Source: Bdellovibrionales bacterium (GTDB lineage: Bacteria; Myxococcota; XYA12-FULL-58-9; SYDY01). From it: a stretch of DNA of 36,816 bases. Each line of letters begins with the position of its first letter. Position 1 is the stretch's first letter. The position numbers and the translations under genes were made by a program. Below are positions 1-36,816 of this stretch, piece after piece. The notes beneath the pieces were generated by a model that saw nothing but the letters and a program-made list of their open reading frames with translations, was not told the DNA's origin and made no database searches. The DNA lies in contig SYDY01000021.1 in assembly GCA_005801425.1 (NCBI GenBank), forward strand, positions 1 to 36,816, written 5' to 3'.

Positions 1-724
1 GACGGGTTTGATCAACGATCCTCATCTTGATGGTTCATGCGATATCAACACAGGCCTTCGTCGTGCGCGCGAATTGTTGCTTAAGATCAATACGATGGGT
101 TTGCCTTGTGCCACTGAATTTTTAGATCCTATCGTACCGCAATATTTGTCGGATTTGGTGGCCTGGACGGCCATTGGTGCGCGTACCACCGAAAGCCAAA
201 CGCACCGCGAAATGGCAAGCGGTTTGTCGATGCCTGTGGGTTTTAAAAACGCGACGGATGGTGGTTTGCAAATTGCGTTGGATGGCATTGTGTCGGCCAA
301 GCATCCCCATGCTTTTTTAGGGATCGGGCGTATGGGACGAAGTTCTATTGTGCGCACGACCGGCAATCCCGATGTGCATTTGGTGCTGCGTGGTGGCAAC
401 ACGGGACCCAATTACAGTCGTCCCCATCTTGCCTTTGCGAAGGCAGCACTTAATGCGGCACCCGGCGCGCGTCAAATTATGGTGGATTGTAGCCATGGAA
501 ATTCTAACAAAGACTTTCGCAAACAAAGCAATGTATTTCGTGATGTTCTCAAAATGTGGCGTGATGGCGAGCGTTCGGTGCTTGGTATGATGCTTGAAAG
601 TAATTTGGTCGAAGGCCGTCAAGATATTGGTCCCAACATGGTGGTGGGGCAATCGATCACCGACGGTTGCATTAATTTTGATGAAACGGCGAAACTACTG
701 CGTGAGGTGGGAAAGACGTTGTAA
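1..724 (+). CDS. aroG: 3-deoxy-7-phosphoheptulonate (DAHP) synthase, class I, 5'-truncated by window edge
   Basis: Condenses phosphoenolpyruvate with erythrose 4-phosphate, the first step of the shikimate pathway to aromatic amino acids; cytosolic. The reading frame is open from the first bases, so the gene starts outside the window; comparison with the ~350-residue AroF/AroG/AroH family suggests about 110 N-terminal residues are missing. Family motifs are plain: GLINDPHLDGS at the edge, GLPCATEFLDPI, PQYLSDLVAW.AIGARTTESQ, PVGFKN.TDG, LRGG, and the C-terminal DCSHGNSNK and GQSITDGCI. The match to the enterobacterial AroG type is close over the whole visible part. Which of the three feedback-regulated isoforms it resembles cannot be said, because the N-terminal effector-binding part is absent. 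A repeat-containing lipoprotein gene follows 95 bases downstream on the same strand and need not be functionally linked. Confidence 0.93.
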   Translation, partial: TGLINDPHLDGSCDINTGLRRARELLLKINTMGLPCATEFLDPIVPQYLSDLVAWTAIGARTTESQTHREMASGLSMPVGFKNATDGGLQIALDGIVSAKHPHAFLGIGRMGRSSIVRTTGNPDVHLVLRGGNTGPNYSRPHLAFAKAALNAAPGARQIMVDCSHGNSNKDFRKQSNVFRDVLKMWRDGERSVLGMMLESNLVEGRQDIGPNMVVGQSITDGCINFDETAKLLREVGKTL

Positions 725-819
725 ACCCTGCCTTGACTTCATCCCGTGTTTTGTTTGATTCTGCAATCCCTCTCCCGTCCTATACCGCGCACAGTATACG
801 TCTATTGCTGGGAGAAAAT

Positions 820-2070
820 ATGCGCATCAAACCATTGTTTGTTTGGGTCGTGATATGTCTCGTGGGATGCAGTGATTCTGAAGATATTCCGACCAACCCC
901 AATCAAGATCCTGCATCGGATAACAAGGCTCCCACGGTTCCTGTAGTTCCTGAACCCAAACCGGATGATCCATCTGCAACCGATCCCGTGCCCAGCGATC
1001 CATCAACACCCGTTCCGGTACCCGACGATCCATCGACACCCGTTCCGGTACCCGACGATTCATCGACGGATGTATTGCCTCCATTGCCCCAGGGACCATG
1101 TGTTGCAGATCATCGCGATGGAGATACGTACGAACCTGACGAATGTTTCACCCGTGCACATGCACTCGAAGTGGGTGTGGAACATAATGCCTCAATTTTT
1201 CCTACGGGCGACCAGGATTATTTTAGTCTTCGGGCAAAAAAAAACGACATTATCGAAATCAAAGAAACAGGTGGATTGGACACGTTTTTTTCGGTCTATA
1301 ATCGTGATTTCACATTTTTAATGTCGACTGATGAAGAGACGTTGCGCTACGTCAGTCCACGAGATGATTTTTACTACGTGCGCATTACTTCAGAATCCAC
1401 CGGGCCTTATCGTCTGCTGTTGAATAACCTTGGTCCAGATAATTCGGGTAATAACGCCGAAACCGCGCAACCCATCACGCTGGGACAAACGATTGCAGGA
1501 AATTTTGAAATGCCTGGCGATTGGGATTGTTTTAGTATCACCGTGCAACCCAATCATGTGTTTGCGTTTGAAGCAACATCTAGTACGGCACTTACCCACG
1601 ATCTTGTTTATGACGGGCAAAGTGATGCGGAATCGGGTGGTAAGCGTCGCTGGAAGAATGCAAGTAGTACCGAAAAAAATGTCGCATTTTGTATACGACC
1701 TTATTCTTCCACTTCGATTGGGACGTACAATCTAAGTGTTATCGATCTCGGTGAGGATGATCATGGTGATAATGTATCCCATGCAACGCTTGTTGTATCC
1801 CCAGAGACGCGGCAGGGTACATTTGAATATCCCGAAGATTGGGATTGCTTTAGCATTGCAGTGCAGCCCAATCATGTGATTGCCTTTGAAGCAACATCCA
1901 GTATGGCACTCACCCACGATCTTGTTTATGACGGGCAAAATCATGCGGAATCGGGTGGTAAGCGTCGCTGGACGAATACCACCAACGCCGATAAAAATGT
2001 CGCGTTTTGTGTTCAGCCTTATTATTCTGCATCAATAGGTACATATATTTTGACGGTGGTTGGATCCTAA
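820..2070 (+). CDS. Lipoprotein with Pro-rich linker and three PPC-like beta-sandwich repeats
   Basis: Predicted 416-residue lipoprotein of unknown function. I place the start at the ATG at 820, which has GGGAG five bases upstream and gives a short hydrophobic signal peptide ending in lipobox LVGC (Cys17); the in-frame extension to 733 has no signal-like character. Residues ~20-90 are an acidic, Pro-rich linker with imperfect PVPDDPST repeats. The rest reads as three modules resembling bacterial pre-peptidase C-terminal (PPC) domains: ..GDQDYFSLRAKK.., ..GDWDCFSITVQPNHV.. and ..EDWDCFSIAVQPNHV... The last two are close copies at a 318-bp spacing, so they arose by recent internal duplication. 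PPC domains usually sit on secreted proteases or surface proteins, but no catalytic domain is visible here. Probably a surface-exposed or periplasmic binding protein. The stop codon overlaps the end of a decayed convergent gene. Confidence 0.8.
   Translation: MRIKPLFVWVVICLVGCSDSEDIPTNPNQDPASDNKAPTVPVVPEPKPDDPSATDPVPSDPSTPVPVPDDPSTPVPVPDDSSTDVLPPLPQGPCVADHRDGDTYEPDECFTRAHALEVGVEHNASIFPTGDQDYFSLRAKKNDIIEIKETGGLDTFFSVYNRDFTFLMSTDEETLRYVSPRDDFYYVRITSESTGPYRLLLNNLGPDNSGNNAETAQPITLGQTIAGNFEMPGDWDCFSITVQPNHVFAFEATSSTALTHDLVYDGQSDAESGGKRRWKNASSTEKNVAFCIRPYSSTSIGTYNLSVIDLGEDDHGDNVSHATLVVSPETRQGTFEYPEDWDCFSIAVQPNHVIAFEATSSMALTHDLVYDGQNHAESGGKRRWTNTTNADKNVAFCVQPYYSASIGTYILTVVGS
1495..2067 (+). repeat. 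Internal tandem duplication in the PPC-like lipoprotein gene, 318-bp period
   Basis: Two consecutive modules of the lipoprotein gene are near copies at DNA level. The string gggattg after GA(T)T recurs at 1523 and 1841, and stretches such as gcggaatcgggtggtaagcg recur at the same 318-bp offset (106 codons). The divergence is small and mostly silent, pointing to recent duplication or gene conversion. Confidence 0.8.
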
Positions 2071-2459
2071 ACAATATTTCCCACATCCCTAATTCCTACA
2101 ACACGTGTTCCATCAGGCAATGGATAGGTTGTGTGTGGACGTGCTATGATGAACCGTTTGACGATATAGGGTGCTGGTTTTGCGTGTTCCAATAGATCGG
2201 ATACATCGCGTAACCAACGGCTGTATTTGGCATCAGGGAGCTCCTACCACTTGCATTCGATGAGCGAGATATGGCCATGTACTAAAAAATCAAATTCTTT
2301 GCCTTGCTGATCACGGTAAAAATAACATTTCGATCTGGGGCATGGGCTTGAATGGCTTTGCGCAATTCGGCGTGCATCAGTGAGCACAATGGCAGGAAAA
2401 TGTTCTGCAAGTGTCGATAATCGTGGGGTTATTTCTCTTTGGAAGTACGAGTCCGACAT
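2067..2459 (-). pseudogene. Decayed AAA-type ATPase with DUF4143 C-terminus (internal deletion, frameshift, in-frame TAG)
   Basis: Remnant of the AAA_14/DUF4143 family of ATP-binding proteins, which are often mobile. The start (2459) encodes YFQREITPRL...FPAIVLTDA, which matches the N-terminus that normally leads into the P-loop (LTGPRQVGKT), but the P-loop and the ~250-residue ATPase core are absent. The sequence then passes into the C-terminal DUF4143 part: YFYRDQQGKEFDFLV...SLIECKW. Just before that, the family-like string ELRKAIQAHAPDRNV lies in another frame, so a frameshift is also present. An in-frame TAG at 2244-2246 interrupts ECKW; the same frame then stays open and family-like (ELPDAKYSRWL.DVSDLLEHAK) to a second TAG at 2067-2069. 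Three separate lesions make this non-functional. Family assignment is from motif memory and should be treated as good but not certain. Confidence 0.6.
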
Positions 2460-2499
2460 TTATGGGGTTTAACTCCGAATTTGCAGAAATCAACCAAAT

Positions 2500-2569
2500 G
2501 GTGTCAGTAGTCTTCGGCGCATTTTTTCACGATATGTAGGTCTAAAATGCACCGAAGACTACTGACACC
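2500..2569. repeat. Large hairpin: 26-bp inverted repeat, 18-base loop
   Basis: Left arm 2500-2525 begins GGTGTCAGTAGTCTTCGG and right arm 2544-2569 ends CCGAAGACTACTGACACC. The arms are complementary over 26 bp with a single mismatch, separated by 18 bases (2526-2543). There is no coding capacity and no T-run on either side. The shape and the GGTGTCAG/CTGACACC ends resemble REP or MITE units mobilised by IS200-type (RAYT, Y1) transposases; that origin is inference. It lies just beyond the thrB stop codon. Confidence 0.8.
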
Positions 2570-2579
2570 GTTGGGCGTT

Positions 2580-3485
2580 TTACGCCACCGCCGTAAGCCC
2601 CGAATTATCGACGTTTAATTCATACGCCGTATACGTCACATTTTTCATTTTAAAATACGTATCCAAGGTTGTACGCAGGCGGTCGGTGACTTTTGCACAA
2701 AAGGCGATCACCGAAGGTCCACTACCGCTTACAGCCCATCCGTAAAATTCGGGTCCAGTGAGCAACGCTTTTAAACTTGGATATTCCATGTGGGGATCCA
2801 TGCGGACCGGTTCATGCAAACGATCTTTCATGCATTCGCTTAAGTACTGCACACGGCCTTTGATGAGCGCAGAGACAAGCAAGGTCGCGCGCGATAGGCT
2901 ATAAATCGTATCGGCGCGTTTCCATTCGTTGGGAACACGGAGGCGCGATTCTACGGTGCTTACTTCTTTATGTGGGTGAATAAGCCAGCAGCACAACGGA
3001 TAATTGATCGGTGTACTGTCAACAATAAAGCCATTGTCTGTGAGCACGGATACGGCAAAGCCACCATAAATGCAGGGCCCGATGTTGTCGGGATGTGTTT
3101 CAAGAAGCAATGCATCGGTCATGATCGCATCGCGATCCAATTTGCCTGTGTGAATCAGATGGGCCGTCGCCGTTCCGCCGACCACAGCCGTTGCACTTGA
3201 ACCCATGCCACCTTGAAGTGGGATCCTATTTTCGGCGGTGACCGAAAGAGGAAACACATGCCAATCATGGTGCTTGCAGGTTTTGATGTACGCTTCAAAA
3301 AACAAATTGTTGTCGGGTGATGCCAATGAATGTTCACCAAAACCTTGCACACGAACACTGTGTGCACCGTTCTCTGCAACGCGCACATGAAATTCATTGT
3401 ACAACGTCAGCGCAATGCCCAACGTATCAAAACCAGGTCCCAAATTGGCTGCTGTGGATGGCAATCGCAACGAAAATCGCGACAT
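2580..3485 (-). CDS. thrB: Homoserine kinase
   Basis: GHMP-family kinase that phosphorylates L-homoserine to O-phosphohomoserine in threonine synthesis; cytosolic. I start at the ATG at 3485 (MSRFSLRLPSTAANLGPGFD), giving 301 residues, the normal family size. The conserved N-terminal substrate motif P.TAANLGPGFD, the ATP-binding loop PLQGGMGSSATA (residues ~90-100) and the C-terminal motif AVSGSGPS are all present. An alternative ATG at 3503 adds six residues (MSPTPT); still longer versions would be translated from an inverted-repeat element that ends at 3496, so they are unlikely. Neither start has a good Shine-Dalgarno sequence, which fits replacement of the original leader by the inserted element. 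pepA lies upstream on the same strand, but the 147-bp hairpin element between them probably affects co-transcription. No other threonine gene is adjacent. Confidence 0.92.
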   Translation of the reverse strand: MSRFSLRLPSTAANLGPGFDTLGIALTLYNEFHVRVAENGAHSVRVQGFGEHSLASPDNNLFFEAYIKTCKHHDWHVFPLSVTAENRIPLQGGMGSSATAVVGGTATAHLIHTGKLDRDAIMTDALLLETHPDNIGPCIYGGFAVSVLTDNGFIVDSTPINYPLCCWLIHPHKEVSTVESRLRVPNEWKRADTIYSLSRATLLVSALIKGRVQYLSECMKDRLHEPVRMDPHMEYPSLKALLTGPEFYGWAVSGSGPSVIAFCAKVTDRLRTTLDTYFKMKNVTYTAYELNVDNSGLTAVA

Positions 3486-3495
3486 CGTTGGCGTT

Positions 3496-3642
3496 GGGGA
3501 CATTCCAGAATTACGCGTCAAAAGTGCTTTTTCTGGCATGATTTTTGCCCTCGTGTTCCGAATAGTTTTGCTTACAAAGTAGAAGTCATGCAAAAACAAT
3601 GCCAGAAAAAGCACTTTTGACGCGTAATTCTGGAATGTCCCC
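3496..3642. repeat. MITE-like element: perfect 44-bp terminal inverted repeats around a 59-base core
   Basis: Left arm 3496-3539 starts GGGGACATTCCAGAATTACG and right arm 3599-3642 is its exact reverse complement; the pairing continues imperfectly for about nine further bases (TTTTTGC with two mismatches). The whole unit is 147 bp and contains no gene. It fills almost the entire gap between the pepA stop (3650) and the thrB start (3485). The structure is typical of a non-autonomous transposable unit or a long REP-type hairpin; no transposase is in the window. In RNA it would form a very stable stem between two same-strand genes. Confidence 0.85.
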
Positions 3643-3649
3643 GACGGCC

Positions 3650-5122
3650 CTACGACTTGTGATTGTGTTCAAGCAAATCGAGAAGCAGTGCCACACCAAA
3701 GCCACTGGCGCGTTCACCAATGCCTGCGGGGCCTGCAATATCAATATGAAGCCATTGTCCTGTGAATTTATCGCCGAGGTGATCGGCCAAAAACTGCCCA
3801 GCGCATGACGTTTGCGCATTCATGCGATCTTTCACGGAGTTTTTCATATCGGCGATGTCGCTTTTGAATTCGTCGCGGAAAAATTCGGGGCAATAAATCA
3901 ACGGATGCACCAAATCACCGCTGCGTCTTCCTGCATGAACGGCGGCTTGTTCAATGGCTTCATCGTTGCTGATGATCGCTGCGTGGCGTTTCCCGGTTGA
4001 GACAAGTTGTGCACCGGTAAGTGTTGCAATGTCGATGAGAACATCGGGTTTCAAATGCTTGACCGCATACGCAAGACCATCGCCGAGTACCAAACGACCT
4101 TCTGCATCGGTGTTGTTCACTTCAACGGTTTTTCCCGAATAAAGTGTAATGATGTCGTCAGGGCGTTGTGCATCAGGACCAATGGCATTTTCCGCCAGGC
4201 ACAAAACAGCACTCAGATTGACGTTACAACCCATTTTCACGGCTGCGCGAAATGCTGCAAGCACTGCCGCCGCACCACCCATGTCGGCTTTCATGCCGGG
4301 CATATGGGTGCTGTCTTTGATGCTCAAACCACCGGTGTCGTAAACGATGCCTTTGCCCACCCACGTGACATGGGACGTTGAATTCTTTGCTTTGTGCTGC
4401 AACACCACAAGTGCAGGTGGCTTGTTTGCCGCTTTGCCAACGCCCCACAAACCGCCAAAACCTTTATCGTGAAGATCTTTGCCTTGGATGACGGTGATTT
4501 CTGCCCCAGTTTCTTTGGCAATTTTTTTGGCGTGGTCGATAAGCTCCAATGTGTGGAGCTCCGATGTGGGTGTATCCACCCATTCCGATGCCGAACGCAC
4601 AGCATAGGCGAGGGTATCAAGTTTGTGTAAGTCAGGTGTGCTTCCATCGTCAGTAAGGAAGCTTACGTGGATATGGCTAGGCACAGAGTCGCTGGCTGTT
4701 TGTTTGCGCTGAAACGAGGGTAAACCGCGTGCGATGGCTGCTGTTTGCGCCATGGCAAGGCTGCTGTCGGCTGTGGCCATAATCAATGTGACATCGCCCT
4801 TGGCTTTGGCATTGTCGCTGACCAAACCGCGTATGGCGTGAGGCTGTGCCGGCGAATTATGACGCGAGCAGCTATCGGGCAGTACACCCGCGATGACGCG
4901 ATTGACTTTGGCATCGTCGATCCAGGTGCTTACTGTTTTGCTACAATCGCCTGGTTTCACATCGGCCAACATGCGCGGCCAAAGACTGCGCACCGACTCT
5001 GGTAAACGCTCGATAAGTCGTGATGCGGTGAGTTGCTGTTTGGATCCGATCACAATCAGCACGGGACTTGAATCCCAGGTTTTGGCAATAGGCTCAAAAG
5101 ACAAACGAAATGCATCAACCAT
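3650..5122 (-). CDS. pepA: M17 family leucyl aminopeptidase
   Basis: Two-metal aminopeptidase that removes N-terminal residues from peptides; cytosolic, usually hexameric. The M17 hallmarks are intact: GKGIVYDTGGLSIK (Lys257, Asp262), KADMGG (Asp280) and NTDAEGRLVLGD (Asp339, Glu341), covering the usual metal and catalytic residues. The N-terminal half is the variable domain. I choose the ATG at 5122, because TGGAGG stands seven bases upstream; this gives 490 residues. The frame stays open to 5221 with another ATG at 5191, but those starts have weaker ribosome sites and would leave almost no promoter space before the divergent gene at 5214. The sequence looks closest to the NPEPL1-like branch, a tentative reading. 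It may supply amino acids from peptide turnover; the thrB neighbour is separated by a hairpin element. Confidence 0.9.
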   Translation of the reverse strand: MVDAFRLSFEPIAKTWDSSPVLIVIGSKQQLTASRLIERLPESVRSLWPRMLADVKPGDCSKTVSTWIDDAKVNRVIAGVLPDSCSRHNSPAQPHAIRGLVSDNAKAKGDVTLIMATADSSLAMAQTAAIARGLPSFQRKQTASDSVPSHIHVSFLTDDGSTPDLHKLDTLAYAVRSASEWVDTPTSELHTLELIDHAKKIAKETGAEITVIQGKDLHDKGFGGLWGVGKAANKPPALVVLQHKAKNSTSHVTWVGKGIVYDTGGLSIKDSTHMPGMKADMGGAAAVLAAFRAAVKMGCNVNLSAVLCLAENAIGPDAQRPDDIITLYSGKTVEVNNTDAEGRLVLGDGLAYAVKHLKPDVLIDIATLTGAQLVSTGKRHAAIISNDEAIEQAAVHAGRRSGDLVHPLIYCPEFFRDEFKSDIADMKNSVKDRMNAQTSCAGQFLADHLGDKFTGQWLHIDIAGPAGIGERASGFGVALLLDLLEHNHKS

Positions 5123-5213
5123 GAGGCGCCTCCAGGTGAGCTGGTTATGCCCTGAGGCGGCTAAAGGGTCAATCGAGGTTGCATTTTTCATATGTTCCAG
5201 ATAGCCCCAGCCG

Positions 5214-6209
5214 ATGCGCAATTATCTTATTGGTTTGGCATGTGTGGCCGTGTTGGGCTGTTCCACCGGAGCCACCAAAAATGTGGTGGCAAAATTGGAT
5301 GGCGAATCTATCCAAATCAAAGAATTGGATGCCTTTCTTAAAAATGAGCTGCGTGAATTGCGGGATGAAGAAACCCGCATGCGAAGGCAGGGGCTTGAGC
5401 AGCTGATCAATGAGCGTTTGGTCACGAAGGCGGCCAAAAAAGAATCGTTGACCAATGAAGCCTATCTTAAAAAATACATCGAAGACACGGTGCCTAAACC
5501 TGATGCAGCAACCATCGATAGCTTCTTTAAACAGCATCAAGCGGAGCTTCCGAAGGGCGCAAAAATTGAAGATTATCGTGAACAAATTACATCATTTTTA
5601 AGCCGTGATGCCTATGTGGCCAAGGCCCGTGAAATGTATCAATCGCTTCGTAGCAAAGCGAAAATCGAAGTCCTGTTACAAGATCCACCGCGTGAACGCG
5701 TGAAACTGGAAGCGGTAGGGCCTTCGGAAGGTCCCGAAGCTGCTGCGGTGACCATGGTGATCTTCTCTGATTTTGAATGCCCTTTTTGTGGACGCGCCGT
5801 GGGTCTCGTGAAAAAATTGCGCGCAGCCTATCCTGACCGTTTGCGTGTGGTGTTTCGCCAATTTCCTTTGGAGTCCCATAAGCATGCCGAGGATGCCGCG
5901 ATGGCGTCGCTTTGTGCCAACGAACAAAAAATGTTTTGGGATTACCATGATTTGATGTTTTCGAATCAGGGCGATCTTTCCCGTGAAAAATTGGTAGGAC
6001 ACGCCACTGGCTTGGGGATGGATACCGAAAAATTTAGCACATGTTTGACATCGGGCAAGTACCGGGAACAAGTCCAAAAAGATCGCAAAGCAGGGATGGA
6101 TATTGGCATATCAGGCACGCCAGCGTTTGTGATCAACGGAATGCTCATGCAAGGCATGGAACCTTACGAGTCTTTTGTTAAGCTGATTGATAGCGAATTG
6201 CCGAAGTAA
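5214..6209 (+). CDS. Lipoprotein with SurA-N-like helical region and DsbA-like thioredoxin domain
   Basis: Predicted 331-residue periplasm-facing lipoprotein with thiol-disulfide chemistry. A signal peptide ends in lipobox VLGC (Cys16). Residues ~25-155 are charged and helical (VVAKLDGESIQIKELDAFLK, RRQGLEQLINERLV) and look like the N-terminal chaperone region of SurA/PpiC-type proteins. Residues ~175-328 are a DsbA/thioredoxin_4 fold: VIFSDFECPFC with catalytic CPFC at 189-192, FRQFPLESHKHA, and the cis-Pro loop GISGTPAFVINGM (Pro303). This two-part arrangement is known in deltaproteobacterial DsbA-like proteins. The role is probably oxidation or isomerisation of envelope proteins with built-in substrate binding. 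The start has no clear Shine-Dalgarno sequence but is fixed by the signal peptide. It is divergent from pepA with about 90 bases between the chosen starts. Confidence 0.88.
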   Translation: MRNYLIGLACVAVLGCSTGATKNVVAKLDGESIQIKELDAFLKNELRELRDEETRMRRQGLEQLINERLVTKAAKKESLTNEAYLKKYIEDTVPKPDAATIDSFFKQHQAELPKGAKIEDYREQITSFLSRDAYVAKAREMYQSLRSKAKIEVLLQDPPRERVKLEAVGPSEGPEAAAVTMVIFSDFECPFCGRAVGLVKKLRAAYPDRLRVVFRQFPLESHKHAEDAAMASLCANEQKMFWDYHDLMFSNQGDLSREKLVGHATGLGMDTEKFSTCLTSGKYREQVQKDRKAGMDIGISGTPAFVINGMLMQGMEPYESFVKLIDSELPK

Positions 6210-6246
6210 TTTTTCTTTGTTCGACCCATTGTGTAATATCGCCCAG

Positions 6247-6993
6247 ATGAAAAAAATTCCGCTGCTGTGTTGTCTTGTGTGGATGATGGGTTGTGGTGCT
6301 AACGATTCCACGGAAGCATGCCCCGTGAACTCCCTTAAAACGGAGGCAGGTGTTTGCGGATGTGATGTCGCAGACACCGATAGCGATTCTGATGGCACAC
6401 CCGATTGTACCGATGCATGCGACACTGATGACAACAAAATAGCCGTTGGCGCTTGCGGATGTGGTGTCGCAGACACCGATAGCGATTCTGATGGCACACC
6501 CGATTGCAATGAAACCTGTGATAGTGATCCCCTTAAGACAGCTGCGGGTGTTTGCGGGTGCGGTGTTGCGGATACGGATAGCGATTCTGATGGCACACCC
6601 AATTGCAATGATGGTTGCCCTAATAACAATCCCAAAATAACTGCGGGTGTTTGCGGATGCGGGACAGCAGATACGGATACCGATGATGATGGCACGCCTG
6701 ATTGCAATGATGCATGCGACAATGATCCCCTCAAAATAGCTGCAGGCGATTGCGGATGTGGCATACCAGAAGCTGCGGTGACCACCAATGTTTCTTACGC
6801 GACCCATATTTGGCCGATGGTGCAGATAAAATGTTTATCGTGTCACAACGGACAAATAAAAACAGCGTTTACTGCAAGTGAGCCTGATTCTAATCGAAAA
6901 GCGAATATGAAAACGCGTGTGAGTACTGGCGATATGCCACGAACGGGCACGCTCTGCGAAACGGCAAAGACGACAATTAGCAACTGGGAATAG
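6247..6993 (+). CDS. Lipoprotein with thrombospondin-type-3-like repeats and a C-terminal cytochrome c motif
   Basis: Predicted 248-residue lipoprotein. The ATG at 6247 gives a signal peptide with lipobox MMGC (Cys16). Residues ~25-172 carry about five Asp/Cys-rich units of 33 residues (D.DSDSDGTPDCNDACD.DPLK.AAGVCGCG), resembling calcium-binding thrombospondin type 3 repeats with added cysteines. The last ~65 residues form a small domain, YATHIWPMVQIKCLSCHNG...STGDMPRTGTL...TISNWE. This has a CxxCH heme-attachment site (CLSCH, 196-200), a likely Met ligand in GDMPRTG (Met230) and the closing I..W helix, as in short monoheme cytochrome c domains of planctomycete and deltaproteobacterial surface proteins. 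It is probably anchored on the outer membrane and holds one covalent heme; an electron-transfer role is inferred from the motif only. It starts 37 bases after the DsbA-like gene, so the two may be co-transcribed. Confidence 0.82.
   Translation: MKKIPLLCCLVWMMGCGANDSTEACPVNSLKTEAGVCGCDVADTDSDSDGTPDCTDACDTDDNKIAVGACGCGVADTDSDSDGTPDCNETCDSDPLKTAAGVCGCGVADTDSDSDGTPNCNDGCPNNNPKITAGVCGCGTADTDTDDDGTPDCNDACDNDPLKIAAGDCGCGIPEAAVTTNVSYATHIWPMVQIKCLSCHNGQIKTAFTASEPDSNRKANMKTRVSTGDMPRTGTLCETAKTTISNWE
6366..6760 (+). repeat. 99-bp tandem coding repeat (four copies) in the heme lipoprotein gene
   Basis: The string gatagcgattctgatggcac begins at 6379, 6478 and 6577, and a diverged copy (gataccgatgatgatggcac) at 6676; the spacing is exactly 99 bp. 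The first three copies are nearly identical in DNA, so the array is young or kept uniform by recombination, and copy number may differ between strains. Confidence 0.88.
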
Positions 6994-7002
6994 TTATGGT
7001 AG

Positions 7003-7022
7003 GGGCGGTTCGCGAACCGCCC
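7003..7022. repeat. GTAGGGG-family palindrome, copy 1
   Basis: Perfect 20-bp palindrome GGGCGGTTCGCGAACCGCCC preceded by TAG, between the stop of the heme lipoprotein (6993) and the stop of the convergent racemase gene (7030). A member of a dispersed family in this window. It can form a hairpin between the converging genes but lacks a clear T-tract. Confidence 0.85.
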
Positions 7023-7029
7023 TTCATAT

Positions 7030-7884
7030 TCAAATCATTTCAAGCACCGCATCAATCGGATCGATAATGGGCAAGGCATGCAATGCTTCCCAATCGGAAA
7101 GAGCCTCGACAATCATAGGGATCTCAGTGCACGCAGCGATGATAGCAGTGATGTTGCCAGATGCGATGGCAGCTTCAAAGGCGTGTCGTCCAGCGCCACG
7201 AGCAACCGCACGATTTCCTGCTTTGATACCGCGATAAATGGCTTCTGTGAGATGGTGCTGACAATCTTCGCCCAGTTCTTCAAAGGCGACGTTTTCCCGG
7301 GTGAGCGACTCAGAATATAAACGCGCGTCTCGGGTGCCCCATGTGCCGGCGATTAAAACGCATGGGGTGTTTCCCAATCGCTTTGCATGGGCAACGGCAG
7401 CGTCGATCAAACTGTGAACACGAATGTTGTTGCGATGTTGTTCATCCATGCATTGCAATGCCAAGGGCAAAAACGCATGGGCTGTGTTGCAAGCGATAAA
7501 TACATGGGTTGGATTCTTGCTTGTTGCATAGGTCATCGCTTTGGCCAATGCCTGTGCAACATGCAGTACGGCTTGGGATGTTGCACCTTCACGCAGGGCC
7601 GTGGCTCTGTCGGGAATTTGGCAATACTGCACCAACGTTGATGAGCGGGTGGGAAGGGCAATGAGGGTGCGTTTCCACGCGTCAAATCCAGCGAGAGGAC
7701 CCATGCCGCCGATAATCACCACAGGTGTGCCGGTGGGTGCTTGTGCTTGAAATTGATACACGGCACTTGGGAAATCCTGATCACGCGCAAAAGGATGTGC
7801 AATGAGTTGGGCGATGGCACTTTCGGCACACGCAAGCGCGTCGTCGTGTGCGAGTGTCTTATGATGGGGGAGTGATACAAACAT
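7030..7884 (-). CDS. Aspartate/glutamate racemase family protein
   Basis: Cofactor-independent amino-acid racemase fold, 284 residues. The start is the ATG at 7884; the frame continues upstream to 8007 but that part is antisense to the GIY-YIG gene and has no family similarity. Motifs include GGMGPLAG near residues 59-66, the first catalytic-cysteine segment IACNTAHAF (Cys133) and the second AACTEIPMI (Cys252), as in aspartate racemase and YgeA-like proteins. The substrate cannot be read from sequence: Asp, Glu or a broader amino-acid range are possible, and D-amino acids would feed the cell wall. The start codon overlaps the divergent start of the next gene by two bases. The stop lies just beyond a palindromic repeat. 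Confidence 0.85.
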   Translation of the reverse strand: MFVSLPHHKTLAHDDALACAESAIAQLIAHPFARDQDFPSAVYQFQAQAPTGTPVVIIGGMGPLAGFDAWKRTLIALPTRSSTLVQYCQIPDRATALREGATSQAVLHVAQALAKAMTYATSKNPTHVFIACNTAHAFLPLALQCMDEQHRNNIRVHSLIDAAVAHAKRLGNTPCVLIAGTWGTRDARLYSESLTRENVAFEELGEDCQHHLTEAIYRGIKAGNRAVARGAGRHAFEAAIASGNITAIIAACTEIPMIVEALSDWEALHALPIIDPIDAVLEMI

Positions 7885-8158
7885 GGACACCCAAATTGTA
7901 AACAAAAAGACGTGGTTTGTATATCTGTTACGGTGCTCTGATGACACGCTGTACACGGGGATCACCAACAACCTGCCGCGCCGGATTGCACAGCATGGCA
8001 AAGGCACGGCCGCGCGTTATACCCGAGGACGTTTGCCGGTGGTGCTTGTTTATTCAGAATGTGCCGATAATCGAAGTTGTGCACTTCGTCGGGAGGCTGA
8101 GATCAAGAAACTTCCTCGGCCGGAGAAAGTGGACTTGATTGCTACTTGGCAAACATAA
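7883..8158 (+). CDS. GIY-YIG nuclease-domain protein (YhbQ/UPF0213-like)
   Basis: Small 91-residue stand-alone GIY-YIG domain: WFVYLLRCSDDTLYTGITNNLPRRIAQHGKGTAARYTRGRLPVVLVYSE. It has the GIY- and YIG-equivalent strands (VYLL, YTGIT), the conserved Arg in NLPRRIAQH and the C-terminal ALRREAEIKKL segment. Relatives are small single-domain proteins of poorly defined role in DNA processing. GGGGGAG about ten bases before the ATG supports the start, whose bases AT also form part of the divergent racemase start codon. The 3' end overlaps the convergent EBP-like gene by 17 bases. Confidence 0.9.
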   Translation: MDTQIVNKKTWFVYLLRCSDDTLYTGITNNLPRRIAQHGKGTAARYTRGRLPVVLVYSECADNRSCALRREAEIKKLPRPEKVDLIATWQT

Positions 8159-8912
8159 GAGGGTTGGGTGCGCCATCGGCAGCCGATCCAACCTTTTCAC
8201 TGATCCAGCGATAGGATGCATAGACGGTGAGGGTGGGGAAGATCACCCAAAGGCCATTGAGTCCCCAGAATTTGACATACCAACTGATCCAGTTGCTGCG
8301 GTCAACCAGCTGCCATCCATTGGCCCATTCGGTACCCCAATAGAGGACGGTGCCATAGGCTTCCATGATCGATAATGCACATACCATCGCCTGACCCCAA
8401 AGGAGTTTGCCTTTACGTAGCCAATAAATGGAAATAAAAGCCATGGGTCCGCCGACCACCGAGGTGACCCATTCCATGGGCACAACGAATGTGTCTGATA
8501 GCAAGTACCGATGATCAGCCACGCCATAAGCCCAAAAGATCCACGACCATTGATCATAAGGACCAACATCATGCAAATAAGGGTGTGCAAAGCACCATGC
8601 AAGTTCCCAAGTGGTGTGGGTGATGCTTGATACCCAAAGCCAGTAGATGGCGATTTTATCGATCCGCTGTCGCCACGACAGATGTGTATCCAGCGTTGGG
8701 GCGACGAGAAACATCCAATAGGATGCGAGTACAACAATGCCCACGAGATCAGCCGCAATGATGGGAGATAAGCCCATATACGTAGCTGCGATCAGAGCAC
8801 CGATACCGAGTGTGAGACCTGCAAGGCCGCCCCAAAATAGAAATGCTTTCAAACTGAGATCTCCAGAAATAAACGAGAGGAGGTTTTTCGCATGGGTTGC
8901 GCGGGATCTCAA
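8142..8912 (-). CDS. EXPERA/EBP-like integral membrane protein (sterol delta8-delta7 isomerase family)
   Basis: A 256-residue polytopic protein that follows the emopamil-binding protein (EBP) pattern almost segment by segment: ITHTTWELAWCF (EBP H...E helix), DQWSWIFWAYGVADHRYLLSDTFVVPMEWVTSVVGGPMAF (the WKEY..DSRY and E..T...GPL regions), MEAYGTVLYWGTEW, and FWGLNGLWVIFPTL. The family in eukaryotes includes the 3-beta-hydroxysteroid delta8,delta7-isomerase and TM6SF/sigma-2 proteins. The bacterial substrate is unknown; a sterol, another terpenoid or a lipid is possible, and no sterol gene is nearby. About seven hydrophobic segments are visible where EBP has five, so there may be an N-terminal extension. 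The start is uncertain: TTG at 8912 is the first usable codon and no Shine-Dalgarno sequence is evident. Confidence 0.75.
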   Translation of the reverse strand: MRSRATHAKNLLSFISGDLSLKAFLFWGGLAGLTLGIGALIAATYMGLSPIIAADLVGIVVLASYWMFLVAPTLDTHLSWRQRIDKIAIYWLWVSSITHTTWELAWCFAHPYLHDVGPYDQWSWIFWAYGVADHRYLLSDTFVVPMEWVTSVVGGPMAFISIYWLRKGKLLWGQAMVCALSIMEAYGTVLYWGTEWANGWQLVDRSNWISWYVKFWGLNGLWVIFPTLTVYASYRWISEKVGSAADGAPNPLMFAK

Positions 8913-8931
8913 GACATGGATTTGATGTAAC

Positions 8932-8949
8932 GGCGCAGCTTGCTGCGCC
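8932..8949. repeat. Palindrome GGCGCAGC-TT-GCTGCGCC, possible diverged GTAGGGG-family copy
   Basis: Perfect 8-bp arms around TT, followed by agaCCCTAC, in the 73-base divergent gap between the EBP-like gene and mtgA. The CCCTAC edge resembles the outer part of the other dispersed palindromes, while the inner arms differ. A cruciform here would sit between two divergent promoters. Confidence 0.6.
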
Positions 8950-8985
8950 AGACCCTACAATGTGGCACCTGAAGCATGTATAACC

Positions 8986-9681
8986 ATGGCAATGAAGCGC
9001 ACTCTGTTGGCGATTGTTGCGATGCTATTTCTTGCCGATCTCATTTATCTCGGCTGGAAATGGCCCGATTGGGACGATTTGGCCCATGGACGCATCAAGT
9101 CGACCAGTTTTATGGATGCTTATCAAGCGCGCCGCAAAGAAGACAAAAAACTTCCGCCTTTGCGCTTTAAGCTTGTGAGCGCAAACAAAATTTCACCTTA
9201 CATGTTTAGGGCGGTCATTATTTCGGAGGACAGTCAGTTTTATCAGCACGATGGGGTGGATTGGGATGCAGTGAAGAATGCGCTCATTCGGAATGTATCG
9301 TCAGATAAGCGGACCATCGGTGGGAGCACCATTTCACAACAACTTACCAAAAATCTTTTTTTAAGCTCGTCGCGATCCATTTTCCGTAAATGGCATGAAT
9401 TTGTCTTAACGAAAGCCTTAGAAGCCCATCTGACCAAAGAACAGATTTTATGGCTTTATTTGAATGTCGCAGAATTTGGTCGTGGCGTTTATGGCGTCGA
9501 AGCGGCTGCCCAGCATTATTGGAATATTTCTGCACGCGAGCTTTCACCATGGCAAGCGGCTGCCCTTGCAGCGTCGTTGCCAGGCCCTAAACGCAACAAT
9601 CCCGATACCGATAGCACACGATTTCGACGTTATACGTCACGTATTTACAAGCGTTTGATGCGGCCACGCTATGAGCCGTAG
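8986..9681 (+). CDS. mtgA: Monofunctional biosynthetic peptidoglycan transglycosylase
   Basis: Glycosyltransferase family 51 enzyme that polymerises lipid II into glycan strands at the inner membrane. It has one N-terminal membrane anchor (LLAIVAMLFLADLIYLGW), then the catalytic motifs IISEDSQFYQHDGVDW (catalytic Glu81, numbered from the ATG at 8986), GGSTISQQLTKNLFL (112-126), RKWHEFVLTKALE and KEQILWLYLNVAEFGRGVYGVE. The 231-residue length suits the monofunctional MtgA type, with no transpeptidase domain. Possible starts are GTG 8962, ATG 8986 and ATG 8992; none has a strong ribosome site, and I prefer 8986. Its TAG stop (9679-9681) is part of a dispersed GTAGGGG palindrome, so the last residues may have been shaped by that insertion. 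Confidence 0.92.
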   Translation: MAMKRTLLAIVAMLFLADLIYLGWKWPDWDDLAHGRIKSTSFMDAYQARRKEDKKLPPLRFKLVSANKISPYMFRAVIISEDSQFYQHDGVDWDAVKNALIRNVSSDKRTIGGSTISQQLTKNLFLSSSRSIFRKWHEFVLTKALEAHLTKEQILWLYLNVAEFGRGVYGVEAAAQHYWNISARELSPWQAAALAASLPGPKRNNPDTDSTRFRRYTSRIYKRLMRPRYEP

Positions 9682-9701
9682 GGGCGGTTCGCGAACCGCC
9701 C
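9678..9701. repeat. GTAGGGG-family palindrome, copy 2, containing the mtgA stop codon
   Basis: GTAG followed by GGGCGGTTCGCGAACCGCCC (9682-9701), identical in its 20-bp core to the copy at 7003-7022. The TAG at 9679-9681 is the mtgA stop codon. Confidence 0.85.
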
Positions 9702-9722
9702 TGTTGCTTGCTGCGCCATATG

Positions 9723-10256
9723 TCAGTACCGCCTTCGAACCATCCCCTGATCAAGACAATTTCCATCCCCAAGACGTCCTAGGGCATCGATCATGCGACG
9801 CAGCATGACAGGATGGCTGGATGTTTCGAGTGCCATGGTGATCATGCGTTCAAATGTGAGAAGTCCGACGGGACGATTGAATTCGTCGACGACGGGCAAT
9901 GCACGAAGATTGTATGTATGCATCAGATCTTCGGCGTGACCTACGGTTTGATTGGGGTGAAGCAATGTTGGAAGAAGCCGCATGGCATCATTGATATAAA
10001 TCATGTCATATGTGCGGCCATGCACGTAGGTTGCAATGGCTACATCACGGTCGTGAAGCATGCCTACAACACGCTGCATGCGATCAACCACGACAATCAT
10101 ATCTTCGCTCGCAAGCAGCATGGTACGTGTCGCTTGCGCAAGGGTATCGCCGAGGCGACACAGGGGAACCTGTGACTCCATCCATTCATCGACACATGTA
10201 TGCGAGCGTATTCCGGCGGGAAGAAACGAATCACCCATCGGATCATTTTTTAACAT
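9723..10256 (-). CDS. Tandem CBS-domain protein
   Basis: A 177-residue cytosolic protein made almost wholly of a CBS (Bateman) pair: first CBS ..MLLASEDMIVVVDRMQRVVGMLHDRDVAIATY.. (residues ~30-80), second CBS ..TLLHPNQTVGHAEDLMHTYNLRALPVVDEFNRPVGLLTFERMITMAL.. (~95-145). Such pairs bind adenine nucleotides or S-adenosylmethionine and sense energy state, but no effector domain is fused here. It lies 81 bases downstream of the APP1-like phosphatase gene on the same strand, so the two may form an operon. The ATG at 10256 is the first start; no clear ribosome site is seen, and an ATG six codons later is an alternative. Confidence 0.85.
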   Translation of the reverse strand: MLKNDPMGDSFLPAGIRSHTCVDEWMESQVPLCRLGDTLAQATRTMLLASEDMIVVVDRMQRVVGMLHDRDVAIATYVHGRTYDMIYINDAMRLLPTLLHPNQTVGHAEDLMHTYNLRALPVVDEFNRPVGLLTFERMITMALETSSHPVMLRRMIDALGRLGDGNCLDQGMVRRRY

Positions 10257-10337
10257 AAGCTTAGACCGTTTTCACTTTTCAGTGATTGTAACAAGAGGAT
10301 TGTCCTATGCGAGGCATGGGTTTTGGGCAAGCATTCG

Positions 10338-11489
10338 TCAACATGGCAGCGCACCACATGCTTGTAAAAGTGTTCGCATGTGGGCAACGCCGTCAAGGGC
10401 AGGGGATACGTAGTAAAAACGTGCTGACGGTTTAGGCCATGAATGTTTGTAGTTCCCAGGATTTCGTCGGCGTGAAGATTCAATAATCAACACCAGGGAT
10501 ACGGAATGTTGGCGAGATGCGGCATGCTCTGCAAGTGCTGCAATACGTATACTTTGGGAAAGACTTGCGCCATGGATCCTGCACAGTTGTTCGATATTGG
10601 CAGGTGTCCGTGTCCCATCGAATATCTCTGTGACAGACCGATAAATCAAGGGATCGGAATGGGTATTGTCACCGATTAAGATAACTTGCCGCTGTTTTGG
10701 CCATTCGTTGGCCATTGAAAAAATAGTTTCGAGTTTTCCGGGTAACCGCGCATGGTAGGGTGATTTTTTCCAATTCTGCGCGTGGATCCCTGCAGAGGGA
10801 ATAATATCGTTCTGTCTCAGTGTGTTGATTATTTCGGGATGCATCGTTTCAGGAGAACTTGTCACAATACTTAGCACTGCATGCTGCGCCAGATCGCGAC
10901 ATAAATCGCGCATGCCAGGACGCCATGTGTATTGCCCTCGAACGATATCGCGGATGTTGGTTTCAACAAGTGTATGATCCAGATCACTGCACACGAAGGG
11001 TGTCGGATTGTGTTCGCTATGCAGTGTGACGGAAATTTCACCCACCAGTTTTTTTATCGCGCTATGACTTTGTCGTGTGCTGTATGCTTCATTGGAAAAC
11101 AGTCCGGCAATGCGATGGATCCATGTGCGATCAAAACATGGCGCCAATACCTGTGCATGAATACGATGGGTATGTGCGTCTTGTGTTGTAAGCGTATCAG
11201 GCAAGTGTTGATATCTGACATAAAAACGCCCATCGCGTGTGAGCTGCGTAGATTGTGAGAGCCATCCACCGAGGCCATCGGGGATCCGTACCTCAATGGG
11301 AAGCCCTGCAAGGGATGGGGGCAGTAGACGTGCAAGTCTTCCGATTAATCCTGACCACGATGCCCTAATACTCGCTTGTCTGGTAAGGCGCACACATCCA
11401 TACAATGCGACACGACCCGGATCTTGAAGACTCCCAAAAGATGTCTGAAAATCCAAACGTAAGGTGTCGTGGGCGTCGATCGTATCCAT
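10338..11489 (-). CDS. APP1-like (DUF2183) HAD-superfamily phosphatase
   Basis: A 383-residue protein matching phosphatidate phosphatase APP1-type catalytic domains. N-terminal residues ~10-105 look like the family's beta-rich domain (ALYGCVRLTR...PIEVRIPDG...LTRDGRFYVR). The catalytic part has the HAD nucleophile motif FVCSDLDHTLVET (Asp169, Asp171), RPGMRDLCRDLA, the motif-II serine segment LSIVTSSPE, and the family signature LIGDNTHSDPLIY (273-283). Yeast APP1 dephosphorylates phosphatidate; the bacterial substrates are unknown, so a lipid phosphate is only the likeliest guess. About 45 residues after the catalytic domain are not family-like. Starting at the ATG 11489 avoids the upstream TTG at 11513. 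It is divergent from the sigma factor gene with at most ~85 bases between, so the two may share a control region. Confidence 0.78.
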   Translation of the reverse strand: MDTIDAHDTLRLDFQTSFGSLQDPGRVALYGCVRLTRQASIRASWSGLIGRLARLLPPSLAGLPIEVRIPDGLGGWLSQSTQLTRDGRFYVRYQHLPDTLTTQDAHTHRIHAQVLAPCFDRTWIHRIAGLFSNEAYSTRQSHSAIKKLVGEISVTLHSEHNPTPFVCSDLDHTLVETNIRDIVRGQYTWRPGMRDLCRDLAQHAVLSIVTSSPETMHPEIINTLRQNDIIPSAGIHAQNWKKSPYHARLPGKLETIFSMANEWPKQRQVILIGDNTHSDPLIYRSVTEIFDGTRTPANIEQLCRIHGASLSQSIRIAALAEHAASRQHSVSLVLIIESSRRRNPGNYKHSWPKPSARFYYVSPALDGVAHMRTLLQACGALPC

Positions 11490-11522
11490 GGTGCTGCTTA
11501 TTAAGGATATCAAAAAATTGAG

Positions 11523-13004
11523 ATGAAGGTTGGCTGTCGTTACAGTTTGTTTGTCATACGGATGGGCTCAAAAATGGGTGTGCGTGATAGCGAAAGACAA
11601 TATCTCCAACATCTGGGGTCATCGCCTCTTCTGAGCAAGGCATCAGAAGTTGAAATCGCAGAGCATATGATTGAGGCCCAGCGGGCATTGGCCCATGTGA
11701 TGGCAGAGAATGATGTGATCCTTTCGGACATATTGCGGCTGCGTTCCGTTGTCTTGCGTGGGACTTCGGATATTCGTGATTTGGTCAATGGGATAAACGG
11801 TACCATTGAAGATCCCACATCGCATCGAACAGATCTTGTGGCGGGACTTGATGCCCTCGAAGCGCATATTGCACATTTTCGGGATGCAACACGGGATCCT
11901 AAAAAAATTCGACAGGCCTTGGCAGGTATTATTCATGATTTTGGTTTCTCAGGGCGTGTTTTGGAGCGTGTTACCCACCGTATGACGTTGTTCGCCGAAA
12001 GTGTCGTTCGAGCGGAGCGCTATATTCGACAGATCTCGGATCAGCTTGATGTGTCATCGGAAACACTTGCTGAAATTTTGGATCAGGCCGAGCGTTCAAC
12101 AAGTGGGCGAACATGGGCATGTAAAACATTGGGTATTTCGCCGAAGATGCTCGATAAAATGATCAAAGGGTATCGTGCTTCTGTGCGTATGCTTGCACGT
12201 ATTTCTTCTGCATCGAATATGTCGATTGATGCGATCAAAACTTATGCAGCGTCGCTTGCCCATGCGAAAAATGTCCTTGCAAACGCACGCGACCAGTTGG
12301 TTCGTTGCAACATGAAGCTTGTGGTGTCGATTGCGAAACGCTACGGAAATCGTGGTCTTCCGATGCAAGACCTGGTGCAAGAGGGAAGTATCGGTTTGAT
12401 GCGTGCTGCCGAAAAATTTGATTATCGCTTGGGGTACAAATTTTCGACTTATGCCACATGGTGGATCAGGCAGTCTGTAAATCGAGCTTTATCTGATCAT
12501 GCTCGGACCATACGATTGCCTGTTCACATGGCTGAATTTCTTAACAAAGTTTTTCGTGTTCAACGTCAACTTTATCATGCTCTGGAACGTGACCCTACCC
12601 ATGAAGAAATAGCCGAGGTTTTAGGCGTTCCATCGATCCGCGTTCAACGGGTACTTCGCCTTTCGCGCACGGCGGTGTCTTTGGATACACAGATGGGCGA
12701 AGATAGCGACACCACTTTGGGTGATTTGATCCCTGCGCATATGTCACAAAATCCTGCCTACGTAACGCGGCAAAAAAATTTGCAAGACGAGGCCCGTGCG
12801 ATCCTCAGTACTTTAACGCCGCGTGAGGAACGCATTTTACGCATGCGGTTTGGTATAGGAGAGCGTGAAGCCCTTACGCTTGATGAAGTGGGTGATAGTT
12901 TTCGTGTGACTCGGGAACGTATCAGGCAAATTGAATCGGGTGCTTTACAGAAACTTCGTCATCATCGGACACTTCGTCGTTTAAAGACGTTTCTGGATGA
13001 GTGA
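11523..13004 (+). CDS. RpoD-like sigma-70 factor (group 1/2) lacking region 1.1
   Basis: Primary-type sigma factor, 493 residues from the first ATG. Region 1.2 is at ~21-55 ([25 protein letters not shown]), then a long non-conserved region to ~250. Region 2 spans ~255-336 ([54 protein letters not shown]), region 3 ~337-415, and region 4 ~422-490 ([34 protein letters not shown]). Regions 2.4 and 4.2 are close to RpoD, so it should read ordinary -10/-35 promoters. The acidic region 1.1 is missing and no dnaG is adjacent, which suggests an alternative group 2 factor or a paralogue, not the main RpoD; this is inference. ATG codons at 11562 and 11574 are alternative starts; none has a good ribosome site. 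It overlaps the following glycosyltransferase gene (GTGA). Confidence 0.9.
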
Positions 13005-14515
13005 ATTTTGTGACGACTCACGTGTTGTGCGAAAAGCGTGAGATGGCTGGACCCGTTTTATTGCTTGCACCCACTGGATTTGTTGTTCGAACGCTACTTT
13101 TGCAGGGGCTCGCTGCGAATATTGCCAAGGTTCACAAGGTGGTGGCTGCGGTTCCTGATCCGAATGACCCGTTGTTACAAAAAATTTTAGATGTGAAGAA
13201 CATGACGTTGATCCGTCATCCTCGGAAGTTTTCTTCTTTAGGTCGTATCGATGGCCTCCATGTGAGATTGTGGCAACAGAGCTACATGTCTTTCAGTGGA
13301 CGGGCATCGATTGAATTCATGCAGTCTTATCATAAAAAAAAAATACGTCAGAGCATTCTTGTTGCTTGCATGTCGGCAATGGCCTTGGGTTCTAAACGTG
13401 CCACACGATGGATTGAAAAAATATATCTGCGTCGTTTAAGGCGTAGCGAAAATTACGCGATATGGCGAACAATTTTGGAAGAGGTGAAACCCTCCATGAT
13501 TATTTCCGGAATGCTATCCTGGGGGGGGCCAAACGCACATAGCGAAGATCTCGCATGCGTGGTCGCGGCGGGTGATATGGGGATCCCATGTACCACTGTG
13601 ATTCAATCCTGGGACAATCCCTATCTTAAAGCGAGCATTTTTCCAGACCATTTAATTCGGATATGGACCTGGAGTGATGCCATGACGGATCTGATGAAAT
13701 ATCGCCAGCCCAATCTGGATGCTACAGTGTATCAAAGCGTGGGTGCATTGCAGATGGAGTTTCATGGTGACCGGCGCCTGCATGGAATGCGTGAGGAAGC
13801 TTTGTATGAACTGAAGCTTCGCGATAATGACCGTTATATTGTTTATGGTGGGACCACGGAAGTTGGTTTTCCTCAAGAGCCACAATTGTTTTTCCATGTG
13901 TTTACGATTATGCGCCGTATTTTGCCTTTGCATCGTATGGTGCTTCGTTTGCATCCTAAGGATCAGATGACACGTTGGATGCCAATGCTTGAACAGTTAC
14001 GTGATGATCGCATTGTTGTGCAGCGACCAGGCCCTGAAAAACATATGGATGAAGGTGGCCTTCAGGACCCGTTTGTGTTCTACGGCAATCAGCTTCGTAC
14101 ATTGGCGCACGCGGATGCGGTCGTGTCATCGTTTACAACGTTGTTGGTTGATGCGGCGGTCATCAATAAGCCGGCTGTTTGCGTGACTGCCATCACCGAT
14201 GTTGATGAGGACCGACTTAATGAAGAACTTCATGCACTATCGTGTTTGCCCCATATTGTCCCATTGCTTGCGACGAAAGGGGTGAAGGTTTGTCGATCAT
14301 TGGATGAAATAGCATTGGCGTTGAAGGCCTATGTGGAGGATCCTGCGTTGGATTCAGACAAACGTGCAAGCTTGGCTTGTTTAATGCATAAGCCAGATTC
14401 TTCGCCTTCTCGCACGATTGCAGATGATGTTCTGCTTATCCTCGCGAATGCGGAGATCCGTTTTAATGCAAGGACACCGCTTTGCTCCCAAACAGCCCTT
14501 CCGTTGCTCGGATAA
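13001..14515 (+). CDS. Putative GT-B fold glycosyl/polyol-phosphate transferase
   Basis: A 504-residue cytosolic or membrane-associated protein with a two-lobed pattern like GT-B or CDP-glycerol/capsule-type transferases. The N-terminal lobe opens [17 protein letters not shown]; a mid-protein segment reads [17 protein letters not shown] (~195-210); the C-terminal lobe has the strand [11 protein letters not shown], the motif LRLHPKDQ (315-322), and the donor-lobe signature [24 protein letters not shown] (370-393), typical of this fold. The substrate is unknown; cell-surface polysaccharide synthesis is the likeliest field. The GTG start at 13001 overlaps the sigma factor stop (GTGA), indicating translational coupling; an internal ATG at 13043 (MAGPVLL) is an alternative. 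The 3' end overlaps dnaE tail-to-tail by 53 bases. Confidence 0.6.
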
Positions 14516-17500
14516 ATCCATCGTTGGCAGTGACACGCAAGTGAGCTGGTAGCTCAAGCCGCGTTCTTGATTGACCTTCTTGGGTGATCAGCATGACCAC
14601 CGGGGTGACACCTTCATGTTTGCGTAAAAGTTCGCGGAAGAGTTTTAATTTTTGGTCGTCCATGTCCTGTGCATGGAGATGCAATTCAACACGTTGTGTT
14701 TGTTTTCTTCGTGCTTCTGAAAGATATTCGACCGATGTAACGCGTAATTTGGCTTGTTGTTCTTCGTCGTCTTCCCCATCGAGCGTGACAGTGCCGGTGA
14801 CGAGGAGGGGCTCATCACTTTTTATTTGTAGTTCAGCTTCGGCGAAGGCTTTGCTAAAAAGCAAAAGCTCACAGCTTCCATGAAGATCTTCAAGCGTACA
14901 AAAGGCCATGCGCCCTTGCCCGCTTTTGAGTGGGCGTTCTTTGATGGCGCTTACAACACCTGCGACTTGCACTTTGGCAAAAGGACTTGCAGAGCGCGCA
15001 AGCCATGCGTGCAATTCGGAAGAGGGTGTGATGTTCATGCGCTTGAGGTCTGCCGCAAAGCCATCCATGGGGTGGCCTGTAATGTAAAATCCTAAGGATT
15101 CTTTTTCAAAGCGCAAAACTTCTCGGCTATCCCATGTGACATCGGTTGGGTAGCTTTCGGTCGAAGTAGAGGACGACGCAGAGGACCCTTTTTCAATGTT
15201 CATAAACGCTGCGAAAAGATTGGTCTGTCCGCTTTCGCGATCTTTCTGTGCGCGTTGTCCTGTTTCAAGGGCGCGTTCAATGGCGCCTGCCATGTGTGCA
15301 CGGGGTTTTTTAAAACAATCGAAGGCCCCGCTTTTAATCAGCGCATCGATGGCTTTTTTGTTCATCCGGCGTAAATCGACCCGTTCGCAAAGATCGAACA
15401 TGGATAAAAAGGGCGAATTTTTTCGCGCTTCCATGATAGCATCAATAACCGCATCGCCGATGCCTTTGACGGCACCCAAGCCAAATAAAATGGCTTGCGT
15501 ATTTTTGTCGTGTGTAACGACGCTGAAGTCACGTTCCGAAAGATTAACATCGGGTGATCTGATCAAGATCCCATCTTCACGGGCGCTTTGAATGTATTTG
15601 ACGACATTGTCTTGCTGGCGCATTTCCGTAGAAAGCAAGGCTGCCATGAACTCAACAGGATAATAGGCTTTAAGATAGCCGGTACGGTAGGTGATGACTG
15701 CGTAGGCTGCGCTATGGCTTTTGTTGAAGCAATAGCCTGCAAATTTTTCAATTTGAGAAAAAAGGGTTTCGGCATCCTCTTGTTGCATTCCATGCTTATC
15801 GAATGCGCCCTGAACAAATTGTGCTCGCTGGGCTGCCATGACATCGGCTTTTTTCTTGCCCATGGCTTTACGCAGCATGTCGGCTTCACCCATGGTGAAA
15901 CCGCAAAGATCGACCGCAATGCGCATGACTTGTTCTTGGTAGACGATGACACCATAGGTTGTTTTGAGAATGGGCTCACAGGCAGGGTGGGCGTATTCTA
16001 CAGGGGCTCTTCCATGTTTGCGATTGATGTAGTCTTCGACCATGCCTGCATCAAGCGGACCCGGCCTGTAGAGTGCGACGGCCGCAACAATATCTTCAAA
16101 ACAGTCGGGTTTAAGCCGTTTGAGTAATTCTTTGAAGCCGCTTGATTCGAGTTGGAATACGCCATCGGTATCGGCTCTTGCGATAAGCTCGTACACTTTT
16201 GGATCGTTGAATCCAAGATTGGCGACATCAAAGTCGCTTGCGACATCGGGGCGTTTGCGTACATGATCGACAGCTTTGGCGATCACGGTGAGTGTTTTGA
16301 GTCCTAGAAAATCGAATTTAACCAAACCCGCTTCTTCGACTTCATCTTTGGCAAATTGGGTGACCAAATCACCTTCTTTGCTGCGGCACATGGGGATGTA
16401 TTCCCACAGGGGTTTGTCGCCGATGACCACACCTGCGGCGTGTACCCCTGTTTGGCGATTAAGCCCTTCAAGGGCACGCGCAATGTTGATGACCTGTTTG
16501 TAAATCGGTTTTTCTTTTTGAATGTTGCGTAATTTGGGTTCGAGTTCGAGTGCTTGGTCGATACTTACTTTTTTGCCGTTGATGAGGCCGGGGATCAGTT
16601 TGGTGAGTTCATTGACCTCAGCAAAGGGCAAATTCATCACACGGCCCACATCTTTGATCACGCTTTTTGCCGAAAGCTGTGAATACGTGACAATTTGCGC
16701 AACGTTTTGGCTTCCGTATTTTTCAGAAACATATTTGATGACATCGCCACGGCGGTCTTGGCAGAAATCGATATCGAAATCGGGCATGGACACGCGTTCG
16801 GGATTGAGAAACCGCTCAAAAATCAAATCGTAAGGAATAGGGTCCAAATCGGTGATTTCAAGACACCATGCCACAAGCGAACCGGCACCGCTGCCACGGC
16901 CAGGGCCTACGGGAACACCTGTGCGTTTTGCATGGTTGATGAAATCCCACACGATCAAAAAATAACCCGCAAATCCCATGCGGTTGATAATGCCCACTTC
17001 ATGTTCGAGACGTTGTTTGTACGCGGGCACGTCGATAGGATAAGGCGCTCCCGCAATACGTTTTTTGAGCCCTTCGTATGCCAACTGTTCCAAATAAACT
17101 TCGCGGGTAGTGCCTTTGGGAACTGCAAAATTGGGAAGAAACGTTTCATTCAGATTGAGTTCTACATTGCAATTTTGTCCAATGCGCACCGCGTTCTCAA
17201 CCGCTTCCGGACAGCTGCGTTGAAAGGATGACCACATTTCTTCGGGCGTTTTGAGGTACAAAAGATCCGAGTGGTGCATTTTCTGGCGAAATTCGTCCAG
17301 GGTTTTGCTTTGTCCAATGCACATCAAAATTTCGTGGGCTTCGGAGTCTTGGGGGGTCAGGTAGTGACTGTCGGCGGTGGCCACCATGGGGATATCGTAC
17401 GTACGTCCTATTTCCATGAGCACTTCGTTGGCCTGCCGTTGCTCTTCGTAGCCATTGTCTTGGAGTTCCAGGAAAAAATGGCCAGGCTCAAAGATATCAC

Positions 17501-17993
17501 GAAATTCTTTGGCCGTTTGTGCCGCCTTGGCTTCGCCTTCGCGCATCAGGCACTTGTTGACGATGCCACCCAAGCAGGCGCTTGTGGCATAGAGGCCTTT
17601 GCTGTGTTTTCTGAGGATCTCTTTGTCTATACGGGGTTCGTAATAATAACCTTCCAAATAGCCCATCGAAATGAGGTAGGAGAGATTTTTGTAGCCTTCG
17701 TTATTTTTGGCGAGTAGCACCAAATGGGAAGAATCGCGTCCCGAGCGATCGAATCGGCCTTTGTTGGCGACATAGGATTCGCAGCCAAAGATCGGTTTGA
17801 CACCGTGCTTTTGAGCTTCTTTGTAAAAATGCACAGCACCGAACATGTTGCCGTGATCCGTGACGGCAACAGAATTCATGCCTTTCTCTTTGACGGCCTC
17901 GCAGAGATCATCCATGCGAATGGCGCCATCGAGCAGCGAATATTGCGTGTGCAAATGCAGATGGGTGAAGCCGGATTGGGTCTCTGCCGACAT
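14463..17993 (-). CDS. dnaE: DNA polymerase III alpha subunit
   Basis: Catalytic subunit of the replicative polymerase, 1176 residues, a full-length DnaE1. The N-terminal PHP domain begins THLHLHTQYSLLDGA; the palm carries GPGRGSGAGSLVAW (363-376), PDFDIDF (404-410) with two catalytic aspartates, and KFDFLGLKTL with the third. The helix-hairpin-helix and OB-fold regions follow (VAGVVSAIKERPLKSGQGRMAF). The start is supported by AGAGGA about eight bases before the ATG. The gene stands alone on the minus strand, with the GT-B transferase gene converging on its end and the Ser-rich protein gene diverging from its start. Confidence 0.97.
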   Translation of the reverse strand: MSAETQSGFTHLHLHTQYSLLDGAIRMDDLCEAVKEKGMNSVAVTDHGNMFGAVHFYKEAQKHGVKPIFGCESYVANKGRFDRSGRDSSHLVLLAKNNEGYKNLSYLISMGYLEGYYYEPRIDKEILRKHSKGLYATSACLGGIVNKCLMREGEAKAAQTAKEFRDIFEPGHFFLELQDNGYEEQRQANEVLMEIGRTYDIPMVATADSHYLTPQDSEAHEILMCIGQSKTLDEFRQKMHHSDLLYLKTPEEMWSSFQRSCPEAVENAVRIGQNCNVELNLNETFLPNFAVPKGTTREVYLEQLAYEGLKKRIAGAPYPIDVPAYKQRLEHEVGIINRMGFAGYFLIVWDFINHAKRTGVPVGPGRGSGAGSLVAWCLEITDLDPIPYDLIFERFLNPERVSMPDFDIDFCQDRRGDVIKYVSEKYGSQNVAQIVTYSQLSAKSVIKDVGRVMNLPFAEVNELTKLIPGLINGKKVSIDQALELEPKLRNIQKEKPIYKQVINIARALEGLNRQTGVHAAGVVIGDKPLWEYIPMCRSKEGDLVTQFAKDEVEEAGLVKFDFLGLKTLTVIAKAVDHVRKRPDVASDFDVANLGFNDPKVYELIARADTDGVFQLESSGFKELLKRLKPDCFEDIVAAVALYRPGPLDAGMVEDYINRKHGRAPVEYAHPACEPILKTTYGVIVYQEQVMRIAVDLCGFTMGEADMLRKAMGKKKADVMAAQRAQFVQGAFDKHGMQQEDAETLFSQIEKFAGYCFNKSHSAAYAVITYRTGYLKAYYPVEFMAALLSTEMRQQDNVVKYIQSAREDGILIRSPDVNLSERDFSVVTHDKNTQAILFGLGAVKGIGDAVIDAIMEARKNSPFLSMFDLCERVDLRRMNKKAIDALIKSGAFDCFKKPRAHMAGAIERALETGQRAQKDRESGQTNLFAAFMNIEKGSSASSSTSTESYPTDVTWDSREVLRFEKESLGFYITGHPMDGFAADLKRMNITPSSELHAWLARSASPFAKVQVAGVVSAIKERPLKSGQGRMAFCTLEDLHGSCELLLFSKAFAEAELQIKSDEPLLVTGTVTLDGEDDEEQQAKLRVTSVEYLSEARRKQTQRVELHLHAQDMDDQKLKLFRELLRKHEGVTPVVMLITQEGQSRTRLELPAHLRVTANDGFIRATEGLFGSKAVSLH

Positions 17994-18164
17994 CGTAGTT
18001 ATTCCTCTGTTCGTAATAAGATCACATTGCCACAGATCCCTGACATTTTAAAACGCCGACCGAAAGTTTCCATCCACTTCAGTCAGCATTTTTTTAGTTC
18101 TAGACGGATGTCATTCCACTTTTGTATTCTATTAATGCCGCCAATACATCGTGAACGGAGTTTA

Positions 18165-19106
18165 ATGATGTTAGAATGGCTCAAATATTATGTGGGAGGA
18201 CAGGCATCTCATAACATTTCTTCGACGACATCGTCGTCGGATGCCAGTACGGGTCGCAGGGTCAATCAGGTCGAGATGACTTCTTTCGTGCGCGGCACGG
18301 GAGACGTGGTGAGGCGGGAGCAGAACCCCCATCATACCCTGCATCCCCAGCCTTCTTCGTCTTCTTCGTCTTTTTCTTTGTCTTCTTCCTCTTCTTCCCC
18401 TTCTTTGCAGGCACCCCATGCGATGACGCGAGAGATACTCCCGCCATCCCCAGCCCCATCCGAGGGTTCATCATGGAGCCTTTCAGGATCTTGGCATCGT
18501 TTTCGCGAAAGTACGCGGACTCAAGCATGGCTGTGTGGACTTTCCATTGGGCTACCTGTGCTCGCCGGTGCAACAGCCATCGCGGCTTATTTTGCCAATA
18601 AATTTGCACCTGGACCAAGTCCTTCATGTGATCATTTTTATAGAGGTTGGTTTTTTGTGTGGCCTATCTACTCTCCTGGCGTGCGTGAGGCTTTTGGGGA
18701 TGTTCACTCATCGCAGGATGACTACGCAAATTCAGAGGCGGGTATGGACGCGCTCAAAGAATTGATTGGGTGTCGCTTGCATGAAGTCGGTTATGAAGAG
18801 GCTGGCCAGTGGGCAAGCATGAGCGTCGTAAATTTTTGTCATGAGGCTTTAAAAGCCATTTGGACCGATGGGTGCGGCGATGTCATTGCCAAGAATAGCA
18901 CCGCTGGAACGGAATATTTTTGTCGCGGTGGCTATCCTGGTGACTACAGATGTCCTCGTGATGTCTTGGGGTATTCGGATCCTTTCAATGCGCTGATGTG
19001 GCTCGCGATTGGTTTGGGTGTTGTGAGCGTTGGCGTATGGGGCTTGGGGCTTGCAACAGCATGCTCAGGGAAGAAAAAAAGCAATGCTGCTAACGGTGAG
19101 GCATAA
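18165..19106 (+). CDS. Unrecognised Ser-rich two-TM protein with Cys-containing external domain
   Basis: I do not recognise this 313-residue protein. The start is the ATG at 18165 with CGGAG four bases upstream; the frame is open further up, but there it runs antisense to dnaE. The first ~110 residues are low-complexity: SSTTSSSDAS, then a serine run encoded by a TCT/TCG tract (18351-18407) and a Pro/Ser stretch. Two hydrophobic segments follow, GLSIGLPVLAGATAIAAYF (~135) and ALMWLAIGLGVVSVGVWGLGLATA (~280). Between them lies a ~125-residue domain with about seven cysteines (CDHFYRGW, GCRLHEVGYEE, FCHEALKAI, DGCGDV, YFCRGG, RCPRDV) that could form disulfides on the periplasmic side. The tail is short and basic (SGKKKSNAANGEA). 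It could be an envelope scaffold or sensor; nothing fixes a function. Confidence 0.7.
   Translation: MMLEWLKYYVGGQASHNISSTTSSSDASTGRRVNQVEMTSFVRGTGDVVRREQNPHHTLHPQPSSSSSSFSLSSSSSSPSLQAPHAMTREILPPSPAPSEGSSWSLSGSWHRFRESTRTQAWLCGLSIGLPVLAGATAIAAYFANKFAPGPSPSCDHFYRGWFFVWPIYSPGVREAFGDVHSSQDDYANSEAGMDALKELIGCRLHEVGYEEAGQWASMSVVNFCHEALKAIWTDGCGDVIAKNSTAGTEYFCRGGYPGDYRCPRDVLGYSDPFNALMWLAIGLGVVSVGVWGLGLATACSGKKKSNAANGEA
18351..18407 (+). repeat. Trinucleotide-like TCT/TCG tract encoding a poly-Ser region
   Basis: A 57-base pyrimidine-rich run of mainly TCT, TCG, TCC and TTC triplets. Because the unit is three bases, slippage would change the number of serines without breaking the frame. On the minus strand it is a purine tract. 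Confidence 0.7.
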
Positions 19107-19176
19107 AAGGGTCAGGAGTTGAGAGAGCCACACACGCTTCTTTGCGTTCGTTAAGCCGCCATCGTAGGGATAATGG

Positions 19177-21006
19177 ATGTGTGGTTTGCTTGCGGTTTAT
19201 ATGCGCAATGTTGACGAAGCATCGATGATGCGTCGTTGTCGTGAAGGTGTTCAGTTGTTGTCCCATCGGGGGCCCGATGGGCATGGTATTTGGATCGACC
19301 ACGATGTCTCGATGGTGCATACGCGTCTTGCCATTTTGGATCTTTCGGACCGCGCATCGCAACCCTTGCATGACAAGTCGGGTCGTTATGTTATTGTTTT
19401 CAACGGTGAAATTTATAATTTCCGAGAATTACGACATCGTTTGGCTGCAGAAGGTATCCATGTTCAGAGCTCGGGCGATACCGAAGTATTGCTTCATTGG
19501 GTCATGCATTATGGGGTCGAGGGTTTGGATGCCCTCGAAGGTATGTATGCGTTTGTGATATTTGATCGTCTCGATCGCCGCATGATTGCTGCCCGCGATC
19601 CTATGGGGATCAAGCCCTTGTTAATCTACGAAGGTCCACACGGTGTTGTTTTTGCATCCGAAGCCAAGGCGATTTTACCGTGGATGACGCCTGCACTCGA
19701 TCCGTGGACTGCAGGTGCATTTTTGGCCACAGGGCATACGCCACAAATCGGTCGGGATCTCCTGCAGGGTGTGCACTGGCTTGATGCGGGTTGCAGTGTT
19801 GTGGTGCAAGATGGGATTGTACAAAAGCCACAACGTTTTTTTCATCTTACGCAGTTGTTGAATCCAAGGGCCTTTGGAAAATCAAAAAATCATCGGGACG
19901 AATTGGATGGGATCATTGCGCACGCGGTGCGGGAAACCATGGTGTCCGATGTGCCTGTGGCCAGTTTGTGCAGCGGCGGTGTGGATTCATCGCTGGTGGC
20001 GGCCATGGGGATCCATGTGGATCCAGACCTTCGTTTGTTTCATGCGGATGTGCAAAGTGGGCGCAGCGAACGCAAAGAAGCCGAAGCTATCGCAACGTTT
20101 CTTCAGCGTCCACTGGCATGCGTGACCACAACCGAGGCATCGTTGCAGGATCACATGCCTTCGGCAGTATGGCATTTTGAAGCGCCGATCATGAAGCATC
20201 CCAACAGCATTCCGATGATGCAGCTCATGGAGCACATTGCAGCGCAAGGGATCAAAGTGGTGGTCTCAGGTGAGGGAGCCGATGAGGCTTTTCTCGGGTA
20301 TCCGTTGTTTGTGCGTCGTATGTGGTCCGAGCGTGCACGTCGCGTCTCAGATACTTTTGGCTCTGCATTGCGTCGTTTGCCTGTGATCCGCAATTGGTTG
20401 AGCGATAGGCCGCGTCTTGCGGGCGATCTTTTGCAGTGTATTGAGAGCCGCGAGGACCAAGAATTGGATGCCATGGTGCTGAATGAATTCCCAGCCCATG
20501 AACGTTTGCCGTTGGCTTGGGCCATGGATAAATTACGTATGCATTTGCAAACGTTGTTGCGCCGCAATGATCGCATGGGTATGGCCCATGGCGTGGAGGC
20601 GCGGTTTCCATTGCTCCATCGTTCTGTGTTGCAATTTGCTTTGAATACGCCTGTGGGATTAAAGCTTCGGCCCACTTTGCGTTTGCGGGGGTGGGATGTG
20701 GATATTCCAGGCTATCGCACCAAATGGATTTTGCGCAAAGTGGCAGAAAAACATATTCCTGCGTTTGGGGTGTGGCGTGCTAAATGTGGTTTTCCCACTG
20801 CGACGCCCGATTTGACGGCATTGCTTGGGTCGGCAGAACATTTTCATGTACGCGATGCACTGGGCTGGACTGTGGAAGAGACACACCGTTACTGTATGTC
20901 CTTGGGACACACAGGACTTCAACGTATTCAGCAACTTGAGCTTTGGCATCGTTTGTTTGTGGAACGCATGCAAGTGGGTTCATGCGATGTGCGGCGGGCG
21001 GCGTAG
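19177..21006 (+). CDS. asnB: Asparagine synthetase (glutamine-hydrolysing)
   Basis: Transfers amide nitrogen from glutamine to aspartate with ATP to give asparagine; cytosolic. At 609 residues it has the normal two domains. The class II glutaminase begins MCGLLAVY, with Cys2 as the N-terminal nucleophile, then SHRGPDGHGIW, VFNGEIYNFRELR and SSGDTEVLLH. The synthetase domain has the PP-loop LCSGGVDSSLVA (264-275) and GEGADEAFLGY (365-375). AGGGA seven bases before the ATG and the requirement for Cys2 fix the start. AsnB-type enzymes also occur in surface-polysaccharide and natural-product clusters as amidotransferases, so a special substrate cannot be excluded. nadA follows after 33 bases on the same strand and also consumes aspartate. 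Confidence 0.92.
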   Translation: MCGLLAVYMRNVDEASMMRRCREGVQLLSHRGPDGHGIWIDHDVSMVHTRLAILDLSDRASQPLHDKSGRYVIVFNGEIYNFRELRHRLAAEGIHVQSSGDTEVLLHWVMHYGVEGLDALEGMYAFVIFDRLDRRMIAARDPMGIKPLLIYEGPHGVVFASEAKAILPWMTPALDPWTAGAFLATGHTPQIGRDLLQGVHWLDAGCSVVVQDGIVQKPQRFFHLTQLLNPRAFGKSKNHRDELDGIIAHAVRETMVSDVPVASLCSGGVDSSLVAAMGIHVDPDLRLFHADVQSGRSERKEAEAIATFLQRPLACVTTTEASLQDHMPSAVWHFEAPIMKHPNSIPMMQLMEHIAAQGIKVVVSGEGADEAFLGYPLFVRRMWSERARRVSDTFGSALRRLPVIRNWLSDRPRLAGDLLQCIESREDQELDAMVLNEFPAHERLPLAWAMDKLRMHLQTLLRRNDRMGMAHGVEARFPLLHRSVLQFALNTPVGLKLRPTLRLRGWDVDIPGYRTKWILRKVAEKHIPAFGVWRAKCGFPTATPDLTALLGSAEHFHVRDALGWTVEETHRYCMSLGHTGLQRIQQLELWHRLFVERMQVGSCDVRRAA

Positions 21007-21031
21007 ACGTTTTGGATCCTGAGGATATAAT
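21004..21031 (+). promoter_or_regulatory. Candidate sigma-70 promoter for nadA
   Basis: A consensus -10 hexamer TATAAT at 21026-21031 stands 16 bases after TAGACG (21004-21009, four of six matches to TTGACA). Initiation would fall about 21038-21039, so the nadA message would be essentially leaderless. The -35 overlaps the asnB stop codon. Weak evidence beyond the -10 match. Confidence 0.35.
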
Positions 21032-21039
21032 ACCAGAGT

Positions 21040-21996
21040 ATGCCTACTTTGGTTGATCCACGCCTCGATTTGTTTGCCGAAATTGCGCGTTTGAAGCGCG
21101 AACGCAACGCTGTGGTGATGGCGCACTATTACCAAGAGCCCGATATCCAAGATATCGCCGATGTTTTGGGTGATTCGCTGGCGCTGGCCCGTGCGGCTCA
21201 AAAAACAGATGCCGATGTGATTGTTCTGTGCGGTGTACATTTTATGGCTGAGACCGCTAAGATCTTAAATCCCGATAAAATTGTGGTGCTGCCCGATTTG
21301 AAAGCCGGCTGCTCCCTTGCCGACAGCTGTCCGCCCGAGGAATTTGCGGCTTTCAAAGCACAGCATCCTGGGCATGTGGTTATAAGCTACGTGAACACAA
21401 CCGCTGCGATCAAGGCACTGTCTGATTATATTTGTACGTCGAGCAATGCCGAAGTGATTGTGCGGGCAATACCCAAAGATCAACCGATCATTTTTGGACC
21501 TGATGTGAATCTTGGGCGTTGGTTGGTTGATAAAACCGGTCGCGACATGGTGTTGTGGCAAGGAAGTTGTATCGTGCACGAAACATTCAAACGCCAATAT
21601 ATTACGCGTTTGATGGCCGAACATCCTGAGGCAGAGCTCATTGCCCACCCCGAATGTCAGCAGGATATTTTGGCGATGGCCTGCGTGATTGGGTCGACGA
21701 AAGCGCTGCTTGAGCATACCATCGCAAGCCCCAAAACAACGTTTATCGTGGCGACCGAGAGCGGCATTTTGCACACCATGCGTACGGCATCGCTCCACAA
21801 AACGTTTATTCCGGCGGCACCCGAAAAACCGGGTGAAGCGGGATCATGCGGTTGCAGCACATGCCCTTATATGAAGCTCAATACGCTTGAAAAAGTATAT
21901 CTCTGTTTGCGTGATCTCTCACCGCGTATCGAATTGCCTGAAGCGTTGCGATTGGCAGCATTGAAGCCTATCGAACGTATGGTTGCGATGGGGTAA
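21040..21996 (+). CDS. nadA: Quinolinate synthase A
   Basis: [4Fe-4S] enzyme that condenses iminoaspartate with dihydroxyacetone phosphate to quinolinate in de novo NAD synthesis; cytosolic. At 318 residues it is of normal length. Family motifs are [71 protein letters not shown] and TESGILH. Likely cluster ligands are Cys91 (KAGCSLAD), Cys177 (QGSCIVH) and one of the C-terminal cysteines in CGCSTC (270-275). The start ATG has only a weak ribosome site; a TATAAT box nine bases before the ATG suggests a leaderless or near-leaderless message. No nadB or nadC is in the window. Confidence 0.95.
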
Positions 21997-22011
21997 TTTG
22001 GGGTGGGTTTG

Positions 22012-22040
22012 GTAGGGGAGGGTTTGAAACCCTCCCCTAC
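22012..22040. repeat. GTAGGGG-family palindrome, variant core, containing the stop of the DUF6178-like gene
   Basis: Perfect 14-bp arms, GTAGGGGAGGGTTT and AAACCCTCCCCTAC, around a single G. It shares the GTAGGGG edge with the other copies but has a different core. It sits between the converging nadA and DUF6178-like genes, and its right-hand CTA (22037-22039) is the TAG stop of the minus-strand gene. Confidence 0.85.
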
Positions 22041-23323
22041 AGATTTTCCAACCGCACTTTTGCATCTTCCAGATCGCGCAACGTCGAAAATGCTTTTTCA
22101 CGTTCGGGTCGCAGAATATCCCAGCCTTGCCATAGGACGCCCGATGCAAGAAGGCCTTTCACAAACATACGATTGGACCGGCTTTGGGAATAATCGTCTT
22201 GTTCGGTTTCCAACCCATCGAACCAGGTGATGAAGGAGGGTTCGAGCATGCGTTTTTGTGCCAGCTGCTGCAGTGGCTTGAGTGCGGCAAATCCGTGCCG
22301 AAAGATCTCAAACAAAGGTGTGGACTGCACAATAGCGCATGCAGCGATGTCGTCGGTAACCATGCGGCCTTGGGAAGTTAAAAGTATTTCTGTGCCCAAA
22401 TTAAGGGTATCGCGAACACGCACCATCACTTGGCGCATGCGCTCAAAGCTGCCAGGATGTTGTACGAATGCAATGACGGCGTGATTGCACAGGGTCATCA
22501 AAGCGTGGGTCAGTGTGGCGATGGCTTGTGGATCGGTGATTTGATTGGCCGCACGGCAAAAGACGCGGGATTGATCGCGCATGGGATCTGCGTAGAGTGC
22601 AGGCAGCGGCGTTTGGGTATGATGAACCGTACGGTATGGGGTTTGGTTCGGACGACCCGGCGCCGAAAAAATAGTAAGCGCTTCCACACGGTCTGGAAAG
22701 CCCAAATCGGCGAGACGTCCCGTTCTGAATTGTAGTGCTTGCTCGGAAAGTTGGCCGGCGAGTTCCCACTTTGCGGCCATCAAAAGACGGAATGCCTCAT
22801 GATAATCATGGAGATACAAAGCGTCTACCAAGTAAAAGGGATCAACGTCGTATTCAATCGTGTGATCTTTGGGTTCAAGAATAAAAAACCCATCTTGGGT
22901 GGTTTTGCGTGGCATATCATCGTGTTCGGGCGGTGCTTCTTCGTTGCGCACATCATAGATGTTGAGCATGGCCGCGAGATGCAACACTTGAATTTCTGAT
23001 TCAAGCTGCAGAAATGTTTCGGCAAGAACATCTTTGCCTGCCTGGGCAAAAGGGCTTAGCCAGGCATCCAGATCGGCGACGGAAGGTTCATCACCTTCCC
23101 AACAATCGAGATCAATGCAGGTTTGAATTTGTTCCTGCGTCGCACATTGTAGAAGTGGAACAGCATCTTCAAGGCCCAGTTCTTTGAATACAAGATAGGC
23201 TTCGTAGGGTTCCATGGCCTGCACTTTTTCCTGCATATGGGCATCGACGAGAAGGGCCTTGCCTGTGCGTTGCAGGGCATCTTCGAGTCGATGAGAAAAC
23301 GATAACGCGCGTTGTTCGGTCAT
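22037..23323 (-). CDS. DUF6178-like protein of unknown function
   Basis: A 428-residue, probably soluble protein that I recall as resembling the DUF6178 family of deltaproteobacteria. The supporting segments are the opening helix pattern with AYLVFKELGLEDAVPLLQCATQEQIQTCIDLDCWEGDEPSVADLDAWLS and the later FFILEPKDHTIEYDVDPFYLVDALYLHDYHEAFRLLMAAKWEL. The family has no established role. No catalytic motif or membrane segment is evident. Its TAG stop is supplied by a palindromic repeat, so the natural C-terminus may have been altered. The ATG at 23323 has no clear ribosome site. The neighbour upstream on the same strand is a coiled-coil membrane protein, separated by a two-hairpin repeat. Confidence 0.65.
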   Translation of the reverse strand: MTEQRALSFSHRLEDALQRTGKALLVDAHMQEKVQAMEPYEAYLVFKELGLEDAVPLLQCATQEQIQTCIDLDCWEGDEPSVADLDAWLSPFAQAGKDVLAETFLQLESEIQVLHLAAMLNIYDVRNEEAPPEHDDMPRKTTQDGFFILEPKDHTIEYDVDPFYLVDALYLHDYHEAFRLLMAAKWELAGQLSEQALQFRTGRLADLGFPDRVEALTIFSAPGRPNQTPYRTVHHTQTPLPALYADPMRDQSRVFCRAANQITDPQAIATLTHALMTLCNHAVIAFVQHPGSFERMRQVMVRVRDTLNLGTEILLTSQGRMVTDDIAACAIVQSTPLFEIFRHGFAALKPLQQLAQKRMLEPSFITWFDGLETEQDDYSQSRSNRMFVKGLLASGVLWQGWDILRPEREKAFSTLRDLEDAKVRLENL

Positions 23324-23346
23324 TGAATGATGCCTTATTTTTATTA

Positions 23347-23392
23347 ACCTCTCCCGTTTACGGGGGAGGTCGGCGCATCGCCGGGTGGGGGT
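23347..23392. repeat. Two-hairpin composite repeat, copy 1
   Basis: Stem 1 is ACCTCTCCCG (23347-23356), loop TTTA, CGGGGGAGGT (23361-23370), with one T-G pair. It is followed directly by stem 2, CGGCG-CAT-CGCCG (23371-23383), and the tail GGTGGGGGT. The same architecture and tail recur at 28738-28789. Confidence 0.75.
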
Positions 23393-23399
23393 TTGCGTA

Positions 23400-24197
23400 T
23401 TATTGTTCTTGTTGAGGCGCTACTTGCTGCGCCTTTGCATGATTTTTTTCCATAAGCGATCGCGGTAGGCTCACATCGCCGCGCAAGACAGCCAATTCAC
23501 TGATGGCGTCGTAATGTTGACGTTGCAGTGTTTTAAGCTTGTCTTCGACCAAGCCGGATTTATTTTTGGTCACCATTTCAATGCGCTGAAAATCTTTCAT
23601 CTTGCGCTGTAGATTTGCAATTTCTTCTTTTTGTCGGCGCAAGATGGCACGAAATTCGGTGTTGTCGTGCAAAAGTTTGGTGTTGTCTTCAGTGAGGCGA
23701 CTGCAGTCGGTTCGTAATTCGGCAATGATGGCATTTTCCGAAGGAACGTGTTTGGGCGCTTCTTCAACCACGTGGATCACGACAGGCTCTGGTTTGACAA
23801 CGTGAACAGGGGCTTTCACGGCAATCACGGGCTCTTCTTCAACATCTGCAAAGGCGGGTTTTTCTGCGCGTTGTTGTTCCATATCCTGACGAAGCTCGAC
23901 GAGTTCTTGGCGCAGCGATCGGATTTCTTCTTGTTGCGTGTGCTTTTTCTTTTTATGACTGCCCAATTCTTTACGGTGTTCGGCCAGCTCGCATGCAGCA
24001 TCTTCGGCGCGTTTTCGAGCATCTTTAAGTTGTTGGCGTGTGTCCGATAGGGCCGATTCTGATGCCATTTTTTCGGTGTCAAGTTGCGATAAACGCTGCT
24101 TGAGGTGGTTGATTTGTTTGGCGACAAAAACCAATGCGGCACCCAAAATCAATGCCAATGCTGCGGCCAACAGGGTTCCAAAAGCGACCTGATTCAT
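23400..24197 (-). CDS. Membrane-anchored coiled-coil protein
   Basis: A 265-residue protein not assigned to a family. One N-terminal membrane segment (GTLLAAALALILGAALVFVA, ~6-25) is followed by a long heptad-like, charged coiled coil (~28-112, e.g. KQRLSQLDTEKMASESALSDTRQQL), a Val/Pro-rich linker (~115-150, EEPVIAVKAPVHVVKPEPVV) and a second coiled coil (~155-250). The shape suits an envelope scaffold or spacer protein. It diverges from the FHA-TPR gene, and the two may act together; that is only positional. The ATG at 24197 follows directly into the anchor, so the start is reasonable. Confidence 0.7.
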   Translation of the reverse strand: MNQVAFGTLLAAALALILGAALVFVAKQINHLKQRLSQLDTEKMASESALSDTRQQLKDARKRAEDAACELAEHRKELGSHKKKKHTQQEEIRSLRQELVELRQDMEQQRAEKPAFADVEEEPVIAVKAPVHVVKPEPVVIHVVEEAPKHVPSENAIIAELRTDCSRLTEDNTKLLHDNTEFRAILRRQKEEIANLQRKMKDFQRIEMVTKNKSGLVEDKLKTLQRQHYDAISELAVLRGDVSLPRSLMEKNHAKAQQVAPQQEQ

Positions 24198-24331
24198 GCG
24201 TTTACCCGATGGGTGTGTTGTTTGAGTGGATATGCGACGTCTCCCACCCTAAAATAGAGATGCGTCACCCGTCGAACCCTGTACGGCAGGGGTGTTTAAA
24301 ACACAAGCGGAGTATTAAGGATAAGCCTACG

Positions 24332-26374
24332 ATGCAAACCGACAAACCAGAGCAAGACGATGTGGCCCTACCCCCGGAGGGTGAGCATGAGGTTCCGAAG
24401 GTAGTTCCTATGACTCCACCTCCTCCCCCGTCCGATCCTTTGTATGAGAGAACGGCTGTGGGTCTTGCGCCTGTGGCACCTGAGGAACCCAGCATCGGTG
24501 ACTTCGTAGAGACCTTCGAAGTAGAGTCGAAGCCACCACATGCAGTGCCCGAAGAGCCCAGTATGAAGGCTGTTGTGGACAATGAAGCCACCGAAGCCCC
24601 GGAGCTCATCGCAAAAAAAGAGACATCGGGTTGGGAAGCCGATGCATGGGATGCCATCGAGAAACCCAGCTCGGCACCGTGGCGTATGGCGGGCGCTGAA
24701 GAGATGTCGGTTGCAGAGCGACCCAAGTCACGGCCTATGGCTCCGGAGTCAACCCGTGCGGAAACCCATAGCGCCCACGTACTCGCACAACTTGTGGGTA
24801 TTTCGGGTGGCGATGCGGGACATGCGTTGCACATCAACCAAGAAGAAGTTTTGATTGGCCGTGGCACCGATTGCGATGTCGTGTTGCGAGATGGATCGGC
24901 GTCACGCCATCATGCACGCATTGTGTATGATGGATCCAAATTTATATTGGTCGATTTGAAATCTGGCAATGGAACCTTGGTGAATGGCAAGCGCATCGAC
25001 AAGCAGGTTTTAAAGCCTGGCGATAAAGTTGGTTTTGGAAAAGCGGTGCTTCGATTTGAGGTGCTAAGTGCGAGTATTGATACGGTGCCTGAGCAGATTT
25101 TGCCTGTGAATCGTCAACGGTTGCCATTGTGGAAAACACCGTGGATCGGTGTTGCGGGTGGTTTGGCACTGATTGTGCTGGTGATGTATTTTGGTGGTCG
25201 AGGCGGCGGTGATGAAGCATTTCACGCCTTTGAGCAAGGGGCAGAAGCATTTAAGAAACGCGAATGGGATGTTGCACGTCAGCATTTTCAGTTGGTTTAT
25301 GCACTTGATCCGGACAACGAAGCGGGACGGCGTTATCTTGATGCGATTGGTAAGGCCGAAGATGCCACGGCACAACTTAAAGCGGCCCGTGATGCTATTG
25401 CACAACAAAAAATAGGTGAGGCAGTGCGTTTGCTTGATGATTTGTCGGGGCACTTTGCATGGCCTGAAATTCGCGAGGCGCGTATGGCGCTTGAGGCGAC
25501 GGTTGACAGTGAGTTGATCAAGACACAAGGCCTTCTTGAAAAAGGACGTGTCGATAGAGCCCGGGAATTGCTAGCGAGTTTGGCGCCTGCTGCCAAGGAT
25601 CGGCCCGATTTTCAGCGTTTGCAGGCCTGGGCATCCATGGACTCTTTGGGAGAATCGCGCACGCAGGCTATTGTCGCGATGGTGCCTGCAGCCAAGATGC
25701 CAGAACTTACGCAAACCCATGCGCCGGTCGCCAAAGCGCAACCTTCACAGGAACCCAAACCGAAAGCAGTGCCTGCGCCAAAGCCTTCCGCGCCTTCTGC
25801 GCCGGAGAGTGGGCGTATGCATATTCCTGCGCCGTCTCAAGATGCGGTGGCTATGTTTGTTGCGGGGGATGCGGCTGGCGCAATCCGCGAATTGCGTGAT
25901 TTGGTGGATGACAATGATCCTGTATTGAGCGTGATGCGTGATTATTTCGATCAGTGGGAGCAGGGCATGGAGGCCTACCGCGATAAACGCACCGAAGTTG
26001 CGATTGCGCGCTTTACACGTGCACGCAGCATTGGCTTGAAGCTTGCGCGCGATTCCGATCCTTTGATGGCACAAATCAATCAACGTTTGGCTGACATGCA
26101 TTACGTTCAAGGTGTGGCACGTATTCTCGCGGGCAATGCACCTGAGGGTTATAAATCATTAAAAAGTGCGTTGGCATTGGCGCCTGATCACCGTGGCGTG
26201 AGTCGAAAAATAGCCGAGCTGCGCGGACAAGCTGAAACCATGTATTCCAATGCGGTGGTGGATCTTGCACAAAACCCCAAATCGGCCCGTTCGGTGCTCG
26301 AAATGCTTGTGGATATACTTCCATCGGGCGATCCCATCCGGCGGCGTGCGGAAACTGATCTCCAAAAGCTGTAA
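24332..26374 (+). CDS. FHA-domain, single-TM, TPR-repeat protein
   Basis: A 680-residue membrane protein. I start at the ATG at 24332 (MQTDKPEQDD), which has AAGGA eleven bases upstream; the longer frame to 24134 overlaps the divergent gene. Residues 1-170 are acidic and Pro-rich, probably disordered. An FHA phosphothreonine-binding domain lies at ~173-244 with the binding residues in place: IGRGTDCDVVL (Arg), SASRHHARI (Ser/His) and SGNGTLVNG (Asn). A membrane segment follows (WIGVAGGLALIVLVMYFGG, ~271-288), then helical TPR-like repeats (AFHAFEQGAEAFKKREWDVARQHFQLVYALDPDNEAGRRYL) on both sides of a Pro/Ala linker. It probably reads Ser/Thr-kinase signals in the cytoplasm and presents TPRs outside the membrane; no kinase is in the window. 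Confidence 0.85.
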   Translation: MQTDKPEQDDVALPPEGEHEVPKVVPMTPPPPPSDPLYERTAVGLAPVAPEEPSIGDFVETFEVESKPPHAVPEEPSMKAVVDNEATEAPELIAKKETSGWEADAWDAIEKPSSAPWRMAGAEEMSVAERPKSRPMAPESTRAETHSAHVLAQLVGISGGDAGHALHINQEEVLIGRGTDCDVVLRDGSASRHHARIVYDGSKFILVDLKSGNGTLVNGKRIDKQVLKPGDKVGFGKAVLRFEVLSASIDTVPEQILPVNRQRLPLWKTPWIGVAGGLALIVLVMYFGGRGGGDEAFHAFEQGAEAFKKREWDVARQHFQLVYALDPDNEAGRRYLDAIGKAEDATAQLKAARDAIAQQKIGEAVRLLDDLSGHFAWPEIREARMALEATVDSELIKTQGLLEKGRVDRARELLASLAPAAKDRPDFQRLQAWASMDSLGESRTQAIVAMVPAAKMPELTQTHAPVAKAQPSQEPKPKAVPAPKPSAPSAPESGRMHIPAPSQDAVAMFVAGDAAGAIRELRDLVDDNDPVLSVMRDYFDQWEQGMEAYRDKRTEVAIARFTRARSIGLKLARDSDPLMAQINQRLADMHYVQGVARILAGNAPEGYKSLKSALALAPDHRGVSRKIAELRGQAETMYSNAVVDLAQNPKSARSVLEMLVDILPSGDPIRRRAETDLQKL

Positions 26375-26392
26375 TATGGTTTTTTTTTCTAC

Positions 26393-26412
26393 GGGTGGTT
26401 CGTGCACCGCCC
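26393..26412. repeat. GTAGGGG-family palindrome, degenerate copy
   Basis: GGGTGGTTCGTGCACCGCCC, preceded by CTAC, between the FHA-TPR gene and the HEAT-like gene. It differs from the intact 20-bp core by three bases, two of which break the pairing. Confidence 0.65.
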
Positions 26413-26462
26413 TTGCGGTGTTTGCTCAATGCAAATGCTGGTGGTAGTGATTTCAACGAATC

Positions 26463-27239
26463 ATGGCCATATTCAACTTTTTTAAGTCCAAAACGTTGTC
26501 CGAAAGTAAAATCGCCAAGCTCGTAAAAACGGCCACCGATCCCTATGTGGCCTCCGAAGATCGTGACGATGCCCTTGAACGCCTTGCTGAATCAGGAAGT
26601 GATGCAGCCATACGAGGGATGCTGCAGCGATTTACGATGAATGCCACAGGGCACATTGCCGACGAGACCGAGAAAAAGTGGGTTGAAGATCGTCTGGTGA
26701 GCATCGGTGAATCGGCGTTGCCTGAATTGCGACGTTATATTGATGCAGGACGGCGCTTAACCTACGCACTTCGGGCTTTTCAGCGTATTGCGGGCCGTGA
26801 TCGGACCGTGGCCATGTGTTTAGAAGTGCTTGAGCGTTTGGGACCCGAAGACCATCGCAACAGTGATGGCAAAGCGCAGCTTGTCCAGCATATTGCGGAA
26901 GAAATCACCGAAGACTCTCTGAACCGTTTGTTGCCATTTCTTGCCGATCATAGCGACGATATTCGCTGGCTTGTCTTGTCGGTTCTTGAGGCCTGTAAAC
27001 CCGAAACAGTCACCCCCGCGCAACGTATTTCTATTGCAGAAGCACTGGCCCAGGCTTTAAGCGATTCACAGACCGGGCCTCGTATTCATCTGCGTACGGC
27101 AGAAGTGGCTGCTCACGGGGAATGGCAGATGCCAGGAACCCTACAAGCCCTTTCTGCGGACGTAGAAGGTGCATTTTATCTGGATAAAAAGCATTATGTG
27201 CGACGATCCACGGCATCTAACTCCTCTCTCCGCGGCTAA
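26463..27239 (+). CDS. HEAT-like helical repeat protein
   Basis: A 258-residue soluble protein built from amphipathic helix pairs: YVASEDRDDALERLAESGSDAAIRGMLQRF, KKWVEDRLVSIGESALPELRRYIDAGRRLTYALRAFQRI, LNRLLPFLADHSDDIRWLVLSVLEAC. This spacing and the D.R..AL/A..AI pattern are typical of HEAT or PBS-lyase-type repeats, which act as protein-binding scaffolds. No catalytic residues are seen. It follows the FHA-TPR gene on the same strand after 88 bases, with a degenerate palindrome between, so co-transcription is possible. The ribosome site is weak, but the N-terminus MAIFNFFKSK is a plausible start. Confidence 0.75.
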   Translation: MAIFNFFKSKTLSESKIAKLVKTATDPYVASEDRDDALERLAESGSDAAIRGMLQRFTMNATGHIADETEKKWVEDRLVSIGESALPELRRYIDAGRRLTYALRAFQRIAGRDRTVAMCLEVLERLGPEDHRNSDGKAQLVQHIAEEITEDSLNRLLPFLADHSDDIRWLVLSVLEACKPETVTPAQRISIAEALAQALSDSQTGPRIHLRTAEVAAHGEWQMPGTLQALSADVEGAFYLDKKHYVRRSTASNSSLRG

Positions 27240-27449
27240 TTCGCACGATCCCTTGACCCATTTGTGCGTGTGTGGGATGGTGGCTGTGAGGGCTGGGGTT
27301 TTCGCGTCGGGTGTCGTAGGGACATTCGAAATTCGTTTCGACGATTGTGTTAAGCTCCTTTTGTCGCCTTCGCCTGGTTTCCAACCTGGTAATTTTCAAC
27401 CTTCCCATACTCCCCCACAATCGCAGGGGGGTGTCCGAGGCGTGTTTCC
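27240..27449 (+). promoter_or_regulatory. rho leader region with a G/C hairpin before the start
   Basis: A 210-base non-coding stretch before rho. It ends with a short stem, TCCCCC (27411-27416) pairing with GGGGGG (27426-27431) around ACAATCGCA, whose right side is followed six bases later by the GAGG (27437-27440) that probably serves as the ribosome site for the ATG at 27450. In other bacteria the rho leader mediates autoregulation by attenuation; whether that holds here is inference. No reliable -10/-35 pair stands out. Confidence 0.4.
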
Positions 27450-28730
27450 ATGCATGATCCTATGCTGAACAAAGATGGTGTTATCAATCTTAATGAACTG
27501 AAAAAGAAGAAGCCCGCTGAGCTTTTGAAATTCGCTGCAGAATTGCAGATCGAAGGCACCGGCGGTATGCGCAAGCAGGATTTGATATTTGCACTCCTGC
27601 AAGCCCATACCGACAACAACGGCGCGGTGTATTCTGAAGGTGTGCTTGAAACCTTGCCCGATGGCTTTGGCTTTTTGCGTGCCCCAGATTACAACTATCT
27701 TCCAGGTCCCGATGACATTTACGTGTCACCTTCACAGATCCGTCGCTTGAATTTGCGCACGGGCGATACTGTGTCGGGTCAGATCCGGCCGCCGAAAGAT
27801 TCTGAGCGTTATTATGCCATGCTCAAAATCGAGAAGGTGAACAACGAATCGCCGGAACGGTCTCGTGAAAAGATCTTGTTTGATAACCTCACGCCTCTTT
27901 ATCCAACACGTCGTTTTTGTCTGGAACACGATCCAGCCATGATGTCGACGCGTATTATCGATCTCTTGGTGCCCATCGGTATGGGGCAGCGTGCGTTGAT
28001 CGTATCGCCTCCACGTGCTGGTAAAACAGTGATGCTTCAGGCCATTGCCAATGCGGTCACATCCAATCACCCCGACGTGGTGTTGATTGTTTTGCTGATC
28101 GATGAGCGTCCTGAAGAAGTCACCGATATGCAGCGTGGTGTGAAGGGCGAAGTCATCAGCTCGACCTTCGATGAACCCGCACAGCGTCACGTTCAAGTGG
28201 CCGAAATGGTTATCGAGAAAGCCAAGCGATTGGTTGAACACGGCAAGGATGTCGTGATCTTGCTCGACTCCATTACCCGTTTGGCCCGTGCATACAATAC
28301 GGTGGTTCCTCCGTCGGGCAAGATCTTGTCCGGTGGTGTTGACTCCAACGCGTTGCACAAGCCAAAGCGTTTCTTCGGTGCTGCCCGTAACGTGGAAGAA
28401 GGCGGCTCCTTGACGATTATCGGTACCGCCTTGGTGGACACTGGTAGTCGTATGGATGAAGTCATTTTCGAAGAGTTCAAAGGCACAGGCAATTGCGAAA
28501 TCCATCTTGATCGTAAATTGATGGAAAAACGCATTTTCCCATGCATGGACATGAACCGATCGGCCACGCGCAAAGAAGAAATGCTACTCAACGCCGATGT
28601 GTTGAATCGTGTTTGGATTTTGCGTCAGTTGTTGCATCCGCTTAATGTCATCGATTCGATGGAGTTCTTGCTGTCCAAAATGAAGGGCACCAAGAGCAAC
28701 AAAGAATTCTTGGATTCTATGTCTACATAA
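27450..28730 (+). CDS. rho: Transcription termination factor Rho
   Basis: Hexameric RNA-dependent ATPase helicase that releases transcripts; cytosolic. A complete 426-residue protein of standard size. The N-terminal helical domain is [20 protein letters not shown]...[11 protein letters not shown]; the RNA-binding cold-shock-like fold has [35 protein letters not shown]. The ATPase core has the P-loop [10 protein letters not shown] (186-195), [29 protein letters not shown], the Q-loop/R-loop region [18 protein letters not shown] and the C-terminal [16 protein letters not shown]. There is no long acidic or Arg-rich insertion of the actinobacterial type. GAGG nine bases upstream supports the ATG at 27450; an ATG at 27462 is an alternative. 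It has its own long leader and is separated from pilB by a two-hairpin repeat. Confidence 0.97.
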
Positions 28731-28737
28731 ATGATAA

Positions 28738-28789
28738 ACTCCCCTTCGCCCCGCGAGGGGGAGTCATCCGCGCAGCGGATGGTGGGGGT
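28738..28789. repeat. Two-hairpin composite repeat, copy 2
   Basis: Stem 1 is ACTCCCC (28738-28744) with GGGGAGT (28758-28764). Stem 2 is CATCCGC-GCA-GCGGATG (28765-28781), then the tail GGTGGGGGT. The layout is the same as at 23347-23392, although stem sequences differ by compensating changes. It lies eight bases after the rho stop and might act as a processing or termination site, but it has no T-run. Confidence 0.75.
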
Positions 28790-28859
28790 GCGATTCAAGT
28801 GCCCCTACAATATTTGTCTGATCCCAGTATTCCCCGTATGATTGCCCAGCGGGGTACCC

Positions 28860-30560
28860 ATGTCGCGGATTGGCGAACTTCTCCTGCGCGAGAAACTGAT
28901 CTCGTTGGCAGATCTGCAACGTGTTCAAGCGGAACAAAAAAAAAGCGGCGAACGTTTTGGGGCCGCGTTGGTTCGCCTCGGCTTGATGTCTGAATCCGAT
29001 CTCACGCAATTTATTTCAAAGCAATATAGGACACGTGTGGTGGATCTCGATGGGCTTACCATCACACCCGAGATCTTAAAACTGCTCAAAGGTGATATTT
29101 GTCGCAAGCATTGGGTGATCCCTGTGCAGCGTTCGGGCTCGGCCCTGTTGCTAGCCATGGCCGATCCGTCCGATATGCATGTGGCCGACGATATCAAATT
29201 TTTGACGGGTTTGGGCGTAGAAGTGGTGGTGGCAAGCGACGCTCAGATCGATCGCGCCATCAAAAAATACTACGAAAACAAAAGTGGAACGGGTTTCATC
29301 GCAGCGAGCCCATCAAACGACGTATCGGATCTCGTGTTTGATAGCGATGGTGCGCAAGACACCTTGGGACCCTTGGATCTGAAAGAAGGCAGTGAGGATG
29401 CACCGGTTGTAAAGCTTGTGAATCTCATGCTCATGGATGCCATCAAAAAAGGCGCGTCTGATATCCATGTGGAACCCTATGAGAAATTATTTCGGGTACG
29501 CTATCGCATCGATGGATCTTTGTATGAAGTGATGAAGCCACCATTGGCCCTCAAAAATGCGGTCACCAGTCGTATTAAAATCATGAGCAATTTGGATATT
29601 GCCGAACGTCGTTTACCACAGGATGGTCGTATCAAGCTGCGTGCGGCCACGGGTGAAATGGATTTTCGCGTTTCTGTGTGCCCCACGCTGTTTGGGGAAA
29701 AAGTAGTGTTGCGTTTGCTTGATAAAAGCAATTTGCAGCTCGACATGACGAAGCTTGGTTTTCAAGAAGCCCAGCTTGCTGATTTTAAAGATGCGATCCA
29801 CAAACCTTTTGGGATGGTTTTGGTGACGGGACCGACTGGATCTGGCAAAACAACCACATTGTATTCGGCTTTGTCCGAACTGAATAAAACCACCGAAAAT
29901 ATTTCGACCGCCGAAGATCCTGTCGAATTTAATCTGCCAGGGATCAATCAAGTGCAAATGCATGAAGATATTGGACTCAATTTTGCGGCAGCGTTGCGCG
30001 CATTTTTACGACAAGATCCTGATATCATCATGGTCGGTGAGATCCGTGATTTTGAAACGGCAGAAATTGCCATCAAAGCGGCTTTGACGGGTCACATGAT
30101 GCTTTCAACGTTGCATACCAACGATGCGCCTTCAACGGTTTCGCGTTTGATCAATATGGGGATCGAACCTTTTTTGATTACGGCATCGCTTAACTGTGTG
30201 GTGGCGCAAAGACTTGCGCGTCGCGTGTGCATTGAATGCAAAGAAATCGTGCCGATGGATGCACAAGTGTTGAGAGATTTGCAGGTGCCTGAAGAAAAGA
30301 TTGGAACATTTGAGTTGTATCGTGGACGTGGTTGTAAAAATTGCGCTGAAACCGGTTACAAAGGACGGGTGGCTGTATACGAAGTGATGGTGGCCACTGA
30401 TTCGATAAAGACCGCGATTCAGCGTGGTGCATCCACAGCGGAACTTAAAATTGAGGCCATTCGTTCGGGAATGCAGAGTTTGCGTCGATCTGCTGTGCTT
30501 AAACTTATGGAAGGTATTACCACCATCAGTGAGGTCAGCAAAGTCAGTATGTCGGATTGA
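28860..30560 (+). CDS. pilB: Type IV pilus assembly ATPase PilB
   Basis: Cytosolic hexameric ATPase that powers pilus extension. It is 566 residues from the ATG at 28860, which has a GGGG ribosome site; a TTG at 28842 is less likely. Domain order is typical: an N-terminal MshEN-like region (RIGELLLREKLIS..DLQRVQAEQK, then LTQFISKQYRTRVVDLD), N2 domain with SDIHVEPYE, and the RecA-like core with Walker A GPTGSGKTTT (324-333), Asp box, AEDPVEFNLPGINQVQ, Walker B DIIMVGEIRD and the His box GHMMLSTLHTNDA. The zinc-binding tetracysteine pairs C..C in VCIECKE and GCKNCAETGYKGR are intact, a PilB/GspE mark that separates it from PilT. It is first in the pilB-pilT-pilC run. Confidence 0.95.
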   Translation: MSRIGELLLREKLISLADLQRVQAEQKKSGERFGAALVRLGLMSESDLTQFISKQYRTRVVDLDGLTITPEILKLLKGDICRKHWVIPVQRSGSALLLAMADPSDMHVADDIKFLTGLGVEVVVASDAQIDRAIKKYYENKSGTGFIAASPSNDVSDLVFDSDGAQDTLGPLDLKEGSEDAPVVKLVNLMLMDAIKKGASDIHVEPYEKLFRVRYRIDGSLYEVMKPPLALKNAVTSRIKIMSNLDIAERRLPQDGRIKLRAATGEMDFRVSVCPTLFGEKVVLRLLDKSNLQLDMTKLGFQEAQLADFKDAIHKPFGMVLVTGPTGSGKTTTLYSALSELNKTTENISTAEDPVEFNLPGINQVQMHEDIGLNFAAALRAFLRQDPDIIMVGEIRDFETAEIAIKAALTGHMMLSTLHTNDAPSTVSRLINMGIEPFLITASLNCVVAQRLARRVCIECKEIVPMDAQVLRDLQVPEEKIGTFELYRGRGCKNCAETGYKGRVAVYEVMVATDSIKTAIQRGASTAELKIEAIRSGMQSLRRSAVLKLMEGITTISEVSKVSMSD

Positions 30561-30586
30561 TAGTGCCATAGGATCTGGGGGAGATC

Positions 30587-31651
30587 ATGGATGATATACG
30601 CGCGTTGTTGAGATATGCTGTTGCGCAGCATGCCACAGATCTGCATTTGGTTGTGGGTGCTCCTCCGATGATGCGTGTTGCAGGTGACATGAAACCGATA
30701 TCGAAAGTTCCACTTGGACACGAAGATACCAAAGATCTGTGTTATTCGATCATGACGCCGGAGCAGCATGCCAGTTTTGAACGCGATTTTGAATTGGATT
30801 ATTCGTTTCAAATTGAGGATGTATCCCGCTTTAGAGCCAATGTTTATTTTCAGCGTGGTGGGGTTGCTGCGGCCTATCGTGTGATCCCGTATGCTATCCC
30901 AAGTATTGAGGTATTGGGTCTTCCACCTATTGTGCAAAAAGTGTCGCACAAGCATCAGGGTCTTGTGCTGGTGACCGGTGCAACGGGCAGTGGAAAATCA
31001 ACCACACTTGCCGCGATGATTGATTTTGTAAATCGTGAACGACATGCACATATTATTACCATTGAAGATCCACTGGAATATGTGCATACGCACCAAAAAA
31101 GTATCATCAGTCAGCGCGATGTTCGCGTGGATACACGCACGTTCTCCACAGCACTTAAGTATGTTTTACGGCAAGATCCCGATGTGGTTCTGATCGGCGA
31201 AATGCGTGATTTGGAAACCATGGAAGCAGCGCTGACTATCAGCGAAACAGGCCATCTTACTTTTGCGACGCTTCATACCAATTCGGCGGTTCAGGCCATC
31301 AGTCGCATTATCGATGTGTTCCCACCCCATCAGCAAGCCCAGGTTCGATCGCAACTTGCATTTGTGCTTGAAGCTGTTTTTTCTCAACTTCTTTTGCCGC
31401 GTATTCAGGGTGGTGTGGTGCTGGCCATGGAAGTGTTGATCATGACACCTGGGGTACGAAGTTTGATCCGTGATGGAAAATTGCATCAAATCCAATCACA
31501 GATCCAAGTGGGAAGAAAATATGGAATGCAAACCTTGAATCAAGCTTTGGCCGATTTGGTGAATAATAAAATCGTACGTGCATCCGATGCCTTGGAACGC
31601 AGCAGTGAACCCGATGAATTGCGTGCGCTGATCCAGATTTCGAGTCCGTAA
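30587..31651 (+). CDS. pilT: Type IV pilus retraction ATPase PilT
   Basis: Cytosolic hexameric ATPase that depolymerises the pilus and drives twitching. At 354 residues it is of normal size. The N-terminal PAS-like domain reads ATDLHLVVGAPPMMRVAGDM; Walker A is GATGSGKSTT (131-140), then IEDPLEYVH, RQDPDVVLIGEMRD and GHLTFATLHTNSA. The C-terminal PilT signature appears as GVRSLIRDGKLHQIQS, close to the AIRNLIREGK consensus needed for retraction. GGGGGAG just before the ATG is a strong ribosome site. It follows pilB by 26 bases and precedes pilC by 10, so the three are surely one operon. Some PilT/PilU paralogues look alike; the conserved signature favours PilT. Confidence 0.95.
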   Translation: MDDIRALLRYAVAQHATDLHLVVGAPPMMRVAGDMKPISKVPLGHEDTKDLCYSIMTPEQHASFERDFELDYSFQIEDVSRFRANVYFQRGGVAAAYRVIPYAIPSIEVLGLPPIVQKVSHKHQGLVLVTGATGSGKSTTLAAMIDFVNRERHAHIITIEDPLEYVHTHQKSIISQRDVRVDTRTFSTALKYVLRQDPDVVLIGEMRDLETMEAALTISETGHLTFATLHTNSAVQAISRIIDVFPPHQQAQVRSQLAFVLEAVFSQLLLPRIQGGVVLAMEVLIMTPGVRSLIRDGKLHQIQSQIQVGRKYGMQTLNQALADLVNNKIVRASDALERSSEPDELRALIQISSP

Positions 31652-31661
31652 AGGATAGTCG

Positions 31662-32864
31662 ATGACATTTTACAAGTACCAAGCACAAACAAAACTCGGT
31701 GATGTACAAAAGGGTGAGATCGAGGCGCCTGATGTGGATGTTGCCAGAAATCATCTGGAAATACAGGGTTTTGTTCATGTAAAAATTAGGCGTGATTGGG
31801 CAAAAATTGAACTCAAGTTTCCAGGCTCAGAGAGTGTCCCTACGCGCGAGATGATGATTTTTACCCGTCAATTTGCAACCATGATTGATGCAGGTTTACC
31901 GATTGTCCAGTGTTTGGATATGCTTGGGGGTAAGAGCACCCATCCGGCACTCGCAAAAACCATTCGCGGTGTGAAGTCTAGTGTTGAAAGTGGGAAGACG
32001 CTTGCTGAGTCGATGTCTGCGTTCCCGAACGTGTTTGATAAACTTTTTTGCAATTTGATTTCGGCAGGAGAGTTGGGCGGTGTTCTTGATACGGTGTTGA
32101 ATCGACTGGCTGCTTATATTGAACGCGAAAGTAAATTGCGCAAGCAGGCGACCAAAGCGGCATCCTATCCTTTGATGATGCTTGGTTTGTCGCTCACGAT
32201 TACTGCGGGACTTCTTTATTTCGTGGTACCGAAGCTTGCAGCAACGTTTAAGTCGATGGGCAAGGAGCTTCCTGGTCCTACGCAGCTTGTGATCGATATC
32301 AGCGATGCGGTGGCACATAACATAGTTGCCATTATTCTCGGTATTTTCGGACTCATTATGGGAATACGTTATATTTTGAGCACCAAAATGGGACGTCGTT
32401 TGGCCGATGAATTGTTGCTTGCGCTACCGTTGATAGGGCCTGTGGTTCAAAAAATAGCAGTGGCTCGTTTTACCCGCACCATGGGGACCATGTTGTCTTC
32501 GGGCGTCAATATTTTGGAAGCCTTGGACAATGTGGCATCTGGTGCAGGGAACACGGTGGTGGAAGAAGGCTTGCGTTATGTGCGTACCAAGCTCAGTGAA
32601 GGAAAAACCCTCGCCGAACCCCTGGGAGAACTGAAAGTTTTTCCGCCGATGGTGGTACAAATGATTGCGGTAGGGGAGTCGAGCGGTTCTCTCGACATCA
32701 TGCTGAATAAGATTGCTGACTTTTATGACGACGAAGTGGAAAATGCCATTGGCAGCATGACTGCTGCTCTTGAACCGCTGATCATGGTGGTTGTGGCATG
32801 CATGGTGGGAAGTATTATCATTGCGATGTACCTCCCTATTTTCAATTTGGCGGGTGGTGTTTGA
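31662..32864 (+). CDS. pilC: Type IV pilus inner-membrane platform protein PilC
   Basis: Inner-membrane protein that couples the PilB/PilT motors to pilin assembly. It is 400 residues with two GspF/PilC domains. The N-terminal stretch is TFYKYQAQTKLGDVQKGEIEA; domain 1 is REMMIFTRQFATMIDAGLPIVQCLDML...FCNLISAGELGGVLDTVLNRLAAYIERE; domain 2 is ARFTRTMGTMLSSGVNILEALDNVA...MIAVGESSGSLDIMLNKIADFYDDEVE. There are three membrane spans (~175-195, ~215-240, ~370-395). AAAGGA eight bases before the ATG supports the start. No pilA, pilM-Q or pilS/pilR genes follow within the window, unlike the myxobacterial arrangement. Confidence 0.95.
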   Translation: MTFYKYQAQTKLGDVQKGEIEAPDVDVARNHLEIQGFVHVKIRRDWAKIELKFPGSESVPTREMMIFTRQFATMIDAGLPIVQCLDMLGGKSTHPALAKTIRGVKSSVESGKTLAESMSAFPNVFDKLFCNLISAGELGGVLDTVLNRLAAYIERESKLRKQATKAASYPLMMLGLSLTITAGLLYFVVPKLAATFKSMGKELPGPTQLVIDISDAVAHNIVAIILGIFGLIMGIRYILSTKMGRRLADELLLALPLIGPVVQKIAVARFTRTMGTMLSSGVNILEALDNVASGAGNTVVEEGLRYVRTKLSEGKTLAEPLGELKVFPPMVVQMIAVGESSGSLDIMLNKIADFYDDEVENAIGSMTAALEPLIMVVVACMVGSIIIAMYLPIFNLAGGV

Positions 32865-33002
32865 TTTCTTAAAAAGAAAAAAGGATACGATGTAATCTTT
32901 TGTAGCAACAACTATGTGCATGTGCCGATACACTTCATGCAGGGCTCGTCGGCTCTTGTAACAAAAATGGCGGCTCGTGGTATTTCCGGCGGGTTTTGTA
33001 TG

Positions 33003-33041
33003 GCGCGATGATCGTAGTTTTGATCATCGCGCTTTTTTTTT
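33003..33041 (+). terminator. Strong intrinsic terminator for the pilBTC transcript
   Basis: Perfect 11-bp stem GCGCGATGATC (33003-33013) and GATCATCGCGC (33022-33032) with an 8-base loop, followed at once by nine T residues (33033-33041) and more T beyond. The U-tract is only on the plus-strand side, so it ends rightward transcription, 138 bases after the pilC stop. Confidence 0.93.
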
Positions 33042-33063
33042 GTTTTTTTTCGACCATCTTTTG

Positions 33064-33086
33064 TAGGGGACGTTCGTGAACGGCCC
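33064..33086. repeat. GTAGGGG-family palindrome, degenerate copy
   Basis: TAGGGGACGTTCGTGAACGGCCC, following a T-rich stretch. The inner arms CGTTC/GAACG pair, while the outer pairing is broken, so this is a decayed member of the family. Confidence 0.65.
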
Positions 33087-33131
33087 TGCGGCATTTGAAT
33101 CATCATTGCAAAACGATTCGTCAACCTTATT

Positions 33132-33155
33132 AGGGCGGTTCTCGAACCGCCCCTA
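33132..33155. repeat. GTAGGGG-family palindrome, inverted orientation
   Basis: GGGCGGTT-CTCG-AACCGCCC (33133-33152) followed by CTAC and a T7 run. Read on the minus strand it is GTAGGGGCGGTT.... With the T-run it could act as a second rightward terminator; it also lies just past the stop of the convergent minus-strand gene at 33187. Confidence 0.75.
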
Positions 33156-33186
33156 CGTTTTTTTAAAAAAATCGATAGATGAAAAT

Positions 33187-34140
33187 TTAAGCAGCGATAA
33201 ACAAAACTTTGTAGGTATGAAGGCACGCATTGTGAAGGACAGAATGAATAGATCCCCCGAGGCCTTTGTGGGGTTTCGGAATGTCGCAGTCTTCGGTGGC
33301 ATCTACACAGGCAAGGATCCCTGTTACCATACAGGTGCTAACCCAGGCGACACAGCCGACCACGACAGGAACGATGCTGGCACCACATCGCGCCATCGAT
33401 AGCATTCGATCACAAAATGAAGGTTCGTTGCATGCTTGGCCATCGACCGCGGACCAGCATGCATCGCGTGCACTTAAATATGCACATGGAAGGATCCCAA
33501 AGACTGCAAATAAACCTGCGAAAAACGCACTGGGAATGACGCTTAACGCTGCAGTAACTATCGACAAACCATTTTCAAAAAATACGCGTACGCTTTCAAG
33601 GGGTTGTACCTCGCAGATGACAGCGACCGGTTCGCATGGACGATGATGGTGATCAATGGGAGGAGTGTCACATCGGTGATGATGCTGCTCAATAGCAGGG
33701 GGAGTATCACATCGGCGATGATGATGCACATGATGGTGAACAACATCGATCTTGATACGACACTCGACGGGTTTTTTTTGTTCTCCACAGCACGCGGGTG
33801 GTGGCAATTGGCCTGGTACAATGGCAGGGACATTGGGATCCGGGTACCACACAGCTGGAGGTTCTATTTCGCGTTGGCTTCGTGTCGTGAGTGATCGTGA
33901 ATGCGAATAACTGTTCGCAGGTGTGTTATATGCGTAGGGTTGCGCGCGCTGAGCATGGACCTGTTGTGGGTAGTACCCCTGGTTTTGTCCGCGCGGTTGA
34001 TCCGCATACCGATCATTTCCGAAGTATCTTTCTCTGATTACGCCTAAACTTGGTGCGTATTCTGCCCCATCGTGGAATTGTCTGGAGTCGTAGGGTTGCC
34101 TGTCTACACGACGGCTAGGCTCATAAACATATGCGCTCAT
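33187..34140 (-). CDS. Unrecognised membrane protein, tandem paralogue B, with His/Cys-rich N-terminal repeats
   Basis: I do not recognise this 317-residue protein. The start is the ATG at 34140 with GAGG eight bases upstream; the open frame continues to 34473 but has no sense there. Residues 1-115 are polar, Tyr/Arg/Gln/Pro-rich. Residues 134-170 hold three His clusters, each followed by a Cys (HHHVHHHRRC, QHHHRC, DHHHRPC), a likely metal-binding stretch. Residues 184-299 form the conserved cassette: FFENGLSIVTAALSVIPSA, a hydrophobic span to ~220, a loop with Cys228 and Cys237, SFCDRM, a second span (IVPVVVGCVAWVSTCMVTGILA), then CVDATEDC and GLGGSIH. The same cassette with five shared cysteines is in the next gene upstream on this strand. 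Role unknown. Confidence 0.72.
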   Translation of the reverse strand: MSAYVYEPSRRVDRQPYDSRQFHDGAEYAPSLGVIRERYFGNDRYADQPRGQNQGYYPQQVHAQRAQPYAYNTPANSYSHSRSLTTRSQREIEPPAVWYPDPNVPAIVPGQLPPPACCGEQKKPVECRIKIDVVHHHVHHHRRCDTPPAIEQHHHRCDTPPIDHHHRPCEPVAVICEVQPLESVRVFFENGLSIVTAALSVIPSAFFAGLFAVFGILPCAYLSARDACWSAVDGQACNEPSFCDRMLSMARCGASIVPVVVGCVAWVSTCMVTGILACVDATEDCDIPKPHKGLGGSIHSVLHNACLHTYKVLFIAA

Positions 34141-34259
34141 TGCAATACCTCGGGGGGTGGCGGCCCTTAGGTGTGCACCTGTCGTCGACTTAACACACGC
34201 ATTGTTTGTTAAAAAGAGAATATGCGATGGCAATGATACTGTTTTTTTTAATAGAAGAA

Positions 34260-35033
34260 TCAATCGTTGAGATACAACACATCGCATGTTGCGCGCATGG
34301 CGTAGCGTGAAATGCCATGAATGGATCCTTCGAGCCCTTCGCGCTCTGGAGGAATGGTGCAGTTTTCGCTGGTATCTGCGCATGCTGCGATCCCTATGGG
34401 GATGCAGGTGACGATCCAAGCGACATAACCCAGTACGCCAGGAACGAGGCATGCACCCCATTGTGCTGTGCATATCATACGGTCAGCAAATGAAGATTTC
34501 TCGCAATCATCGCCAGCCAATCGCATGCAGGCATCGATAGCGCTCCAAAAAAGGATGGGAATAAATGCCAATGACGCAAAAGACAACGCGATGACAGCGC
34601 TAGGAATGATGCTCACGGTTGCAACAACCATGGACACACCATTTTCAAAAAGAACACGCTCGCTTTTGCACTTGGGTCGCGTATGGCAGTGGTCTGTTGC
34701 TGCGGGATGATTTTCGCATGGCGCGGGTTGAATGGGAGTAGGCTGAATTGGCGTGGGTTGAATGGGTGTGAGTGGATCCGTTTTGGTCGCGGCATTGGCG
34801 CACGGTGGTGGTGGTTTTGGCCCTGGGGGAAGAGGGATCGCGGGAATAAGTGGTCGGGTGGTGGTGGTACGCCATCGTGAGAAATTGCTTGCATCTGGGT
34901 TGAGTTCAACTCTTGGGACCGGAGCCATGCGACGTATACTTGGATGTGGGTCATCGAGATTTGTTTCTAAATACTGAGAACGGGTGCGGTTATATCTTGC
35001 GGGCAAGACGCCGTAATGTTCGATCGCGCTCAT
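34260..35033 (-). CDS. Unrecognised membrane protein, tandem paralogue A
   Basis: A 257-residue paralogue of the preceding entry. The ATG at 35033 has GAGG eight bases upstream, and both genes begin ATGAGCGC. The N-terminal ~120 residues are unrelated to its partner: Arg/Pro-rich, then PLPPGPKPPPPC and three TPIQP-type repeats (90-105), with a short Cys/His stretch (CENHPAATDHCH). Residues 125-240 are the shared cassette: VLFENGVSMVVATVSIIPSA, hydrophobic span, Cys169 and Cys177, SFADRM, second span (LVPGVLGYVAWIVTCIPIGIAA), CADTSENC and GLEGSIHG. Conserved cysteines are 169, 177, 210, 218 and 225, matching 228, 237, 270, 278 and 285 of paralogue B. It lies 119 bases upstream of paralogue B and downstream of the ABC-2 genes on the same strand. 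Confidence 0.72.
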   Translation of the reverse strand: MSAIEHYGVLPARYNRTRSQYLETNLDDPHPSIRRMAPVPRVELNPDASNFSRWRTTTTRPLIPAIPLPPGPKPPPPCANAATKTDPLTPIQPTPIQPTPIQPAPCENHPAATDHCHTRPKCKSERVLFENGVSMVVATVSIIPSAVIALSFASLAFIPILFWSAIDACMRLAGDDCEKSSFADRMICTAQWGACLVPGVLGYVAWIVTCIPIGIAACADTSENCTIPPEREGLEGSIHGISRYAMRATCDVLYLND

Positions 35034-35168
35034 CGTAAAACCTCAAAAATGGGCGGTTCGAGGGTATGCATATATCGTCCGTGATTTACGAACGTTGCTT
35101 GAAAATTGGAATTATTACTAAGTCGAATTGTTTACTTCAATGAATCTGGTGAAGTCTGAATGTGTTTA

Positions 35169-35939
35169 TTATGAACGCTTTTTGTTGAACATAGATGATG
35201 CGAGGGTAACGGTTAATGCGGCGTAACATAATCCGTAAGCGACACCAAAAATAATTTTATTCGGCGAAAAAACCAATCGATTGGCGGCTTCGGTACGCAG
35301 GGACATGGATGCAAGATCGGGGATCGCATGGTAGAGCAATCTAAGTGCACGTGAGAGTATGGGTGCATGCGTTTGCATATTTTTAACACTGGTCAATACC
35401 TGATCTGAAAAATTGGCGGCAATGATCGTGCCTGCCGCAAAGGCGGACGCAAGCGCAGGTTTACTCATTGTATTGAACAAAACACTCAATCCTACGACCA
35501 CTGCCATTTCGCTCCAAACCATCGGAAATGTGACGATAAGTGCCATTGATGGGCTATGCCCCAATCCGAGGATGATACCTAGTGTTGAAAAAAGCATGAT
35601 GCTTGTGAGTATGATCATGACGCACCAAAATCCCAATGCGCGTCCGACCAAGTATGTGGATCGTGCGATGGGGCGAACAAGAATGGCATCCATGGTGCGA
35701 TGGCGAATATCCGCGGCCATCCGTGTGGTGACAAGCGCGATGGCAATCATACTTCCAACCAAACTTGCAGAGGTTGTGCCAATATCCGTGACGATCCGTA
35801 CACGTTGTCCCAATGCGATATTGGCCAGTCCCACACTCACAATAATGAGACCCACAGTAAACAGAAGTGTGAGAATAAGAACGCGACTTCGGATGCATTC
35901 TGTGATGGTTGCCTTTGCAATGGTATGAATGGCATTCAA
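35169..35939 (-). CDS. ABC-2 type transporter permease
   Basis: A 256-residue inner-membrane protein with about six hydrophobic segments. The N-terminus is IHTIAKATITECIRSRVLILTLLFTVGLIIVSVGLA, typical of ABC-2 permeases of the NosY/GldF-like type. A cytoplasmic loop (MAADIRHRTMDAILVRPIARSTYLVGRALGFW) resembles the ATPase-coupling region, with the usual R.T...L..PI.R..Y..G pattern. The last hydrophobic segment is near residues 228-250. Translation starts at TTG (35939), which shares bases with the ATPase stop codon (TTGA overlap), so the two are translationally coupled and form one exporter. The substrate is unknown. Confidence 0.85.
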   Translation of the reverse strand: MNAIHTIAKATITECIRSRVLILTLLFTVGLIIVSVGLANIALGQRVRIVTDIGTTSASLVGSMIAIALVTTRMAADIRHRTMDAILVRPIARSTYLVGRALGFWCVMIILTSIMLFSTLGIILGLGHSPSMALIVTFPMVWSEMAVVVGLSVLFNTMSKPALASAFAAGTIIAANFSDQVLTSVKNMQTHAPILSRALRLLYHAIPDLASMSLRTEAANRLVFSPNKIIFGVAYGLCYAALTVTLASSMFNKKRS

Positions 35940-36691
35940 GCAGCACCTCGCTTTGTTTTGCTTTGAACTTCTCGCACAAATAAATCTTCGATGGATGCGA
36001 ACGATGTAAGAATATTGTGAACGCTGTCCTCTTTATGAAGTTTTCCATCGATAATAATAGCGATGCGATCACAGAGCTCTTCCACGTCGGGAAGAATATG
36101 GGTTGAAAATAGGATGGTTTTTCCTCGTTGTTTCATCTTTCGCATGATGTGCCGTACATCGCTGCGTCCAATGGGATCGAGATCGCTTAAGGGTTCGTCA
36201 AGAATAAGCAAATCGGGATCGCCAATCAGAGCTTGGGCAAGTCCAAGCCGTTGAAGCATGCCTTTGCTATAATGACGCAGTTGGTCCCGTGCGGCATGTT
36301 CAATGCCTGTGTCATACAGCAATTCAGGGATGCGTGTGTCGAGGACGGTCTCGTCGATTTTTGCAAGTCGACCGTGTTTGCGCAAAATCTCTTGGCCGGT
36401 AAGATATTCGGGGAAATAGGGACGTTCAGGCATAAAACCAATGCGTTGACGAATTTTCATATCCCGATTGTTGCTTTCAAAAACTCTTATCGTGCCGCGG
36501 TCAATGCGAATCAAATCTAAAATAGCTTTGATGGTGGTTGTTTTCCCCGCGCCATTGGGACCTAAAAAACCTACGGTACTTCCACGCGCGATACGAAGAG
36601 ACATGCCTTGCAATATGGGATGACGTGGCTCCCAAAAATTATTGCGCACGCTTGTGTGTAGATCTTCAATATAGATTGCGTCGTCACTCAT
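35936..36691 (-). CDS. ABC transporter ATP-binding protein
   Basis: ATPase partner of the adjacent permease, 251 residues from the ATG at 36691. Walker A is GPNGAGKTTT (44-53), Q-loop region FMPERPYFPEYLT, signature YSKGMLQRLGLAQAL (141-155), Walker B LLILDEPLSDLDP (161-173), and switch His in LFSTHIL. This is the ABC-2 exporter (CcmA/GldA-like) class. The C-terminal ~40 residues (HKEDSVHNILTSFASIEDLFVREV) are the usual extension. The start is inside the last of three 40-bp tandem repeats, so the first codons (MSDDAIY) are also encoded, slightly altered, twice upstream. The longer frame from GTG 36727 lies wholly in that repeat and is less likely. It overlaps the permease gene by four bases. 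Confidence 0.93.
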   Translation of the reverse strand: MSDDAIYIEDLHTSVRNNFWEPRHPILQGMSLRIARGSTVGFLGPNGAGKTTTIKAILDLIRIDRGTIRVFESNNRDMKIRQRIGFMPERPYFPEYLTGQEILRKHGRLAKIDETVLDTRIPELLYDTGIEHAARDQLRHYSKGMLQRLGLAQALIGDPDLLILDEPLSDLDPIGRSDVRHIMRKMKQRGKTILFSTHILPDVEELCDRIAIIIDGKLHKEDSVHNILTSFASIEDLFVREVQSKTKRGAA

Positions 36692-36787
36692 GGGATTTTC
36701 TTTCGTTAAGATAGATTGCGTGGTCACTCATGGGATTTTTTTTCGTTAAGATAGATTGCGTGGTCACTCATGGGATTTTTTTTCGTG
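36671..36787 (-). repeat. Three tandem 40-bp repeats spanning the ABC ATPase start region
   Basis: Copies lie at 36671-36710, 36711-36750 and 36751-36787 (the third short by three bases). Copies 2 and 3 are identical over 37 bases; copy 1, which holds the real gene start, differs by G to C in the fourth codon and one C in the T-run. Each unit carries, on the minus strand, an A-rich stretch, CCCATGAGTGAC and the first codons of the gene, so the translation start region is present three times in a row. Confidence 0.93.
36684..36771 (-). promoter_or_regulatory. Two chained 15-codon upstream ORFs created by the tandem repeat
   Basis: From the ATG at 36771 the sequence reads MSDHAIYLNEKKSHE and stops at TGA 36724-36726, just past the next ATG (36729-36731). 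That second ATG gives MSDHAIYLNERKSHE, ending at TGA 36684-36686, just past the real start (36689-36691). Each short frame therefore overlaps the next start codon by a few bases, a layout suited to translational coupling or to upstream-ORF attenuation. Whether they are translated is unknown; the preceding A-rich stretches are weak ribosome sites. Confidence 0.5.
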
Positions 36788-36816
36788 GATATTAAGGCGT
36801 GGCTTTGATCCCATGA

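Follow-up and report, generated by a model that had tools for sequence, protein, structure and literature searches.

CD225/dispanin proteins (IFITM-like, PF04505) have a cytosolic tail rich in proline and, behind it, two hydrophobic segments that contain cysteines, and small bacterial proteins of the TM2, DUF4190, and RDD types combine a disordered, Pro/Gln-rich cytoplasmic tail with a short membrane domain. In chlamydial Inc proteins, which are type III substrates, two hydrophobic spans are arranged as a hairpin with soluble ends; Inc-like effectors, too, may join a disordered tail to such a hairpin.

The two genes described here, A and B, encode proteins with the general tail-plus-two-spans layout of the dispanins, the low-complexity tail before a small membrane domain of the TM2/DUF4190/RDD types and the two-span, putatively hairpin arrangement with soluble ends of the Inc proteins. 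However, they differ from the dispanins in their motifs and long two-span cassette and in having no Pfam match, and from the TM2/DUF4190/RDD types in lacking a Pfam or NCBIfam match and in possessing an unusually cysteine-rich cassette with a conserved C-terminal motif. Whereas Inc proteins are substrates of type III secretion, the genome encoding A and B is without the FHIPEP export gate.

The pair lies next to type IV pilus genes. In M. xanthus, PilH and PilI are reported to be required for pilus biogenesis (PMC3724824, citing Wu et al. 1998; PMC6060248). The pilI and pilH genes directly upstream of B belong to a cluster of the Myxococcus-type pilGHI kind, whereas neither A nor B is PilG, PilH, PilI, PilS, PilR or a pilin; they are extra genes, present here only. 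The window, i.e., the whole stretch of 36,816 nucleotides that was analyzed, is contig 9 (C9) of a 3.38-Mb genome in 121 contigs; relatives in the order have genomes of 4.0–6.5 Mb, compared with 3.4 Mb in this organism.

The gene pair and its conserved cassette

The two adjacent genes reported in an earlier sequence-only reading were both found as open reading frames on the minus strand (Table 1), with A placed after B across a gap of 119 bp. Both proteins begin with the residues MSA, and the near-identical start contexts that had been described are present in so far as GAGG precedes both genes, although the spacer to the ATG is seven bases in each case and not eight. The His/Cys-rich character attributed to A and the Pro-rich character and TPIQP repeats attributed to B are evident in the sequences. 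In codon use, A and B score lower than called genes do, as expected from their odd amino acid composition but also for young genes.

Table 1. Positions of the gene pair, of the segments discussed in the text and of the neighboring genes (window coordinates).
Feature	Position	Strand	Remarks
Gene A	33187..34140	-	317 aa; tail 1-180 rich in His/Cys/Gln/Tyr/Pro; cassette about 181-317; paralogue of B
Gene B	34260..35033	-	257 aa; tail 1-121 Pro/Thr-rich with TPIQP repeats; cassette about 122-257
Conserved cassette of A	33190..33603	-	138 residues; alignment row 1
Conserved cassette of B	34263..34673	-	137 residues; alignment row 2
End of A tail, His/Cys-rich (HHHVHHHRRC..HHHRC..HHHRPC)	33613..33792	-	Residues 117-176, from sequence; partly collinear with B
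TPIQP repeats of B	34719..34769	-	Residues 89-105, from sequence
A hydrophobic stretch 1, contains IPSA	33469..33570	-	Residues 191-224; hydropathy; long helix in low-confidence model
A hydrophobic stretch 2	33301..33387	-	Residues about 246/252-280; hydropathy
B hydrophobic stretch 1	34524..34643	-	Residues 131-170; hydropathy
B hydrophobic stretch 2	34377..34460	-	Residues 192-219; hydropathy
GAGG, ribosome-binding-site-like	34148..34151	-	7 bases before A ATG; from sequence
GAGG, ribosome-binding-site-like	35041..35044	-	7 bases before B ATG; from sequence
pilI-like ABC-2 permease	35169..35939	-	135 bp upstream of B, same strand
pilH-like ABC ATPase	35936..36691	-	Part of the PilH-PilI pair
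pilC	31662..32864	+	Converges on A
Palindrome GGGCGGTTCTCGAACCGCCC between pilC and A	33133..33152	.	Dispersed repeat; terminator-like for + strand

The C-terminal cassette common to both genes, to which a length of about 115 residues had been assigned, aligns over 137 residues with 45–46% amino acid identity. All of its described motifs (ENG(L/V)S, IPSA, SF.DRM, (D/N)C, and GL.GSIH) and the five cysteines, at cassette columns 49, 58, 91, 99, and 106, are exact in the alignment of A and B; the span "residues 125–240" previously given for A follows the numbering of B, the equivalent in A being about 184–299. The similarity of the two proteins, on which the earlier proposal depended, is clear: the cassettes score more than 20 SD above shuffles, whole-genome searches recovered A with B as the query at E = 2.7e-31 and B with A at 4.7e-27, and pairwise BLASTP gave 28% identity over 300 aa (E 1e-17). 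A and B are true paralogues, and the whole-genome searches returned no copies in this genome besides these two.

Between the two cassettes, three methods gave dN values of 0.43–0.45 and dS values of 1.06–1.43 (dN/dS about 0.3–0.4); identity at the three codon positions is 0.64, 0.68, and 0.50, and of the 36 fourfold sites at which the encoded residue is identical, 13 keep the same base. A dN of about 0.44 against a dS of 1.1–1.4 indicates that the cassette has been held as a protein by purifying selection, and a dS above 1 that, by the measure of synonymous sites, the genes were duplicated long ago. Continued selection since such a duplication argues against the view that A and B are recently emerged, weakly functional genes with no specific role, located at a convergent intergenic junction; their orphan status, their low codon scores and the position of that junction beside a dispersed palindromic repeat would suit this origin, which is nonetheless unlikely.

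Membership of a family was accepted for scores above the curated cut-off or for E ≤ 0.001. The statement that no named family fits is borne out by searches of Pfam, NCBIfam, PHROGs, and PADLOC, in which neither protein matched a family (best E 0.19, all below the cut-off), and of PDB sequences, in which no profile match was significant (best E 0.51 and 0.94); no confident match of the cassette to a known family was found, and the CD225/dispanin profile (PF04505) matched neither A nor B up to E = 10. A cassette profile made from the two sequences detected no relative in seven other genomes of the order or in 195 genomes of the phylum, so that for the copy count per genome suggested by the earlier reading, no copy was found in these relatives, against two in the organism itself. 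Comparison of B with 58 relatives yielded no homologue, only weak matches over low-complexity tails, some of them in stop-containing frames or within a 999-aa ORF. No relative was obtained in a scan of genome contigs with A, in viral contigs with the cassette, in a plasmid collection with B or in a phage collection with A, nor did A, B or the cassette profile match any of roughly 115 loci, including named pil loci from about 80 genomes of the Geobacter or Myxococcus type. On these comparisons the pair forms an orphan family, restricted to one lineage, of two copies derived from an old tandem duplication, and its real range may be wider than two-sequence searches of genomes from other taxonomic families show.

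Both hydrophobic spans claimed for each protein are present by hydropathy. They are separated by about 25–30 residues that contain two conserved cysteines, corresponding to columns 49 and 58 of the cassette alignment, which could form a disulfide in what would be a periplasmic loop. Structure prediction, proposed earlier as a check, gave two AlphaFold models that both show a helical hairpin of two long helices as well as a helix at the C-terminus; the hairpin is not established by them, the mean pLDDT being only 46, below what a fold search would require. No positive-inside signal in A or B is strong enough to fix the topology, and the orientation adopted below is a putative one.

Elsewhere in the window, an orphan at 18168–19106 (+) displays a Ser/Pro-rich tail and two hydrophobic spans with about eight cysteines between and around them. 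It has no Pfam match, gave one weak tail match only in the genomes of the order, and could not be aligned with B. A low-complexity tail, two spans and many cysteines are combined only in A, B and this orphan within a 426-kb sample (12% of the genome), by which the layout is not abundant in the genome. The protein encoded at 6187–6993 (+) contains a CLSCH motif and repeats of D-rich DTDSDGTPDC/CGCG units that resemble thrombospondin type 3.

The type IV pilus neighborhood

In the window, pilB-pilT-pilC are convergent with A-B-pilI-pilH. Contig C16 begins with the C-terminal end of a PilG homologue followed by two pilin matches, on the strand that continues pilH of C9, and the two contigs are probably adjacent; from this adjacency, a run pilA-pilG-pilH-pilI-B-A would converge on pilC. 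The ABC-2 transporter that the sequence-only reading had noticed does adjoin the pair, but it is best read as PilI-PilH of the pilus cluster and gives no evidence for an exporter of A and B.

Records from Corallococcus and other Myxococcaceae show pilC-pilS-pilR in convergent orientation to pilI-pilH-pilG, and some of these records also include a pilin. Within the order, pilB-pilT-pilC (relative G002) or HEAT protein-rho-pilB-pilT-pilC (relative G003) precede a PilS-like kinase gene and a gene for a PilR-like regulator (assigned in G003 by domain matches), and in both genomes an ABC pair lies a few kilobases beyond these genes. The gene after pilI in relatives of the order is usually WecA/MraY-like (judged by sequence, not by family search) and otherwise belongs to other types; this place is thus variable, and A and B cannot be called pilus proteins from their location alone. 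Conserved linkage of A and B with pil genes across genomes was not found, the linkage occurring in this genome only. The 135-bp gap between pilI and B contains a weak promoter-like site, and shared transcription of pilI and B is thus only putative.

The pilS-pilR genes, which lie next to pilC in relatives, are missing here from the interval 32864–35169, and no PilS orthologue with its sensor half was found in this genome, which gave kinase-domain matches only. A dispersed intergenic palindromic repeat, GTAGGGGCGGTTC-GAACCGCCC, occurs in the window at 7003–7022, 9682–9701, and 33133–33152; its half-site GGGCGGTTC is found 40 times in 426 kb of this genome. A half-site lies at 35051, in the leader of B.

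The N-terminal tails

The N-terminal halves of the two proteins had been described as completely different. This is too strong, as full-length alignment reveals a weak collinear pattern (MSA, GV..RY, SR..TTR, P..PAI..PG..PPP.C, and C...PA...H...C.T.P) that adds three matched cysteines and one histidine to those of the cassette, giving eight cysteines and one tail histidine common to A and B. The similarity of the tails is marginal, with p values of 0.001–0.016 against full shuffles and of 0.13–0.23 when local composition is kept, and the DNA similarity of the N-terminal parts is not above shuffles. The two tails may well represent one low-complexity, probably disordered tail after rapid drift, and shuffle-tested alignments support no module swapping between them.

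The His/Cys clusters in the tail of A (HHHVHHHRRC, HHHRC, and HHHRPC), together with the cysteines and the histidine common to both proteins, would be consistent with metal- or redox-responsive membrane proteins that regulate or buffer zinc, copper or nickel by binding the metal through motifs in the tail and cysteines in the membrane. Such a function is distinctly unlikely for the pair, given that the long His runs of A are not conserved in B, that the alignment of the tails is marginal and that no known metal domain was matched in Pfam or NCBIfam.

The sequence-only reading interpreted the pair as surface or secreted proteins displaying different N-terminal modules, with the cassette as a membrane anchor and the tail directed outward. 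The high cysteine content, the differing composition of the tails and the adjoining ABC-2 transporter speak for this interpretation; it is nevertheless very unlikely, as the transporter is accounted for by the pilus cluster, the tails seem collinear by ancestry rather than swapped modules, and the presence of only two copies in the genome leaves no repertoire for cassette shuffling. Moreover, an N-terminal hydrophobic, signal-like segment is absent from both A and B by hydropathy, and nothing therefore supports export or display of the tail; a cytoplasmic tail would be the simpler reading.

A tentative model and its implications

The explanation preferred here, which is possible and held tentatively, is that A and B are inner-membrane hairpin anchors with a cytoplasmic tail that act as accessories of the envelope or of type IV pili. 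On the cytoplasmic side, each protein would have a long N-terminal tail, probably disordered, that is Pro-rich and contains Cys and His. Two helical stretches embedded in the membrane would follow, connected by a short loop in the periplasm with the two conserved cysteines; the short C-terminal segment, which is conserved (C.IP....GL.GSIH), would return to the cytoplasm and end there in a helix. The working part would be the conserved hairpin together with the C-terminus, probably an oligomerization or partner-binding site in the inner membrane, and the tail a loosely constrained tether or binding arm, with metal binding possible in A. An accessory role in the envelope or the pilus is the best guess because the pair closes the run pilA-pilG-pilH-pilI; the link to the pilus, like the disorder of the tails and any binding of metal, is putative. 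A far-fetched extension would be that a new two-gene family of cysteine-rich tailed hairpins joined the pilus locus of one deep lineage, perhaps replacing a task of PilS-PilR, with the tail sensing metal or redox state.

The FHIPEP export-gate protein is needed by flagella and type III secretion. No FHIPEP gene was found in this genome, compared with one or two in each of seven relatives of the order, an absence that suggests loss of both flagella and type III secretion. Least probable of all is that A and B are effector-like membrane proteins delivered as Inc-like hairpins to a host or prey cell: a disordered tail with a hydrophobic hairpin is shared with such effectors and an unrelated tailed two-span orphan (18168–19106) lies in the same window, but the lack of the export gate here, against its presence in seven of seven other genomes of the order, makes a type III effector role unlikely and the idea was dropped.

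A and B constitute a clean small case of an orphan family in which a duplication has already taken place, the membrane core having been conserved under selection and the tail having drifted; the pilus operon at whose end they lie is well studied. The pair alone does not change existing knowledge; if A and B were truly an accessory or a regulator of type IV pili, the finding would matter more. At present the pair has the appearance of an invention of this one species, located next to its type IV pilus genes.
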